NCBI GenBank assembly: GCA_022711175.1
Contig: JAKLFM010000009.1
Span: 1-64,000 of the forward strand
Source: Bacteroidota bacterium
GTDB taxonomy: Bacteria > Bacteroidota > Bacteroidia > Bacteroidales > UBA4417
DNA: 64,000 nt
Direction of reading: 5' to 3'
Made by a program: the position numbers and the translations under genes. Shown here piece after piece: positions 1 to 64,000 of the stretch (within the stretch, counting starts at the first letter, position 1; each line of letters opens with the position of its first letter). The notes below the pieces were generated by a model, which was not told where the DNA came from, did no database searches, and worked only from the letters and a program-made list of their open reading frames with translations.

Positions 1-269
1 CAATATCTGAACCATACTAGTCATAAACCTTTGAATAAACTAAAATATGCCCTCGCTTCTTAATCGCACAACGGGTTACCTGTTATTAATTTGAAAATTG
101 CTCTTTTCATAGCAGATCATCAACATGTTGATTCAGAGCTGTTTGATAAATCAAAGGAACCCGATTTACATAATAATGAAATATCCGGAAAATGATGATC
201 AGGAAAATGCACTGTTGAGAATACAATTCAGCGATCCTTTTATCGTTTCATAGTTCATATTGAATTAAT
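1..269. other. Non-coding left edge, no feature recognised
   Basis: No convincing reading frame, RNA gene or TAnnTTTG promoter is visible in this AT-rich stretch ahead of the first barrel gene. It could hold the promoter of that gene or the tail of a gene outside the window, but nothing in it supports either reading. Confidence 0.5.
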
Positions 270-917
270 ATGAATATAAACACTTCTTTGTTTATACTTT
301 GTTGTTTTGCGGTGCAACAATCATTTGCCCAAGATAATGTATTCTCCGGAGGCGCTTTCTTCAATGTTAACGGTATTGAGTTCGAAGGAGATGAGGCGAA
401 ATTCTGGGGCGATTCAGAAAATAAAAATATAGAAGGCACCGTGGGTATGTCAGCGGGGTTGTTTGTGAAACGCGAACTGCCCGGCAACCTTAGCGCTTCC
501 ATGGAATTGCGGTATATCAGGAAGGGAAGTATTTATGGTTTTGTGAGCGAGTACGGAACTCATGCCTTTGAAACCATGTGCCTCGACTATGCTGAAATAC
601 CGGTCATGGTAGGATATACTATTGATAGCAGGAAGCGAAACTACACCCTCGAAAGCGGACCTGCTTTTGCCACATTGATTTCATCAAACCTTGATTACAA
701 TCACCGGCTGAACCTGCGAGGAGCAGAGGGGGCAAACGATTTCCGGAAGTTTGATCTGTCATGGATTGCAACTTTCAAGTTTCCTGTCCTTATAAAAAGG
801 AGTAATCATTTCATGGTTGGATTAAGGGTTTCGCACTCTATCATTCCGATGCACCGCTATTACAGGATTTACAATTTTGATTACGGCGCCGGGATAGAAT
901 ATGTTTTTAATCATTGA
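270..917 (+). CDS. PorT-like outer-membrane beta-barrel protein
   Basis: A 215-residue protein with an N-terminal signal peptide (about residues 1-20, ending FAQ) followed by alternating polar/hydrophobic strands rich in Gly and aromatic residues. It closes with an aromatic-rich strand pattern (YGAGIEYVF) typical of small Bacteroidota barrels of the PorT/OmpW-like class. It would sit in the outer membrane; its cargo or partner is unknown. It stands alone: the next gene is on the opposite strand almost 300 bases away. The start at 270 is the only ATG that gives a normal signal peptide. The family assignment rests on fold pattern, not on a catalytic motif, so a structural or adhesin-like role is equally possible. 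Confidence 0.6.
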   Translation: MNINTSLFILCCFAVQQSFAQDNVFSGGAFFNVNGIEFEGDEAKFWGDSENKNIEGTVGMSAGLFVKRELPGNLSASMELRYIRKGSIYGFVSEYGTHAFETMCLDYAEIPVMVGYTIDSRKRNYTLESGPAFATLISSNLDYNHRLNLRGAEGANDFRKFDLSWIATFKFPVLIKRSNHFMVGLRVSHSIIPMHRYYRIYNFDYGAGIEYVFNH

Positions 918-1210
918 TGAAGAGCTAAAACCTCTTACTCATCAATACCCGTGTTAGTTATTCAACCAAAGAATACATTGGCCAGGGATCATCAGCCAAA
1001 GAAGGATTATACTTGCGAGATACTTGTAAGCCGGACAAAAACCATGATAGGTGGAAAACCTGCGAGGTTGTGGTCGGTTGTTTTGTGCGGGATGAGCGAA
1101 CTTTAGTCTGATAAAAAGGCTTGTTCCATATACTTTGTTTCAATATTTAACTGCACATGCCCGACTGGCTGTATCAATTACGCAATATTTAATCCTCTCT
1201 ATTCATTTTG

Positions 1211-1867
1211 CTATTTATCCTTTTCCAAAAACCTGATTAGCAGAATCATATCTTCTGCATCTTCAAAATTAACAACATTGTTTTCGAGATAATTTTTGAG
1301 CTTTTCATCTCTATCTCTGTAAATATTAGCCAGTTGCCTGAAGTTAATAAACCTGCTGAGTTTCCCGTTCTTCATCAGCCAATACCAGGTATATGGTTTA
1401 ACCTGGTACAAATCGGGAGAGGATAATTCGTAACGTGTAGTGCCCGTATAAAACCCTGATGCGGTGGTGATAGCAGCGGTTTGCGAAGTGTCGCCATACG
1501 CGCCGGGTTTGCCATGGCTGCTCAATTTGCATTTATATGCGGCATACAGTGTTACAACCGAGTCGTAAACTAATTCCACAAATTTATGGTCGAGCGTTAC
1601 AAACTTCCTGCCTGAGATAACGATGGTGTCAACAAGTTCAACCTCATCGCCGGCGATTGCCAGTTTTTTGCCTTTGTTCACAAAAACCATCTCTTCGGTG
1701 AGGGCGTCGTAATTGAGCAGGGTATTATAGCTCATGCCTGTTTTCATGAGCACTTTCCCCTGGATAAATTCCGGAAAGATGTATGCCGAAAACTCTTTTC
1801 CTTCGCTTTGAGAGTAAGCGAGAGTAAATGAAAGGCAAAGAATCAGCGAAAGGATGAAATGTTTCAT
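1211..1867 (-). CDS. Secreted protein of unknown function downstream of the class V aminotransferase-like gene
   Basis: A 218-residue protein with a clear signal peptide (MKHFILSLILCLSFTLAYSQ) and no other motif that I recognise. The mature part is rich in Val, Tyr and Thr early on, suggesting beta structure, and ends with a charged helical segment. It begins only 9 bases after the stop of the PLP enzyme gene, so the two are probably transcribed together; whether they work together is unknown because one is cytoplasmic and this one is exported. Size and signal are typical of Bacteroidota periplasmic or surface proteins of unknown function. Confidence 0.6.
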   Translation of the reverse strand: MKHFILSLILCLSFTLAYSQSEGKEFSAYIFPEFIQGKVLMKTGMSYNTLLNYDALTEEMVFVNKGKKLAIAGDEVELVDTIVISGRKFVTLDHKFVELVYDSVVTLYAAYKCKLSSHGKPGAYGDTSQTAAITTASGFYTGTTRYELSSPDLYQVKPYTWYWLMKNGKLSRFINFRQLANIYRDRDEKLKNYLENNVVNFEDAEDMILLIRFLEKDK

Positions 1868-1876
1868 AAGTCACGT

Positions 1877-3346
1877 TCAATCGTTAAACCAATACTTAAT
1901 CAACTCATTTTTGCGGTTATTGTCGCTGGTATGCCTGAACTCATTGGCGTGTTTGTCGTAAGAGTAATCTTTGCCCCATTCTGTGTGATTCGCTGAAATC
2001 TGCCTGATAGCGTCGATACAGAAACCGAGTTCCTCATCAGTCATGGTAGGATGCAGTGAAAGCCTTATCCATCCGGGCTTCGATGACAAATCGCCCATAC
2101 TGATGAACTGTGTTATTTGTTGCGATTTTTCGTAGGTGACATCGAGCAGGTAATGGCCGTATGTACCGGCACAAGCGCAGCCGCCGCGTACCTGAATGCC
2201 GAAACGGTCGCTGAGCAATTTTACTACCAGGTTATAATGTATATTTTCGATGTAAAACGACATGATGCCAATGCGTTCTTCGGTATTGTCGGCAAGTATA
2301 TGCAAGCCTTCAATTTTTCTCAGGCCTTCAAATGCTTTATTTACAAGCTCTTTTTCGCGCAGACGGATATTTTGCACTCCCATCTGGTTTTTCAGTTCGA
2401 TAGCCAGGGCTGTTTTTATGGCTTGCAGGAATCCCGGTGTACCGCCGTCTTCGCGGATTTCGATGTCATCTACATACTTATATCCTCCCCATGGATTTGT
2501 CCAGTCAACGGTTCCGCCGCCGGGTTGGTCGGGCGACTGCCGGTGATACAGTTCTTTATTGAAAATGAGCACACCCGAAGCGCCGGGGCCACCAAGAAAT
2601 TTATGGGGTGAAAAGAAGATTGCATCCAGCCTCTCCATTGGATCAGCCGGGTGCATATTGATGTCGGCATAAGGGGCTGATGCTGCAAAATCAACAAAAC
2701 AAACGCCGCCTGCTTCGTGCATGATCCTCGCCAGATCATGGTAAGGTGTTTCGATGCCGGTCACGTTTGAGCAGGCGCTGAATGAACCGATGAGTATTTT
2801 GCGGTCGCGGTATTTTTCAATTTTGCTGCGCAGGTTATCAGGGTCAACGAGTAAACCGTTTCCGGGAGGAATCACAACCACGTCGGCGATGGTCTCGTAC
2901 CATGAAGTCTGGTTGCTGTGATGCTCCATGTGGGTAATGAAAACTACCGGTTTTTCGGTTTTTTGGAGGCAATCGGAGTTTTGCAACATGCCGCAGGTCT
3001 TGAGCCCGAGTATGCGCTGGAATTTTACCAGTACGCCGGTCATGCCGAATCCATGGGTGATGATCACATCCTGCGGACCGGCATTTACATGTCGTTTGAT
3101 CAGCTTATGAGCGTGATGATAAGCCTGCGTCATCAGGCTACCGGCTTCGCTGGTTTCGGTATGCGTGTTGGCAACCCAGGGGCCTATTTCATTGAGAAGT
3201 TTTTCCTCAATCGGACGATAAAGGCGGCCGCTGGCAATCCAGTCGGCGTATATTAGTTTCTTTGTCCCGTAAGGAGTTCTATAGAGCAGGTCGTTGCCGA
3301 CAATGCCCTGGCGGAAATGTGAGAAGTGTTCGGAAAGGTTTACCAT
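1877..3346 (-). CDS. Aminotransferase class V-fold PLP enzyme (cysteine-desulfurase-like)
   Basis: A 489-residue cytoplasmic PLP-dependent enzyme of the class V fold. The Schiff-base lysine is Lys249 in the context SPHKFLGGPG, and the cofactor-contacting His/Asp segments (ITHMEHHSN near 138-145, VDFAASAPY near 218-226) are in the expected order. A cysteine-rich loop, RGGCACAGTYGHYL near residues 387-400, lies where SufS-type desulfurases carry their catalytic Cys, so release of sulfur or selenium from cysteine is possible. It is longer than typical SufS (about 400 residues) and lacks suf/isc neighbours, so the substrate is unknown. It is followed closely by a small secreted-protein gene. A 7-bp inverted repeat ends two bases before the start codon. 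Confidence 0.8.
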   Translation of the reverse strand: MVNLSEHFSHFRQGIVGNDLLYRTPYGTKKLIYADWIASGRLYRPIEEKLLNEIGPWVANTHTETSEAGSLMTQAYHHAHKLIKRHVNAGPQDVIITHGFGMTGVLVKFQRILGLKTCGMLQNSDCLQKTEKPVVFITHMEHHSNQTSWYETIADVVVIPPGNGLLVDPDNLRSKIEKYRDRKILIGSFSACSNVTGIETPYHDLARIMHEAGGVCFVDFAASAPYADINMHPADPMERLDAIFFSPHKFLGGPGASGVLIFNKELYHRQSPDQPGGGTVDWTNPWGGYKYVDDIEIREDGGTPGFLQAIKTALAIELKNQMGVQNIRLREKELVNKAFEGLRKIEGLHILADNTEERIGIMSFYIENIHYNLVVKLLSDRFGIQVRGGCACAGTYGHYLLDVTYEKSQQITQFISMGDLSSKPGWIRLSLHPTMTDEELGFCIDAIRQISANHTEWGKDYSYDKHANEFRHTSDNNRKNELIKYWFND

Positions 3347-3426
3347 ATAGCAGGCAGCAGTGAAAATCAGCCTGCTAAGATCGGAAAAAAGGTATTAACC
3401 TTTGTAACTATGCAGCAAAAGGCAGA

Positions 3427-6400
3427 CTATTCCTCGCCAGAAGATATCTGTATGCGGCTGACTTCCACATCCGAACCTTCGGTATAGATGCTTATCCAGT
3501 TGTTGTCCTCCCGGTACCAGCGGTCCTGTCCGGCTAAGCGTATAAGGTAATCGGCACCTTCGCCCGGAGCAATGGTGCGTAGCACAATACCGCCGTTTTT
3601 CTGGGCATCGCGGCCATAGTTCAGGAATACTTTAGGAACATTGCCCGAAGTAGCCTTTGCGTGAAGCAGGATGTAATTGTTCTTGCGCAGCCGCGGTTCG
3701 ATGGCGCTAAAAGTGAATTTCTTCTCCTCGCCCGAAGCAATGGTTACAGCCGTTTTATTCACTTCCTTGATAGCATGATCATTGATGTACTGCTTTATTT
3801 TACGGATCATCTCGACGGGATATGTCTCATCAGGCTTAATTGAAGCTGCTTTTTCGTATGATTCAACGGCCTGGTCAAGGATTTTCTGCTGGTAAAGATT
3901 ATCAGCCGTTACAATGGCTTTATCGTATTCGTCCTTAAGCGCTTTGGCGCGTTCGGCGAGTATGTTCCCGATTTCGGAGAGCTTGTCCTTGGGGTACTGT
4001 TCTGCAGGTTTCAGTCCCGAAGCTTTGCTGAATGCGCTGCGTGCTTCGATGTAACTCTGGCCGGCAAATAACCTGTCGCCATCAGCAATGTAACCTGCAT
4101 ACATGCTTTCGAGCTGCTCTTTCTCCAAGGCAAGTGCCCGGTTTATCTCGGCAATTTTATCTTTTGGATATTGTTCTCTTGGTTTTACCTCGCCGGCCTG
4201 CTGATAGGCATTCATTGCCTGGGCATATTCTTTGGCAGCTAACCGGCTGTCACCTTCAGTAATAAGTCTATTGTACTGATTGTCAATTTCTTTAAGCTTT
4301 GCTTCAATTTCTGATATTTTCCCGGTTGGATATGCTTCGCCGGGTTTGATGGCAAGTGCTGAACGGTAGGAGGTGAGTGCTGTTTCGTAATCGAAGGTTG
4401 CCAAATGGGCATCACCTTCGGCCAGCGCTTTGTTATATGCGTCGTCGCGGGCCTGTATTTCGGTAAGTATCGAATTAATGGAGTTGATCTTATCCTTTGG
4501 GTATTGTTCCAAAGGCTTCATTTCGAGGGCGCTGCGATAGGCTGTAAGTGCCGGCTGATACTGCTTTTCGGTAAGCGCTTTATCAGCATCGGCAATGAGT
4601 TTGGCGTAATCGTCATCTAATTTCTTTTGCCCGGCGAGTATTTGGTTGATCTTTTCGATTTGCTGTTTCGGATAGGTTTCTGAGGGTTTTATGGTTGATG
4701 CCCTTTCATAAGGTTCGAGTGCTTCGCGGTACTTCTTTTGGTTAAAGAAGGCATCAGCGTTTGTAATGGCATCATTGTACCTGTCGTTCTCGGCTTTCAT
4801 CTCGGCCAGAACAGTGTTGATCTCAGCAATTTTCTGATCGGGATATTGCTGGCCGGGCAGGATGGTTTTTGCGTTATTATAAGCGGTAAGCGCTTCCTGG
4901 TAAGCTTTGGCAGCCAACTGCCTGTCGCCTTCGGCAATGGCTTTTTCGTACGATTCCTGCTGTGCTTTTATGGAGGCAATCATTTTTTCGGCTTCGGCAA
5001 TCCTGTCAGCAGGGTATTTTTCTCCGGGCTTGATATCAAGCGCTTTTTTATAACCTTCAATGGATTCAGGATATTTCTTTGCATCGAAAAGCTTATCGGC
5101 ACCGGCAATGGCATTATCGAACAAGTCGTTTGTGGCTTTGATGGCAGCGAGTGCGGCATTTATTTCGGCGATTTTTTCCTGTGGATATTTTTCGCCGGGT
5201 TTTATCGCTAGTGCAGATTTGTAACCCGATAACGCATCATTGTATTGTTTCTGGGCAAGATATGAATCGGCTTCAGCCAAAGCCTTTGCATAGGCTTCGT
5301 CGGTAGCTATAATACCGTTCAGGATTTGATTTATTTCGGCTATTTTCCTTGCAGGATATTCCTCTTCAGGTTTGTAACCGAGTGCTTGCCTGAACGACGA
5401 AGTGGCCTCATTATACTTTTTGGCGGTAAGGTTCTTGTCGCCATCGGCAACAGCCGCATCATAAGCAGCCTGTTTTGCAGCCAGATCGGCAAGTATGCCA
5501 TTGATTTCGGCAATTTTATCTTTCGGGTATTGCTCAGCAGGCTTCATTTCCGAAGCCTTTGTATAGGCCGGCAATGCTTCTTTGTATTTTTTATCGGTCA
5601 GCAGTTTATCGGCATTTGCAACAGCAGACTGGTAGGTATCTTCAAACGCCTGGTTTTTGGCAATAAGGCCTTCGGCTTCAGTGATTTTTTGCTGCGGGTA
5701 CTTCTCCGCCGGCTTCATGGTGAGCGCTTCGCGATAGGCGGCAATGGCTTCGGTTAATTTCTGCCCGTTAAATAAGCCGTCAGCATTCAGGATGGTTGCA
5801 GCATATTTTTCGTCCAAAGCCTGCAAACCGGCCAGTATGGCATTGATATCGGCAATTTTATCCTGCGGGTATTTTTCGCCGGGTTTTAATTCAAGCGCTT
5901 TACGGTAAACAGCAGCAGCTTCAGTGTATTTTTTGTCAGTAAACGACTTGTCAGCGGCAGCGATGATTGTTTTATAACTGTCGTCAAGCTGTTTCTGCTG
6001 CAACAGTATTTTGTTAATCTCGGCGATTTTATCCTTTGGGTATTTTTCGGCCGGTTTCATCGTGCCTGCTTCCTGGTACAGAGCAAGAGCGCCGTTATAG
6101 TCTTTTTCACCAAAGGATTTATCAGCCGCATCTATCGTATTGTTATAGCCGGTTTCTTTGTCGAGCAGTGCCTTGTTGATGGCTTCGATTTCGTTTAATT
6201 TGTCCTGCGGGTATTTTTCGCCGGGCTTAAGGGTGAGCGCCGATCTGTATCCGGTAGCTGCATCTTCGTATTTTTTATTTCCGAATTTCAGGTCCGCTGA
6301 AGCGATCATCGTTTTATAATCCTCTTCAACTTTCTTACGATCAGCAAGGAGTTTGTTTATTTCAGCGATTTTTTCGGAAGGATATTTTTCATTGGGAAGC

Positions 6401-7641
6401 AAGGTGAGTGCGTTTTTGAAATGTGCCAGCGCGGTTTCGGGCTTATCTTGCTCCAGTGCCTGGTTGCCGTTCATAATGGCGATGTCGTAAGCATCTTTGC
6501 GGCTGGCTTTTTCGCCGAGGCTTTTTTCGATTTCAGCAATGCGCGTCCGCGGATACGCTTCGGCAGGCATTATGCCCGATGCCGACTTGTAGCCAATCAA
6601 CGCAGCATCCATATCTCCGGCTTTAAAGAAATTGTCGGCTGATTCAATCGCGGCATCATAGCGTTGTTGCAGCGATTTCACTTCCGACTCGCCGGTGCTC
6701 GTTTTATCGAGCATATCCTTTGGGTAGCGGGCAGTGGGTTTCACTTTGAGCGCTTCCTCGTATTTAATGCGGGCATTGGCAAAATCGCGGTTGATGTAGA
6801 ACTGATCGGCCTGGCTGATAGCATGGTCGTAGGCGTCCTGTTCCTTCTGCCTGTCGGCGATCCAAGAGTTTATTTCGGCCAGCTTTTGTTTTGCATATAC
6901 CTGGTTTGGCAACAGGTCGAGGGCTTTCTGGTATTCGGCTTTTGCTTCTGGACGCTTACCGGCTTCCAGCAATTTGTCCGCTCCTGCAATGATCTTATCA
7001 TACTGGGATTTCTTAGCGATGCCTTCGGCTTTCAGTTTGTCAGCCTCAAGCATTTTGTCGCGCGGTTCACGGGCATCAGGATTTGAAGTTAGAGCGACCT
7101 GGTACCAGTTTTTGGCGAGATCGTAATCTCCTGCCGCCATTGCCTGTGTGGCTTTGCTCATAGCATCGCTGTAGCGGGCTGCTTCACCGGGATCGTTGTA
7201 AACCTTACGAATGGCGGCTAGCTTGTCCTTTGGATACTGTGCCGTAGGGTCTATTTCAAGTGCTTTGCTGAATTCAAGGTTGGCAGCAGGGTAGTTTTTT
7301 GCTGATAAAAAGCTTTCCCCTTTCAGAATGGCATCCTCAAACAGGTTGTTTTTTAAGTTGGTGTTTTCGTTGAGCAACTTCGAAATGGTATTTATTTGCT
7401 CCTGCGGATATTTTTGAGCAGGCTGAAGATTGGAAGCGCTGCGGTACCGCATGAGGGAGGTGCCGTAATCTTTTGCATTAAATGCCTCGTCGGCACCCTT
7501 TACTTCATTTTCATAATTGCCTTTGGCTTGTTGTGCCTGTCCCGAAGTATTGAACGCCAGTATGCTGATGAAAATGAAAAGGCTAAAAATCACTCCTGTT
7601 GTGAGGTTTCTTCTCAGTAGTCTGTTGAAATATTGCTTCAT
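3427..7641 (-). CDS. Giant exported TPR-like repeat protein (22 x 57-residue repeats)
   Basis: A protein of 1404 residues with an exported N-terminus (basic MKQYFNRLLRRN, then a hydrophobic stretch ending at SGQAQQ). The body is about 22 tandem repeats with a 57-residue period, each built on the pattern Y-x-x-A-I-x-x-A-D, K-x-Y-x-x-A, A-L-x-x-K-P-x-E-x-Y-P-x-x-K-I-x-E-I. This looks like an expanded TPR-type solenoid. The last ~110 residues are not repetitive and look like a beta-sandwich (KKFTFSAIEPRLRKNNYILLHAK onward in short segments). The ATG at 7641 was chosen over the longer TTG-started frame because it gives a proper signal peptide. It lies 112 bases downstream of the lolD-like gene on the same strand. 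A scaffold or protein-protein binding role in the envelope is inferred. Confidence 0.75.
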   Translation of the reverse strand: MKQYFNRLLRRNLTTGVIFSLFIFISILAFNTSGQAQQAKGNYENEVKGADEAFNAKDYGTSLMRYRSASNLQPAQKYPQEQINTISKLLNENTNLKNNLFEDAILKGESFLSAKNYPAANLEFSKALEIDPTAQYPKDKLAAIRKVYNDPGEAARYSDAMSKATQAMAAGDYDLAKNWYQVALTSNPDAREPRDKMLEADKLKAEGIAKKSQYDKIIAGADKLLEAGKRPEAKAEYQKALDLLPNQVYAKQKLAEINSWIADRQKEQDAYDHAISQADQFYINRDFANARIKYEEALKVKPTARYPKDMLDKTSTGESEVKSLQQRYDAAIESADNFFKAGDMDAALIGYKSASGIMPAEAYPRTRIAEIEKSLGEKASRKDAYDIAIMNGNQALEQDKPETALAHFKNALTLLPNEKYPSEKIAEINKLLADRKKVEEDYKTMIASADLKFGNKKYEDAATGYRSALTLKPGEKYPQDKLNEIEAINKALLDKETGYNNTIDAADKSFGEKDYNGALALYQEAGTMKPAEKYPKDKIAEINKILLQQKQLDDSYKTIIAAADKSFTDKKYTEAAAVYRKALELKPGEKYPQDKIADINAILAGLQALDEKYAATILNADGLFNGQKLTEAIAAYREALTMKPAEKYPQQKITEAEGLIAKNQAFEDTYQSAVANADKLLTDKKYKEALPAYTKASEMKPAEQYPKDKIAEINGILADLAAKQAAYDAAVADGDKNLTAKKYNEATSSFRQALGYKPEEEYPARKIAEINQILNGIIATDEAYAKALAEADSYLAQKQYNDALSGYKSALAIKPGEKYPQEKIAEINAALAAIKATNDLFDNAIAGADKLFDAKKYPESIEGYKKALDIKPGEKYPADRIAEAEKMIASIKAQQESYEKAIAEGDRQLAAKAYQEALTAYNNAKTILPGQQYPDQKIAEINTVLAEMKAENDRYNDAITNADAFFNQKKYREALEPYERASTIKPSETYPKQQIEKINQILAGQKKLDDDYAKLIADADKALTEKQYQPALTAYRSALEMKPLEQYPKDKINSINSILTEIQARDDAYNKALAEGDAHLATFDYETALTSYRSALAIKPGEAYPTGKISEIEAKLKEIDNQYNRLITEGDSRLAAKEYAQAMNAYQQAGEVKPREQYPKDKIAEINRALALEKEQLESMYAGYIADGDRLFAGQSYIEARSAFSKASGLKPAEQYPKDKLSEIGNILAERAKALKDEYDKAIVTADNLYQQKILDQAVESYEKAASIKPDETYPVEMIRKIKQYINDHAIKEVNKTAVTIASGEEKKFTFSAIEPRLRKNNYILLHAKATSGNVPKVFLNYGRDAQKNGGIVLRTIAPGEGADYLIRLAGQDRWYREDNNWISIYTEGSDVEVSRIQISSGEE

Positions 7642-7753
7642 GTAGTTTCTTCTTGTGAAAATGCCGGCATTAAAGGGATATAACGCCATAATGTTGAGTT
7701 TATTGGACAAATATTATGCCGTGGTGAGGCTCAGTGCAATGCCTGTTTGGTGT

Positions 7754-8407
7754 TCACAGGATTATTTTGCCGTCGGCAATGGTAAGCTTTCGGTCCGACA
7801 TGCCTGCAAATTCCATGTTGTGGGTTACAATCACGAAAGTCTGGTTGAATTCTTTCCGTAAGTCGAAAAAAAGTTTGTGCAATTCGCGGGCGTTCACCGA
7901 ATCGAGGTTTCCCGAAGGCTCATCAGCCAGCACAATATCCGGATGGTTCATCAGTGCCCTTGCTACCGCAATGCGTTGTTGTTCGCCACCTGAAAGCTCG
8001 GCGGGCTTATGGGTTACCCTGTCGGTAAGATGCAGAAATTCAAGTAGTTGATTGGCGCGAGTTTCGGCTTGTTTTCGGTTGGTACCGCCTATAAACGCCG
8101 GAATGCAGAGGTTCTCAAGTGCAGTGAACTCGGGGAGCAGGTGATGAAACTGGAACACGAAGCCGATATGCTTATTCCTGAAAGCCGACAGCTTCTTCTC
8201 ACTCAGCCGGTGAACAGGTTCTCCGTTCAGGATTACCTCGCCTGATGAAGGTCTATCTAAAGTGCCTAGTATTTGAAGCAGCGTGGTTTTTCCTGCTCCC
8301 GAAGCTCCGACAATGGCAACAATCTCACCTTTATCTATATGCAGGTCAATGCCTTTGAGCACTTCGAGGCCATCGAACGATTTATGAATATTGCTTGCGG
8401 TGATCAT
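7754..8407 (-). CDS. lolD: LolD-type ABC transporter ATP-binding protein
   Basis: A 217-residue ABC ATPase. Walker A is [11 protein letters not shown] near residues 34-44, the Q-loop lies in [18 protein letters not shown], the signature is LSGGEQQR, and Walker B is [12 protein letters not shown] followed by the switch histidine in IVTHN. The [10 protein letters not shown] pattern and size match the MacB/LolD subfamily that energises FtsX-type permeases acting on lipoproteins or envelope substrates. No permease is adjacent, which is common for lolD in Bacteroidota, so its partner must be elsewhere; the LolC/E-like name is therefore family-level. It starts 22 bases after the stop of the DUF5916 gene, which suggests co-transcription. 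Confidence 0.85.
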
Positions 8408-8429
8408 CTTATCGGTTCAGGGTTGTTTG

Positions 8430-10895
8430 TTAATAATGGTTTTTTTCCTTGTTGGCGGCTCGCTTCAGATTTTGATAGTCGAGATAGTATATGATCTTGA
8501 AAGTGAGGTTGTTTTGCTGTCGATCGTCAAAAATACGTCCAAAATTCTCAATATAGTTACTGTTTGTTTCGTTGGATTCAGTAAGAATTGTGTTTTTCCA
8601 GGTAATATTCACACGGCATCCCGGTTTGAATAACCATAAAAATGAAAAATCAATATTGAATGCATTGAATGTGAAGTTGTTGTTATCTATATATTCCTGA
8701 TTTTGAGTCAGCAGGCCATCGGCGCCAAGGGTATAGTAGTTGCTATACACACCCTGCGACCAGTAATGCCTTGCCACCAGGTTAAGCGACATGTTATTTC
8801 TGATCATATACCTGCCCGATAATTTATTCTCGAGCGTCAGCACATCCCGTTTACCGAATATGATCCCGGTATTATTGATGAGGGTGGCAAATCCTATTTC
8901 GTTCGACATCTTTTCATATGTGAAGGAATAGTTGAGCAGCAGATGATTGTTAATACGCGCAATAGGCTCAAGTTCAAACATATATCCGAGAGTACTTCCC
9001 TGCCTGGCCGAAGTAATGGCAGCACTTCCGTCAAGTGCAAAGGGGTTCCGGTAATCGCTTGAGAACCCGATATTTGCCTGAATCGATGAGGGCTGAATAA
9101 AGTACCTGTCAGGAAGCCGGGCTTCGTAATAATCGTGGCCATTAGCAAATTTGTATTCAAGGCCGCACCATAATGTAAGATAATTCATCAGTGTTGAAAA
9201 ACTGTTGAATTCGAGCGACGTGGCTTGCATGAGACCGCTTTGGGCATTATTGGTGTTTTCGAGTGTGAGTTCATTGTGCCAGTCGCGAAGTTTCCACCAG
9301 GGTTCGTAAAGGCTGTAGCTCACCTGTGCCATATTGATGGTGTAGTTGTTATAGAGCGTGGTACCCAGGTCGTTGGCGTCAAAGCCTTTGTCCATTTTGC
9401 CATGCAGCGCCATCCATTGCAGGTGTCCATTAACTTTTGAAACTCCGGCGTAATACTTGTATCCGGCCGAAATTTCGGTTTTATGCCGGATTGTATCAGG
9501 TTCAAAAAGTTGGCTCACACCACCGTTAAGATTTAACAGGTAAACATTTTTACGGTCATTGAGCTGGATGCCGGCTGCTGTTACATTGGCATCACGGAAA
9601 CCTTTTCCCCTGATTACGTTGGTGTTCACAAGGTAGAGATCCGAATTGTACGGCAGTGCCTGGTCAAAAACAACAACGTTGTAATTGGTGGCCGCATCGG
9701 TCAGGATACGTTTCTTTTCGCCCGTGGCAGCGTTTTTCGCTTCGGCGTATGTATTGCCTGTAACAGCATTCAGAAAACCCAGCGCTAATCCTTTTTTACC
9801 TCTTCCCGAAACTTTGAAAGCATTTAATAGGTGCTGCTGAACCGGATTCCTGGTGAGTTCATAACCTTCGCCGGCCATATCGGTGGCATTATAAAAATAG
9901 GCAGGTGTTTTACCGATACGCCGCGAATAAAATATATCGCCCTTGTTGAACAAGTCAACAGCCTCACGGAAAAAAGGGCGCTGCTCGGAATATACTGTCT
10001 CAAAAGCGCTTAAGTTCTTGATCTTGTTGTCCGACTGCACCTGGCTAAAATCGGGGAGCAGCGTCATATCTATGGTATAACTTTCGTTGATGCCGTATTT
10101 CAGGTCGGTGCCGCCGCCAAATGTTGTCGAAACTGACTTTTGCCCCGTTTGCGGATAATGCTCCAGTCCGCATGATAGATATGGAGTAAGCGACAGGCGT
10201 ACCGGCGGTGAGATATGGCTGATGCCAAGCAATTCGCCCCAGTAAACCAGGTCGTTCTCTGCACCGGGCTTTTCGAGTGCGAACTGATCCTTTTCACGGT
10301 ATCGCCTTATTGAACGCATCATTTGAAATCCCCACCGCTGTACCTCGGTTTTAGGAAAGCGCAAAGCTGAGTATGGGATCATCATCTCTGCAACCCAGCC
10401 TTCATTGTTTCGCTTTGCCGAACTAAGCCACACGCCATTATAGGTCTCGTCGTGCTCCCTGAAGTCGAGTTGAACTCCCGATGATGTAACTCTGAATGTA
10501 TAAGCATCGAGTTGGTTGTTGTATGTATCGAATTCAACTCCAAAAATATCTGCATTCAGGTTATCATCGTCGCGGTTTCCGAGTTGCATGAGGATGCTGT
10601 CAGGATGCGGATCATGCATCAGGGCACCAACATAAACGGCATAATCGTCATAGAGGATTCTTACTTCGGTAAGGAAGGTAACAGGCTGATTGTAAAGTGG
10701 CTCCAGTTGCCTGAAATCGTTTATAACCGATGCCGAAGCCCACGCTTCATCATCAAGCACACCATTGATGCGTGGTGCGTGATCAGTTCTTAGGGCCGTG
10801 GCCGTTTTACGAACGGCCGCATTATCATACCTGTTTTGTGAATGCAGGAGATGGAATGTAAGCAGGAAAATAGACAGTAATAGAAGACGTTGCAC
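8430..10895 (-). CDS. DUF5916 outer-membrane protein with CBM9-like N-terminal domain
   Basis: An exported protein of about 821 residues. After the signal peptide (QRLLLLSIFLLTFHLLHSQ) comes a CBM9-like carbohydrate-binding fold (RINGVLDDEAWASA, then YAVYVGALMHD and FGVEFDTYNNQLDAYTF), and the remaining ~600 residues are a long run of beta-strands with the look of an outer-membrane barrel. This is the DUF5916 layout, of unknown function. The start is set at the GTG at 10895: the longer frame begins inside the divergent sucC gene, and a TATCTTTG promoter element at 10926-10933 (minus strand) places transcription start downstream of all earlier codons. It is probably co-transcribed with the lolD-like gene. 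Confidence 0.8.
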   Translation of the reverse strand: MQRLLLLSIFLLTFHLLHSQNRYDNAAVRKTATALRTDHAPRINGVLDDEAWASASVINDFRQLEPLYNQPVTFLTEVRILYDDYAVYVGALMHDPHPDSILMQLGNRDDDNLNADIFGVEFDTYNNQLDAYTFRVTSSGVQLDFREHDETYNGVWLSSAKRNNEGWVAEMMIPYSALRFPKTEVQRWGFQMMRSIRRYREKDQFALEKPGAENDLVYWGELLGISHISPPVRLSLTPYLSCGLEHYPQTGQKSVSTTFGGGTDLKYGINESYTIDMTLLPDFSQVQSDNKIKNLSAFETVYSEQRPFFREAVDLFNKGDIFYSRRIGKTPAYFYNATDMAGEGYELTRNPVQQHLLNAFKVSGRGKKGLALGFLNAVTGNTYAEAKNAATGEKKRILTDAATNYNVVVFDQALPYNSDLYLVNTNVIRGKGFRDANVTAAGIQLNDRKNVYLLNLNGGVSQLFEPDTIRHKTEISAGYKYYAGVSKVNGHLQWMALHGKMDKGFDANDLGTTLYNNYTINMAQVSYSLYEPWWKLRDWHNELTLENTNNAQSGLMQATSLEFNSFSTLMNYLTLWCGLEYKFANGHDYYEARLPDRYFIQPSSIQANIGFSSDYRNPFALDGSAAITSARQGSTLGYMFELEPIARINNHLLLNYSFTYEKMSNEIGFATLINNTGIIFGKRDVLTLENKLSGRYMIRNNMSLNLVARHYWSQGVYSNYYTLGADGLLTQNQEYIDNNNFTFNAFNIDFSFLWLFKPGCRVNITWKNTILTESNETNSNYIENFGRIFDDRQQNNLTFKIIYYLDYQNLKRAANKEKNHY

Positions 10896-10925
10896 AGAAA
10901 AACAGCAATAGTAGATTAAACAGTG

Positions 10926-10933
10926 CAAAGATA
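10926..10933 (-). promoter_or_regulatory. Bacteroidota -7 element of the DUF5916 gene
   Basis: Read on the minus strand this is TATCTTTG, an exact match to TAnnTTTG. Transcription would begin about seven bases further on, giving a leader of roughly 24 bases to the GTG start at 10895. No good -33 TTG is seen at the usual distance, so strength is uncertain. Confidence 0.5.
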
Positions 10934-10947
10934 TGATTTGCTGCGCA

Positions 10948-10978
10948 TTTGGAATTGAGCGAAAATGATCTATTTTTG
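10948..10978 (+). promoter_or_regulatory. Promoter of sucC (TTTG-N19-TATTTTTG)
   Basis: TTTG at 10948-10951 and TATTTTTG at 10971-10978 are separated by 19 bases, the classical Bacteroidota -33/-7 arrangement. The predicted transcript begins near 10985, about 13 bases before the sucC ATG at 10998. This rules out the in-frame ATG at 10965, which lies inside the promoter. Confidence 0.7.
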
Positions 10979-10997
10979 GAACATCAAATTTAAATTT

Positions 10998-12191
10998 ATG
11001 AATCTTCACGAATACCAGGCAAAACAGATATTAAGCAGTTTCGGTGTCCCAGTTGCAGAGGGAATTGTAGCTTCAACCGTTGACGAAGCAATGGATGCTG
11101 CAGCAAAAATCAGGGAGATCACCGGATCGCAGTTTTGTGTAGTGAAAGCACAGATACATGCCGGAGGGCGCGGAAAAGGAGGTGGCGTTAAACTGGCTAA
11201 AAGTCTTGATGATGCTTGTGAAAAGGCTTCACAGATACTTGGTATGACGCTGGTTACACCACAGACCGGACCGCAGGGGAAACTTGTGCGGAAAGTACTC
11301 ATTCAACAGGATGTTTATTATCCCGGACCTTCAAAAACCGAAGAATTCTACATTAGTTTACTGCTCAACCGTGCCGAAAGCAAAGTGATGGTGATGTATT
11401 CGCCCGAAGGAGGCATGGATATTGAAGAAGTGGCCGAAACAAAACCTGAAAAAATATTTGTTGAAACCATTGACAGGGCTGTCGGTATCCAACCGTTCCA
11501 GTGTCGCAAAATCGCCTTCAACCTTGGGCTGTCGGGCGAAGCATTTAAAAACATGGTGAAGTTTGTTGAAGGGTTGTACCGGACATACCTGGGCGCCGAC
11601 CTTGCTCTGCTCGAGATCAATCCTGTGCTCAAGACTTCGGATGATAAAGTGATTGCCGTTGACTGCAAAATGCGCCTTGATCAGAATGCGCTTTTCCGCC
11701 ATCCCGATTATGCCGCTATGCGCGATATATATGAGGAAGATCCTGCCGAAGTTGAAGCCGGGCAGTTTCATCTCAACTATGTAAAACTTAATGGCAATGT
11801 AGGTTGTATGGTAAACGGAGCCGGGCTTGCAATGGCTACCATGGACATTATTAAACAAAGCGGAGGCGAGCCGGCTAATTTCTTGGATGTTGGCGGTACG
11901 GCCAATGCCGAACGTGTTGAAAAAGCCTTCAGGATCATCCTTAAAGATGAAAGCGTAAAAGCCATACTGGTGAATATTTTCGGCGGCATCGTGCGCTGCG
12001 ACCGTGTCGCACAGGGTATCGTGGATGCGTACAATAACATCGGTAACATACATATACCTATAATTGTAAGGCTTCAGGGTACAAATGCCGAGGAAGCAAA
12101 GGAGCTTATCAATAAGTCGGGGTTGGCCGTGTATTCGGCTGTGGCACTGCAGGAAGCTGCCGACCTTGTGAACAAAGTGCTGGCAAAGTAA
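10998..12191 (+). CDS. sucC: Succinyl-CoA synthetase (ADP-forming) beta subunit
   Basis: A 397-residue cytoplasmic subunit of the TCA-cycle enzyme that converts succinyl-CoA to succinate while forming ATP or GTP. It starts MNLHEYQAKQILSSFGVPVAEG, the standard N-terminus of the ATP-grasp domain, and shows the nucleotide-binding glycine loop HAGGRGKGGGV near residues 53-63 and the C-terminal CoA-ligase-like half with NFLDVGGTA and FGGIVRCDRVAQGI. Length agrees with the family. The alpha subunit gene sucD is not adjacent: a terminator follows within 50 bases. A good TAnnTTTG promoter lies just upstream, so the gene is monocistronic. Confidence 0.95.
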   Translation: MNLHEYQAKQILSSFGVPVAEGIVASTVDEAMDAAAKIREITGSQFCVVKAQIHAGGRGKGGGVKLAKSLDDACEKASQILGMTLVTPQTGPQGKLVRKVLIQQDVYYPGPSKTEEFYISLLLNRAESKVMVMYSPEGGMDIEEVAETKPEKIFVETIDRAVGIQPFQCRKIAFNLGLSGEAFKNMVKFVEGLYRTYLGADLALLEINPVLKTSDDKVIAVDCKMRLDQNALFRHPDYAAMRDIYEEDPAEVEAGQFHLNYVKLNGNVGCMVNGAGLAMATMDIIKQSGGEPANFLDVGGTANAERVEKAFRIILKDESVKAILVNIFGGIVRCDRVAQGIVDAYNNIGNIHIPIIVRLQGTNAEEAKELINKSGLAVYSAVALQEAADLVNKVLAK

Positions 12192-12237
12192 TTTGCTTCT
12201 GCCGGCTATGTTCAGTTATACACTCAAAAAATCATGA

Positions 12238-12262
12238 AAGAAGCGTAAGCTTCTTTTTTTTT
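12238..12262 (+). terminator. Rho-independent terminator after sucC
   Basis: A 7-bp stem AAGAAGC/GCTTCTT with loop GTAA (12238-12255) runs directly into a T tract. It separates sucC from the SusC/SusD unit. Confidence 0.8.
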
Positions 12263-12705
12263 GAATGCAATTTGAATAATGCAGAAATGGCATTGCTTTT
12301 ATTGAATACTTTATTGAATATGACAATTATCAGAAATGCATTTTGGAGCAGAATCTTTCATAAAAGTTATTATTGATTAGTTTATACTAACTAAAAATAG
12401 TTAAAAAGTACTTCAAAATAGACGTATATTAACCTTAAAAACGATGCTTAAAGAAAAAAATATTAACAAATCTTGAGATTTTTAAGAAAAATATGTTCAA
12501 TAAGAATTTGCGTAAGTAATTGATAAACAATATATAGGACCAAAGGTTGTTAATAAATGTTAATCCCGCGCTCATTTCATAAGTTAATAGGGTATATTTT
12601 GGTAATTTTTTTTTATAGTTTAGCATCTTGATATTTGGTAATAAAAAATTAGAGTTCAATTAACAAACAAGCTAACCCTAAGTTTAACATTAATCAAAAG
12701 TGCTT
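12263..12705. other. AT-rich 440-base gap ahead of the SusC gene
   Basis: This strongly AT-rich stretch has no convincing gene; short frames in it are low in complexity (Lys/Phe/Asn/Leu-rich). It probably carries the promoter and a leader of the SusC/SusD operon. The closest promoter-like strings (TATATTTTG near 12593-12601, GATATTTGG near 12630-12638) deviate from TAnnTTTG by spacing, so I do not call one. Confidence 0.5.
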
Positions 12706-15700
12706 ATGAAAAAAGTAACTTTACTGTTGGCGCTATTCGCTTTTTGCTCATGGCAAATGGTGATGGCGCAGAAGACGATTACCGGAACGGTTACCGATGC
12801 CAACGACGGCAACTCTTTACCTGGAGTGAACGTTGTTGTTAAAGGAACAACCACAGGCACGGTAACTGATCTTAAAGGCGTTTACTCACTTAAAGTGCCG
12901 GCAAACGCGCAATCGCTTACCTTCTCCTTTATCGGCTACCAATCACAGGATGTGCTGATCGGAGGACAAACAACCATCAATGTTTCACTGGTCCCATCAG
13001 CCAAAGAGCTTGAAGAACTCGTGATCACTGCTCTTGGTATCTCCCGTGAAAAAAGGGCACTGGGTTATGCTGTAGCCCAGGTTAATGCCAAGGAACTTAC
13101 CAACACCGGATCAACCAACTTTGGTTCAGCTCTTTACGGTAAAGCAGCCGGTGTTCGTGTTACCCAGGCTCCCGGTGGTGCAACCAGCGCTGTGAATATC
13201 AACATCCGCGGGATAAATTCACTCACCGGTACTTCAGTGCCAATTGTGGTTGTTGATGGTATTCCTATCCGTGTTGGTGAAAGCAACAACGATGGTTACT
13301 GGGGCGATCAGCGCATCCGTGGTAACGGCCTTATCGACATCAATCCCGAAGATATTGAGAACCTCACAATCCTCAAAGGTGCATCAGCAAGTGCTCTTTA
13401 CGGTTCGGAAGGCGCCAACGGGGTTGTTGTTATTACCACCAAAAGCGGTAAAGGCCTTAAGAAAGGTCTGGGAGTTGAAGCCAACCTTACCTATACCATT
13501 GAACAACCATCAAGCCTGCCGGTATTTCAGAATACTTACGGACCGGGTTACGATCGTGGTACTAATACGATTAGTTTCGGTTCTGATGACGAAGGCTGGT
13601 TGAATGTTACTGTCGGCGACAAACAAATGGTTCGCCCCATTTACAGGGCTTATGCACAGTTTGGCCCCAAATTCGACGGCCGCGAGGTTATTGGTTGGGA
13701 TGGTAATGTGCATCCTTATGTTGCCAACGAGGATAACTACAAAAACCTTTTCCAGACCGGAAGCAACGGTATCTATAATATCGCCGTTACCAATGCAACC
13801 GAAAAGAGCAATGTGCGCGTATCCTATACCAGGTCTGATTACACTCCTATTCAGCGCGGAAGCAATCACCACAAAAACTCATTCAGTGTCAATGGTTCGT
13901 TAAAAGCTAACAGCAAGAATACTACTGATGTAGTGGTGAACTATATAAACCAGTTTACACATAACAGGCCTGAACAAATCAACCGCATCACCAACAACTA
14001 TGGAGGTTTCTTCAGCCGTTTCGACGACATGGACTGGTATCTGAATAAATATAAAACCAGCAAAGGTTACAAATATGTTGACGGTACCAATCCAAGTTTC
14101 ACTCCCGATGAAAACATAAAATACAGGATTCGTGCCTATGATCTTATGGATTTTCTGTGGCGTTCACTCGAAGATAATTATGATGAAACCAGCAATCGTA
14201 TTATTGGTAGCCTTACACATACCATTGAGCTTGCAAAAGGTTTGAAATTAAGAGGCCGTGCCGGTACCGACTTTACTTCAATACTTGAAGAAAGCCGTAA
14301 CCCAAACACTGTTCCCCTGTCACTCGGAAATTCGGGAAGTTATTCACAAGGCAATCAAACCTATACAAGCCTGTATGGTGATGCTCTTTTGATGTTTGAT
14401 AAAAAAATCACCAACGATTTCGGTATTCTTGCAAACCTTGGTGTTTCAGCCCGCGACGACGCCGGCTATTACCAGGGATCAGGTACTTCAACAGGTCTAA
14501 GCGTTGAAAACTGGTATCACAACAGCGCCTCAGTCGGAACAGTTTGGGGCAATTCATCGAGGTGGGAAGAAGCATCATCCGCCATTTTCGGAACCGTAGG
14601 CTTCAATTTCAGGAGTTACCTCAATATTGAAGTTACCGGACGTCAGGAACGTTTCTCAAAACTTCCTCCAAAACATAACAGCACATTTTATCCTTCAGTA
14701 AATGCAGGTTTCATTTTCTCCGAAGCATTTAAAATGCCCGCAGTTATGGATTATGGCAAGTTCCGCATCTCTTACGGTGCAGTCGGTGTACCTCCCAGCC
14801 GCTACAAATCATCTATTGCTTACAACCAGTCGGCGCTCAATGGTATCATATACAACAACCTGCCATCAGCCTATGGTAATGAACAAATTAAACCTGAGGA
14901 AAAAAGAGAAATTGAATTTGGCCTCGAAACCAAATTCTTCAAGAACCGCCTAGGTGTTGACCTTACCTATTATGATGGTAAAATCATTGACCAGATACTC
15001 GAAGCTCCCGTGCCAATTTCAACCGGTTTTACTTCGATGCTTGCCAATGTAGGTACAATGCGCAACTATGGTTTTGAGTTCTACGGTTATGGAAAACCTG
15101 TTGTAACAAAAGATTTCGGTTGGGATGTTCGCCTCAATTTCGCGTTAAACCGCAATAAGGTTGTGGCACTTAACGACGGTCAGGAAGTGCTTACTCATGC
15201 TTCGTATGATGCTGACGCTGTACGCCTTGTATCGAGGGTAGGAGAAGCCATGGGCGATTTTGTTACCTATATTCCCTACGTTGACGAAGCTACCGGAAAA
15301 CCTGTAATCGACGATTACGGCTACTATAAAGTTGATTTCAGCGAAATGAAAACCGTAGGCAACTTCACTCCGAAAGTAACCGGAGGTTTAGGCAATACTG
15401 TTACATACAAGGATTTCTTTGTTGATTTCCTTATCGACTACCGTTTTGGCGGAAGCATGCTCTCGCTGGGTAATCATTATATGACAGGCGCCGGTATGTT
15501 CGAAAATACTATGGATTATCGCGATGAAGAACATGGCGGCATTGCTTATTATGTTGATGGCGATGGTAAATACATAAAAGCAACAGGTTCCACTGGTCCG
15601 AACGGGGAGAAAGTATATCACGACGGGGTTATACTGGATGGTGTAAAAGCCGATGGTACAGCTAATGACGTAATAATAGACGCAGCCAACTATTACCTGG

Positions 15701-16014
15701 TAACATACACCTGGGGATTAAATGGCAGCTGGGCTCCGAACACCCGCTACGACAAGTCGATTTACGAAAACAGCTACATCAAATTCAGGGAAATGGCCAT
15801 TGGTTACAATCTGCCAAAGAGCGTTGTTTCCAAAATTGGTGTTCAGGGTTTAACCGTTTCACTTATCGGACGTAACCTGTTTTACATCTATAAGACCTTC
15901 CCCAATGCCGACCCCGAAGTTGCTATTGGTTCAAGGTGGTACACTCAGGCAGTTGACGCAGGTTCGAGCGCCGCAACCCGCAGCCTTGGCTTCTCAATCA
16001 GAGCCAGCTTCTAG
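12706..16014 (+). CDS. SusC/RagA-family TonB-linked outer-membrane transporter
   Basis: A 1102-residue outer-membrane receptor. It has a signal peptide (MKKVTLLLALFAFCSWQMVMAQ), a carboxypeptidase-regulatory-like beta domain (ITGTVTDANDGNSLPGVNVVVKG, about residues 22-105), a TonB plug (NIRGINSLTGTSVPIVVVDGIPI and ENLTILKGASASALYG, about 115-245) and a 22-strand barrel that ends SLGFSIRASF with the expected terminal Phe. The ATG at 12706 is preferred over a GTG six bases earlier because it gives MKK. It forms the pump half of a SusCD complex with the next gene, 34 bases downstream. No glycoside hydrolase, sulfatase, sigma/anti-sigma or hybrid sensor is adjacent, so the imported ligand (glycan, peptide or other) cannot be named. 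Confidence 0.95.
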   Translation: MKKVTLLLALFAFCSWQMVMAQKTITGTVTDANDGNSLPGVNVVVKGTTTGTVTDLKGVYSLKVPANAQSLTFSFIGYQSQDVLIGGQTTINVSLVPSAKELEELVITALGISREKRALGYAVAQVNAKELTNTGSTNFGSALYGKAAGVRVTQAPGGATSAVNINIRGINSLTGTSVPIVVVDGIPIRVGESNNDGYWGDQRIRGNGLIDINPEDIENLTILKGASASALYGSEGANGVVVITTKSGKGLKKGLGVEANLTYTIEQPSSLPVFQNTYGPGYDRGTNTISFGSDDEGWLNVTVGDKQMVRPIYRAYAQFGPKFDGREVIGWDGNVHPYVANEDNYKNLFQTGSNGIYNIAVTNATEKSNVRVSYTRSDYTPIQRGSNHHKNSFSVNGSLKANSKNTTDVVVNYINQFTHNRPEQINRITNNYGGFFSRFDDMDWYLNKYKTSKGYKYVDGTNPSFTPDENIKYRIRAYDLMDFLWRSLEDNYDETSNRIIGSLTHTIELAKGLKLRGRAGTDFTSILEESRNPNTVPLSLGNSGSYSQGNQTYTSLYGDALLMFDKKITNDFGILANLGVSARDDAGYYQGSGTSTGLSVENWYHNSASVGTVWGNSSRWEEASSAIFGTVGFNFRSYLNIEVTGRQERFSKLPPKHNSTFYPSVNAGFIFSEAFKMPAVMDYGKFRISYGAVGVPPSRYKSSIAYNQSALNGIIYNNLPSAYGNEQIKPEEKREIEFGLETKFFKNRLGVDLTYYDGKIIDQILEAPVPISTGFTSMLANVGTMRNYGFEFYGYGKPVVTKDFGWDVRLNFALNRNKVVALNDGQEVLTHASYDADAVRLVSRVGEAMGDFVTYIPYVDEATGKPVIDDYGYYKVDFSEMKTVGNFTPKVTGGLGNTVTYKDFFVDFLIDYRFGGSMLSLGNHYMTGAGMFENTMDYRDEEHGGIAYYVDGDGKYIKATGSTGPNGEKVYHDGVILDGVKADGTANDVIIDAANYYLVTYTWGLNGSWAPNTRYDKSIYENSYIKFREMAIGYNLPKSVVSKIGVQGLTVSLIGRNLFYIYKTFPNADPEVAIGSRWYTQAVDAGSSAATRSLGFSIRASF

Positions 16015-16048
16015 TTTTTGATTTCATTAAATAAAAAAAAGAACTCAC

Positions 16049-17635
16049 ATGAAAAAACTAATCATAACAACCGCATTATTAGCTTCGATTGTTTTGACAT
16101 TCAATAGTTGTTCGCAATCTAAATTAGAAGAACTGTACACTGATCCGTCAAAAACATCGACAGCTACCGTGGAGAATTTCTTTGCCGGAGTTATGCAATC
16201 AGCAAACCTTTACACCATGCATTGGTACTGGAGGTATTTTGTTGTTGAAAACTCCACAATGGGACATTACACCCAGGTTTTCGGATGGGTGAATGCCAAT
16301 GATCAATACCTGCCTTCGTCAGCCGCTATGGAAGACCGCTGGACGAACTACTATGGCATGATGCGCAATTTCAGGGAACTGGAAGACCTCTATGCAAACC
16401 TGCCGGAAGACGATAAAGCCGATAAAAAGATTTTCATGCTGGCAGCCCGCATCTTCTTCTATGATCAAACTGAACAGATTGTAACTATGTGGGGTGATAT
16501 TCCCTGGTCAGAAGCCGGTAAACTTAAGGTAAATGGTGGCGACCTCGCCGTTTCATTAGCCAAATATGACAATGCTTCTGATATTTACACTGCCATGCTC
16601 GATGATCTGAAAACAATTGCCGATGAGCTTGCCACCATTGAGATTGTGCCGGCCATTGCTTCATCGTTCACACAGAAAGATTATCTAAACGACGGCGATG
16701 TCATGGCTTGGAGAAGGTATGCAAACTCCCTCAGGTTACGTATGCTGGCACGCATTTCGGATGTAAATGCATCACGCACACAAACCGAAATTGGCGCCAT
16801 TCTTGGTAATCCTTCGCAATACCCAATTGTTGAAGATAACTCGCAGAATATCCTCATCGATTGCAAAGGGCCGGATTTATGGGCATGTCAAAACCAGCAC
16901 GGTGATGGTATAAGGGAAGGCCTCGAAACCTGGGGAACCCAGAACTATGCTCCCGCAGCAATGCTTAACATGATGAAAAACAACGGCGACCCTCGCCTTC
17001 GCGTTTATTTTGAACCTTCAATGGGCGAATATCAGGGTGTTGACCCAACTGCCAATGCTACTGCACAGGAAACCTTTATCGCAAATAACCTGGTTGCCCG
17101 TTACGATAGTGCTACCTTCAGCCGTAACAATACCCTTCCGGGAACCATTGTTACTGCTGCTGAAGTTGCTTTCATCAAGGCAGAAGCCTTCCAGAAAGGC
17201 TGGGTGAGCGGTAATGCTAAAACTGCTTACGAAACCGGTATCAGGCAGTCCATTGAGTATTACTACTACCTCAACGGCATGCGCAATTTCTTCAACTTTT
17301 CAAAAGATCCCGAACCAGCCCTTACCGAAGACGAAATCACGGCTTACCTGGCATCATCGGTTGCAAACTGGGATGGCAATGCTGACAAGATCAATCTGAT
17401 TGCAACCCAGAAATGGATTCATTTCGGAATTCTGCAAATGGTTCAAAACTGGGCTGAGCTGCGCAGGTTCGATAAACCTTCGCTCAACTTTATGGAAGAT
17501 GTATCAAGCACCCTTAAGTTCCCTCCGGTTCGCTTTGTTTATCCCAGCGGCGAAAAACAGCTCAACGCCGATAATTACAGCACAGTTGCAAGCAAGGATA
17601 ATTATACTACCAAAATCTGGTGGGATGTAAATTAA
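16049..17635 (+). CDS. SusD/RagB-family surface lipoprotein (SusD-like type 2)
   Basis: A 528-residue lipoprotein that forms the ligand-capturing lid over the SusC channel at the cell surface. The signal peptide ends in a lipobox at NSC (MKKLIITTALLASIVLTFNSC). The mature part has the helical TPR-like scaffold of the SusD-like_2 group: an early MQSANLYTMHWYWRYFVVEN segment, YDQTEQIVTMWGDIPWSEA, and the C-terminal IKAEAF, QKWIHFGILQMVQNWAELRR helices. It is transcribed with the SusC gene and closed by a strong hairpin terminator. The ligand is unknown. Confidence 0.9.
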   Translation: MKKLIITTALLASIVLTFNSCSQSKLEELYTDPSKTSTATVENFFAGVMQSANLYTMHWYWRYFVVENSTMGHYTQVFGWVNANDQYLPSSAAMEDRWTNYYGMMRNFRELEDLYANLPEDDKADKKIFMLAARIFFYDQTEQIVTMWGDIPWSEAGKLKVNGGDLAVSLAKYDNASDIYTAMLDDLKTIADELATIEIVPAIASSFTQKDYLNDGDVMAWRRYANSLRLRMLARISDVNASRTQTEIGAILGNPSQYPIVEDNSQNILIDCKGPDLWACQNQHGDGIREGLETWGTQNYAPAAMLNMMKNNGDPRLRVYFEPSMGEYQGVDPTANATAQETFIANNLVARYDSATFSRNNTLPGTIVTAAEVAFIKAEAFQKGWVSGNAKTAYETGIRQSIEYYYYLNGMRNFFNFSKDPEPALTEDEITAYLASSVANWDGNADKINLIATQKWIHFGILQMVQNWAELRRFDKPSLNFMEDVSSTLKFPPVRFVYPSGEKQLNADNYSTVASKDNYTTKIWWDVN

Positions 17636-17654
17636 CCAAATCATCTGCTAAAAA

Positions 17655-17680
17655 AAACCGGCGAAAGCCGGTTTTTTTTA
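17655..17680 (+). terminator. Rho-independent terminator of the SusC/SusD operon
   Basis: An 8-bp stem AAACCGGC/GCCGGTTT closed by a GAAA tetraloop (17655-17674) followed by T residues. It separates the SusCD unit from the barrel genes that follow. Confidence 0.9.
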
Positions 17681-17733
17681 TTTTTACTTATCAGAATACA
17701 TTATTGAGCCTGAGTAAAATAGACGTTTCTGAA

Positions 17734-19020
17734 ATGAAAATAATACATTGCTTTATCATTCTCTGCCTACTAACGACTACGCTGAGTTCATTTTGCCAGA
17801 ACTTGAGAATTAATCAGGCATATGTTGTGAATCTGCAGGGCGATACCACCAGAGGCCGGATTTTAAACCTGCAGGGAATCGGCACTCCCCGGAATCTGGA
17901 GTTCATGAACGAACAAACAAAGGAAGTCATCACTTTAAAACCTGATGAGATCAGAAGTTTTGCTGATAACGAAGGGCGATTGTACCTGAGTGCTCATGTT
18001 TCTGTTGATTATTCACCTGTTGAAACAAATTCGCTTCTCGAAACACCTGAGCCGGAATTGAAGCCTGAAACTATTTTTCTCGAAGTACTGCGGGTTGGTA
18101 AGATTGACTTGTATAAGACTGTGCTACGAAGTGGCAGGTTTCTTTTCTATGCGCAGAAAGAATATGACACCATCATACCCCTCGTGGATTATTATTACAT
18201 CTCCCGGGCCAAAGAATCTGACATCGCTGAATTTCAGCGCGATAATAAGATTCATGCTGTCAAATACTTAGGCCAGTTATCGTTTATGATGGCTGATTAT
18301 CCCGAACTGCAAAACGAAATACACTCCGTTAAATACACTCAAAAGGACATTTCTTCAGTTATCGACAGCTATAACGGGCATTTCGAATCTCAGGAATCTA
18401 AGCAGATACTCAGGTCTGATAAAACCATTCAATATTTCGGAGTCACACTCGGTGCGGGGGCCGGGAAACTCTCATATTTAAAATTTGGCAGCAGTCAGTA
18501 TGATTTCACTACTGATTTCCCTGTTAGAATCGGCGTTGATTGGCATATAATTCCCGCAACACTTAAAGGCAGGCTGCAGGTCCGCAACCAATTGAGCTAT
18601 GAATGGTACAAAACAGCAGCAAGCAAGTCATATACAATGAGCCCGGTCAACTATCTCGATAACCTGACCTTCGCTCCTGGTTCACTTATTCTTACCAATA
18701 GTGCACGGCTTTATGTTTCATGCCAGTCGTTGAAGTTTTTTGTTGGTGCAGGCATAACGAACTCGTATTTTTTACATGCAAAAAACGAGTTAATAAGGCA
18801 ATCCACCATAGTCTCAACCACCGAAACCGAAACCTATGCAGCAGTTCGTGATCTGGTGAAGTATCATCTGTTTTATACCGTTGGCGTCGGGATTGAATAC
18901 GGGAGGCTGGGCTTAGAACTCAGGTTTGACCCGGCTAAATCGTTGACAAAAATTAGTTCAATCGATATTTTTCACCAGGGATTGCTCTTCATGTTAACAT
19001 ACAGGTTTATAGATTTATGA
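17734..19020 (+). CDS. Exported protein with N-terminal beta domain and C-terminal barrel (first of three related genes)
   Basis: A 428-residue protein with a signal peptide (MKIIHCFIILCLLTTTLSSFCQ). About residues 24-210 form a soluble part beginning AYVVNLQGDTTRGRILNLQG, a pattern seen in many Bacteroidota secreted proteins. About residues 220-428 are an outer-membrane barrel ending VGVGIEYGRLGLELRFDPAK. The last part resembles the complete proteins of the next two genes, so this looks like a barrel with an added N-terminal domain. The ATG at 17734 gives the signal peptide; the frame is open further upstream into the terminator. Its stop overlaps the next start by four bases (ATGA), indicating translational coupling. 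Confidence 0.7.
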   Translation: MKIIHCFIILCLLTTTLSSFCQNLRINQAYVVNLQGDTTRGRILNLQGIGTPRNLEFMNEQTKEVITLKPDEIRSFADNEGRLYLSAHVSVDYSPVETNSLLETPEPELKPETIFLEVLRVGKIDLYKTVLRSGRFLFYAQKEYDTIIPLVDYYYISRAKESDIAEFQRDNKIHAVKYLGQLSFMMADYPELQNEIHSVKYTQKDISSVIDSYNGHFESQESKQILRSDKTIQYFGVTLGAGAGKLSYLKFGSSQYDFTTDFPVRIGVDWHIIPATLKGRLQVRNQLSYEWYKTAASKSYTMSPVNYLDNLTFAPGSLILTNSARLYVSCQSLKFFVGAGITNSYFLHAKNELIRQSTIVSTTETETYAAVRDLVKYHLFYTVGVGIEYGRLGLELRFDPAKSLTKISSIDIFHQGLLFMLTYRFIDL

Positions 19021-19739
19021 GCCTTTTTCAATTCAGGATTCTTGTTACAGCTTTCCTTTTAGCGGCTCCGGTTGTGATGCCGTTTGCAGCCAATAGCCAG
19101 ACTGATAGTATCAGCGATACGATCGCAAAGTTGCTCAAACCCGATTCATCAACATTTGCAGCACTGCATGAGAAGCATTATGGGTATCGTGCGGGGTCGG
19201 CAAGATCGGATTTCAACATATTACTATCCGGAGGACTGGGTACAGGAGAGCTTTTGTATAAAGAATTGGAAACTGATATGCAGGTCTGTATTTTCAATCC
19301 CGATTTCAACTGGTTGGGAGGGATTGCCCTTGAGTATGCCCCGGCATTCTTCAACAATCGGGTTAAGTTGTATAACGAGTTGGCGTTCAAAGGTTTTAAA
19401 GCATATCTCGATACTGATTATCATCGCGATGACAATCGCTTTGTATCGCTGACCAGAGTCCACCTGATGAACCAGGCACGATATTATTTGGGCTCAAAAA
19501 AGGTTGTGCCGTTCACCGGCATAGGAATTCAGAATTCATGGATCATGAATGTACACAATGATTTTCTTAGCCCGGCTTCGGTTCGCAAACGCACACTCAA
19601 TTTCAATGCATCCGTTGGTTTGAATTATAAAAATTGTGGGTTTGAAGCGAGATATAGTCATTACGACAGGTTTATCTGGTGGAACACCACTATTATGTCG
19701 CATTACGAGCTGTTACTGCTCATGTTTTTAAGGTTGTAG
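19017..19739 (+). CDS. Outer-membrane beta-barrel protein (second of three related genes)
   Basis: A 240-residue protein with a signal peptide (about residues 1-28, ending ANSQ) and a short linker, then a barrel of about 180 residues with SGGLGTGELLYK near the start and NASVGLNYKNCGFEARYSHY near the end. The latter aligns by eye with the closing strands of both neighbours. It overlaps the previous gene by four bases. It is the most divergent of the three in its last strands. The function is unknown; a small OmpW/PorT-like barrel is the best structural description. Confidence 0.65.
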   Translation: MSLFQFRILVTAFLLAAPVVMPFAANSQTDSISDTIAKLLKPDSSTFAALHEKHYGYRAGSARSDFNILLSGGLGTGELLYKELETDMQVCIFNPDFNWLGGIALEYAPAFFNNRVKLYNELAFKGFKAYLDTDYHRDDNRFVSLTRVHLMNQARYYLGSKKVVPFTGIGIQNSWIMNVHNDFLSPASVRKRTLNFNASVGLNYKNCGFEARYSHYDRFIWWNTTIMSHYELLLLMFLRL

Positions 19740-19847
19740 TGTTTTTGCAATTTTCTGTTCTATCTTTATCTTCAATAATACAGGCTTCAAACCGATGAGG
19801 CTATATTGTTTTTGCAATTCGGCGCGTTAATACAGAAACTGCCAGCT

Positions 19848-20525
19848 ATGAATTTGATACGAAACCTCTTCATGGGTATGCTATTAATACTGCCAGTGTG
19901 TGTCATGCCTCAAACCAACGCCATCCTCGGCATGACGGGCGGTGCGGGCATCAGTAAACTGCATTACAACACATACAACAAGCCTTTGTATTCATTCAGC
20001 GAGGTTTGGTCCACATCAACCGGCATTACACTGGAGTTCCCGATGCACAAAATTGAGGATAAAGGTTCGTTTTATAATGAGCTCGTATTTTTCCGTTTTC
20101 AGTCCAATGCCACATCTCACCTTGACGATACAGTCGGCGGCACTTCGGGCAACAGCTATTATGATTATGATCTCGAATTTGCCCCCAATATTGTGAGCCT
20201 TGCCCATATGTACCGGTACACTTTCACGCCGGGCAATTTCAAATATTTTGTAAGTGCCGGCATATACAACAGTTTTGTGATTTCGGCCAATAACCGCAAA
20301 ACTGTCGTTCACACCGTGAACGGTGTTCCTGAAACTTCGACCGAAGATGCGATACTCGATTTTGCCGTGCACGGGCTTATGATAACGGCAGGTACAGGGT
20401 TCATCTACAAGAATGTAGGCTTTGAACTTCGTTTCGATCCCGGCAGGAATTTCACCCGTACAATCGATTACTCGGTATATGCCACAACGTTCTCGGCTTT
20501 GCTGCATGTCAGGTTCAATCCCTAA
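19848..20525 (+). CDS. Outer-membrane beta-barrel protein (third of three related genes)
   Basis: A 225-residue protein with a signal peptide (MNLIRNLFMGMLLILPVCVMPQ) followed directly by a barrel that opens LGMTGGAGISKLHY and closes TAGTGFIYKNVGFELRFDPG. The GxGxxYKNxGFELRFDP stretch matches the end of the first gene of the trio closely. The ATG at 19848 is preferred to a TTG further upstream. A gap of 108 bases separates it from the second gene, so it may have its own signal for expression or be carried on the same transcript. Confidence 0.65.
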   Translation: MNLIRNLFMGMLLILPVCVMPQTNAILGMTGGAGISKLHYNTYNKPLYSFSEVWSTSTGITLEFPMHKIEDKGSFYNELVFFRFQSNATSHLDDTVGGTSGNSYYDYDLEFAPNIVSLAHMYRYTFTPGNFKYFVSAGIYNSFVISANNRKTVVHTVNGVPETSTEDAILDFAVHGLMITAGTGFIYKNVGFELRFDPGRNFTRTIDYSVYATTFSALLHVRFNP

Positions 20526-20622
20526 TTCTGGGAAAACCGGAATAATCGGTAGTCCCTTCTATACCGGAGTGTACCCGGGTTTGAAAGAGAATGTGATCGC
20601 TGACGAAAGTTAAATCTAACGA

Positions 20623-20654
20623 AATAAAAAAGGCTGCCCATTCCCGGGCAGCCT
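20623..20654 (-). terminator. Rho-independent terminator of the C10 peptidase gene
   Basis: A 9-bp stem AGGCTGCCC/GGGCAGCCT (20631-20654, loop ATTCCC) with an A tract on its left side, which is a T tract when read on the minus strand. It lies about 40 bases after the peptidase stop codon. Confidence 0.85.
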
Positions 20655-20695
20655 GTTGCATTAACCGGACAAAGAGTTCGGCCGTTATTCCGTAA

Positions 20696-23599
20696 TTATC
20701 TGATTGTAAGCTTCCTTGTAACTGTCCTGTTTCCCGAAGTTACCTGCATAATGTACATACCCGGGTCGAAGTCTGTGGTCATGACTTTCAGGCTGTTGAA
20801 GTCGCCAAAGTGATGGTAAACCTCGTTGCCAACCATATTGAGAATACGCACTCTTGTAATGTTTTCGGCCGATTCAACCATTACATAGCCGGTGGCAGGA
20901 TTAGGATATATGCTGATGGCTGAAGTTACGTTTTCAACTGTACCCACGGTAATCCATGCTTCGGCGCAAACGGGATCGGCATCACCAAGGTCGTAAGCGG
21001 CAACAACACAATAGTTCTGTTGGCCATTCACAACATCAAGGTCTTCGAGATCGGTTTGAGTTGCGGGCACTGTTGCAATCAGGACATCGTTACGGTAAAC
21101 TTTATAACCTGTTAGTGTTCCTGAGCCGCCTGCAGGGGCCGTCCACGAGAGTATCACATCATTTCCGTAAACAACGGCAGAAAGATTTGTGATTGCAACC
21201 AGGTTTATCTGGATGAGTGATCCGGTAAATCCAAACATACCCTCTTTGAGATCACGCTGAGTAAAATACCCGGACCATCCATGCTGTGCATCACTAAAAT
21301 CAACGGCCAGAAATTGGTAATCAGGTGTGGCTTCGAATGTTGACCATGTGTGTCCGCCGTCAAAGCTGTAAAAAGCTCCGTTGCTTCCGCCGGCTTCTGT
21401 AGTAACCCATGTATTAGCTGTTCCCGGAACATAAACAAGATCGTTGGTGCCAACCTGGCCAGTGGTCGTTACTGCCGACCATGTTACTCCACCGTCAAAA
21501 GTCTCATTCAGCGTGCCGGTGGTGCCTTCACTTTTATCCTGGGCAAGGCCATGCAGTTCATCAGCAAATTCCACATCAACATACTTTGCACCTAATGCGG
21601 TTGAGCTCACATTCCAGGTAAGGCCTTTGTCGTTCGACCTGTAAACACGGCCTTTTGATGTACCGAACCAAATGTTGTCGCCAATGGCTGAGTAGTATCC
21701 GACAACACCGAATTCAACGTTCGTTGTACCGGCATTTAAAGGATCGGGGATGTTGCTACCGGGAACCAGTGTCCAGGTAGTACCGCCATTCGTCGTGGTA
21801 TATATCTCGAATTCAGTGCGTCCTTTAGGATCGCCCATGCAAACCCCGTCATTTGAATTGAAGAAGTGAACCATATTCGGGAACGAATACGTATCATTAA
21901 AAGCAGCTGTGGACTGCCGTGTCCAGGTTGTTCCACCGTTGGTGGTAACATATATTCCCTGGGGATTGGCTCCCGATGTTTTATACATTGGCACATAAGC
22001 AGTGTTGGCATCAAGGGCATAAATCATAGCCATATCGAGTCCGGTGGTATTGTTGATGGTGTAACTCGTCCAGTTTGCACCTCCATCAATCGTTTTTGTG
22101 ACTTCCTGCACTGGTTCACTGTCACCGCTGCCGTCGTAAGCAGTTGCCCAAACTACCAGATTGTCAACCGCATGGATGAAATCAATGCCTCGCGAAGGCC
22201 TTGGGAAGTTACTGTTCTGCGATTCCCAATCGGTAATAACAACCGGTATAATGTGATATCCGGTATCGGAACCAACCACTGCTTCAGCTTTAAGGATATG
22301 ATTTCCCATGCTGAAGGCGGTAAGATTGAGGTCAGTGGTAAAAGAACTCTGTGTGGAAGTAAATACCAATGTATTATCGATGTACAAATTAATAAGGGAG
22401 GCGGTTCCTGTAACCATGCTTACATTCACAGGCAGGGTTTTCCATTTACCTAACATCTGGTTTGGCCTTATATCCTGGATTCTGACAAATACATTTCCAT
22501 CTGCAGGTTTTATTCCTGTCACGGTCCTGAAATTCTTGGTAAACGTCCAACCGCCAGCCGACATGTTGGCTGTTACAGAGAAATATCCGTTCGAACTACC
22601 ACTCCATCCCCAGTTCATATGAAATTTATCGTCGCTGGTACGATAGCCGTCGCAAACCCAGGCGTGGCCTGCATTTGTTGCTGTTGAGCCGGCATAATAA
22701 ACCGGGTGTCCGAGGTCGAGGTCAGCTTTAAGCATCGCTACCCATTGGGGGTTGGTGAAGTTGGCTTTGTCGTTATAACTGATGGTTAGCGGGTCATAAT
22801 TGAAGAAATTTGTCAACGACCAGCTTACATCCTCGCTGAATGCGCCCGAACCATCGTAGGCATAATCCATGAATACAGAGATGCCCAGATGATAAAGCAG
22901 TGTTGCAATTGCCTGGTAGTTACCGCTGGTCGCTGTGTTGCCCATCGAAGCCCATCCATAAGTTGTATTTCCAAAGTCGGCTGACAGGATGCCGTTATCA
23001 TCTTCATAATATGAATTTGAGCCGAAACCTTTTTCAGGATAATTGTAAAACTTCATGATTTGTCCCATGGCGGTGGCAACGCATCCGGCCCAGGCTTTTC
23101 CGCCAGGGCCTCCACTTGCCGGCGGGCAATAATAGTTATACCACTGTCCCTGGTCCCAGGTAGTAGTGAGCAGTGGGCCTACATCAAGGGTACTGCGGTC
23201 AAAATCGTTGTTCAGCAGCTTGTTCCAGGCCGAAAGGTTGGCACTGTTGTCGAACTGGTGAACTTTTAGGGCACTGATTTCTTCATTCATTGCATCAAGC
23301 CAGAACTGCACCGGAGGGATCAGTTCAAATGTGCCTGTATTGCCCTGTGCCAGTATGGGAGCAGCAACATCATCGGCCGGTACAACCACGAAGCCGCCAC
23401 CTTCATAATTGAAGATGTAGCAGGCTAAGGTCCCGTTGTAGTCAATCGTTGATGATTCGTGCAGTACGATCCCGGTTTTGCCGGTATAGTGCCTGAAATA
23501 GTTGTCGGCAACCAGGCGTGCTTTTTCTATGGTTACCGTTGCTGCAGTAGCATAAAAAGCTATCAGCAGTGAGAATGCCAGCGTAAAGAGTTTTCTCAT
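20696..23599 (-). CDS. T9SS-secreted C10 (streptopain-like) cysteine peptidase with Asp-box repeats
   Basis: A 967-residue secreted peptidase. Residues 1-20 are a signal peptide; about 21-110 match the Spi-type propeptide; about 130-390 are the C10 catalytic domain with nucleophile Cys173 in AWAGCVATAMGQIM, His312 in NAGHAWVCDGY and the conserved WGWSG loop. Then come about six Asp-box/BNR units (such as TTNGGTTWT, SNDKGLTWN, SFDGGHTWS), which suggests a beta-propeller, a fibronectin-III-like segment, and a type IX secretion sorting tail (ISIYPNPATGYVMVES … GMYIMQV … VTRKLTIR). The start at 23599 gives the signal peptide. Expected location is the cell surface or medium; role is proteolysis, possibly with glycan or matrix binding by the propeller. 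A terminator follows. Confidence 0.9.
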   Translation of the reverse strand: MRKLFTLAFSLLIAFYATAATVTIEKARLVADNYFRHYTGKTGIVLHESSTIDYNGTLACYIFNYEGGGFVVVPADDVAAPILAQGNTGTFELIPPVQFWLDAMNEEISALKVHQFDNSANLSAWNKLLNNDFDRSTLDVGPLLTTTWDQGQWYNYYCPPASGGPGGKAWAGCVATAMGQIMKFYNYPEKGFGSNSYYEDDNGILSADFGNTTYGWASMGNTATSGNYQAIATLLYHLGISVFMDYAYDGSGAFSEDVSWSLTNFFNYDPLTISYNDKANFTNPQWVAMLKADLDLGHPVYYAGSTATNAGHAWVCDGYRTSDDKFHMNWGWSGSSNGYFSVTANMSAGGWTFTKNFRTVTGIKPADGNVFVRIQDIRPNQMLGKWKTLPVNVSMVTGTASLINLYIDNTLVFTSTQSSFTTDLNLTAFSMGNHILKAEAVVGSDTGYHIIPVVITDWESQNSNFPRPSRGIDFIHAVDNLVVWATAYDGSGDSEPVQEVTKTIDGGANWTSYTINNTTGLDMAMIYALDANTAYVPMYKTSGANPQGIYVTTNGGTTWTRQSTAAFNDTYSFPNMVHFFNSNDGVCMGDPKGRTEFEIYTTTNGGTTWTLVPGSNIPDPLNAGTTNVEFGVVGYYSAIGDNIWFGTSKGRVYRSNDKGLTWNVSSTALGAKYVDVEFADELHGLAQDKSEGTTGTLNETFDGGVTWSAVTTTGQVGTNDLVYVPGTANTWVTTEAGGSNGAFYSFDGGHTWSTFEATPDYQFLAVDFSDAQHGWSGYFTQRDLKEGMFGFTGSLIQINLVAITNLSAVVYGNDVILSWTAPAGGSGTLTGYKVYRNDVLIATVPATQTDLEDLDVVNGQQNYCVVAAYDLGDADPVCAEAWITVGTVENVTSAISIYPNPATGYVMVESAENITRVRILNMVGNEVYHHFGDFNSLKVMTTDFDPGMYIMQVTSGNRTVTRKLTIR

Positions 23600-23674
23600 G
23601 TGTGTCTTTTGATTCAGTGAAACGATGAAGAATTCAAAACAAACAAACAAACAAATATGTCCGCTGTTTGATTA

Positions 23675-23682
23675 CAAAAATA
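23675..23682 (-). promoter_or_regulatory. Candidate -7 element for the C10 peptidase gene
   Basis: On the minus strand this reads TATTTTTG, matching TAnnTTTG, and it would give a leader of about 70 bases. No clear -33 TTG is found at the right distance. Confidence 0.4.
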
Positions 23683-23878
23683 GCATTATTTACCTATCCG
23701 AAAACTATTTCTAAATTGTCATTTGCAGGGAACCGGAAATAAGAAACTGTTACTGATACTATCGGGACTGTAAACAATAAATGAAACTGCTCACTAATCT
23801 TTGCTTGTTAATAATAGCACAATTCTCAATTCAATACACTACTGCTTAATCCTCATGATATTTAACAGAGCTCCTTAC

Positions 23879-23965
23879 TGTCTCATTACTCAACCCCGAA
23901 ACTCCAAACCCATAACCCACCGGTACCTGGCACGCGGCACCATTAACCATTAACCAAATCCCCGC
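23879..23965. repeat. Degenerate intergenic ACCATTAACC-type tract
   Basis: A C/A-rich stretch in the gap between the C10 peptidase and ffh that includes the tandem CCATTAACCATTAACC at about 23940-23955 and a cluster of CAACCCC, ACCCACCGG and similar strings. The same short words recur in the gaps around folD, infC and rpmI in this window. Confidence 0.5.
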
Positions 23966-23993
23966 AATCCACTCCTCCAAAAGAGATAAATCG

Positions 23994-24001
23994 TACCTTT
24001 G
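23994..24001 (+). promoter_or_regulatory. Candidate -7 element of ffh
   Basis: TACCTTTG followed by CATCC, the typical Bacteroidota TAnnTTTGC form, about 32 bases before the ffh ATG. A -33 TTG is not obvious. Confidence 0.5.
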
Positions 24002-24032
24002 CATCCTTATTTGAAAATGACTCCACTCTATT

Positions 24033-25367
24033 ATGTTTGAAAATCTTAGCGATAGGCTCGACCGTGCATTTAAACTCCTAAAAGGGCAGGGATACATTAC
24101 CGAAATCAACGTTGCCGAAACGCTGAAGGACGTCCGCAAGGCATTACTCGACGCCGATGTTAGTTACAAAGTTGCCAAGGAATTTACCGATCAGGTTAAA
24201 ACCAAAGCACTGGGGCAGAATGTTTTAACGGCTGTTTCACCGGGTCAGCTTATGGTGAAAATCGTTCATGATGAGCTGGCTTCGCTCATGGGTGGTGAAA
24301 AGGAGGAACTAAACCTTAAAGGTTCGCCCACCGTGATTTTGATGGCCGGGTTGCAGGGATCCGGTAAGACTACATTTTCGGCCAAACTGGCTCACTTTCT
24401 GCACACAAAACGCGGTAAAAGCCCTATGCTTGTTGCATGCGACATTTACCGTCCGGCTGCCATCGAGCAGTTGAAAGTGCTTGGCGAACAAATTGGCGTT
24501 GAGGTCTATTCAGAACCCGATACAAAAGACCCTGTTAGAATTGCCAAAAACGCCTTGAATCATGCCCGCGACCATGGCTTCAACGTGATCATCATCGATA
24601 CCGCCGGCCGCCTGGCCATTGATGAGCAGATGATGAACGAAATTGCAGCAGTTAAAGCTGCGGTTAACCCGCATGAAACATTGTTTGTTGTCGATTCAAT
24701 GACGGGCCAGGATGCTGTGAATACAGCAAAGGCGTTTAATGAACGTCTTGATTACGAAGGAGTTATTCTTACCAAGCTCGATGGCGATACCCGCGGTGGT
24801 GCTGCTCTTACAATACGTGCCGTAGTGAGCAAACCCATCAAGTTTGTCGGTATCGGCGAGAAAATGGATGCCATTGATATCTTCTACCCCGAACGTATGG
24901 CCGACCGTATCCTCGGTATGGGCGATATCGTTTCGCTGGTTGAACGTGCACAGGAGCAATATGATGAAGAGGAAGCCCGCAAACTACAGAAGAAACTTGC
25001 CAAAGACCAGTTCAATTTCAATGATTTTCTTTCGCAGATCAAGCAGATCAAGAAGATGGGAAATGTGAAAGACCTTATGGGAATGATCCCCGGTATGGGA
25101 AAAGCCCTGAAGGACGTTGATATTGACGACAATGCATTCAAAGGTATCGAGGCCATCATTCATTCCATGACTCCGCTTGAACGCGAAAATCCTGCCATTA
25201 TTAACGGTAGCAGGCGTAAACGCATCGCCCGAGGTTCGGGAAAGGACATACAGGAAGTCAATCGCCTGATCAAGCAATTCGACGATACACGCAAAATGAT
25301 GAAAATGCTTTCGACAGGCGGCGTCCGCCAGATGGCACAAAGAATGAACAACGCGAAGAGAAGGTAG
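24033..25367 (+). CDS. ffh: Signal recognition particle protein Ffh
   Basis: A 444-residue SRP GTPase that binds signal sequences and 4.5S RNA and delivers nascent membrane proteins to FtsY. The N and G domains are complete: G1 GLQGSGKTT at residues 106-114, DTAGR at 189-193, TKLDGDTRGG at 247-256. The M domain follows with the methionine-rich MGNVKDLMGMIPGMGKAL, the RNA-binding SRRKRIARGSG, and a Met-rich C-terminus. Length is normal for the family. It is followed after 97 bases by folD on the same strand; the gap holds a GGGTTCC-type repeat. Confidence 0.98.
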   Translation: MFENLSDRLDRAFKLLKGQGYITEINVAETLKDVRKALLDADVSYKVAKEFTDQVKTKALGQNVLTAVSPGQLMVKIVHDELASLMGGEKEELNLKGSPTVILMAGLQGSGKTTFSAKLAHFLHTKRGKSPMLVACDIYRPAAIEQLKVLGEQIGVEVYSEPDTKDPVRIAKNALNHARDHGFNVIIIDTAGRLAIDEQMMNEIAAVKAAVNPHETLFVVDSMTGQDAVNTAKAFNERLDYEGVILTKLDGDTRGGAALTIRAVVSKPIKFVGIGEKMDAIDIFYPERMADRILGMGDIVSLVERAQEQYDEEEARKLQKKLAKDQFNFNDFLSQIKQIKKMGNVKDLMGMIPGMGKALKDVDIDDNAFKGIEAIIHSMTPLERENPAIINGSRRKRIARGSGKDIQEVNRLIKQFDDTRKMMKMLSTGGVRQMAQRMNNAKRR

Positions 25368-25372
25368 GGTGC

Positions 25373-25402
25373 CGGGTTCCGGGTTCCATGTACCGGGTTC
25401 TG
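25373..25402. repeat. Intergenic GGGTTCC-type repeat after ffh
   Basis: Three near-direct copies of CCGGGTTC(C) lie in 30 bases just downstream of the ffh stop codon. Related or complementary words (ACCCGGAACCCGGAAC, GGTTCCCGGTTCC) occur near 33391-33411 and 39582-39634. Confidence 0.55.
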
Positions 25403-25464
25403 ATTACTCAAAATCTTCCCACCTTAACAATTTTACATTCCCTGAAAACCATTAACCACCTCCA

Positions 25465-26340
25465 ATGCAACTTATCGACGGAAAAAAACTTGCTTCTGAA
25501 ATTAAGCAGGAGCTTGCAAAACAAACCGCTGCGCTAATTGATGCAGGCAAGCGTGCTCCCCACCTTGCTGCCGTGCTTGTGGGCGACGATCCTGCAAGCC
25601 AGTCGTATATCAACAGCAAGGAAAAAGCCTGTCGCGAAGTGGGTTTCACCTCTTCGATCTATAGGCTCGAAGCAGGTATTTCAGAGAAAAAACTGACGGA
25701 GATCATTGATTTCCTGAACAACGATGATGAAGTTGACGGTTTCATTGTTCAACTTCCGCTACCGGCGCATATTCCGGTTGATAAAGTAATCAGCCGCATC
25801 AGGCCCGAAAAGGATGTTGATGGTTTTCATCCTGTAAACATCGGTAAAATGGTGCTGGGCGTCCCAACATACATCTCGGCTACACCGTTTGGCATTATCA
25901 CCATGCTCCAGCGCTACGGCATCGAAACGGAAGGCAAACACTGCGTGGTGCTGGGCCGGAGCAATATAGTCGGCACACCGTTAAGCATTTTGCTTTCGCG
26001 AAAAGCTAACCCTGGGAATTGTACGGTTACACTCTGTCATACCCGCACTCCCAATATGAGGGAACTCGCCGCTACAGCTGATATACTCATAGCTGCGATC
26101 GGCCAGCCAGAGTATGTAACAGCCGATATGGTTAAGGAAGGCGCCGTGGTGGTAGATGTTGGCATACACCGCATCCCCGACGAAACCAAAGAAAAAGGCT
26201 ACCATACCACCGGCGATGTGAAGTTTGATGAGGTTGCACCCAAATGCAGCTACATCACACCGGTTCCCGGAGGCGTTGGGCTGATGACCGTTGTATCGCT
26301 GCTCATGAACACCATGAAAGCTTATAACGGGGAAGTCTAG
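25465..26340 (+). CDS. folD: Methylenetetrahydrofolate dehydrogenase / cyclohydrolase
   Basis: A 291-residue bifunctional folate enzyme that interconverts 5,10-methylene-THF, methenyl-THF and 10-formyl-THF with NADP. The catalytic Tyr48-x3-Lys52 pair lies in QSYINSKEKACREVGF; DGFIVQLPLPAHI, the PEKDVDGFHPVNIGK signature, the nucleotide-binding VVLGRSNIVGTP and the C-terminal TPVPGGVGLMTV are all present and in order. Size is normal. It is flanked by ffh and queE on the same strand, but the gaps make a single operon uncertain. Confidence 0.97.
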   Translation: MQLIDGKKLASEIKQELAKQTAALIDAGKRAPHLAAVLVGDDPASQSYINSKEKACREVGFTSSIYRLEAGISEKKLTEIIDFLNNDDEVDGFIVQLPLPAHIPVDKVISRIRPEKDVDGFHPVNIGKMVLGVPTYISATPFGIITMLQRYGIETEGKHCVVLGRSNIVGTPLSILLSRKANPGNCTVTLCHTRTPNMRELAATADILIAAIGQPEYVTADMVKEGAVVVDVGIHRIPDETKEKGYHTTGDVKFDEVAPKCSYITPVPGGVGLMTVVSLLMNTMKAYNGEV

Positions 26341-26414
26341 CCACTTCATCATAAATTTCTGTAAATCCCTTTTTCCTGAAAACTACCCCTGCCACCGGAC
26401 TCACGCTGCCACTT

Positions 26415-26996
26415 ATGGAGGATTTTTACACCATCCAGGGTGAAGGATACCACACGGGTAAGGCTGCCTATTTTCTGCGCATTGGCGGATGCGATGTAGG
26501 TTGTTACTGGTGCGATGTAAAAGAATCGTGGAATCCCGCGCTGCATCCGGCTACTGATGTATCGGAAATTGTAAACCGCACGCTTTCCAATCCATCAAAG
26601 ACTGTGGTTATTACCGGGGGTGAACCTCTGATGTATAATCTTGATTTACTGTGCAGTATGCTGCACGATAAGGGTCAGTTGGTTCATCTCGAAACATCAG
26701 GGTCGCATCCGTTAACCGGCAAATTCGATTGGGTTTGCCTGTCGCCTAAAAGGAAAGGCCCGCCACAGCCTGCAATTTTCCCGCTTGCCAATGAATTGAA
26801 AGTCATAATATTCGACGAAACCGATTTTGAATGGGCAGAAGAAAACGCTGCAAAAGTTGGCAGCGATTGTTTCCTCTGCCTGCAGCCCGAATGGAGCCGA
26901 AGCCAGGCCATGATGCCGCTTATTGTTGAGTATGTGCAGCAACATCCACAGTGGCATGTATCGCTGCAGACCCACAAGTACATGCATATACCGTAA
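26415..26996 (+). CDS. queE: 7-carboxy-7-deazaguanine synthase (radical SAM)
   Basis: A small radical SAM enzyme (193 residues from the ATG at 26415) in queuosine/7-deazaguanine synthesis, converting 6-carboxytetrahydropterin to 7-carboxy-7-deazaguanine. The cluster-binding cysteines are Cys26, Cys30 and Cys33 in GGCDVGCYWCDVKESW, and TGGEPLMYN supplies the SAM-binding GGEP motif. The frame stays open upstream to a TAA at 26352, and codons just before the ATG read LTLPL, which matches the N-terminus of many homologues (LPVMEDFY). Translation may therefore start at an upstream non-ATG codon. queC, queD and queF are not nearby. Confidence 0.9.
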   Translation: MEDFYTIQGEGYHTGKAAYFLRIGGCDVGCYWCDVKESWNPALHPATDVSEIVNRTLSNPSKTVVITGGEPLMYNLDLLCSMLHDKGQLVHLETSGSHPLTGKFDWVCLSPKRKGPPQPAIFPLANELKVIIFDETDFEWAEENAAKVGSDCFLCLQPEWSRSQAMMPLIVEYVQQHPQWHVSLQTHKYMHIP

Positions 26997-27054
26997 AGTG
27001 CGCCGTCTCCAGACATTGGTTCCATAATATCTGCACCTGTATAACGTTGTAGTA

Positions 27055-27085
27055 TTGGCAAATGCTAAAATATTAGCTATCTTCG
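27055..27085 (+). promoter_or_regulatory. Candidate promoter of the PorE-like gene
   Basis: TTG at 27055-27057 and TATCTTCG at 27078-27085 are 20 bases apart; the -7 box differs from TAnnTTTG at one position. The predicted leader to the ATG at 27104 is about 12 bases, similar to sucC. Confidence 0.45.
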
Positions 27086-27103
27086 CTTTGTAATTGTCAA
27101 TCC

Positions 27104-29014
27104 ATGAAAAGAGCAATCCTGATTTCCTCATTTTTTATCCTGCTCTTTTCTCCCGGTTTGCTTCTGGCGCAACATTCCAGGAACTCAAAGGCTATCAGGC
27201 TCTACGACAAAGCGTTGCAATTCTACGAGCAACGTGAATATATGCTTACCATGAAACAGTTGGGCGAAGTGCTTGACGAAGACTCGCTTTTTGCCGAAGC
27301 ATATCTTCTAAGGGGCGATCTGTTCAACGACCTGAAGCAACCCGAAAAGGCCATTCCCGAATATCAGAAAGCGCTGGCAATTGATTCGGCAATTTTTCCA
27401 CCGGCCTATTATATTATCGCCAACCTGCAGTTTTCGATTGAAAAATATGCTGAAGCTAAAGCCAATTACCTGAAATACCTGTCATTCCACCCCAAAGGCC
27501 AGGTGGAACTTGGTAAAGTATCGAACAATCTGCCGCTGTGTGATTTCCGGATGAAGCTGATGGCTAGTCCTGTCCCTTATAACCCGGTAAATGCCGGCGA
27601 AGCGGTGAATACTATTGGATATGAATACATCAATTCGGTGAGTGTTGATGAAGAGCAAATGTATTTTACCCGTCGCGGCGCCGACCGCCGCGATAACGAG
27701 AGCTTCTTTGAGTCGCACAAGGAAAATGGGAAATGGAGCCTGGCGACCGAACTGGGCGAGCCTATCAATACATCCGGCAACGAAGGCGCTTTGTGCCTTT
27801 CGCCCGACCGTATGTCGTTTTACCTTACCTGCTGCAGCCGTTACGATACCTATGGCTCATGCGACCTGTACACCTCACAACGATATGGTAATCAATGGAA
27901 TGAGCCAAAAAACCTGGGCAAAACGGTGAATTCCACTGCCTGGGATTCGCAACCCTGCTTGTCTTCCGACGGTCGGACGCTCTATTTTGTGAGTAGCCGG
28001 AAAGGTTCTAAAGGAGGTTCAGATATATTCTGTACTGTCATGCAACCCGATGGTTCATGGAGCCAGCCTGTAAACCTTGGCGATTCGATAAACACTATTG
28101 CCGACGAAATGGCGCCATACATTCATGCCGACGGCCGCACCCTTTATTTTTCTTCCGAAGGTCATCCCGGTATGGGTGGCGCCGACCTCTTTGTTTCGCG
28201 CATGGACCTGAACGGCAACTGGACAAAAGCCGTGAATATCGGTTACCCTGTTAATACCAAAGGCGATGAAATCAACCTGGTAATCAATGCAGGGGGCGAT
28301 GCTGCCTACATTTCGAGCGACAAGGAAGGCGGTTTTGGCAACACCGATATTTACCGTTTTGAACTGCCGAAAGAAGCACGCCCGCAGCCGGTATCATACG
28401 TCGAAGGGAAGGTTTTTGATAAGAAAGACCAGCATCCGCTGGGTGCGAATTTCGAGCTTATTGATCTCGCTACAAACCGTATCATTGTCAGGTCTTCTTC
28501 TGATGCAGTTACCGGCGAATTTCTGCTTTGCCTTCCCACCGATCATGATTATGCCCTGAATGTAACCTGCCAGGGATACCTGTTTTTCTCAAAGAATTTT
28601 AGCCTTGGAAATGGCTCAGGCAGGGAAAACCCGCAGCAACTCGATATTCCCATGCAGCCGGTAAGCGTTGGTGAAACGGTAATTCTTCACAATATCTTCT
28701 TCGGAACCGATCAGTTTGAGCTAAAGCCTGAATCAATCGCCGAACTCGACAAACTTGTTGAATTCATGCAGCGCAACACCACCATGACCATCGAAATTGG
28801 CGGGCATACCGACAACACCGGCGCCGAGCAGCACAACAACGACCTTTCGGAACAGCGGGCACTGGCAGTGTACAATTACCTGGTTGAACACGGCATTGCC
28901 AAAGAACGTCTTACCTACAAAGGTTACGGCAAAAGCAAGCCCATCGATACCAACGACACCCCTGAAGGGCGTGCCAATAACCGCCGGACTGAGTTCAGTG
29001 TGGTTTCGATGTGA
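27104..29014 (+). CDS. PorE-like envelope protein (TPR, PD40 propeller, regulatory-like domain, OmpA)
   Basis: A 636-residue exported protein with signal peptide ending LLLAQ. About residues 25-150 are TPR units (AYLLRGDLFNDLKQPEKAIPEYQKAL); 165-425 form a PD40/WD40-like propeller with repeated SPDRMSFYLT, SSDGRTLYFVS, HADGRTLYFSS; 430-520 are a carboxypeptidase-regulatory-like domain (VEGKVFDKKDQHPLG); 530-636 are an OmpA peptidoglycan-binding domain (IEIGGHTDNTGAEQHNNDLS). This order is that of PorE, a periplasmic T9SS component, but many Bacteroidota carry several such paralogues, so the exact role is uncertain. A PorP/SprF-like gene converges from the other side. Confidence 0.8.
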   Translation: MKRAILISSFFILLFSPGLLLAQHSRNSKAIRLYDKALQFYEQREYMLTMKQLGEVLDEDSLFAEAYLLRGDLFNDLKQPEKAIPEYQKALAIDSAIFPPAYYIIANLQFSIEKYAEAKANYLKYLSFHPKGQVELGKVSNNLPLCDFRMKLMASPVPYNPVNAGEAVNTIGYEYINSVSVDEEQMYFTRRGADRRDNESFFESHKENGKWSLATELGEPINTSGNEGALCLSPDRMSFYLTCCSRYDTYGSCDLYTSQRYGNQWNEPKNLGKTVNSTAWDSQPCLSSDGRTLYFVSSRKGSKGGSDIFCTVMQPDGSWSQPVNLGDSINTIADEMAPYIHADGRTLYFSSEGHPGMGGADLFVSRMDLNGNWTKAVNIGYPVNTKGDEINLVINAGGDAAYISSDKEGGFGNTDIYRFELPKEARPQPVSYVEGKVFDKKDQHPLGANFELIDLATNRIIVRSSSDAVTGEFLLCLPTDHDYALNVTCQGYLFFSKNFSLGNGSGRENPQQLDIPMQPVSVGETVILHNIFFGTDQFELKPESIAELDKLVEFMQRNTTMTIEIGGHTDNTGAEQHNNDLSEQRALAVYNYLVEHGIAKERLTYKGYGKSKPIDTNDTPEGRANNRRTEFSVVSM

Positions 29015-29057
29015 TTTTGCTTTGTATTATCCTGACTATTTTTAGCTTTATATCAAC

Positions 29058-30065
29058 TCAAAACACAAGTATGTTTGCCCAGTTTGAATAATGGGCTCGT
29101 TTTTTATTAAAATGATATGTGAGAGAATAATTTATCATGGTCATATTTGTCAATGGAAAGGGCTGGATGACGGAATGGAAAACAAAGTCGTTATAATTAG
29201 CTGGTTCATCACAGTAGATTACTTTTATACCGAAGTCAAAACTTTTGAACCGATACAATAGGTCAGCTTTATACTCCTTAAACCTAAAATTGTCATTTAG
29301 TAATCCAAAAGATGCGGACAGCAAAAATTTTGTCTTAGAGTAAGAACATCCTAATCTCCGGTATGATACATAGTGCTCATCCAAAGCATAAATACGAGGA
29401 AACTTATCCCCCGATTGGGCAAACAAAGCTGTTGCTGCATTTGAAAGTCTCCTCTTCAATGCTAAATGTATAAATAAGTTTGAAAAAGATATACCGAATA
29501 TTCTATCCGAAGCAAGCCAGGGAGTTGCTTTAGAAGCTTTGTAGTCCGGTCTGTTAATTCCAACATAACTTAATCCGGCATTAATTTTATCATTGAATAT
29601 CGTTACAGATGCTGAATAACGAAACCGACAATCTTCCTCATTGACTTTATATATAGGCTCATTGGTTGAATAATGAGAAACTAAACTTAAAAAAGTAAGC
29701 CCAATACCTAATGAAGGCTTTAGGATTGTTTCCTGTGTACCATTTTTGATTAAATAAGTACTGATGAAATCAATCTTGGTCGATAACGGTCTGAATAAGT
29801 GACAGCCTGTGCCATAATCAAACATTCTTACATAACCTGTCATTCCATACCTTGAATGTTTGAAATTTGTTGAACCACATAAATCAGCATAATAACCTTT
29901 GCTATAGCATGCTATGCTTGAAAATGAGGCATTTAGTCTGGAAGAAGAATCTAAATCTGTAAGAGCTGGATTAGCTGAGAATGAGGAAACATAACTATGC
30001 AATACATCTTGAGCAATTGACCTTGATGTAATAACTAAGAAAAGTAATATAAACGAGTTCTTCAT
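29058..30065 (-). CDS. PorP/SprF-like outer-membrane protein
   Basis: A 335-residue protein with a signal peptide (MKNSFILLFLVITSRSIAQ) followed by DVLHSYVSSFSANPALTD, which corresponds to the N-terminal pattern of PorP/SprF proteins (…NPAxTG…). The rest is strand-rich and compatible with a barrel: ILKPSLGIGLTFLSL, YSASVTIFNDKINAGLSYVGIN. In T9SS, PorP/SprF paralogues serve surface attachment or gliding adhesins. Usually they are encoded beside a large cargo protein; here the only partner is a small lipoprotein gene upstream. This gene and its partner are visibly more AT-rich than their surroundings, which hints at transfer. The family call is moderate because sequence identity to the consensus is low. 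Confidence 0.6.
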   Translation of the reverse strand: MKNSFILLFLVITSRSIAQDVLHSYVSSFSANPALTDLDSSSRLNASFSSIACYSKGYYADLCGSTNFKHSRYGMTGYVRMFDYGTGCHLFRPLSTKIDFISTYLIKNGTQETILKPSLGIGLTFLSLVSHYSTNEPIYKVNEEDCRFRYSASVTIFNDKINAGLSYVGINRPDYKASKATPWLASDRIFGISFSNLFIHLALKRRLSNAATALFAQSGDKFPRIYALDEHYVSYRRLGCSYSKTKFLLSASFGLLNDNFRFKEYKADLLYRFKSFDFGIKVIYCDEPANYNDFVFHSVIQPFPLTNMTMINYSLTYHFNKKRAHYSNWANILVF

Positions 30066-30081
30066 ACATCAAAACTAAGAA

Positions 30082-30124
30082 GGAATCCAGGTTGAATGCT
30101 ATAATTATTTTCAACCTGGATTCC
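30082..30124. other. 15-bp perfect inverted repeat between lipoprotein and PorP-like genes
   Basis: GGAATCCAGGTTGAA at 30082-30096 is exactly repeated in inverse at 30110-30124, with a 13-base AT-rich loop. It begins six bases after the lipoprotein stop codon (minus strand) and ends 17 bases before the PorP-like start. No T tract follows on the minus strand, so it looks more like an mRNA-stability or attenuation hairpin than a simple terminator. Confidence 0.6.
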
Positions 30125-30129
30125 AAAAA

Positions 30130-31164
30130 TCACCAGGTTGGACAATCACAGGAACTTGGGTGCCAAGATTCCATAGTTAAAAATGGCGTAGATTTAGTAT
30201 TGCCACCTATTGTCAAGTCGCATTTAACTTTTCCCTTATGGTATTGTAATCCTCTCATTGAAGAGTAGAGTGTCTGATCGAACCTATAAATAAACAGCTC
30301 ATTGGTTTTTTGGTATGTTTTGCAATTCTTACACCTTGGATCTAAAGTAGCATAATATTCATTAAGTTTCATTGAAAAGGGTGATGCCGGCAGGAGTGTA
30401 TAGGTTCCACCTGATGCCAATGAGTGAAATCCTCCATTATAATAACAACCAAATGTTCCATAAATGATATACTTATGTAAAAGTCCACAATATGAGTTAT
30501 TATATTTCAGTTTTAGTTCAAAACCATATTGGTATGAATTTGAATTATTTGCAGTTGCCGTTATCAGATAAAATGTATCCATTACTGTTTGATCACTTCG
30601 ATTTGTTTCATTACATTCTTCATTGTCAAGCCCAGTTATTTCCCAGATATCTTGTCCCTCAGCTGCTTTCTTTACAGTTTCATCGGTCCAACAACCTTCT
30701 GAATCTTGATTAAACAGATAATCATATACAGCATAAACTGTGTCGCCATCTAGTTTTAATACCCAATGTTCAACCTGAAAGATGCTTTTTGAATTAAGAA
30801 TCGTCCCTAATACTTTGTCTTCCTCTGGTAAGAAGCTATCATCATAATTAACAAATTCACGTAGTGAAGTATAGTCATATTCACTTTCAACAACTCTTAA
30901 GGATGAATCATTCAAAGGTCCGATGTCATTGAGAAATAAATCGTATTCAGCCAGTGAAGTAAATACTAATCTTCCGTTAGAAGCATAGACACTATCAGTT
31001 AGTTCTTCATCTTTAAGAGTATAATTAAGAGGATCATTTGGTGCCAGTTCAGATATTGTATTTTTTTTACATGCCCAATTAAGGGTTAAAAGGATGCCTG
31101 TCAGTAGAAGCATTGTGAGGAACAGGCCTGAATGTTTGAAAGAAATTTTTGTTCTCATTTTCAT
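30130..31164 (-). CDS. Lipoprotein of unknown function in AT-rich pair
   Basis: A 344-residue protein with a lipoprotein signal (hydrophobic LFLTMLLLTGILLTLNWAC, Cys as the lipid site near residue 32). I recognise no family. The mature part starts with acidic segments and ends with a cysteine-containing region (CKNCKTYQ and SSCDCPTW at the very C-terminus) that may form disulfides. It lies directly upstream of a PorP/SprF-like gene with a long hairpin between them, so it may be a surface partner of that protein. Base composition is AT-rich compared with thrS and the PorE-like gene on either side. Confidence 0.6.
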   Translation of the reverse strand: MKMRTKISFKHSGLFLTMLLLTGILLTLNWACKKNTISELAPNDPLNYTLKDEELTDSVYASNGRLVFTSLAEYDLFLNDIGPLNDSSLRVVESEYDYTSLREFVNYDDSFLPEEDKVLGTILNSKSIFQVEHWVLKLDGDTVYAVYDYLFNQDSEGCWTDETVKKAAEGQDIWEITGLDNEECNETNRSDQTVMDTFYLITATANNSNSYQYGFELKLKYNNSYCGLLHKYIIYGTFGCYYNGGFHSLASGGTYTLLPASPFSMKLNEYYATLDPRCKNCKTYQKTNELFIYRFDQTLYSSMRGLQYHKGKVKCDLTIGGNTKSTPFLTMESWHPSSCDCPTW

Positions 31165-31253
31165 TAAATTTTAAATGAAGAAAATATGTTGATTGGAAAG
31201 TTAATATCTGTCGAAGTTAGAACTGATAATTATTTTATAATTTTTTGATCCAT

Positions 31254-31261
31254 CAAATATA
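31254..31261 (-). promoter_or_regulatory. Candidate -7 element of the lipoprotein gene
   Basis: On the minus strand this is TATATTTG, matching TAnnTTTG, giving a leader of about 80 bases. The -33 region is not clear in this AT-rich context. Confidence 0.35.
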
Positions 31262-31386
31262 AACATACATATCTCGAGATTTCTAATTAGTGGTCACTTT
31301 TTTTTGTTTATTGAAGATGGAAATCAGCCTTGAATCTGCTTGTAATGAAAGCTAAACATTTTCTTCAATGAAATTGTTAAAATCAC

Positions 31387-31394
31387 TACCTTTG
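31387..31394 (+). promoter_or_regulatory. Candidate -7 element of thrS
   Basis: TACCTTTG followed by CACCC, the same form as seen before ffh, about 28 bases before the thrS ATG. The -33 box is weak. Confidence 0.5.
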
Positions 31395-31421
31395 CACCCT
31401 TAAAATTTTGCCCCGAAATAA

Positions 31422-33368
31422 ATGATAAACATCACATTACCCGATAATTCCGTAAGGCAGTACCCCGAAGGCACCACATCAATTGAAGTTGCATTGAGCA
31501 TAAGCGAGGGGCTTGCACGTAACGTGCTGGCTGCCAAAGTGAACGGTGAAGTGTGGGATGCCACCCGCCCGATCAATTCCGATGCAAGGCTTCAGCTTCT
31601 CACCTGGAACGATACCGAGGGCAAAGCAACCATGTGGCATTCGTCGGCACACCTTATGGCTGAAGCGATTGAGCAGTTATTCCCGGGTGTGAAATTCGGC
31701 ATTGGCCCCGATATCGAGAACGGATTTTATTACGACATGGATTTTGGTGACCGCCAGATGACTCCTGAGGACCTGCCAGCCATTGAAGCCAAAATGCTTG
31801 AACTGGCCCGCGAAAAACAGGGTTTTAAAAGGAGAGAAGTGTCAAAGGCTCTTGCCCTTGATTATTTCACAAAAAAGAATGACGAATATAAACTCGAACT
31901 GATCAGCGACCTGGAAGATGGCCAGATAACTTTTTATGAATCAGGTAGTTTTACGGATCTTTGCCGCGGGCCTCACTTACCTGACACTTCACCCATAAAA
32001 GCTGTAAAGTTGCTGAACATTGCCGGTGCTTACTGGCGTGGTGATGAAAAGCGCAAAATGCTCACCCGTATTTACGGCATCACTTTCCCGAAGCAGAAAG
32101 AACTGGATGAATACCTCGTGCTGCTCGAAGAAGCAAAAAAACGCGACCATCGCAAACTGGGCCGAGAACTGGAACTTTTCACCTTTTCACAAAAAGTAGG
32201 GCAGGGGCTTCCGCTGTGGCTTCCCAAAGGCGCCATGCTGCGCGAACGTCTCGAACGTTTCCTGAAAAATCTTCAGCAGAAAGCCGGATATATGCCGGTG
32301 ATCACACCGCATATCGGCAATGTTGAGTTATATAAGACTTCGGGACATTTCCAGAAATACGGAAAAGATTCATTCCAGCCTATCAGCACACCCATAGAAG
32401 GGGAGCAGTTCATGCTTAAACCGATGAATTGTCCCCACCACTGCGAGATATACAGCAGCAAACCACGTTCATATAAAGATCTGCCTATTCGCCTGGCTGA
32501 GTTTGGTACGGTTTACCGTTACGAACAAAGCGGTGAATTGCACGGGCTTACACGCGTGCGCGGGTTCACGCAGGACGATGCCCACCTCTTTTGCCGTCCC
32601 GACCAATTGAAGGATGAGTTTAAATCGGTGATTGACATCGTGTTGCATATTTTCCGCATTCTCAACTTCCAGGATTATACCGCTCAGGTTTCGCTGCGCG
32701 ATCCTGCCAACAAGGAAAAATATATCGGCAGCGACGAAAACTGGGATAAAGCCGAACGCGCCATTATTGAAGCGGCCGAAGAAAAGGGATTGAAGACCAT
32801 CGTTGAAATTGGTGAAGCCGCATTTTACGGCCCCAAACTTGATTTCATGGTGAAAGATGCCCTTGGTAGAAAATGGCAGCTAGGAACCATCCAGGTGGAC
32901 TACAACCTGCCTGAACGTTTCGAACTGGAATATACCGGAAGTGACAACCAGAAGCATCGTCCTGTAATGATTCATCGCGCCCCGTTTGGTTCGATGGAAC
33001 GTTTTGTGGCTGTTTTGCTTGAGCATGGCGGAGGCAATTTCCCGCTCTGGCTCACCCCCGACCAGGTTACCATCCTGTCGATCAGCGAGAAATACGTTGA
33101 TTATGCAAATAAAGTTGCAGGATTGCTGAGAAATGCCGAAATTCGCGCCCTCGTTGACGAGCGTAACGAAAAGACAGGCAAGAAGATACGGGATGCCGAA
33201 ATGCTGAAGATTCCGTACATGCTCATTGTCGGCGAAAAAGAAGAGCAAAGCGGTACTGTTTCGGTGCGCAAACACGGCCAGGGCGACCTCGGTACGATGA
33301 GCATTGAAGAGTTTATTGCTTTGATTAACAATGAAATAAAACAGATGATGGAAATGGTTAATGGTTAG
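31422..33368 (+). CDS. thrS: Threonyl-tRNA synthetase
   Basis: A 648-residue class II aminoacyl-tRNA synthetase with all expected parts: TGS domain (about residues 1-60), the SAD editing domain with [17 protein letters not shown] (His-x3-His) and the CRGPHL segment, the catalytic core with the zinc-ligand [10 protein letters not shown], motif 2 [20 protein letters not shown] and motif 3 [18 protein letters not shown], and the anticodon-binding C-terminus. The last codons (EMVNG then TAG) are written by the sequence ATGGTTAATGGTTAG, which belongs to the ATTAACC-type repeat found in nearby gaps. It leads the conserved thrS-infC-rpmI-rplT cluster. Confidence 0.98.
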
Positions 33369-33442
33369 TAGGAAATAGGAAACTGGAATGTGAAACCCGG
33401 AACCCGGAACTAACTATTAACAATTAACTGATAACCAAAAAA
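33352..33442. repeat. Mixed ATTAACC / GGAACCC repeat tract between thrS and infC
   Basis: Contains GGTTAATGGTTAG at the thrS stop codon, then ACCCGGAACCCGGAAC (33395-33410) and CTATTAACAATTAACTGATAACC (in pieces, 33413-33436). It combines both short repeat families of this window. Confidence 0.5.
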
Positions 33443-33456
33443 GTACAAACCAACAG

Positions 33457-33463
33457 AAAGGAG
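33457..33463 (+). promoter_or_regulatory. Shine-Dalgarno sequence of infC
   Basis: AAAGGAG is complementary to the 3' end of 16S rRNA and ends seven bases before an in-frame ATA at 33471. Such a strong Shine-Dalgarno is exceptional in this genome, where rpmI, rplT and most other genes have none, and it decides the infC start. Confidence 0.7.
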
Positions 33464-33470
33464 TAACCGT

Positions 33471-34028
33471 ATAGCAACAATTGGTAACAACCCGATGGAT
33501 CGGCGCTATCCCCGCAAACAGAAGGAGGAACTGCATCAGATCAACGAACGCATAAAAGCCCCCGTTGTAAGGGTGGTGGGCGAAAACATAACACCGGGCA
33601 TATACAACATCAAGGAAGCCCTGATGCTTGCCGAGAACCTCGAACTCGACCTTGTAGAAATATCACCAACGGCCAATCCGCCGGTTTGCAAGGTGATTGA
33701 CTACAAGAAGTTTCTTTACGAACTGAAAAAGAAACAAAAAGAGATCAAGGCAAAAACGGCCAAAATTGTTGTGAAAGAGATCCGCCTCGGTCCGCAAACC
33801 GATGATCACGATTTCAACTTCAAACTGAAACATGCGCAGAAATTCCTCCAGGAAGGCTGCAAAGTGAAAGTGGAAGTGTTCTTCAGGGGAAGATCGATCG
33901 TGTACAAAGAGCAGGGCGAAATCATCATGCTCAAGTTTGCCCAGGAACTCATTGAATTCGGTAAACTGGAAAAAATGCCGCTGCTCGAAGGTAAGAGAAT
34001 GATCATGATCATTGCGCCGAAGAAATAG
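33471..34028 (+). CDS. infC: Translation initiation factor IF-3, probable ATA start
   Basis: IF-3 binds the 30S subunit, prevents premature 50S joining and rejects non-standard start codons. The N domain ([30 protein letters not shown]), the linker ([28 protein letters not shown]) and the C domain ([20 protein letters not shown] … [18 protein letters not shown]) are complete. The first ATG (33495) would give 177 residues with no ribosome site. An upstream in-frame ATA at 33471, seven bases after AAAGGAG, gives 185 residues ([15 protein letters not shown]); an ATT follows at 33480. Rare start codons are the known basis of IF-3 autoregulation in E. coli (AUU), so I choose 33471. Exact start is inferred. 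Confidence 0.93.
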
Positions 34029-34040
34029 TGCATTTTGGTT

Positions 34041-34094
34041 AATAGTGAATTGCTACCCTGACCATTAACCAATTCTCCATTGACCATTAACTAC
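34041..34094. repeat. ATTAACC-type repeat between infC and rpmI
   Basis: Two copies of TGACCATTAAC (about 34059-34069 and 34081-34091) with a partly inverted TTTGGTTAATAG in front of them. Same family as the tracts near ffh, folD and thrS. Confidence 0.5.
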
Positions 34095-34134
34095 AAAAGT
34101 GAATTCCCTTAAACAATAAATAAACCCTAGTATC

Positions 34135-34329
34135 ATGCCAAAAATGAAGAGTAAAGCCAGTGCCAAGAAAAGGTTCACGACCACGGGCACAGGTAAGCTG
34201 AAACGGAGACATGCTTACAAGAGTCACATCCTCACCAAAAAATCAACCAAACGCAAACGTAACCTCGGTTACTCTGCCATTGTTGACAAGGCTGATGTGA
34301 AAGCTGTAAAGGATATGCTCCAGTGCTAA
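34135..34329 (+). CDS. rpmI: 50S ribosomal protein L35
   Basis: A 64-residue very basic protein starting [31 protein letters not shown], the diagnostic L35 pattern of N-terminal MPKxKT/S and the KRRxAxxxH segment, with [13 protein letters not shown] following. Size is normal. It sits between infC and rplT as in nearly all bacteria. There is no Shine-Dalgarno before the ATG, which is normal for the phylum and contrasts with infC. Confidence 0.97.
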
Positions 34330-34413
34330 ACAAAAAAATGTTTAACCCTTACTCTCAGCCGTTGTAAGTTCCCGTTATTTGTCGGGACGCTGAAGTAAAA
34401 AAAATCGAAAAAA

Positions 34414-34758
34414 ATGCCAAGATCAGTAAATGCAGTCGCCTCAAGAGCCCGCAGGAAGAAAGTCCTGAAAGCCGTTAAGGGCCAGTTTGGAAGGCGTAAA
34501 AATGTCTGGACGGTTGCCAAAAATGCATACGAAAAAGGCGGCCAGTATGCATACCGCGACAGACGAGCCAAAAAGCGCACATTCCGCGCCCTGTGGATAA
34601 CCCGTATCAATGCCGGCGTAAGGGAATACGGCATGTCGTATTCGGTATTCATGGGCAAACTTCATGAAAAGAACATCGAGCTCGACCGTAAGGTTCTTGC
34701 CGACCTGGCCATGAACAATCCCGAAGCTTTCAAAGCTATCGTGGAACTTGTGAAGTAG
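34414..34758 (+). CDS. rplT: 50S ribosomal protein L20
   Basis: A 114-residue 23S rRNA-binding protein with the standard start [30 protein letters not shown], the basic helical N-terminus and the globular C-terminus ([38 protein letters not shown] in sequence order). Complete and of normal length. In other bacteria L20 represses its own operon through an mRNA site; the 84-base gap before this gene contains a short stem (TCCCG/CGGGA near 34370-34388) within CAGC/GCTG arms that might be such a site, but this is weak. A bidirectional terminator follows. Confidence 0.97.
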
Positions 34759-34777
34759 CCTGAGTTCACCAAAAATC

Positions 34778-34810
34778 AAAAAGCCATCTCTCGAAAGGAT
34801 GGCTTTTTTG
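34778..34810. terminator. Bidirectional terminator between rplT and the TlpA-like gene
   Basis: An 8-bp stem AAGCCATC/GATGGCTT (34781-34805) with an A tract on the left and a T tract on the right, so it can stop the rplT transcript on the plus strand and the converging TlpA-like transcript on the minus strand. Confidence 0.85.
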
Positions 34811-34832
34811 TTTATTCTGACTGTATTGGATT

Positions 34833-36254
34833 TTATTTCTTCAATGCTTCTTCCCGTTTCCTGATCAGGTCACCTATCTGCTCTGAAAGCAGGAATTTGG
34901 CCAGGATTTTCTTGTTTTCATCCAGTAGGTACATGACCGGGGTGCTGTGGATATCGTAGATATCGTGATAGTTGCCTTTAAGGCTCAGGTAGCCGTTTAC
35001 ATTGATCCATGGCATGTTGTTTTTACGTATGTATTCCTTCCATTTTACCATGGACGTGTCGCCGCTTACGCCGTATATTTCAACATCATATTTTTTATGG
35101 AATTCTTCGTAGAATTTCAGCACATTAGGCATTTCCTGTTTGCAATGGCCGCAAGTGCTTTCCCAAAAGAACAGCAGGGTATAACGTGCTTTCACCCCGT
35201 TAAGCGAATGCGGCTGATTAAGGGTGTCGAGCAGGATAAGATCGGGAGCCTGCCTTCCCAAAAGCAAGGGCTCCAGTTTATTAGCACGCTTCAGCACACG
35301 GTCCTTTACCTCGGGATAATACCATTCAACCTTGCCTGGTTCGAGGTAGTTCTTCACGATGTAAACAAAGAGCGCATCATGCCCCATGATTTCCGAAGTT
35401 TCGTACTTGAGCGACAGGTACCAACCAAGGTACTTTTGCGTTTCTCTGCTTCCCGATGCCATATCAAACAACAGATCAATAGCATGTTGCAGCGAGTCGG
35501 AAGTTGGAACAACAAGGTTTTTCAGGTAACGGTCGATGCGGGAAGTGAACACCGGTGTGTAGATGAGACGTGGATCACTGAAGTCGAAATTGTCGAAGAA
35601 GTGTTGCTTGTAAACCGGAAACAGTCTTGTGGAATCAGTGGTTCCATCAGGCCTTTTAAGGTATTGAGATATATCTGGTTCATTGTTCGCTTTCACAAAC
35701 TTAACCGATAACAAATCGGGATATTTACTGAACAACCCGCTCATATATCCTTTAACCTCTTTATCAATGCTTTCGATCTGCCGGTTGAGAGTGGCAGCAG
35801 AATCACTGCCGGGTTTGAGTTCCTTTAACCGTTTATTCAGCGGTTCAATTGCTTTCTGCTTCCCGGCAAGGTAGAGTATATAATCATTGAATACCTTGTT
35901 TTCGTCCGAGCCTTTTACTTTCATGGTGCCCGTTACATCGTTCGGGTCGCATTCCAGTTCAAATTGCTGAGAGCCGGCTACAAAGAAATCGAAGTACCTG
36001 TTCTTGTTTTGCCCTGCAATAATGTACATGCCTTCTTTTAACGGTTCGGCGCCTGAGAAAATATAAGCCCCCTGTTTCGAAAGGTAAGCGGTATCGTCGA
36101 GGTACTGTTTGTCGCCGAAATAATGAGCCATCAGCAGTGCCGTGTCGCTGCTGTTGTGGAGCCTCACGGTGATGCGGTAACCTTTAGGCCCGGCAATGGC
36201 CGCCACGGCAGTTATTATCGCTATAAGCAAAAGAATGTGTCGTAGTGGTTTCAT
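34833..36254 (-). CDS. TlpA-like thioredoxin-fold protein with DUF4369/DUF5106-type N-terminus
   Basis: A 473-residue exported protein (hydrophobic signal about residues 6-21). The first ~120 residues (YRITVRLHNSSDTALLMAHYF, MYIIAGQNKNRYFDFFV) match the DUF4369-type beta domain; the middle is helical and like DUF5106; the C-terminal ~140 residues are a thioredoxin fold (APDLILLDTLNQPHSL, FFWESTCGHCKQEMP, then STPVMYLLDENKKIL with the cis-Pro). The active site CGHC indicates a disulfide reductase or isomerase in the periplasm, of the type that Bacteroidota encode in many copies. Its substrate is unknown. It is followed on the same strand by nothing; upstream lies the membrane-protein gene 28 bases away. 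Confidence 0.85.
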   Translation of the reverse strand: MKPLRHILLLIAIITAVAAIAGPKGYRITVRLHNSSDTALLMAHYFGDKQYLDDTAYLSKQGAYIFSGAEPLKEGMYIIAGQNKNRYFDFFVAGSQQFELECDPNDVTGTMKVKGSDENKVFNDYILYLAGKQKAIEPLNKRLKELKPGSDSAATLNRQIESIDKEVKGYMSGLFSKYPDLLSVKFVKANNEPDISQYLKRPDGTTDSTRLFPVYKQHFFDNFDFSDPRLIYTPVFTSRIDRYLKNLVVPTSDSLQHAIDLLFDMASGSRETQKYLGWYLSLKYETSEIMGHDALFVYIVKNYLEPGKVEWYYPEVKDRVLKRANKLEPLLLGRQAPDLILLDTLNQPHSLNGVKARYTLLFFWESTCGHCKQEMPNVLKFYEEFHKKYDVEIYGVSGDTSMVKWKEYIRKNNMPWINVNGYLSLKGNYHDIYDIHSTPVMYLLDENKKILAKFLLSEQIGDLIRKREEALKK

Positions 36255-36281
36255 GTAGTTTTAAAGATGTTCTGCTATCAA

Positions 36282-38132
36282 TTAATAGACCAAAATGTCT
36301 TTTGTTTCATTCAGTCCGAACCATTGCTGATCCAGTGCAATCATATCCACCTGCAGCTGAAGTTTACCTTTAGTCCTTGGCACGGCTACTTTCATGTCCT
36401 GCGTAAGCGTATGAACGATATCAGTTTCAACCGGCGTTTGTATGTTATTCCATTCCAGTATGTTGTCGTCTTTTTTCCAGAAGTAAGACAGATATAGTTT
36501 GTTCTTCATCCCGGAGTGCAGAATTTCGGTGCCGGTATTGGTAATATGAACGGTTATCCAAGCCGTATCGAGGGCAGGATAATAGTTTTTGGAGTCAATG
36601 GCTATGCGCAGGTTTTTGGCGGTAAAATTCAGGTTGGTATTGGGATCATTTGTGTTCAGCGGGCGGTACATGCCCGGGTCGAGATGAAAATACCTGCTGT
36701 TGAGCCAGCTTTTATCTTTGATCTCCCATCGCCTGAAAAGGAAATCGCCGGCGCCGAGCTTGTCGATATTCTTCTGAAAAACAAGGTCTTCGTATGGTGC
36801 AATCGTCACGCTGTAGCCGCTTCCGCGGATGGAACTCAGCAGCAGCGTTTCGAGCGGGTACGACCAGTTGAATTGCGTATATCCGTGATCAATATTTTGA
36901 GGATCAGCATAAAACTTGCTTCCGCCCATCGGACGAGCGGCCGAAATCAGGTTTTCCATCTGTTCGGTGCGTTTCACAAACACCTGGCTGCCTTCATAAA
37001 TTACAAAAAGCCTGTAACCAATAAGCGCCGAAATAAGCAGTACCGAGATGTTTTTGATGCCAGGCCTGGGGTCTTTCGGAAAATTATAGATCAGCGGCAT
37101 AAATACAATCGGGACAAACGGAAACATCACCTGCTCCATATAGCGCGACGGCGACATGATATATGCCGAATTTACCAGGAACATGTAGGCTGCGAAGAAG
37201 CTATACACAACCAGCAGGCGGAACCATTCCTTCTGGCTTATCAGCATGAATGTGACAACTACCAGCGCAACCATGATTTCCCAGTAGTATTTCAGCATAA
37301 ACACGGCCATGGTTTTATGATATGCCGGATTAAGCAACTGCAGGTAGGTTGTATTATCCTTCAAATTGAACTGCCAGGCCAGTTTGCCTGTTTCGTATTC
37401 ACACATGGTAAAATACTTGTACACAACAACACCGGCAAAAACGATGGCAATCAGCATGTAGAGGTACAAAGACTTTTTGCTGTGTCGCCTTTCGGGCAAA
37501 TCATACAAAATGAGGAAGATAAAGAGCATGAATGCCAGCGGATGGCTCAGCAGAAGCAATATCTCGAGGATGATGAGGATGAATGTCACAAAAGGCCTGT
37601 CGAGATTCAGCCTCCAGAAGGCGTAAAAGGTAATGATGAGCGGCACGCCGTAATACAATTCGAACATCGGCGTGAAAAAACTATGCATGATGCCCACGGT
37701 TTGCGACAGAATAATCAGTAATCCCGAGCGCCTGTCGCGCATGCCATAATACACCAGCAGGAACAGCGTATAAAAGAATGCCACATGGCTTACCGAATAA
37801 AGCAGAAGCACATATTTGAGCGGGATGCCTGCCCAAACGCCTGCCAGCGGGAGTATTTGCGAGAAAGCCAGGACAATGCGCTGGCATTCGATCCAAAAGA
37901 ATTCGTTATTGATAAACTGGCTGACATAGAATCCCGAATCGGCGAAAATTCTTTCTTTATAAAGGTAAATGGAGAGGATAAACAACGAAAGCCACGCCAG
38001 GTGAGGTACAAGCCGGTTCACTGTGGCATACGGATACCTGGGCCGGCGCAGGAAGTTGCGAAACTGCCTGATTGAGCGGTAGGTGCCAAGCTCTACCGAA
38101 CTGCTTTGCAATGCCAGGTTCGCCGGTTTCAA
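36282..38132 (-). CDS. Polytopic membrane protein (GT-C-like) with C-terminal beta domain
   Basis: A 616-residue protein with about ten hydrophobic segments between residues 45 and 390 (for example LSLFILSIYLY, YVLLLYSVSHVAFFYTLFLL, FVTFILIILEILLLLSHPLAF, LLVVYSFFAAYMFLV) and a non-membrane C-terminus of about 220 residues. The overall layout and the first loop (FADSGFYVSQFINNEF) recall GT-C lipid-linked glycosyltransferases, but I see no sure catalytic motif. The last ~120 residues are Ig-like (TAWITVHITNTGTEILHSG). Its start overlaps the stop of the DUF1684 gene by four bases, so the two are translationally coupled. Confidence 0.65.
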   Translation of the reverse strand: MKPANLALQSSSVELGTYRSIRQFRNFLRRPRYPYATVNRLVPHLAWLSLFILSIYLYKERIFADSGFYVSQFINNEFFWIECQRIVLAFSQILPLAGVWAGIPLKYVLLLYSVSHVAFFYTLFLLVYYGMRDRRSGLLIILSQTVGIMHSFFTPMFELYYGVPLIITFYAFWRLNLDRPFVTFILIILEILLLLSHPLAFMLFIFLILYDLPERRHSKKSLYLYMLIAIVFAGVVVYKYFTMCEYETGKLAWQFNLKDNTTYLQLLNPAYHKTMAVFMLKYYWEIMVALVVVTFMLISQKEWFRLLVVYSFFAAYMFLVNSAYIMSPSRYMEQVMFPFVPIVFMPLIYNFPKDPRPGIKNISVLLISALIGYRLFVIYEGSQVFVKRTEQMENLISAARPMGGSKFYADPQNIDHGYTQFNWSYPLETLLLSSIRGSGYSVTIAPYEDLVFQKNIDKLGAGDFLFRRWEIKDKSWLNSRYFHLDPGMYRPLNTNDPNTNLNFTAKNLRIAIDSKNYYPALDTAWITVHITNTGTEILHSGMKNKLYLSYFWKKDDNILEWNNIQTPVETDIVHTLTQDMKVAVPRTKGKLQLQVDMIALDQQWFGLNETKDILVY

Positions 38133-38785
38133 TGCGTTGTTCCTTTTTTGTGAAACACTTTTTCGCCTGCCCGTACTTTCGTATCCAATTGATTGTTTTC
38201 GGGTGGAATAGGACAGGAATATTTATGGTTGTATGCACAGTATGGATTGTAGGCGCTGTTGAAATCAATTACCAGTGTGTCGCCGTCAGGAATACGGGCG
38301 TCGATAAACCGGCCTCCACCATAAGTTTTTTTGCCGTTGGTGAGGTCGTTAAACGGAATGAAAAGATAGTCGGCATACCCTGGTTTTTTTGTGAGTTCCA
38401 CATTCTGATATACTTCAAGTGTCCGGGTTTTGCCGTTCAGTTGAAAAACAGCTTCGCCGTAAAGCCTGTATTCGGGCAACCGGTCGGTGGTGGTTTTCAT
38501 TTTAAAGGTCATGGGATCATCTGAGCGCCTTAGTTCAGCTGTAACCCTGTATTTAGGCTTCGGCTGAAAGTATCTTAACCCTTTAAAGTCAGCTTTTTCC
38601 TCTTCTGCAATTGGCGACTTGTCAGAAGTGCGCATTTCATCATCTTTTTGTCTCCTTTCCTTCATTATACCTTCGGTAAACAAAGTACGATCTTTATCAT
38701 TCATGCCTTTTTGCGCAAACAATGACGATGTTACAGTTGTTGTTAGGAGGGCGAACACAAGGAGTAACCGAGCGAAACCGGGCAT
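38129..38785 (-). CDS. DUF1684 family exported protein
   Basis: A 218-residue protein with a signal peptide (residues 1-24, ending LFAQ) and the full DUF1684 signature: FIPFNDLTNGKKTYGGGRFID, then VIDFNSAYNPYCAYNHKYSCPIPPENNQL and AGEK near the end. The family is widespread, of unknown function, with conserved Asn, Tyr and Cys residues that could bind a small molecule. It is coupled to the downstream polytopic membrane protein through an ATGA overlap, which is an uncommon neighbour. Confidence 0.85.
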   Translation of the reverse strand: MPGFARLLLVFALLTTTVTSSLFAQKGMNDKDRTLFTEGIMKERRQKDDEMRTSDKSPIAEEEKADFKGLRYFQPKPKYRVTAELRRSDDPMTFKMKTTTDRLPEYRLYGEAVFQLNGKTRTLEVYQNVELTKKPGYADYLFIPFNDLTNGKKTYGGGRFIDARIPDGDTLVIDFNSAYNPYCAYNHKYSCPIPPENNQLDTKVRAGEKVFHKKGTTH

Positions 38786-38912
38786 ATACTGATGATAGGT
38801 TGTAATTGTGAGTGTTAACAGGTAAATTAAGGTGCGAATTTACCAAAAAAAGGGAGTTCGGGTTATCTCTTTATTTACAATGACTTATGAATGTGAGTAA
38901 GAGCATAATAAT

Positions 38913-39545
38913 ATGAAATTGAGTGAATTAAGAAAAGAATACAATAAATTGACTCTGCTAGAGGATGAACTTCCTGTGAATCCTTTCGATTTGTTCAGAG
39001 CATGGTTTGATGATTGTTTGGCGTACGGCGTGGCCGAACCAAATGCTATGGTGCTGGCTACAGCATCAGAAAAGCGGCCTTCGGCAAGAGTTGTGCTGCT
39101 GAAGGAATTGAATGACGAAGGTTTTGTGTTCTATACAAACTACGATAGCCGAAAGGGAAAGGAACTGGCTGAAAATAAGTATGCTGCGTTAACATTTTTC
39201 TGGCCCGAGCCTGAACGCCAGGTCAGGGTGGAAGGCGAAGTAAAGCTTGTAAGCAATGAAGTTTCAGAACTTTACTTTAATGAACGTCCCATCGAAAGCC
39301 GTGTAAGTGCTTCCGTTTCTCCACAAAGCCGGGTAGTTCCTTCGCGTGAGTACCTCGAAACCCTGCACCGTGAATTTTGCGAAACCCATCAGGATGGAGT
39401 TATTAGCAAACCTGGAAACTGGGGTGGTTTTGTTCTTGTTCCTGATTATATTGAGTTTTGGCAGGGAAGGCCAAACCGGTTGCACGACAGAATAGTATAT
39501 CAAAAAGTTGATGGCGGGTGGAAAACCTCCCGCTTAGCTCCCTGA
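38913..39545 (+). CDS. pdxH: Pyridoxamine 5'-phosphate oxidase
   Basis: A 210-residue FMN enzyme that oxidises pyridoxamine/pyridoxine phosphate to PLP, the cofactor used among others by the class V enzyme in this window. Diagnostic parts: NAMVLATASEKRPSARVVLLKEL, FYTNYDSRKGKELAEN, FFWPEPERQVRVEG, and the C-terminal FWQGRPNRLHDRIVYQK … WKTSRLAP. Length is normal. It is transcribed alone, divergent from the DUF1684 gene and followed by a repeat-bearing gap. Confidence 0.97.
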   Translation: MKLSELRKEYNKLTLLEDELPVNPFDLFRAWFDDCLAYGVAEPNAMVLATASEKRPSARVVLLKELNDEGFVFYTNYDSRKGKELAENKYAALTFFWPEPERQVRVEGEVKLVSNEVSELYFNERPIESRVSASVSPQSRVVPSREYLETLHREFCETHQDGVISKPGNWGGFVLVPDYIEFWQGRPNRLHDRIVYQKVDGGWKTSRLAP

Positions 39546-39579
39546 TTAGCAGATGATTTGTATTGGCACTGAATTTATC

Positions 39580-39636
39580 TGGCTTCCGGTTCCCGGTTCC
39601 TGATACAAACCCGGCAACCCGGAACCTGGCAACCGC
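39580..39636. repeat. GGTTCC-type inverted repeat between pdxH and DUF4301
   Basis: GGTTCCCGGTTCC (about 39587-39599) and GGCAACCCGGAACCTGG (about 39612-39628) are imperfect inverted copies. The element sits between the convergent pdxH and DUF4301 genes and might also act as a terminator, though no T tract is present. Confidence 0.5.
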
Positions 39637-39641
39637 TACTC

Positions 39642-41186
39642 TTACTGGTGCTCAGGCCTGAGTAAATCGTTAACGGTCTTTACCGGGTTAAAGGTACTGA
39701 CGGGTACTTCAACAAAAACGGTGATCCAATCGGCCATGGCGCCATTCCACAGTCCAGGCAGTTCCTGCGCTTTCAACGGCTTGCCGTCTTTTGACTTTAT
39801 TGAAATGAATCCTGTTGCAGGATCAATATATTTTCGCAGGTCGAAATTGTTGCCTTTGTAATCGCGAACGCCGCAAACCAGGTCAACGGGATTAAAGTGG
39901 GTTGACTGGTTGAGGATGGCTTTCTGAGCTTCATCATCCATGTTAATCTGCGATGATTCAACGATTTGCAGTGAGATTTCTCCATTTGGTTCTTTCACCC
40001 AGAAGGGCCCGCCTCCCGGTTCGCCTTCGTTTTTAACCATGCCGCATATGCGTATCGGGCGGTCGAGTTTGCGGTGCAGATATTCGATTTTATCTTCTTT
40101 ATGCCAGGCTGCAAAATCAGGGTCAACGGCAAAGCCAAGCTTGGTTTTAATAAACCGCAGAATGGTGCGGATATCTTCATCATCCGGCTTATCTTCCAGT
40201 ATTTCAATGAATTCAATTATTGAATCCTGCAAAGTAAAAAGATATCCTCCAAGCACTTTTTTATAGAGGAAAGTATCTTCCTTAAGGTGGTCGGGGACAA
40301 CATTATCAATATTCTTGATGAAAATAACCTCACTTTCGCGGTCGTTGAGGTTTTCGATCAGTGCACCGTGTCCGCCAGGCCTGAAAACAAGTTTGCCGTC
40401 GGCCTCGCGGAATGGTTTGTTGTTCATGTCAACAGCCAGCGTGTCGGTCGAGGATTTCTGTAGCGAAAAAGTAAGTTCATAGGTCACATCAAACAGCTCT
40501 TCGTATTTCTCTTTCACCCTGTTTATTTCATCGAGAAATTTATCGGCATGTTCGGGCGAGACCGTGAAATGGATGCCGGCACGTTTTTCCTTATCCTTGC
40601 AGTAGTTTGCCCCTTCAACAAGATGCTCTTCGATTGACATTCGCGGGTCGTCGGGATAGTTGTGGAACATCAGCACACCTTTGGGAAGGTTCGCATAGTT
40701 CAGACCTTTTTCGGTAAGCAAGTAATTGATGATGGGTTTGTAATCGTGGCGCGTAAGGCAATCGTCGAGGTCAAAATCGTCCTTACGCATGGCTTTTGAC
40801 AGCGCTTTGGCGAAAGCGAACTCCTTGATATGGTCGATGAACTGTTTAACAAGGGCAAGTTTTTTATCGGATTGAAGCTTGGCAAGGTCGTCGGCCGAAC
40901 CGGTGTAGATTTCGGCGAATTCAAAGAGATGCTTAAACATGCGGCTTGCAGCGCCCGAGGCAGGAACAAACTTCAGTATTTCGTATTTTTTTGAGTTGGA
41001 ATCGTAGAAATAGGAGAGCTTTTTGGCCTCTTTGGCGTTAAATGCCTTGATACCGTCGCCAACAATAGCAGGGCGGTCGAGATTTATAAATGGAAATCCT
41101 TTGATAAAATTATTGATCTGTGCTTCGGCAACCTTAGGGTCAACTCCGTGCGACTGTAATTGTTTAAGGTCTTCTTTGGTGAACAT
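39642..41186 (-). CDS. DUF4301 family protein
   Basis: A 514-residue cytoplasmic protein of the DUF4301 family, which is nearly confined to Bacteroidota. Typical stretches are MFTKEDLKQLQSHG at the start, INNFIKGFPFINLDRPA, KFVPASGAASRMFKHL, KGVLMFHNY, LVFRPGGHGALIENLN, and GGPFWVKEPNG. The SGAASR segment and RPGGHGAL loop recall nucleotidyltransferase folds, so a sugar-nucleotide-type reaction has been suggested for the family; this is not shown here. The start at MFTKED is preferred over ATG 41201 because a TATATTTG box at 41214-41221 would leave only a few leader bases for the latter. Confidence 0.85.
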   Translation of the reverse strand: MFTKEDLKQLQSHGVDPKVAEAQINNFIKGFPFINLDRPAIVGDGIKAFNAKEAKKLSYFYDSNSKKYEILKFVPASGAASRMFKHLFEFAEIYTGSADDLAKLQSDKKLALVKQFIDHIKEFAFAKALSKAMRKDDFDLDDCLTRHDYKPIINYLLTEKGLNYANLPKGVLMFHNYPDDPRMSIEEHLVEGANYCKDKEKRAGIHFTVSPEHADKFLDEINRVKEKYEELFDVTYELTFSLQKSSTDTLAVDMNNKPFREADGKLVFRPGGHGALIENLNDRESEVIFIKNIDNVVPDHLKEDTFLYKKVLGGYLFTLQDSIIEFIEILEDKPDDEDIRTILRFIKTKLGFAVDPDFAAWHKEDKIEYLHRKLDRPIRICGMVKNEGEPGGGPFWVKEPNGEISLQIVESSQINMDDEAQKAILNQSTHFNPVDLVCGVRDYKGNNFDLRKYIDPATGFISIKSKDGKPLKAQELPGLWNGAMADWITVFVEVPVSTFNPVKTVNDLLRPEHQ

Positions 41187-41213
41187 AGGAAAAAGGTTCA
41201 TTGGTTGGTAGGG

Positions 41214-41221
41214 CAAATATA
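41214..41221 (-). promoter_or_regulatory. Candidate -7 element of the DUF4301 gene
   Basis: TATATTTG on the minus strand, matching TAnnTTTG. A TTTG lies 15-16 bases upstream, shorter than the usual 19-21, so the -33 assignment is uncertain. Confidence 0.45.
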
Positions 41222-41292
41222 TGTGATGAAACAGTTCAAAAAAAGAAGCGGAGATAATTCACAGCCATTTTTTCTATAAATGGATTAAAGTT

Positions 41293-41322
41293 CTTGCTCG
41301 TTTGAAAAAAATAGTATCTTTG
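41293..41322 (+). promoter_or_regulatory. Promoter of the tRNA-Leu cluster
   Basis: TTG at 41294-41296 and TATCTTTG at 41315-41322 are 18 bases apart, close to the normal Bacteroidota spacing, and are followed by CACCC. Transcription would begin near 41329, just ahead of the tRNA-like remnant. Confidence 0.6.
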
Positions 41323-41332
41323 CACCCGCTTT

Positions 41333-41415
41333 GCCCAGGTGGTGATTCCGATCCCGATCCCGATAGCTATCGGGACTATCGGGACTATCGGGATGGCAGT
41401 CAAGCTGGCTTGGGT
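41333..41415 (+). pseudogene. tRNA-Leu-like remnant fused to a palindromic repeat
   Basis: GCCCAGGTGGTGA at 41333-41345 is identical to the first 13 bases of the tRNA-Leu(GAG) gene at 41453. After it the tRNA sequence is replaced by a palindromic repeat. CTTGGGT at 41409-41415 can pair with GCCCAGG at 41333-41339 (three G-U pairs), so the ends still form an acceptor-like stem, and the total length is 83 bases against 84 for the intact tRNA. No TTCRA T-loop or anticodon arm remains. Confidence 0.55.
41346..41394. repeat. CCCGATAGCTATCGGG palindromic repeat element
   Basis: The perfect 16-base palindrome CCCGATAGCTATCGGG (41359-41374) is flanked on the left by two further CCGATC words and on the right by two more copies of GGGACTATC. 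It folds into a long hairpin. Its form suggests a dispersed REP-like element, but only this copy is in the window. Confidence 0.75.
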
Positions 41416-41452
41416 TAAAGTAAATTACTCAGAATGCCGTTCTTTTTTTAAT

Positions 41453-41536
41453 GCCCAGGTGGTGAAATTGGTAGACACGCCAGCTTGAGGGGCTGGTGAC
41501 CTTAAGGTTGTGCAAGTTCGAGTCTTGTCCTGGGCA
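41453..41536 (+). tRNA. tRNA-Leu (anticodon GAG)
   Basis: An 84-base cloverleaf with a long variable arm (class II tRNA). The acceptor stem is GCCCAGG/CCTGGGC with discriminator A at 41536; the D arm contains GGTGAAATTGGTAGACAC; the anticodon stem is CCAGC/GCTGG around loop TTGAGGG, anticodon GAG; the variable arm pairs ACCTT/AAGGT; the T arm has TTCGAGT. CCA is not encoded. Reads CUC and CUU codons. Confidence 0.95.
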
Positions 41537-41553
41537 CAAAAAAATCATCATCC

Positions 41554-41637
41554 GCCCGGATGGTGAAATTGGTAGACACGCTGGTTTCAGGGACCAGTGG
41601 CTTTACGGCTGTGCAGGTTCGAGTCCTGTTCCGGGCA
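41554..41637 (+). tRNA. tRNA-Leu (anticodon CAG)
   Basis: An 84-base class II tRNA, 17 bases after the first. The acceptor stem is GCCCGGA/TCCGGGC with discriminator A at 41637; anticodon stem CTGGT/ACCAG around TTCAGGG, anticodon CAG; variable arm after the anticodon stem; T loop TTCGAGT. CCA is not encoded. Reads CUG codons. It is very similar to its neighbour, which suggests tandem duplication. Confidence 0.95.
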
Positions 41638-41642
41638 CTGGA

Positions 41643-41673
41643 AAAGGAGAGCTTCATCAGCTTTCCTTTTTTT
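41643..41673 (+). terminator. Terminator of the tRNA-Leu cluster
   Basis: AAAGGAGAGCT and AGCTTTCCTTT form an 11-bp stem with one G-U pair and loop TCATC, followed by T residues. It begins six bases after the second tRNA. Confidence 0.8.
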
Positions 41674-41887
41674 CTTCCGGGAATGATTTCATTCAAAAGA
41701 TCAGAACTAATTGTCTTTCAAAGCTGTATCTGAAAAAAACAGTTCAGTGATATTGAGCTATGCTTGCTTGGTGAGTATTCTCTTTTCAATTTTTTTTAAG
41801 GAATAATCCTGTTGTTCTTTTCTGGCCGTTTGCCGATATTTGTTATTCATAAATAATCGCGAAAATCTATCCGATAGAAAGAAACTG

Positions 41888-42778
41888 ATGCGAAAATTTG
41901 CGCTGTTCCTTATGACAATCGTAAGTATAAATCTTACTGCCCAGCCATACCAGGTGGGGAAGTTAAATCTGGGTTTGCACGACCCTGACCGTGGTAACAG
42001 ACGAATTCCGGTTGCGATTTGTTATCCTGCAATGGAAGCAGGCGAAAATGCTCCTATGGATACCGCAGCCGCTACCTTTCCCGTGATCTGTTTCGGACAT
42101 GGATTCGTTATGAACGTAAACTCTTATGGAAATATCTGTCAAGCGCTTGTCCCTGCCGGTTTTATTGTGGCTTTTCCAAAAACGGAAACAGGAATGGCAC
42201 CTTCACACACAGCATTGGCGAAGGATATTTCGTTCGTGATCAGATTTTTGCAAGAGCAGGGAAATTCTCCCGGCTCATTATTCCATCACCGGATTGCTGC
42301 GACAAATTGTGCGATGGGGCACAGTATGGGCGGAGGTGCGGCAGTGCTGGCCGCATCTTTCAATAAGGAAATACATTCAATCGTATTGCTCGCCCCGGCC
42401 GAAACCAGGACTTCAGCCATAGAAGCTGCCGGAAACGTCGTCGTTCCCGCGCTTGAGTTCAGCGGCGCCAATGATTGTATAACGCCTCCCTCGAAGCATC
42501 ATCTGCCGATATTCAATACATTGAAAAGCAGCGATAAGATATTCATCAGTATAACCGGCGGGAATCATTGTTATATGGCCGACGACAACCGGCTGTGCAA
42601 CCTGGGTGAAGCTTCGTGCAGCGGCGACACACAGATAAGCCGGGAAGAGCAGCAGGCCATCATTAACCGCTATCTGCTGCCCTGGCTGAAATACCACCTG
42701 AAAGGTGAAACACAAGCCTGGCAGGAAGCGGAGAAACAGCTTTTTTCTGATAAGGATATCACTTATCTCAAACCTTAA
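41888..42778 (+). CDS. Exported alpha/beta hydrolase (dienelactone-hydrolase/PETase-like clan)
   Basis: A 296-residue protein with a signal peptide (MRKFALFLMTIVSINLTAQ). The alpha/beta hydrolase triad can be placed: nucleophile Ser146 in GHSMGGG, Asp196 in FSGANDCITPP and His227 in GGNHCYM; FPVICFGHGF supplies the oxyanion-hole strand. Cys197, Cys228, Cys237 and Cys244 lie near the active site and may form disulfides, as in chlorophyllase/PETase-like enzymes. It is expected to be a periplasmic or surface ester hydrolase; the substrate is unknown. The ATG at 41888 gives the signal peptide. The gene stands alone and converges on the ABC operon. Confidence 0.8.
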   Translation: MRKFALFLMTIVSINLTAQPYQVGKLNLGLHDPDRGNRRIPVAICYPAMEAGENAPMDTAAATFPVICFGHGFVMNVNSYGNICQALVPAGFIVAFPKTETGMAPSHTALAKDISFVIRFLQEQGNSPGSLFHHRIAATNCAMGHSMGGGAAVLAASFNKEIHSIVLLAPAETRTSAIEAAGNVVVPALEFSGANDCITPPSKHHLPIFNTLKSSDKIFISITGGNHCYMADDNRLCNLGEASCSGDTQISREEQQAIINRYLLPWLKYHLKGETQAWQEAEKQLFSDKDITYLKP

Positions 42779-42820
42779 ATTGCCTTATCAACAATTTGCT
42801 AGTAAAATCAATCAGGAACG

Positions 42821-43555
42821 TTATTTTTTCAGGTTAGCTTTTGAGAAGACATATTCAGGAATAGCTGCATTGAACTGAATGTTTCCTATTATAAATTCCG
42901 TTCCTTCGCCATCCTTGAGCATATCCTTAAAAACGATCTTTTTCGGATACCATCGTCCGTTGATATTTTCCACGTTTGATAGTTCACTGCGCTTAAGGAG
43001 GGTGCCGCTTTTTGCATACATTTCCTCTTTTAGCGGTATGTTTCTCTCCTTGTCAACCCAGAGTTTCAGCCCCTGGTAGGCCATATTGGGATCGAAGGCG
43101 GTGAGTTTTACCACCCAGCACGGACGCCCGGCGACATTTTCAGCGCCTGTGACAACTGCATTGTAATGATTTAGCAGCCTGTTGTCTTCCATCAGGTCTT
43201 CGTACGAAAGGTCTGATCCCATCACCGATTGCCTGAGCATATGCCCGGCAATTTGTATCGTGCGGTCGGTCGAAGGAGAATATATCCAAAGCTGGTCATC
43301 GAGTTTCAGCATCTTGGTGCCTTGTTCACGGGCAGGAAAAAGATATTCGGTAAAGGACTTCTTTTCGCCTGCTGTCCATGTTTTGGATTCGATAGTCCGG
43401 CTGGTTCTCCGGCCATGAATGATCATTTTTGAAGTGAAGATGCGGTTATCCGACGACAGGTTCTGGTCAATCTTTTTAAGGATTTCTTTCCCGTCAGGGT
43501 ATTGAGCGTAAGCGGATGAGATGCTTAAACACAGGATTGCCAGTAATAATTTCAT
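42821..43555 (-). CDS. LolA-like outer-membrane lipoprotein-sorting protein
   Basis: A 244-residue periplasmic protein with signal peptide MKLLLAILCLSISSAYAQ and the LolA/LolB-like half-barrel fold of the COG2834 group: ILKKIDQNLSSDNRIFTSKMIIHGRR, then KLDDQLWIYSPSTDRTIQI, GSDLSYEDLMEDN and LWVDKERNIPLKEEMYAKSG. Proteins of this class shuttle lipids or lipoproteins across the periplasm, and are found with FtsX or MMPL exporters. It is the last gene of a seven-gene operon and overlaps the second permease gene by four bases, so it is the likely periplasmic carrier for that transporter. Confidence 0.85.
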   Translation of the reverse strand: MKLLLAILCLSISSAYAQYPDGKEILKKIDQNLSSDNRIFTSKMIIHGRRTSRTIESKTWTAGEKKSFTEYLFPAREQGTKMLKLDDQLWIYSPSTDRTIQIAGHMLRQSVMGSDLSYEDLMEDNRLLNHYNAVVTGAENVAGRPCWVVKLTAFDPNMAYQGLKLWVDKERNIPLKEEMYAKSGTLLKRSELSNVENINGRWYPKKIVFKDMLKDGEGTEFIIGNIQFNAAIPEYVFSKANLKK

Positions 43556-44826
43556 GCTTCTAATTCTTTAAAGAGTTGTGCAGTTTGCCTTTTGTAAATG
43601 CCTATTCCTGAAAGCATGGTGCCGATGAGCGTTGACAGGATTCCCGGGATGAAACCGATAAACCAGGTGACAGGTGTTATGCGCGCTTTGAATACCGTAG
43701 GCATGATAATGGTTGCATTTTGCATCATTCCTTTTAGGTTAAGTCCGTAGTGCTGAAAATACCATGCAAAAACCATACCCAGGGCAACTCCCGCCAGCGA
43801 GCCGAATGTGCCGATGAGCAGCGACTCATAGATCATGGTTTTGTAAACATGTCCCTTTTCTTCGCCTATGGCCAGTCGCATCCCAAATTCGCCATAGCGG
43901 CGCAGCCCGCCAAGCAGACCTGCATTCCACAACACGATTGACATTGCCAGCAGAAATACCGCGACCAGCACCGTGAGTATCACCGATGAATAATCAACCA
44001 GCGCTCCGAGGTTGTTTTGTTCCATGAGGGTTTTCATAACCGGTGAAAATTCATCAGCCGGTTTGTTGTAGTTTCGGTTGAAGGCAGCTGCGATTTCAGT
44101 GGCCTCGTTTTTATCGAAATATCCTTTTTGCGATAGCCCGAGAATTTCGCCGGAAGCGCCTTCCATGTTGAGCGCCTGCCTTACATCGGCAATGTCGGCA
44201 ATTATTGTCCCGCGGTCGAGAAAGCTGGTGCCAAAAACCACGGTTCCCGCGACCGTGAAATTATAAATCGCCATTTCGCCATACATGGTCGAACTGATAA
44301 GGCTGATGGTATCACCGGGTTTCAATTTCATATCACTGGCAAGTTCATTGCTGATTAAGATTTCGCCATTCTGTTTGGGCAACCTGCCTTCAACAACTGA
44401 TTTCCTGATATTCATGCGGTCGATTTCCGCAGAACCTGGCGTGAAGAGATCAATACCGAATCCAATCGTATTTCCCTGTGCTCTTGTTTCACCGCTACGG
44501 TCAGGCACATCAACAAGCCCGGCGAAATGGATCCTTTCGACCCATTCCATACCCGGAAACTGCTTTTTCAGGGCAACGGTCAGTGAATCAGCATTCAGCA
44601 ACGCCAGGTCATTGGGCATCTGGTCGAGGTTATCGGCATATGCCATGGTCATCACCTTAACATGACCTGTAGTGAAACGGGCATTGTACTCAATACTGTC
44701 GCTGATTACACCGGTAAGCCAGCTGTGGAATACAACGGTGAGCATTACGCCGAGAGCAACAACAATGAGCGGAAGCAGGCTCCGGTGCTTGTCACGGATT
44801 AATCCTTTAAATAAAAACCTGATCAT
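43552..44826 (-). CDS. FtsX/LolE-type ABC permease (second of two)
   Basis: A 424-residue inner-membrane permease with the MacB/FtsX layout: one N-terminal membrane helix (LLPLIVVALGVMLTVVFHSWLTG), a large periplasmic domain of about 230 residues, and three C-terminal helices (SSVILTVLVAVFLLAMSIVLWN, SLLIGTFGSLAGVALGMVFAW, WFIGFIPGILSTLIGTML). The cytoplasmic loop LRRYGEFGMRLAIGEEKGHVYK is the coupling segment that contacts the ATPase. It overlaps both neighbours by four bases (ATGA), a sign of coupled translation. It should pair with the first permease to form a heterodimer. Confidence 0.88.
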   Translation of the reverse strand: MIRFLFKGLIRDKHRSLLPLIVVALGVMLTVVFHSWLTGVISDSIEYNARFTTGHVKVMTMAYADNLDQMPNDLALLNADSLTVALKKQFPGMEWVERIHFAGLVDVPDRSGETRAQGNTIGFGIDLFTPGSAEIDRMNIRKSVVEGRLPKQNGEILISNELASDMKLKPGDTISLISSTMYGEMAIYNFTVAGTVVFGTSFLDRGTIIADIADVRQALNMEGASGEILGLSQKGYFDKNEATEIAAAFNRNYNKPADEFSPVMKTLMEQNNLGALVDYSSVILTVLVAVFLLAMSIVLWNAGLLGGLRRYGEFGMRLAIGEEKGHVYKTMIYESLLIGTFGSLAGVALGMVFAWYFQHYGLNLKGMMQNATIIMPTVFKARITPVTWFIGFIPGILSTLIGTMLSGIGIYKRQTAQLFKELEA

Positions 44827-45998
44827 TGAATTTTCCCCCTTAATGCATCGGTTGGTTTCATCCTGGCAATTTTACGGGCAGGCCAGTAGCTTACAATGGT
44901 TGTCGCTATCATGACGATGAGTATTGTCATTATGATGAGCCTGATACCATAATGCGGGTAGAGCCTTTCGGCCATGGATATTCCGTAATCAGAACCGCTG
45001 ACCGGGAACGAAATTCCCCTGATAGCCTGCAATGCCAACAAAGGTATGCCGTAAACTGCACCTAATAATGTGGCGAGCACAGCGTGCATCGCGCCTTCGG
45101 TGGTAAAGAGTGCAACAACCTGGCGCCTTGTCATACCCATAGCTACGTACATCCCAATTTCTTTTTGCCTCCTGAAAATGGCCAACACCTGCGTGTCGAA
45201 AATGGCCAGCAGAGCAAGCATCATCAGGATACCCCAAAGGACCATTCCTCCAGCGGTTTTGCTCTTTATGATATTGTTCATGTCGGCCAGCAGGAAATCA
45301 AGATCTTTTACTTTCCACCCTGCTGCAGCAGGAAATGATTCGTTCCGTTGTTTGCAAACGAGAATTGTAGCTTCTCCCGGCATCAGCATCATCTGCTGCA
45401 ACTTGCTGAGCGGCAGCCATATCTGCGAACCGTCAACGGTAGGTACATTGGTTTTAAAAATGCCCGCAATCCTGATTTCAGTGGCATCAAAAGCGCCATT
45501 GCGGTCGCGCCAGCGCAAAGTCACATGGTCACCGGTCTTCAGTTTCGAGGAAGCTGCCATTGAAGTTCCGATAATGGCAGGGATATCACCTGAAGCAGTA
45601 TCGAGCATGGCTGAGGGAATGGCAAGTATTTTCTGGGCCGGGTCAATTCCTTTTATCAGAACGCTTAGCATCCTGCCCGAAGGATAGATTGTTCCCTGTG
45701 TGATAAGAATAGGGGTGAGGGTTCCGTGGCCGACCATATTTTGCAGGGTACCTGTTACCGGTGCGTGGCTGTCGCTGATTGTAAAAGGGTCATACGGATC
45801 ATAGTTTTGCTGCCAGTACTGTCCCCCGCCGGCTTCCCAACTGATCATATCAGTCCGTGCCTGCCTGTCCCAGCCGTCGAGGATACCCTTGTGCCAGATG
45901 ATAACAACAAAAGCGAATGATAGCACAATGACATTGAGCCAGGTACGCAGCCCGGCACCAATGAGATTGCGCAAAGCAAGTTTAAAGGCCATCAACAT
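44823..45998 (-). CDS. FtsX/LolC-type ABC permease (first of two)
   Basis: A 391-residue inner-membrane permease with N-terminal helix (WLNVIVLSFAFVVIIWHKGIL), a periplasmic domain (about residues 45-250; VTLRWRDRNGAFDATEIRIAGIF), and three C-terminal helices (MVLWGILMMLALLAIFDTQVLAIF, AVLATLLGAVYGIPLLAL, LIIMTILIVMIATTIVSYW). The coupling loop is FRRQKEIGMYVAMGMTRRQVV, and it ends PARKIARMKPTDALRGKIQ, typical of the MacB/LolCDE superfamily. The start lies 12 bases after the ATPase stop. Confidence 0.88.
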   Translation of the reverse strand: MLMAFKLALRNLIGAGLRTWLNVIVLSFAFVVIIWHKGILDGWDRQARTDMISWEAGGGQYWQQNYDPYDPFTISDSHAPVTGTLQNMVGHGTLTPILITQGTIYPSGRMLSVLIKGIDPAQKILAIPSAMLDTASGDIPAIIGTSMAASSKLKTGDHVTLRWRDRNGAFDATEIRIAGIFKTNVPTVDGSQIWLPLSKLQQMMLMPGEATILVCKQRNESFPAAAGWKVKDLDFLLADMNNIIKSKTAGGMVLWGILMMLALLAIFDTQVLAIFRRQKEIGMYVAMGMTRRQVVALFTTEGAMHAVLATLLGAVYGIPLLALQAIRGISFPVSGSDYGISMAERLYPHYGIRLIIMTILIVMIATTIVSYWPARKIARMKPTDALRGKIQ

Positions 45999-46010
45999 GT
46001 TGTCCTCCTT

Positions 46011-46712
46011 TCATGATTTTGTAATCAACTCATCCTTTGCAACTTTACCATCCTCAAGGAAAATTTTCCGCCTTATATACCCGATTACTTTTTCGTCGTG
46101 TGTAGCGAAGATAAATGTAGTCCTGAACTCATGATTCAGCTTCTCCATCGTTTGGAGAATATGGTGCGAATTGGCAGCATCGAGATTGGCGGTGGGTTCG
46201 TCGGCAAGCACAATTTCGGGCTTCTTCACCATTGCCCGGGCTATGGCAACACGCTGGCATTCTCCCCCCGAGAGTTGCGCCGGGCGTGAACTGGTTTTGT
46301 CGGTAAGCCCAACCCATTCAAGGGCATCTTTCACCATCTGTTTTCGGGTTGCAGCGTCAATTCCCAGAAGCAATAACGGAAATTCGACATTTTCGTAAAC
46401 GGTATGAACCTGCAGTAGATTATAACTCTGAAAGATGAATCCCAGCTTTGTTTTACGCAGCATGGCTGCTTCCCTGGCGCCCAAATCGCCTACTGATTTT
46501 CCCATGACAATGGCTTTGCCTTCGGAAGGCACATCAAGCGAGCCGATAATATTTAGCAGCGTAGTTTTGCCCGAGCCGCTGGGGCCGATGATGCCCGTGA
46601 ATTCGCCTTTGTCGAAGGTGAGGTCGATGCCGTTGAGTGCGGTGAATTTCCCCGCACCCATAGCAAAGTGTTTTTTGAGATGCTGGATTGTGATAAGATG
46701 TCCGGAGTCCAT
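46011..46712 (-). CDS. ABC ATPase of MacB/LolD type partnering two FtsX permeases
   Basis: A 233-residue ATPase. Walker A is GPSGSGKTTLL near residues 41-51, Q-loop LGFIFQSYNLLQVHTVYEN, signature LSGGECQR, Walker B IVLADEPTANLD, and switch His in FATHD. It belongs to the same subfamily as the lolD-like gene at 7754, but lies directly before two permease genes. The transporter is thus a complete ATPase-permease-permease set, with a carrier gene after it and an outer-membrane barrel gene 24 bases before it. Confidence 0.92.
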   Translation of the reverse strand: MDSGHLITIQHLKKHFAMGAGKFTALNGIDLTFDKGEFTGIIGPSGSGKTTLLNIIGSLDVPSEGKAIVMGKSVGDLGAREAAMLRKTKLGFIFQSYNLLQVHTVYENVEFPLLLLGIDAATRKQMVKDALEWVGLTDKTSSRPAQLSGGECQRVAIARAMVKKPEIVLADEPTANLDAANSHHILQTMEKLNHEFRTTFIFATHDEKVIGYIRRKIFLEDGKVAKDELITKS

Positions 46713-46736
46713 TATTGCTTGATTACTTATTGATTT

Positions 46737-47891
46737 TCAGAAATTTACTACTGCCATGAATTGCAGTCCTTTACCTGCATAAAGATTGCGGTCGGCCGAA
46801 AGAGTTGATAAAACTGGCTTGTCAGGATTCCAGAAAGCCAGCAGGTAGAAGCTCCAATAGTCGTACTTGCGCTGCAGGCTGATAAACCTCGACCATTGTT
46901 TGTCTTCCAGGTTGTAATAAATCACGGCTGTTGCACTGTTCATCAGCCCGAATGGATAGTTGAGGCTACAGGCTGAAAAGGTGCTTTTTTTTTCAGTTTT
47001 AAATAGCGCGGATGTGTTGTCGTACCTGAAATATTCGGCCATTACCGTTAATCCGTTACCGATGGATATGGTATAATCGGCGCCAAGGTTCAGGTATGTT
47101 TCCCATGGATTGATGAGTTTGTTGTCAGGATCGTTGTGTTTGACGACGGCTTCAAACCACAGCCCGATGCCAAGGTCCCATTTGCCGTCGATACCAAGTT
47201 TGTCTTCAGGATATTCCGCCTCTGTGACAAAGGGGATTGTGTCAAAAATGCCTGAAAAATCTGCTTTCCGGTGATGATAAGTTAATGCTGCCTCTCCTTT
47301 GGGAACCGGTAATTGGATTCGTCCACCGAATTCAGGCTCATTCTTTTTTGAAGGAACAGGGTCCCAGCCGGCAGGGTCATCGTTTCCGTAAAGCGTCCAA
47401 AGCCAGAGGTTTGCATTGTTTTTAAAATAATATCTTCCCAGCAGGGCATATACACCATCGGTAAGTTGCAACGGGTCGCGGAAATCGAGCTTGTCGAACC
47501 ACATGAGAGGCCTGAATATAGTTGCGGACCCGAAATTGATTTTCTGGAGTCCAGCCCTGAGTTCAAGCCTGGGTGTGGAATAGCGAAGCCAGCAGCGGTA
47601 GGGTTTAAGGCGGCCGTCGGCAGCATCATAGTTTTTCCCTTTAAAATCGATTGTGCCAAAAACATTGGCCGCGACCTCCAGGTCAATTTTGCGGTTATTT
47701 TTCAGGCTGTCGGTTATACTCAGGTCGGGAATATACCTGCCACCGGCCTGGTATTGCAACGGGTCGCCGTTATTAAGCGTTGCCCATCCACTGACCTGGT
47801 TTTCAAACTTGTACTGTAATTTTTGCCCTTCAGCAACCATTGCAAAGAGAATCAACAGGCAAAAAGTTGTGCATTTAACAGTTGACTTCAC
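46737..47891 (-). CDS. Outer-membrane porin-like barrel of the ABC/lipid operon
   Basis: A protein of about 384 residues with a signal peptide when started at the GTG at 47891 (MKSTVKCTTFCLLILFAMVAEGQ). The rest is a barrel: strands such as LELRAGLQKINFGSATIFRPLMWFDKLDFRDPLQLTDG resemble the DUF1302/porin-type family in which an RxGxQ…G stretch is followed by a plug-like Asp-rich segment, and the C-terminus ends in an aromatic residue (FMAVVNF). A longer frame begins at ATG 48017, overlapping the previous stop by one base (TAATG), but would bury the signal peptide at residue 43. It is the probable outer-membrane end of the export path. Confidence 0.7.
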   Translation of the reverse strand: MKSTVKCTTFCLLILFAMVAEGQKLQYKFENQVSGWATLNNGDPLQYQAGGRYIPDLSITDSLKNNRKIDLEVAANVFGTIDFKGKNYDAADGRLKPYRCWLRYSTPRLELRAGLQKINFGSATIFRPLMWFDKLDFRDPLQLTDGVYALLGRYYFKNNANLWLWTLYGNDDPAGWDPVPSKKNEPEFGGRIQLPVPKGEAALTYHHRKADFSGIFDTIPFVTEAEYPEDKLGIDGKWDLGIGLWFEAVVKHNDPDNKLINPWETYLNLGADYTISIGNGLTVMAEYFRYDNTSALFKTEKKSTFSACSLNYPFGLMNSATAVIYYNLEDKQWSRFISLQRKYDYWSFYLLAFWNPDKPVLSTLSADRNLYAGKGLQFMAVVNF

Positions 47892-48016
47892 GTTGAGCCG
47901 GAGATTTTTCGGGTAACAGGTTGATAATGAGATAGCGTTTGATACACCTTTTTTGTATTCTGCTAAATTAGCGACATATATCTTCAAATGACAATCGTAA
48001 TATGTAAAAATGATCA

Positions 48017-48799
48017 TTATTTGGGATGGTCTTTTGTGAATCGTTTTTTTACAAGCGCATATAAGCTGTAATTATCAAGAGTCCTTCCTATTCCTTTTCC
48101 CATAAGGATGAACTCTGAAACATCCTCTTCAGAAAACTTAATGCTTTTCTGTTTCTTAAGTTCCTGAAATTTCTTCAGATCCTTTCGCATAGAGAACCAG
48201 AAAAGAGAACAAACCAGGATCATATAGGCAATATGCCAGGGTGTATTGAAAAAAATCCAGAACCAGAAAATGAGGAGAATATAAGCGCTCCAACGCAGCA
48301 CAAGAACGCTCCCGGTAATAAAACCCAGAATGATCCCGGCAGCATTTGCAATAACAAGTCCGAACCAGTTTATAACCAGCAGTGACCCGAGAATCGGCGA
48401 TTCGCCCCGCCCGCCGGTAAAATTGTGCCAAACAGGATATATGTGCCCTATAATCCCGAAAAGGGAAGTAAGCAGGTACCACGGTTGTTCTCTCAGCACG
48501 ACCATCGTAATGAAGGTTGGCAAGGCAACTTTGATCATATCGAGAACCGAGGTGAGGCAACCATAACGTGCCCCCAGTTTTTTATTGATCAGCGTGGCGC
48601 TTACAAGGTCGGATTCGAAAGTTTCGGCCGAATGCGGAACTGGTTCAGAAAAAGGTTCGAGTTTCGTTGATTTCGTCACGAAAAAGTAAACGAGACGCGC
48701 AAAAGATACCGATCCTGCCAGGTATCCGAACAATGAACAGACCAGCGCAGTAAGCCACGCATGGGCAACTATTGCCGTTAATAAATCATTCATCGTCAT
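48017..48799 (-). CDS. Divergent PlsY-like (glycerol-3-phosphate acyltransferase family) membrane protein
   Basis: A 260-residue inner-membrane protein with about five hydrophobic segments. It keeps a degenerate PlsY motif 1 (GYLAGSVSFARLVYFF) and a good motif 2/3 (FGIIGHIYPVWHNFTGGRGESPILGSLL, matching GHxxPVxxxFxGGxG), while the usual GSGNxGATN stretch is replaced by VSATLINKKLGARYG. It is longer than normal PlsY (about 200), with a charged cytoplasmic C-terminus. PlsY acylates glycerol-3-phosphate with acyl-phosphate; this variant may act on another acceptor. It overlaps the dikinase gene by 14 bases. Confidence 0.75.
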   Translation of the reverse strand: MTMNDLLTAIVAHAWLTALVCSLFGYLAGSVSFARLVYFFVTKSTKLEPFSEPVPHSAETFESDLVSATLINKKLGARYGCLTSVLDMIKVALPTFITMVVLREQPWYLLTSLFGIIGHIYPVWHNFTGGRGESPILGSLLVINWFGLVIANAAGIILGFITGSVLVLRWSAYILLIFWFWIFFNTPWHIAYMILVCSLFWFSMRKDLKKFQELKKQKSIKFSEEDVSEFILMGKGIGRTLDNYSLYALVKKRFTKDHPK

Positions 48800-51113
48800 G
48801 TAGTGTTAACAGGCCATTTGAACCATCAACCGTTACTGTTATGCCATTGCCGATAGAACAGGCGTTTTCGACAGAAACAATGGATGGAATTCCCATTTCC
48901 CGTGCAATGATCGAGCAATGAGAGAGCATACCTCCTGATTCCGAGACAATTGCTCCTGCTTTTATTAATATCGGCGTCCAGCTTACATCTGAAAAGGGAA
49001 TAATGATGACATCGCCGTTATTCACTGCTGAAAAATCACCTTCATTCCTCACAACCAGCGTTTTTCCTTTATAAGTTCCTGACGCAGTACCTATTCCGGT
49101 GAAGCTTTTTTTATCACCCTTGTCTAATATTGGCGCAACATCGCCATAAATGACCGATGGCAGGATGATGCCGGCTGTGGCTTCCATCTCGGTTTTGCGT
49201 CGCTGTACTTCACAATCAAGGCTTTTACACTGTCCGAGGAGTAAGTCTTTTACAATTACCTTTAATTCGTCAATTTTGATGTAAAAGACATCTGATCGTT
49301 CAGCGATGACTCTGCTATTAACCAGTTCATCTCCGAGTTTGAGGAACAGTGAACGGAACTGCCCGTACCCGCAGATATAGAGGGAACTGATCTGTTCGCG
49401 GTAAATTTTAAATTTTCCTGATTTCCGGTATAGTTTGCTGATGCCGGGATGCCGGAGCCCTGATATCCCCAGGCTGCTAAAGGTGATCGTTTGCCTCGGT
49501 TTAGTTTTGGATGCCGTGGAGGCAATCATGCTGAAAACGTGTTCGGGGTTTTCATACCATTTCGGAGCTGAGAAATCGTTGCCACTTTCGCTCAGGTGGC
49601 CATATGTTTTGAGCAAAGAGTTGAATTCGTCAATGATTTCCCTTGCTTCACGATGGAGCGACAATTCCTTGAATGAGGCGCTTCGCTTTTGTATTTCCTC
49701 GGGCAAAGCGGAAAGTTGCTGTTTGATTTTTTCCATCTCCGGAATGGGAGAGAGGCTGACAAGTTCAGGGAAATCGGCATGGAAATTGAGCGAATCGTAA
49801 TCGTAGCCAAGCTTACTGAGTTTCTTTGCCAGCCTTTTGTTGTAAAACTGCATCAGCAGCGGAACGACAATATTAAGGTATGCTATTTTCCGACCGTTTT
49901 CAAATAATTCAATATAAAGCTGATCGAAAGCTTCCAGGCTGAATTCTTTTTCAATTCTTACTGAAATGTTATCGTATTGCGCCTTCAGCGGTTCATATTC
50001 CCTGAGAAATATTTTTTCGAAGTTCAGTTTCCGGTGCAGGAACTTAATAATCCTGAATGTATGCCTGATGGTCTGGAATCCCGGCCTGAAACTCATCATC
50101 CCTTTACCTTCGCGTGCTCCCATCATGGCTTCGAGGCTCTCAGGCCGGAAACCGAATTGCCTGAAAATCTCCCCGAGTGCTGCCATATTGAAGTAAGCCC
50201 TGTAATAAAAGGGCTTTGCCAGATCCTCAGGCTCTACATTCAGTTTGCCGGTAATCTCTGACAGGATTTTCAGCCAGGTGCCGTTAACCAGCGGGATATT
50301 TACCGACCATACCAAAGGCTTGATTTGCCCCGGAAGCATCTCCTGGGCAAGCTTATTCGAATAAACCGGAAGTCTCTTATTGGTGGTTATGCTCCTGAGT
50401 TGCAGGTAATAGATTTCTTTGCCGTCAAATGCCCACTCAATATCGATGTGGCTGTTTGTCTTCTTTTTCAGGATTCGTAATGAGCCGGCAATCTGCCTTA
50501 TTACCGGCAAATAGCGATACGCAGGGTCACCTTCAAGGATAAGGTCACCTGAAAATCTCCAGCGATGGGGTGTCAATCCTTTCTGCACGAGGTTTTCACC
50601 TGCACCTTCAATCGCCTCGATAATGATCTCTTCGGCCTGGGTTACCGGATTTTTGCTGAATCCAACGCCTGAAAGCACTGACGGGACCATCTCCTGGATG
50701 ATGACCGCACACCTTATTCCTGCTGATTTACCTGTTGCTTTTGACTGATACCCGCTCCCGATGACAGGCTCTACCGATTGCCAGACAGATTTGACAGCTT
50801 CCAGTATGTTATCAACACCTGAAACGTTGGTAACGGTTTGAAACTGGCCTGCAAACGAATATTTTTCTGAATCTTCAAGAGTTGTTGATGAGCGTACGGC
50901 ATAAACAATCCCTGGAAGCCCGGAAACCTCTTTTTTTAAACGGGAAATAAGGTCTGGAATGTCTTTTTTATAGTCCTCGAAAGCCTGACTGGTAAGCAGA
51001 TAACTGTCCGGCACCCGGAAGCCCATTTTTCTCAACAAGAGCAATGATTGAGCCTTGTTCCCGGTTACTGATACAGGTAAGCGGCCTTTCAATATTTTGA
51101 TATATTGGTCCAT
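48786..51113 (-). CDS. PEP-synthase/rifampin-phosphotransferase-like dikinase
   Basis: A 775-residue cytoplasmic protein. Residues 1-245 are the ATP-grasp (PPDK_N) domain: GNKAQSLLLLRKMGFRVPDSYLL, YAVRSSTTLEDSEKYSFAGQFQT, QEMVPSVLSGVGFSKNP, and DIEWAFDGKEIYYLQLRSI. Residues 250-660 are a helical region that I cannot assign. Residues 670-775 are the swivelling phosphohistidine domain, with His732 in SESGGMLSHCSIIAREMGIPSIVSV. The PEP-binding TIM barrel of PEP synthase is absent, as in rifampin phosphotransferase, so the phosphate acceptor is probably not pyruvate. It is the first gene of the lipid-export-like operon. Small-molecule or lipid-headgroup phosphorylation is inferred. Confidence 0.8.
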   Translation of the reverse strand: MDQYIKILKGRLPVSVTGNKAQSLLLLRKMGFRVPDSYLLTSQAFEDYKKDIPDLISRLKKEVSGLPGIVYAVRSSTTLEDSEKYSFAGQFQTVTNVSGVDNILEAVKSVWQSVEPVIGSGYQSKATGKSAGIRCAVIIQEMVPSVLSGVGFSKNPVTQAEEIIIEAIEGAGENLVQKGLTPHRWRFSGDLILEGDPAYRYLPVIRQIAGSLRILKKKTNSHIDIEWAFDGKEIYYLQLRSITTNKRLPVYSNKLAQEMLPGQIKPLVWSVNIPLVNGTWLKILSEITGKLNVEPEDLAKPFYYRAYFNMAALGEIFRQFGFRPESLEAMMGAREGKGMMSFRPGFQTIRHTFRIIKFLHRKLNFEKIFLREYEPLKAQYDNISVRIEKEFSLEAFDQLYIELFENGRKIAYLNIVVPLLMQFYNKRLAKKLSKLGYDYDSLNFHADFPELVSLSPIPEMEKIKQQLSALPEEIQKRSASFKELSLHREAREIIDEFNSLLKTYGHLSESGNDFSAPKWYENPEHVFSMIASTASKTKPRQTITFSSLGISGLRHPGISKLYRKSGKFKIYREQISSLYICGYGQFRSLFLKLGDELVNSRVIAERSDVFYIKIDELKVIVKDLLLGQCKSLDCEVQRRKTEMEATAGIILPSVIYGDVAPILDKGDKKSFTGIGTASGTYKGKTLVVRNEGDFSAVNNGDVIIIPFSDVSWTPILIKAGAIVSESGGMLSHCSIIAREMGIPSIVSVENACSIGNGITVTVDGSNGLLTLHDDE

Positions 51114-51186
51114 AGAAGCTGCTTTTTACCAGTTCAATTACATCAACCTACCATGAGTGCGAGGAGTAAATTAGAATTTGATCAAA

Positions 51187-51219
51187 AGAGAAAAAAACAG
51201 CCCGAGATTGTCGGGCTGT
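51187..51219 (-). terminator. Terminator after the YegP-like gene
   Basis: A 9-bp stem ACAGCCCGA/TCGGGCTGT (51197-51219) with loop GATTG; the A tract at 51191-51197 becomes a T tract on the minus strand. It isolates the YegP-like gene from the dikinase operon, so that operon must have its own promoter within 51114-51190. Confidence 0.88.
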
Positions 51220-51238
51220 AAAAGTTAATTCAGTATTA

Positions 51239-51574
51239 CTAAGCAACTGTTTCGTCGCTTATAGCGGCATCGGGGGCATTTTTTGTAACCGATTCAATTC
51301 CGTTGTCGCAACCGGCTTCGGTTGTATAATTCTGGCTCACACCAATTACTTGTCCGTTGGTTGCTTTAAGGTTGAAACGGAAGGCGCCGCCTTCGGTTGT
51401 TTTCTTTTCAAAACGAGCCAGTTCCTGCGAGTTTTTTCTCACCGATTCAACCCCGTTGAGGCAGGCTGCTTTGGTTGTATAACCTTCACTGGTTAAAATT
51501 ACCTGGCCGTTTCCGGCGACAAGGTTGAACTGGAATTCCCCGTTTTTGCGGGTTGAGATTACAAATTTTCCCAT
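51239..51574 (-). CDS. YegP/DUF1508 family protein (two repeats)
   Basis: A 111-residue protein made of two ~48-residue DUF1508 units: GKFVISTRKNGEFQFNLVAGNGQVILTSEGYTTKAACLNGVESVRKN and the corresponding second copy with FRFNLKATNGQVIGVSQNYTTEAGCDNGIESVTKN in pieces. Each forms a small beta-alpha fold. The family is common, soluble and of unknown function; links to stress have been proposed. It lies 62 bases after a DUF2892 gene on the same strand and ends with a strong terminator. Confidence 0.92.
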   Translation of the reverse strand: MGKFVISTRKNGEFQFNLVAGNGQVILTSEGYTTKAACLNGVESVRKNSQELARFEKKTTEGGAFRFNLKATNGQVIGVSQNYTTEAGCDNGIESVTKNAPDAAISDETVA

Positions 51575-51636
51575 GATTTAAGATTTATTGAATGATTGAT
51601 TAAAAGTGGTTTCGTTTATCAGAATTCAAATTACTG

Positions 51637-51849
51637 TTACCTGGATTCCTGGCTTTTACAGGTTTTTATTCCAAGTACAGCATACAAAGGACAGAAGTTA
51701 ACAATGGAGGTAATGATAAGTATGGCGGCTATGATCAGCACGATAATACCGAAAGTGCCCTGCACCACGTTGAAAATATAAAGTATTAAACCGGCAAGGG
51801 CCAGCAATAGCCTGATCAGTTTGTCAGTTTTTCCTACGTTTGCTTTCAT
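51637..51849 (-). CDS. DUF2892 (YgaP-type) small membrane protein
   Basis: A 70-residue protein with two membrane helices (LIRLLLALAGLILYIF and GIIVLIIAAILIITSIVNF) and the typical NVGKTDKLIR start and CPLYAVLGIKTC end. In YgaP this part anchors a rhodanese domain; alone it is a small inner-membrane protein of unknown function. It shares the strand with the YegP-like gene, probably on one transcript. Confidence 0.9.
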   Translation of the reverse strand: MKANVGKTDKLIRLLLALAGLILYIFNVVQGTFGIIVLIIAAILIITSIVNFCPLYAVLGIKTCKSQESR

Positions 51850-51887
51850 GCGGATTCGTATTGGTTAAATTGTGAAGTTGGCTGCGA

Positions 51888-51921
51888 CAAAGATATTATC
51901 CACCTTTAAAATTATTACAAA
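51888..51921 (-). promoter_or_regulatory. Candidate promoter of the DUF2892-YegP pair
   Basis: On the minus strand TTTG (51921-51918) is followed after 22 bases by TATCTTTG (51895-51888), a good TAnnTTTG match. The leader to the start at 51849 would be about 30 bases. Confidence 0.5.
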
Positions 51922-52023
51922 TATAGATCACAAAAGGCTATTTTGAGATTTATTCACAATGCTTTTTAATCATGCAAAACAAGTAATCAGCTAATTGCTA
52001 ATTTTACCGTCAGTATCATCGTT

Positions 52024-52587
52024 ATGGGTTTACTCACTATTTTGCTGATTGCCATCGGGTTATCGTTCGATACGTTTGCTGTTTCCATATCAAGCGGTCT
52101 GGCTCTTCCCGGTATCAGTTTCAGAAATGCTGTTCGTATTGCCATTGTACTGGCTTTTTTCCAGGCTTTGATGCCATTAATCGGATGGGCAGCCGGCACA
52201 GGCCTTTCAAAATATGTGAAAGATTATGACCACTGGATCGCATTCGGATTGCTTTTTTTACTGGGGGCCAAAATGATCTACGAAAGCCTTCAAAAAAGTG
52301 ACGAGAAGAGCAGTTTTAATCCTCTTGATTTGAAAGTGCGTGTAGTGATGGCTATTGCCACAAGCATCGATGCGCTTATTGTTGGTATAAGCTTTGCTTT
52401 CCTGGAATTTAATATTGCCCTGGCTATCTTCATCATCGGATCAGTGACATTCATTGTTTCGATGCTGGGAATGTTGTTTGGCAAGAGCGTTGGCACACGG
52501 CTTGGCCGCAGGATGGAAATTGTTGGCGGAATAATGCTTATTGCCATTGGAGCAAAGATTCTGATTGAGCATACGATGCTTGCTTAA
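52024..52587 (+). CDS. mntP: Manganese efflux pump MntP
   Basis: A 187-residue six-helix inner-membrane protein of the MntP family, which exports Mn2+. The two inverted halves are recognisable by their conserved acidic sites: IGLSFDTFAVSISSGL in helix 1 and IATSIDALIVGISFAFL in helix 4, with GLLFLLGAKMIYESL and GGIMLIAIGAKILIEH closing each half. Length is normal. I see no yybP-ykoY riboswitch or MntR-like operator in the 170 bases upstream. Confidence 0.93.
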   Translation: MGLLTILLIAIGLSFDTFAVSISSGLALPGISFRNAVRIAIVLAFFQALMPLIGWAAGTGLSKYVKDYDHWIAFGLLFLLGAKMIYESLQKSDEKSSFNPLDLKVRVVMAIATSIDALIVGISFAFLEFNIALAIFIIGSVTFIVSMLGMLFGKSVGTRLGRRMEIVGGIMLIAIGAKILIEHTMLA

Positions 52588-52729
52588 AAATATTCAGGTT
52601 ATTTTCATACCCGGTTGTTGCATATTGGTACATTTGTATCTATTAACCTGCAGATGTCAGGCTGTAGTTTTCACCCTCCACCTGTACCGGAACACTTCAA
52701 TGCGTAATTTATAAGAGTTGGTTGCTGTA

Positions 52730-53434
52730 ATGAGATTGCGGAACATTGTTCGAAGCTTAGCAACTGCTTTAATGCTGCTTGTATTGCTGCCGCACGAACT
52801 TAGTGCTCAGTCGGTTGCACCCGGCAGCATGGATCTGTACGGCCTTGATCCACTACTTTTTAATGGTCGTTACTACTCCTTTTATATTACTAAAGGTACA
52901 ATCGGCGACCCTTTTTTACAAGGTACTGGTTTTTTAAAAGGTTCTGTTACCGTTCGGGGTGTAAATTTCGACAATCTCGATCTCAACTATGATGTTTACA
53001 ACCAGCAACTCGTTTTAAAATACCTTAACCGGTTGGGAGCGGTAAACCAGATCATTGTTTCGGATGCATGGCTTGAAGGTTTCACCCTTGATGATATGCA
53101 TTTTTGCCTGCTGCAGAATGCTGATACAACAAAAAGAATTTACCGGGTATTTGGCTCAGGTGAAATTACTTTGCTGCGTTATTACAGTAAAACCCTGGCA
53201 CTCGACAATCAGCTGAGTTCAAGGAACTTCAGGTTCTCTAACCTCCGTTTCGAGAATTACCTTCGCACTTCCAGCGGAATGAGAGCATTTAAAGGCAACA
53301 GAAATTTTGTCTCTCTTTTTGATGCCGGTAAACAGCCAAATATCAGGAAGTACCTGCACGAAAAAAGAATCAGGCTCCGCAAAGCCGGCGACCGCGAACT
53401 TACTGAACTCATTACCTATTGTAACCAACTCTGA
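52730..53434 (+). CDS. Secreted protein of unknown function heading the TonB-receptor operon
   Basis: A 234-residue protein with signal peptide (about residues 1-27, ending LSAQ). I do not recognise the family. The mature part has paired strands (FNGRYYSFYITKGTIGDPFLQ, GSVTVRGVNFDNLDLNYDVYNQQLVLKY) and a basic, helical C-terminus (KYLHEKRIRLRKAGDRELTELITYC). It stops four bases before the GTG start of the STN receptor gene, so the two are almost certainly co-transcribed and coupled; a soluble periplasmic partner of the receptor is possible. The ATG at 52730 gives a better signal peptide than the upstream TTG. Confidence 0.65.
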   Translation: MRLRNIVRSLATALMLLVLLPHELSAQSVAPGSMDLYGLDPLLFNGRYYSFYITKGTIGDPFLQGTGFLKGSVTVRGVNFDNLDLNYDVYNQQLVLKYLNRLGAVNQIIVSDAWLEGFTLDDMHFCLLQNADTTKRIYRVFGSGEITLLRYYSKTLALDNQLSSRNFRFSNLRFENYLRTSSGMRAFKGNRNFVSLFDAGKQPNIRKYLHEKRIRLRKAGDRELTELITYCNQL

Positions 53435-53438
53435 ACCA

Positions 53439-56210
53439 GTGTTCCGTCGCCTCATCATCATATGGCTTGTGGTAATTCCGGTTACACTTTTTGCTCAAAA
53501 AGAGCAGCAGTTAATTCATGTCAGGTTCGAAAACCTGCCTGCTACCGCTGTTTGCGACTCATTGTCCCGGTTATCGGGAATCAGGGTCTTCTGCAATCCT
53601 GACTGGCTTGGGGTGAGAAAAGTAACAATAATTGCCGATAGCATTTCTGTTGCCGACGCATTTGCGAAAGTAATCGAAGACACTGGTCTCACCATTTCGA
53701 ACTGGCAGGGCAACCTGGTAATATTGCCGGGCGTCGGGCTACCTGCAGGCCTTCCAAAGTACACAACAAAAGTACCCGCTGCCGATACATCAGCCCCGGA
53801 TAATAATGCCGTTACCGAGAGCGAGGAAAAATACCTTACCGGCAGAAGGGCTGACGTGATGCAGACTTTACGGATAGGAAAAAGCGGAGGCTCGCCTACA
53901 GGCAGGGCAAAAGTACAGGGGCGTATTTTTGATGAGGAAACCGGTGAGCCTATTCCCGGCGCTACAGTTTTTATTGCTGAAACAAAAACAGGATCGGTGT
54001 CTGATCTGAACGGTTTCTTTGCCATCACCCTGAAACCTGGAAATTACAACGCGAGTTTCGAATATCTTGGCTATGCCAAGAAGAAATATTTACTTGATGT
54101 TATGTCGGACGGGAGTTTTACAGTGCGACTTCAAAAGGCAGTGATACAGATGAAAGAAGTTGTTGTTTACGGCGACAGGCAGGTGAACCTGAAGACAAAA
54201 GACCCGGGACTCGATAAAATTGCGATGAAGGCAATAAAAGAGCTGCCAATGATGATGGGTGAACGCGATATCCTGAAGATTTCGGGGCTTATGCCCGGCA
54301 TTGTCACCGCAGGCGAGGGCTCGGCTGGGCTCAATGTACGCGGAGGCGGATCGGACCAAAATGCATTTTACATCAACAAGATACCGATATACAATACATC
54401 TCATCTGTTCGGTTTCTTCCCTGCATTTAATTCCGATATCATCCGCGATTTCTCAATTTACAAAGGTTACATACCTGCACAATTCGGTGGCAGATTATCA
54501 TCGGTATTCAATATTGTTTCAAGGCAGGGAAACCGAAAAAGGTTCATGATTCATGGAGGCCTTAGTCCCGTGGCCGGCAACCTGGTTATTGAAGGCCCTT
54601 TAAAAAAGGATACATGTTCGGTGCTGCTGAGCGCCAGGTCAACCTATTCCGACTGGATACTCGGACGGGTAAAAGATCCTGATATCCGCAACAGCAGCGC
54701 CAGCTTCAACGATTTCTCAGCTGCCATAAATTACGACCTCCATAAATCGCAACTTTCTCTTTTTGCCTACCATAGCAACGATAGTTTCAGGTTCTCTGAA
54801 TTAAACGAATACAAATACTCCAACAACGGCATGTCGCTGGGATTCAGCCACAGTTACAGCAATATGCTCAGGGGCGAATTCAGCCTTGTGGCATCGCAAT
54901 ATTCCTTTTCAACCATCGATAAACAAATGGCTTCGTCGGCTTATTCGCATGCCTATGACCTTGGACATTACGAAACCCGCGCCGATTTCACGCATAGATT
55001 AGGGGAGAAACACTCCATTGAATATGGAGCCGGCTTTGTATTATACCAGCTTGCAAGAGGCACCGTATCGCCATACGGCGAACAATCGCTTCGCAACATT
55101 GTAGAACTTGGCAATGAACAGGGTAGTGAGGCTTCGGCATATTTATCCGATTCGTATGAATTGAATACGTGGCTGACAATCACAGCCGGATTGCGATATG
55201 CAGTATATGCCCCCCTGGGACCCCAAACTGTTTACACCTATTTTGATAATACCCCCAGCGATATCCGCTATATCGAAGACACACTGCATTTCGCAAAGAA
55301 TAAGCCGGTAATATGGTACCACGAGCCTGATATCAGGGCAGCCGTCAACCTTACCACCGATGCCAATGGTTCGGTTAAAATTGCTTTCAACCAGATGCAT
55401 CAGAACCTGTTCATGCTCAGCCCCACGGTGACAATTGCCCCAAATACGCAGTGGAAACTGGCCGATTATCATATCACTCCATCACGGAGCAACCAGGTTT
55501 CTGTCGGTGTGTTCAGAAATCTGCCTGTATCGGGACTGGAAGCTTCAGCCGAAATCTATTATAAGAACATACAGGGTTTCCCTGAATTTCGCGATGGCGC
55601 CGACTTTCTTAATCAGCCATTGGTTGAGTCATCGGTATTGCAGGGGAAACAGAACTCGTGGGGTTTGGAATTTTTCCTGAAAAGGAGTTTGCATAAGCTC
55701 GATGGATGGATTTCGTACACCTACTCCCGTTCAAAAGTAAAAGTGGATGGAGGCGAAGCATGGAACCGCATCAACAATGGGGAAATTTATCCGGCAAACT
55801 ATGATATTCCCCATGTGCTCAATATCGTGCTTAACTATCACTTTACCCGCCGTATCACCTTCTCTTCGGTAGTTGTTTACCAATCGGGGAAACCGGTCAC
55901 TTACCCGGTTTCGGTTTATTATGTCAACGGTTTGCCGGTGCTCGATTATTCGAGCCGCAATGCATACCGCATCCCCGATTATTTCCGTACCGATTGCTCG
56001 CTTACTTTTGAGGGTAACCTGAAAAAGAAAAAATTATTGCACAACTCGCTGGTTTTGAGCCTTTATAATGCATTCGGACGCGACAATGCCTATTCGGTAT
56101 ATTTTACAACCGAAAACGGCAAAATTAAAAGCTACCAATACTCGGTGATCGGTGTCCCGATTTTAACGGCAACCTGGCAGTTTAAACTTGGAAATTATGC
56201 TTCGGAATAA
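53439..56210 (+). CDS. TonB-dependent receptor with STN and carboxypeptidase-regulatory-like domains
   Basis: A 923-residue outer-membrane receptor when started at the GTG at 53439, which gives signal peptide MFRRLIIIWLVVIPVTLFAQ; the frame is open further upstream but only inside the previous gene. After the signal come an STN domain (about 23-95, IHVRFENLPATAVCDSLSRL … VTIIADSISVADAF), a disordered linker, a regulatory-like beta domain (about 155-240, RIFDEETGEPIPGATVFI), a plug (LNVRGGGSDQNAFYINKIPIYNTSHLFG, with FGGRLSSVFNIVSR) and the barrel. STN domains normally signal to an anti-sigma factor, but no FecI/FecR pair is nearby. The next gene overlaps its end by 14 bases. Confidence 0.92.
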   Translation: MFRRLIIIWLVVIPVTLFAQKEQQLIHVRFENLPATAVCDSLSRLSGIRVFCNPDWLGVRKVTIIADSISVADAFAKVIEDTGLTISNWQGNLVILPGVGLPAGLPKYTTKVPAADTSAPDNNAVTESEEKYLTGRRADVMQTLRIGKSGGSPTGRAKVQGRIFDEETGEPIPGATVFIAETKTGSVSDLNGFFAITLKPGNYNASFEYLGYAKKKYLLDVMSDGSFTVRLQKAVIQMKEVVVYGDRQVNLKTKDPGLDKIAMKAIKELPMMMGERDILKISGLMPGIVTAGEGSAGLNVRGGGSDQNAFYINKIPIYNTSHLFGFFPAFNSDIIRDFSIYKGYIPAQFGGRLSSVFNIVSRQGNRKRFMIHGGLSPVAGNLVIEGPLKKDTCSVLLSARSTYSDWILGRVKDPDIRNSSASFNDFSAAINYDLHKSQLSLFAYHSNDSFRFSELNEYKYSNNGMSLGFSHSYSNMLRGEFSLVASQYSFSTIDKQMASSAYSHAYDLGHYETRADFTHRLGEKHSIEYGAGFVLYQLARGTVSPYGEQSLRNIVELGNEQGSEASAYLSDSYELNTWLTITAGLRYAVYAPLGPQTVYTYFDNTPSDIRYIEDTLHFAKNKPVIWYHEPDIRAAVNLTTDANGSVKIAFNQMHQNLFMLSPTVTIAPNTQWKLADYHITPSRSNQVSVGVFRNLPVSGLEASAEIYYKNIQGFPEFRDGADFLNQPLVESSVLQGKQNSWGLEFFLKRSLHKLDGWISYTYSRSKVKVDGGEAWNRINNGEIYPANYDIPHVLNIVLNYHFTRRITFSSVVVYQSGKPVTYPVSVYYVNGLPVLDYSSRNAYRIPDYFRTDCSLTFEGNLKKKKLLHNSLVLSLYNAFGRDNAYSVYFTTENGKIKSYQYSVIGVPILTATWQFKLGNYASE

Positions 56211-57354
56211 ACCGATTATCATGCTCTTTTTGCCTCTTGTGCTGCTTTCGGCATGCATCAAGTCCTACGAACCTGTTATCAGGCCCGCTGACAAAGGCAA
56301 GTATGTGGTGTCGGGCGATGTGACTGATGCCGGCGGACAGCAGCAGGTTAATGTTTCGGTGACATCGGCGCTTGATGATCCCGGTTTTATACCGGTATCG
56401 GGGTGTATTGTTGTGATTTCGGACGACAATGGCCATGAATTTCTGATGGCCGATGCCGGCAATGGCAACTACTACTGCACAATTGAGCCGCAGTACCTCA
56501 AACCCGGAGTCTCTTTCAAGGTTTCGGTACACACCCCTGATGGTACTGATATTGTCTCTGATTACGATAAAATGCCGGCCTGCCCCCCAATCGATTCCGT
56601 TTATTATTTTCGTGAAGACGTGCCTACCAATAATGCTGATATTTTTGAAAAAGGCATACAGTTCTTTGTTAATCTGAATGGCGCTGATTCCGATAGCCGG
56701 TACTACCGCTGGGAAGCTGTTGAAACCTGGGAATATCATGCACGTTACCCTATTGAGTGGTGGTATGATGGTGTGATTCACCATGTATATCCTCCCGATT
56801 CAACACGCATGGTTTGCTGGACGACATCCTTAGTCAAAAACATCTACACACTATCAACGAAAAACCTCAGCCATAATTCTTACAAGAAGTTTCCCCTCCA
56901 TTTTGTTGACAATAAAACCACAAAGCTTGCCTACGGTTACAGCCTGCTGGTTAATCAGTATGCGATGAGCGAACAGGCTTACAATTACTGGGAACAGTTG
57001 AAAGCCAACAGTATAAAATTGGACAACCTCTACGAAAAACAACCTGTTTCAATCCGCGGCAACCTGCATAATATTACTGATCCTTCACTTGCCGTTATGG
57101 GGAACTTCAGTGCTGTAGCAGTGAAATCCAGGCGTTTCTTTATACGTAAGGTCGCAAACCTCGAACTCGATTTCTCTGATTACTGCGACCCCATGAGGCT
57201 TGAGCGGGGGCTTGCCGAGCTTTCGCCGATCGATTATCCCGCCTATCTCATGGATGCTATTAACGGATACAGTAATGTGCAACTCAGCCCGTATTGCGTT
57301 GATTGCCTTTCGCTGGGAGGAACAAATGTAAAACCCGATTTTTGGCCCAATTAA
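56197..57354 (+). CDS. DUF4249 lipoprotein
   Basis: A 385-residue lipoprotein with lipobox LLSAC (MLRNKPIIMLFLPLVLLSAC). The DUF4249 pattern is clear: YVVSGDVTDAGGQQQVNVSVTS near the start, GCIVVISDDNGHEF, YYCTIEPQYLKPGVSFKVSVHT, then SVYYFRED and YYRWEAVETWEYHARYP. Members regularly sit beside TonB receptors in Bacteroidota and are thought to be surface partners, similar in role to SusD. It overlaps the receptor gene by 14 bases and is followed after one base by the next gene. Confidence 0.9.
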   Translation: MLRNKPIIMLFLPLVLLSACIKSYEPVIRPADKGKYVVSGDVTDAGGQQQVNVSVTSALDDPGFIPVSGCIVVISDDNGHEFLMADAGNGNYYCTIEPQYLKPGVSFKVSVHTPDGTDIVSDYDKMPACPPIDSVYYFREDVPTNNADIFEKGIQFFVNLNGADSDSRYYRWEAVETWEYHARYPIEWWYDGVIHHVYPPDSTRMVCWTTSLVKNIYTLSTKNLSHNSYKKFPLHFVDNKTTKLAYGYSLLVNQYAMSEQAYNYWEQLKANSIKLDNLYEKQPVSIRGNLHNITDPSLAVMGNFSAVAVKSRRFFIRKVANLELDFSDYCDPMRLERGLAELSPIDYPAYLMDAINGYSNVQLSPYCVDCLSLGGTNVKPDFWPN

Positions 57355-57355
57355 A

Positions 57356-59041
57356 ATGAAACGATATCGCTGGCTGGTATATATTGGACTTGTACTTGCA
57401 ACACAGGCTGCATTCAGTCGCGACGCAAACAGGCCTGTTATTGGTGAAGCCGTTTCGGTTGTTACTGACAGGTCGCTGTATATCGCAGGCGAGCAGATTA
57501 TGTTTTCGGCCCTTGTAATAAATAGGGTTGATGAATTATCGTACAGCGAAAGCACCGTGGTGTATTGTGAGTTGATAACAGCCGGCGGATTTCGGGTTGC
57601 TGGGCTGAAATTTCCGGTTGAAAATGGGCGGTGTTCAGGTTGCCTGAAAATTCCCGATGATGTGCTTTCTGGATTTTACTATTTGCGGGCTTATACGCGG
57701 GCTTTGCGCAGTGAAGGCCCGGTGGCATATCATTATTCGCTTCTCAAAGTTGTAAATCTCGGAAGGAGCGATGTAGTTGCAGGTACCGACGATGTTGGGC
57801 AGTTATTCCCGTCTGCTGTTTCTGCATCAGATATTCCCGGCCACCAGGCCGGAATTGAAATAATTCCTGACAATGAAATCTATTCAACCCGCGATTCGGT
57901 GCGCATCAGGATCAGCGTCAATAGTAAGATGCCTAACAAAACCGGTATCTTCAGCATATCGGTTGTGCCCGAAGCAACTGTTGTGAATCATGCTGCCCTG
58001 AACAACCAGATAAAATCTGCTCAGGCCGCAGGTAACTATCATATTGAGAACCGCGGTATTAACCTGTCGGGCAAACTAGTTGAAGCTTCGACCGGCAAAC
58101 CTCTTCCGGGTATTATTATGAACCTCTCAATTATTGGGAAAGGCAGGGATTTTATGGCCATTCGCACTGATTCGCTGGGTGCATTCAACTTTGCGCTGCC
58201 GCTTTATACGGGCAACCGTGATTTGTTCTTGTGTTCGGCGAAAGTGCCAGGAACCGAAACAAGGATATTGGTTGACAACGATTTCTGTACTGAGCCGGTT
58301 CAGCTTCCTGCGCCTGCGTTCCGGCTTGAGGGTTCGGAAAATGATGCCGCATACCAGATGGCTGTTAACAGGATGGTGGAAACAGCTTTTGCTACAGTAG
58401 CTGATACCGTTTCAGCAATTGCCAACGAAATGGAAATCCCGTTTTACGGCACACCCTCCGAAGTACTTTATCTCGACCAGTTTGTGCAGTTGCCAACCCT
58501 CGAAGAATATTTCAATGAGTTGCCTATGATGGTTAAGGTGCGCAAACGGAAAGGCGACAAGTATTTCAAGGTGTTCGGGGCGCAAAGCGATCTGGAAGTG
58601 TTTGATCCGCTGGTGCTTATTGACCACGTTGCGGTTGACGATGCCGAAAGGGTACTCAAAATTTTGCCGCAGAATATTGCCCGCATTGAGGTAGTGAACG
58701 AACCCTATGTAAAAGGCAGCCAGACATATGGCGGAATTATCAGTATTATCTCCAAACGTGGCGACTTTGCCGGTATCGACCTGCCGTCGTCGGGCATCTT
58801 TGTAAATTACCGTTTTCTTGCCAATGATGCAAAGTGTCGTACCAATGAGCAGGTTGGAAAGGGAATTCCCGATACGCGAAACACTCTCTTCTGGGCTCCG
58901 CAGATTGTGCCTGATGACTTTGGTAACGCTGTTGTTCGATTTACAACAGCCGATTCGTATGGCCGTTACCGGGTGATTCTCAGTAAAATGCTCACTTCAG
59001 GCGAAATTATAACGGTTGAATCCGGTTTTACTGTGAAATAA
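57356..59041 (+). CDS. Exported MG2-like protein with a receptor-plug-like C-terminal domain
   Basis: A 561-residue exported protein (signal about residues 1-22). Residues 30-135 resemble the MG2 domain of alpha-2-macroglobulins (VVTDRSLYIAGEQIMFSALV, then SGFYYLRAYTRALR). Residues 235-320 are a beta domain of the regulatory-like type (LSGKLVEASTGKPLPGIIMNLS). Residues 370-500 look like a TonB-receptor plug without a barrel: PLVLIDHVAVDDAERVLKILPQNIARIEVVNEPYVKGSQTYGGIISIISKRG in sequence order. It ends with another MG-like strand set (GRYRVILSKMLTSGEIITVES). It closes the operon. A role in presenting or regulating substrate for the adjacent receptor is inferred. Confidence 0.7.
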   Translation: MKRYRWLVYIGLVLATQAAFSRDANRPVIGEAVSVVTDRSLYIAGEQIMFSALVINRVDELSYSESTVVYCELITAGGFRVAGLKFPVENGRCSGCLKIPDDVLSGFYYLRAYTRALRSEGPVAYHYSLLKVVNLGRSDVVAGTDDVGQLFPSAVSASDIPGHQAGIEIIPDNEIYSTRDSVRIRISVNSKMPNKTGIFSISVVPEATVVNHAALNNQIKSAQAAGNYHIENRGINLSGKLVEASTGKPLPGIIMNLSIIGKGRDFMAIRTDSLGAFNFALPLYTGNRDLFLCSAKVPGTETRILVDNDFCTEPVQLPAPAFRLEGSENDAAYQMAVNRMVETAFATVADTVSAIANEMEIPFYGTPSEVLYLDQFVQLPTLEEYFNELPMMVKVRKRKGDKYFKVFGAQSDLEVFDPLVLIDHVAVDDAERVLKILPQNIARIEVVNEPYVKGSQTYGGIISIISKRGDFAGIDLPSSGIFVNYRFLANDAKCRTNEQVGKGIPDTRNTLFWAPQIVPDDFGNAVVRFTTADSYGRYRVILSKMLTSGEIITVESGFTVK

Positions 59042-59114
59042 ACCGACTCGGCAAACGCCGATAATCGATTACTCTCAAAACCACATGGAAAATATATTTC
59101 CGGCATACGATTGC

Positions 59115-62100
59115 CTACCGGATTTTTACAAACTTGTTTACCCGGCTGAATTTTGTACCGAATGTTATCCTGATAGTGTAAACTGATGGCAGCAGGCGCC
59201 CAACATCAATTGTTCCGGTGGCGTTGTTAAGTTGCAGGCTGCCTCGCATCACCATTGTGCCATTCAGGTCGTAGATCTGATATTCGGTGGTTTGCGGTAT
59301 ATCATTATCTGTGATGCTGATGTATATGCGATCTTTGGCAGGGTTGGGGAAAATTCTTAGTCCTTTTCCTTGAGGCTCGGGAACTGATACCGTGCTGATG
59401 AAATGAGCGGTAAAGCTTGTAATGTCGGTAGCAAGTGTATCGTTGAAAACAAAATTGAGCGTGTCGGCAATCAGGCCATTCGGGCTCCAGTGGTAAAACC
59501 CGAAACCTTCGTTTGGGATGGCTTCAATCCTCACGGGCAGGCCGTTGAAGTAGATTCCCTGCCAGGGATATACATCAGGTGTGATGGTGCTTATTTTGAT
59601 GGTCCCGGCGCCGGGCGGATCAACATCGAGGGTCATGTCGACAGTGTTCGCCAGAGCAAAATGACTCATGAGGTGGTTACGTACCTGCTCTGTTCTCATG
59701 CTGAGCTGTGTATGGAATGTGTTGTGATTCTGATAAAAACCAAGCATCTGCCCGAAAACATTGTTCGGATCGCCCCAACGCGCATATTCATTCTGCATCT
59801 CGGTCTTGGTGAGGTCGAACATGTTTTGTTCTATGGCTAAAATGTTATCATTCAGGTAGGCTGTGTTCAACAAATCGGCATACCTGTTGATGAAATAGTT
59901 TTTAAACCTCCCGTTTTGTATTCCCTTGAGCCAGATGTTGATATAGGGATTTGCCGGATCAACGCCAAGCAGGTATTGAATCTGATCGCTTGTGTAATCG
60001 GTCCAGCCATTCGGGGCCAGCGACAGTTCGAGGTCTATCAAACAGTACCGCCACCGGTAACCCGTTTTATCGGACCTGTACAGCTTAATATTGTTATAAA
60101 CCCAGTCGGTGTTTGCGATCCACGATTCGGCAATGATATAATCGTTGTAATTTTCAAGGTCAAATAGCTGGTCGGTTTTATTCCAGAACAAAGTATCAGC
60201 CGGATCAATCAGGTTAAATGCTTCAACCGACTTCCAGAAATTGTCAACCGAGCCCTCAACCGGCCTCAGCACGCCTCCGTACCAGTAACTTAACGAGAGT
60301 ATGTCGAGGCTGTCGGTGTTGGCGTCATCGTATATTTTGAAATACTCTTTATCAAACTTCTCTCTTAGTTCATACAGGCCGAAGTAGCTGCCGTTAATAT
60401 ATACCGATACCGGCCGCCATGCTGAATAGTAGTTGTTGGTGCCTTTTCCCGTTAACTTAACTGCTGCAGCGTCTTTATACGGTAGGATAAGATACTGATT
60501 GCTGCCGTTGCGAAGGTAAAACTGGCTGTATTTGTGACGCGAAGGTCTGTCGGGGATAATACCCCAATTAACCGGGCCGTCGCCGAGTATGCTGTGATCG
60601 GGGTCAAGCCTGAAGGAGTGCTGCGGGTTTGACCGGCTTCCACCGGCGCCACCGTCCATCTGCATGGCTGCGCGACTCGAAAAAATGTGCTGGTTGGTCG
60701 AATCAAAATAATCTATATAAGCAGGTTTCTTCCAGTCGAGCCACCAATTGTCAAAAATCCCGGTAGCCCCATACAGATTCAAATTATCAGTAGCTACAGC
60801 AAGAATAGGAGTGTTATGGCTGACATTCATCAGGTAATTGGTCGTGGTAACCGGGCTGTCGAGGTAGCCCGGGGCTGTAACGCAGGCTTTCAGAACGGCA
60901 GAGCCGATGAGTTGAAGCGGGTTGTTATCATAGGCGGGCGAAAGAACAGAAGGCTCGCTGCCATCGGTTGTATAATGAATTGCTGATGTTATGCTGTTGG
61001 GATTATAAATCTCAACATTTACAATGGAGTTGTAAATACCTGATGGCATATTGAATGCCGGTGGTAGTAAATACCCGCTGTAGGTATTGCTTTCATTGTT
61101 CGAATTGCCGGGAGAAGAGGTCCTGAAAAGTGTAACCTGCTGTGAGCCATCAGGGTAACGGCCATTGCCGTTATCAAGGTTTGTACAGTTCACAGGTAAA
61201 CTGCTGAGCAGGGTTTGAATGGGTGAGTACAAGCTGATCGTTTCACCCGAATTTGAAATTTTGAAATTTGTATGCTGGCTACAGTTAGGGTCAATTGGTT
61301 GGAAATGAGAGGATACGGCAGTGTCAGCCACCGATTTAATGTGAATGTCAATATAATCGTACACTGTATTCGGATCGGTGCTCACAACCCTGAAAGCAAG
61401 GCTGCTGATATAACCGGCCCCGACTCCTGCCTGCAATAGTTCCGTTGCTCGAACAAGCATCTGGTTCTTCGCGCCCCAGTACCAGTTACCATACGGTGCA
61501 GGGTAGGAGTAAGGAGAATTCTCCAGAGTTCCTGTACCAATGATTTTTCCGTTAATCTTCATATTGGGTCGCAGGTAAACAGTGTTTCCATAATCATAAG
61601 TACAAGCTATCGAACTGTAATCCTGCACGCCAAAAACTGTCGAAGGATAAGTGGTGGCCGATTGTTTGAAAACTGAATTGCTGGTATAACCGTTTGAATT
61701 GTACGAACAGGTATTGATGAGTATGTTAGAAACACCGTCCCAATAAAAAGGCGAAGATAAAAAATGAGTGTTCCAACCGACAACAGGGGTGAAACTGGTA
61801 GCAGTTTGTACGCTGACGAATGAAGTGACGGGTTTTCGCGATTTCCCGCTGCAAAAGATAACTTTAAAGGAACCGGGGCCGAGCGATATGGCAGGTAGTA
61901 TCCATTTTCGAGGCTCCGAATTATCATCGGTGAGTGAATAGCCTTCGAGGTTTATGGCAGCATTTCCAGCGTTGTATAATTCAATCCAGTCAGGAAAGTC
62001 GTTGTCTTCATCAGCAATCGAGGAATAGTTTTTATTGCTGCCTTCGTTAATGATGACCTGTGCCCGGATGCCAGGGCAGAACAGCAGGACAATGGCAAGT

Positions 62101-62135
62101 GCTAGGATATATTTAGACGCCGGCATATTGATCAT
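59115..62135 (-). CDS. T9SS-exported lamin-tail / CotH-kinase protein
   Basis: A 1006-residue secreted protein. After the signal peptide (to about residue 25) comes a lamin-tail domain (INEGSNKNYSSIADEDNDFPDWIELYNAG), then a strand-rich region, a chitobiase-C-like domain (about 370-415, IHYTTDGSEPSV), and a CotH kinase-like domain (about 440-800: AAMQMDGGAGGSRSNPQHSFRL, YLILPYKDAAAVKL, YINGSYFGLYELREKFDKEYF, WRYCLIDLELSL). The C-terminal ~75 residues are a T9SS sorting tail (LRIFPNPAKDRIYIS … SVYTIRITF … FVKIR). CotH domains are atypical kinases that phosphorylate proteins; here that would occur outside the cell. Start could be either ATG 62135 or 62126. Confidence 0.88.
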   Translation of the reverse strand: MINMPASKYILALAIVLLFCPGIRAQVIINEGSNKNYSSIADEDNDFPDWIELYNAGNAAINLEGYSLTDDNSEPRKWILPAISLGPGSFKVIFCSGKSRKPVTSFVSVQTATSFTPVVGWNTHFLSSPFYWDGVSNILINTCSYNSNGYTSNSVFKQSATTYPSTVFGVQDYSSIACTYDYGNTVYLRPNMKINGKIIGTGTLENSPYSYPAPYGNWYWGAKNQMLVRATELLQAGVGAGYISSLAFRVVSTDPNTVYDYIDIHIKSVADTAVSSHFQPIDPNCSQHTNFKISNSGETISLYSPIQTLLSSLPVNCTNLDNGNGRYPDGSQQVTLFRTSSPGNSNNESNTYSGYLLPPAFNMPSGIYNSIVNVEIYNPNSITSAIHYTTDGSEPSVLSPAYDNNPLQLIGSAVLKACVTAPGYLDSPVTTTNYLMNVSHNTPILAVATDNLNLYGATGIFDNWWLDWKKPAYIDYFDSTNQHIFSSRAAMQMDGGAGGSRSNPQHSFRLDPDHSILGDGPVNWGIIPDRPSRHKYSQFYLRNGSNQYLILPYKDAAAVKLTGKGTNNYYSAWRPVSVYINGSYFGLYELREKFDKEYFKIYDDANTDSLDILSLSYWYGGVLRPVEGSVDNFWKSVEAFNLIDPADTLFWNKTDQLFDLENYNDYIIAESWIANTDWVYNNIKLYRSDKTGYRWRYCLIDLELSLAPNGWTDYTSDQIQYLLGVDPANPYINIWLKGIQNGRFKNYFINRYADLLNTAYLNDNILAIEQNMFDLTKTEMQNEYARWGDPNNVFGQMLGFYQNHNTFHTQLSMRTEQVRNHLMSHFALANTVDMTLDVDPPGAGTIKISTITPDVYPWQGIYFNGLPVRIEAIPNEGFGFYHWSPNGLIADTLNFVFNDTLATDITSFTAHFISTVSVPEPQGKGLRIFPNPAKDRIYISITDNDIPQTTEYQIYDLNGTMVMRGSLQLNNATGTIDVGRLLPSVYTIRITFGTKFSRVNKFVKIR

Positions 62136-62257
62136 AAAAATTGACCGACGAAATTAATTTTATTCCTGATAAATCATGCAGAATGACAATAAATCACGCA
62201 AGGTTTTCCGGGTTTCTTTGTCTGGATCGAAATTCTGTACAGTAGATTGCACAGATC

Positions 62258-63229
62258 TTAGCGCACATCCGAATCAAGTGACAGTATGGCCTGCCTGAGC
62301 ACATCTGCGGAATGATGGAGTGCCTTTAGCTCTTCTTCCGGCATCTGACTGCGGATTATGTCCGTTACACCGTTGTTATTGAGAACGGTTGGCACACTCA
62401 GGCAAACATCCTCCAGGCCGAATTCTCCCTTCATGAGCGTTGAAACGGTAAGTACGCTGTTTTGACCGCGGAGTATTGCTTCGGTGATGCGTACAAGCGC
62501 CAGCCCGACGGCAAAGTGTGTTGCTCCCTTGTAGTTGATGATGTGGTAAGCCGATTCCCTGACATGTTGTTCTATTTGCTTTCGTTCAGTTTCCCACTCG
62601 CCGCATTTATTACAAACCGGGCAATAGTTTTCCATGCTCATTCCGGCAATGTTGGTCATCGACCAGGCGGCAAATTCGCTGTCACCGTGTTCACCCAATA
62701 TGTACCCGTGAACATTGTGGACATCAACACCGCAGTGCCGGCTGAGCAAATGGCGGAAGCGTGCGCTGTCGAGCACCGTGCCTGACCCTATCACACGGCC
62801 CCGTTCCCATCCTGAACGCTTTAACGCCACCCAGGTAAGGATATCAACAGGATTGCTTACAACCAGCATCACCCCTTTGCATTGGCTTGCCGCGACTTGT
62901 TCGGCAATGCTGCCGACAATGGCTGCGTTTTTCTGTAAAAGCTGGAGCCTCGTTTCGTCGGGTTTTTGTGCCTGGCCGGCAGTGATCACTACCAGTTGCG
63001 CATCGGTATAATCCTTTTCAGAACCTGTTCTGATGTTCACGGTGGGGAAAAAGGGTTGCCCATGCACCAGGTCAAGAACTTGCCCGTGTGCAAGGTCCTC
63101 GTTTTTGTCGATGATCACAATTTCGTCAGCTAAGCCACTCTGCGCCAAAGCATAACAATATGTCGCGCCCACAGCTCCGGCACCAACCACAACAACACGC
63201 CGATTTCCGCTGGTATTTAAAACATTCAT
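62258..63229 (-). CDS. ldh: L-lactate dehydrogenase
   Basis: A 323-residue NAD-dependent dehydrogenase. The Rossmann glycine motif is VVVVGAGAVGATYCYAL (from residue 12), the substrate loop is AGQAQKPDETR with Gln88 (the lactate rather than malate determinant) and Arg94, and the catalytic His181 lies in LGEHGDSE. A short cysteine cluster, YCPVCNKCGEW near residues 202-212, is inserted where many LDHs have a single Cys; similar loops occur in some clostridial-type enzymes and may bind metal. It links pyruvate to lactate in fermentation or lactate use. Transcribed alone. Confidence 0.93.
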   Translation of the reverse strand: MNVLNTSGNRRVVVVGAGAVGATYCYALAQSGLADEIVIIDKNEDLAHGQVLDLVHGQPFFPTVNIRTGSEKDYTDAQLVVITAGQAQKPDETRLQLLQKNAAIVGSIAEQVAASQCKGVMLVVSNPVDILTWVALKRSGWERGRVIGSGTVLDSARFRHLLSRHCGVDVHNVHGYILGEHGDSEFAAWSMTNIAGMSMENYCPVCNKCGEWETERKQIEQHVRESAYHIINYKGATHFAVGLALVRITEAILRGQNSVLTVSTLMKGEFGLEDVCLSVPTVLNNNGVTDIIRSQMPEEELKALHHSADVLRQAILSLDSDVR

Positions 63230-63483
63230 TTTTATAAAGTGTAAAATTTGTTAATCCTTTATTATTCAGGCTAATATCCCGTTTGTTATTATATTAACAA
63301 TGAAAACGGCAAATTGTTTCGCGACATTATTTTGAATTTGCAGGTCAGGTTAAATTTGACGTTTCGCAGTCTCCTGTTATTTTCCTTTGTAATTTTAAGT
63401 CGGGACACAGGCATAACATCCACAGCATTGGAATTCAAGATGATTGAACAATAAATACTTTGTGATCAGCTAATAGTAACCAT

Positions 63484-64000
63484 ATGGACAGAAGAAACTT
63501 TATACAGCTCGGTACCATGGCCGGGCTGGGTGTTACAACCGCCGGCATAGCAGCATGCACAAGCCCGGTGATTGATAAAAATGCTGACAATCAGACAAAG
63601 CTCCCGGAGAAATTTGAGCTTGAAGAGATGACAATTGCGGACTTGCAACAAAAACTGGAAAGCGGGGAATATACATCCGAAAAACTAACCCGGCTTTACC
63701 TCGACCGCATTGCAGAGATTGACCATGACGGCCCGAAGCTGAATGCGGTGATTGAGTTGAATCCTGATGCGCTGGCAACTGCCGGCGAAATGGATGCCGA
63801 ACGGAAGAATAAAAAAATCCGTGGCCCAATGCATGGCATCCCTGTTCTTATCAAGGACAATATTGCCACCGGCGATAAAATGATGACCACTGCAGGATCG
63901 CTGGCACTCGACGGCAATGTGGAACAAAGTGACGCTTTCATCGTTAAAAAGCTTCGCGATGCCGGCGCCGTTATCGTCGGCAAAACCAACCTGAGCGAGT
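63484..64000 (+). CDS. Amidase family protein, Tat/lipoprotein type (cut by window end)
   Basis: The first 172 residues of an amidase-signature enzyme. It starts MDRRNFIQLGTMAGLG, a twin-arginine signal, with a lipobox at AAC (Cys25), so it is probably exported folded and lipid-anchored. The N-terminal amidase part is typical: LEEMTIADLQQKLESGEYTSEKLTRLYLDRI, LNAVIELNPDAL, and the catalytic Lys124 in GPMHGIPVLIKDNI followed by MMTTAGSLAL. The Ser-cis-Ser segment (GGSSGG) lies beyond the window. It resembles GatA in fold but an exported signal excludes a role in tRNA amidation. The stop codon is not in view. Confidence 0.9.
   Translation, partial: MDRRNFIQLGTMAGLGVTTAGIAACTSPVIDKNADNQTKLPEKFELEEMTIADLQQKLESGEYTSEKLTRLYLDRIAEIDHDGPKLNAVIELNPDALATAGEMDAERKNKKIRGPMHGIPVLIKDNIATGDKMMTTAGSLALDGNVEQSDAFIVKKLRDAGAVIVGKTNLSE

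Follow-up and report, generated by a model that had tools for sequence, protein, structure and literature searches.

A truncated copy of tRNA-Leu(GAG) with a palindromic hairpin in its D-loop lies upstream of the tRNA-Leu operon in the window, as we call the whole stretch of 64,000 nucleotides of Bacteroidota DNA that was analysed. We consider this leader unit (41333–41415), with a probability of roughly 55%, to be the ORF-less remnant of a SegB-like unit which is associated with GIY-YIG genes and duplicates the ends of tRNA genes. The parts of the unit and its surroundings are listed in Table 1.

Table 1. Leader unit and tRNA-Leu operon in the window.
Feature	Coordinates	Strand	Remarks
tRNA-Leu operon promoter, TTG ... 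TATCTTTG	41302–41322	+	conserved in genus relatives directly 5' of the leader
Truncated tRNA-Leu(GAG) copy, 5' end, bases 1–13 (acceptor 5' strand to D-arm)	41333–41345	+	
Expanded palindromic insert in D-loop	41346–41393	+	stands in place of AAT of the intact tRNA
Further, diverged part of the tRNA copy: remainder of the D-arm, 5' strand and loop of the anticodon arm (TGGTAGACACGCCAGCTTGAGG)	41394–41414	+	alignment
Spacer ahead of the intact tRNA	41415–41452	+	GTTCTTT at 41439–41445; GTTC[TA]TT common to leader-bearing relatives
Intact tRNA-Leu(GAG), from which the duplicate derives	41453–41537	+	ARAGORN; Rfam RF00005, 52.5 bits
Intact tRNA-Leu(CAG)	41554–41638	+	ARAGORN; Rfam RF00005, 52.2 bits

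The promoter elements, TTG at 41302–41304 and TATCTTTG at 41315–41322, match the Bacteroidota-type consensus. The initial annotation had recognized downstream of this promoter the first 13 bases of tRNA-Leu(GAG), followed by a CCCGATAGC palindrome, and both observations were confirmed. The sequence GCCCAGGTGGTGA at the start of the leader is identical in 13/13 positions to 41453–41465, which are bases 1–13 of the intact tRNA. The palindrome TCCCGATAGCTATCGGGA (41358–41375) replaces three D-loop bases of the tRNA copy and forms the core of a 48-bp expanded hairpin; its half-site CCCGATAGC is found at this single place in the window. The left arm of the insert is built from TTCCGA/TCCCGA units and the right arm from three copies of CTATCGGGA, the expansion consisting of repeats of the palindrome arms.

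The segment following the insert was assigned by alignment with the units of three relatives (G004, G005 and G003) and with the intact tRNA. Both flanks of the palindrome are tRNA-derived, the left one by its identity to the intact gene and the right one by way of these three units, and the window duplicate represents a partial tandem copy covering about 38 nt of the tRNA. This alignment rules out CTTGGGT (41409–41415) as the acceptor 3' strand, a role proposed for it originally. It places the segment in the anticodon region, and the corresponding segment of the relatives does not resemble the acceptor strand. The closeness of the 83-base total to the length of a tRNA is a coincidence. Neither ARAGORN nor Rfam RF00005 recognized a tRNA with a full cloverleaf within 41333–41452. 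The unit has the form referred to below as a stub: a partial tRNA copy located immediately upstream of the complete gene, on the same strand, with an 18-mer in place of three D-loop bases. The window carries an expanded version, while the unit of G004 at the tRNA-Leu locus has exactly this form.

Within the genus, the tRNA-Leu locus is empty in four species (G006, G010, G011 and G014), where the same conserved promoter abuts the intact tRNA. The palindrome unit is present in three species, in one of which it is doubled, and the leader is decayed or altered in five. In G004 the unit, 86 bp long, occurs twice in tandem and carries a perfect 18-bp palindrome at the position of the window insert; G005 has one unit with a single mismatch in the palindrome. 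The copy in G003 is decayed and still recognizable; faint or altered traces are found in the leaders of G008, G013, G015 and G001. In relatives, GCCCAGGTGGTGA, the palindrome and TGGTAGACACGCC follow one another at the position of the window leader, and a palindrome ahead of the tRNAs without GCCCAGGTGGTGA was not seen. Empty and occupied states are interspersed on an rpoB tree, in which the row for G010, probably a wrong ORF, was disregarded. Such a distribution would result either from recurrent precise loss, with the direct repeats of 13 bp recombining, or from recurrent gain.

The initial annotation interpreted the leader as a third tRNA-Leu gene invaded by a repeat. The tRNA copy with a repeat is indeed seen in relatives, but as a partial duplicate and not as a full third tRNA. 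The comparison with close relatives, which had been suggested as a check, revealed the four empty sites, and an intact third tRNA-Leu was found at the leader position in none of the close relatives examined. That a complete third tRNA-Leu was once present, into which the palindrome inserted and from which the 3' half disappeared, is improbable. Full-length copies do occur, as downstream of the operon in G004 there are two additional, almost complete tRNA-Leu(CAG) copies that have the palindrome in the D-arm. However, the G004 and G005 units at the tRNA-Leu position do not extend beyond the anticodon region, and among the matches listed in the survey described below, the majority of units from the phylum reach no further than the D-arm.

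The other original suggestion was a structured leader RNA, which would mimic the tRNA ends and aid processing of the two tRNAs; a functional RNA of this kind might also serve antitermination of the operon. The leader alone folds strongly (z = −2.8), mainly through the palindrome. The GTTCTTT element, presumably boxA-like, is shared by leader-bearing relatives ahead of the intact tRNA, and a pseudo-tRNA-Lys leader is 96% alike between the window's genome (G000) and G004. Nevertheless, we regard such a role as very improbable. With four species lacking the tRNA-Leu copy and five having it decayed or altered, it is not conserved between species, which makes a needed leader function unlikely; the acceptor mimicry is not conserved either. 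In addition, static structure prediction for the window precursor, from which co-transcriptional folding could differ, has the fragment pair with the acceptor 3' strand of the real tRNA and disturb its fold by competing with the acceptor stem.

The perfect palindrome occurs in 12 copies in G000 and in 24 in G004, while many relatives have none. Five of the 12 copies in G000 have a tRNA gene at a distance of no more than 350 bp, which is far above expectation (under random placement, P is about 5e-8; with placement limited to roughly 1/8 of the genome as intergenic, about 1e-3). Analysis of all tRNAs in G000 and G004 revealed partial copies at the genes for Leu, Lys, Thr, Val, Ser, Met, Asn, Arg and others, often in tandem. 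Copies of 5' ends are located upstream and copies of 3' ends downstream of the tRNA, on the same strand, and their D-, anticodon- or T-arms are swapped for TCCCGA...TCGGGA hairpins. An integrase-type attachment site is not favoured, because the duplications, with unit lengths of about 50–110 bp, involve both the 5' and the 3' ends of tRNAs.

A tandem array of six 112-bp units lies downstream of tRNA-Asn in G004 (C7 5000–7500, L069), each unit containing the tRNA 3' end, a palindrome in the T-loop and a terminator-like hairpin. Other defective tRNA copies carry a second type of hairpin (TCCGTCT..AGACGGA and similar) in the variable or anticodon arms (L067 and L147 in G004, L122 in G000, L193 in G017). 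Stubs can mislead tRNA annotation; some of those in G004 and G017 were called as tRNAs by ARAGORN.

To survey the pattern of D-stem plus palindrome, we scanned the genomes of 84,980 species; the matches listed are a sample, and most of them are from Bacteroidota. Among the 91 listed matches, 47 are located no more than 600 bp from a tRNA, in every case in the orientation of that tRNA. Of the 78 cases scored among the matches listed, 76 have exactly three tRNA bases swapped for the 18-mer, including all 12 cases identified without choosing flanks. Such an 18-for-3 exchange gives a strong hint of a mechanism of insertion or repair that has not been described. Most of the stubs among the matches listed, including that of the window, contain no ORF.

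In several species of Flavobacteriaceae and Algoriphagus (L215, L218, L221, L224, L251 and others), GGTCATCCCGATAGCTATCGGGA recurs in similar surroundings outside tRNAs, which may represent a conserved leader or the end of a gene. Spread of the unit by viruses was considered and rejected, as only six viral contigs match the pattern and most look like chance. The exceptions are two identical contigs (L389, L392) with an apparent tRNA-Met carrying TCCCGATAGCTATCGGGA in the D-arm, in which ARAGORN called no tRNA.

At several stub loci, the stub is separated from the intact tRNA by DNA containing an ORF of about 90 residues with a GIY-YIG domain. Of the 47 small GIY-YIG genes in 20 genomes, 29 are located at a tRNA or tRNA fragment as compared with about 1% expected, a count made by hand from tables in which five of the genes belong to one tandem array. 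The association clusters on the GIY-YIG tree, with 6 changes versus 17.9 when shuffled, although some rows labelled ‘none’ are in fact located at tRNA fragments. Over the 20 genomes, the numbers of palindromes and GIY-YIG genes show a moderate correlation (rho 0.62, kinship ignored), and some genomes have many palindromes with only one or two small GIY-YIG genes. NCBIfam has no specific name for these proteins. On the window's contig (C212) there is no GIY-YIG match, and such a gene was found at the tRNA-Leu locus neither in the window nor in any same-genus relative examined. As the window unit has no GIY-YIG gene, its link to this family is indirect.

The window's genome carries an 85-residue GIY-YIG ORF at its tRNA-Val locus (C158 15879–16790; L118, L354). 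The order there is a stub with palindromes in the D- and anticodon arms, an intact tRNA-Val(tac), a 3' tRNA fragment, the GIY-YIG ORF, another stub and tRNA-Val(cac). In G004 (C13 72900–75900, L363), at least five GIY-YIG ORFs in tandem alternate with tRNA-Val fragments, the arms of which are TCCCGA hairpins.

The palindrome is also found far from tRNAs, in 7-bp tandem repeats (such as GTGA[pal]GTGA and GTCA[pal]GTCA) and in terminator-like hairpin loops. Within 7-bp tandem repeats it again appears as NNNN[pal]NNNN, as though three bases were replaced (L226, L229, L241, L253, L257, L260 and L278, also in G009 and G004).

Because of these copies away from tRNAs, the palindrome may move independently. 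It could be a mobile or slippage-made element favouring hairpin loops and tandem repeats and tolerated, at tRNA genes, only in the spare partial copies which ordinary tandem duplication provides, the GIY-YIG genes being separate passengers. The lack of an ORF in most stubs would agree with this, and the polarity would be explained by tandem duplication alone, which always spares one intact copy. We nevertheless consider this explanation, the main alternative, rather unlikely, as it accounts neither for the formation of partial copies at so many tRNAs nor for the position of the 29 GIY-YIG genes beside hairpin-bearing stubs.

We prefer to view the leader as a relic of a GIY-YIG-associated unit. 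A free-standing homing-type endonuclease of this family would cut tRNA genes, and recombinational repair would regenerate one tRNA and leave a defective stub behind. Stubs might then be multiplied or deleted by further cutting or by unequal recombination. Small nucleases related to SegB would act on bacterial tRNA genes, the window unit being one of the resulting stubs without an ORF. The pattern of scars suggests a parasite of tRNA genes that has attracted little attention. A more far-reaching proposal, which we make tentatively and at clearly less than even odds, is that a family of minimal mobile elements parasitizes tRNA genes throughout the phylum. Their free-standing GIY-YIG nucleases would cut tRNA genes, and the element would survive through regeneration of the intact tRNA, leaving hairpin-bearing stubs with a strict 18-for-3 replacement in the D- or T-loop; the stubs, lacking an ORF, would be multiplied in trans. 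If this is true, tiny GIY-YIG elements target tRNA genes again and again across an entire phylum, the stubs are readable scars of past events, and the tandem defective tRNAs are explained. The open-licence papers that we searched gave no account of GIY-YIG genes with tRNA stubs in Bacteroidota, and the window feature is one case of a wider pattern for which this literature yielded no description.

Short repeats of several kinds invite comparison. Cyanobacterial small dispersed repeats are reportedly very short and insert into tandem repeats and structured RNAs. They resemble the present palindromes in being very short and interspersed, differ in sequence and phylum, and are not known to be tied to duplicated tRNA ends or GIY-YIG genes. 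Rickettsia palindromic elements are palindromic repeats inside genes as well, but longer and mostly in-frame in protein genes, and their sequence is not known to be related to TCCCGATAGCTATCGGGA. REP and REPIN sequences are short palindromes interspersed in bacterial chromosomes (PMC3116915, PMC3733652). They lie mostly outside genes, have tagged ends and are associated with RAYT transposases, whereas the palindrome of the window resides inside a tRNA copy.

Among characterized systems the nearest is SegB of phages T4 and T6, a free-standing GIY-YIG homing endonuclease which acts at tRNA genes and leads to tandem amplification of a unit of tRNA and segB (PMC2988022, PMC13096335). SegB is not known to be accompanied by palindromic hairpins in tRNA arms. 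It further belongs to a phage, whereas the Bacteroidota units are chromosomal and that of the window has no gene. The likeness to SegB lies in the small GIY-YIG gene adjoining tRNA genes at the Bacteroidota stub loci, which, if our interpretation is correct, would represent a chromosomal counterpart of the phage system.
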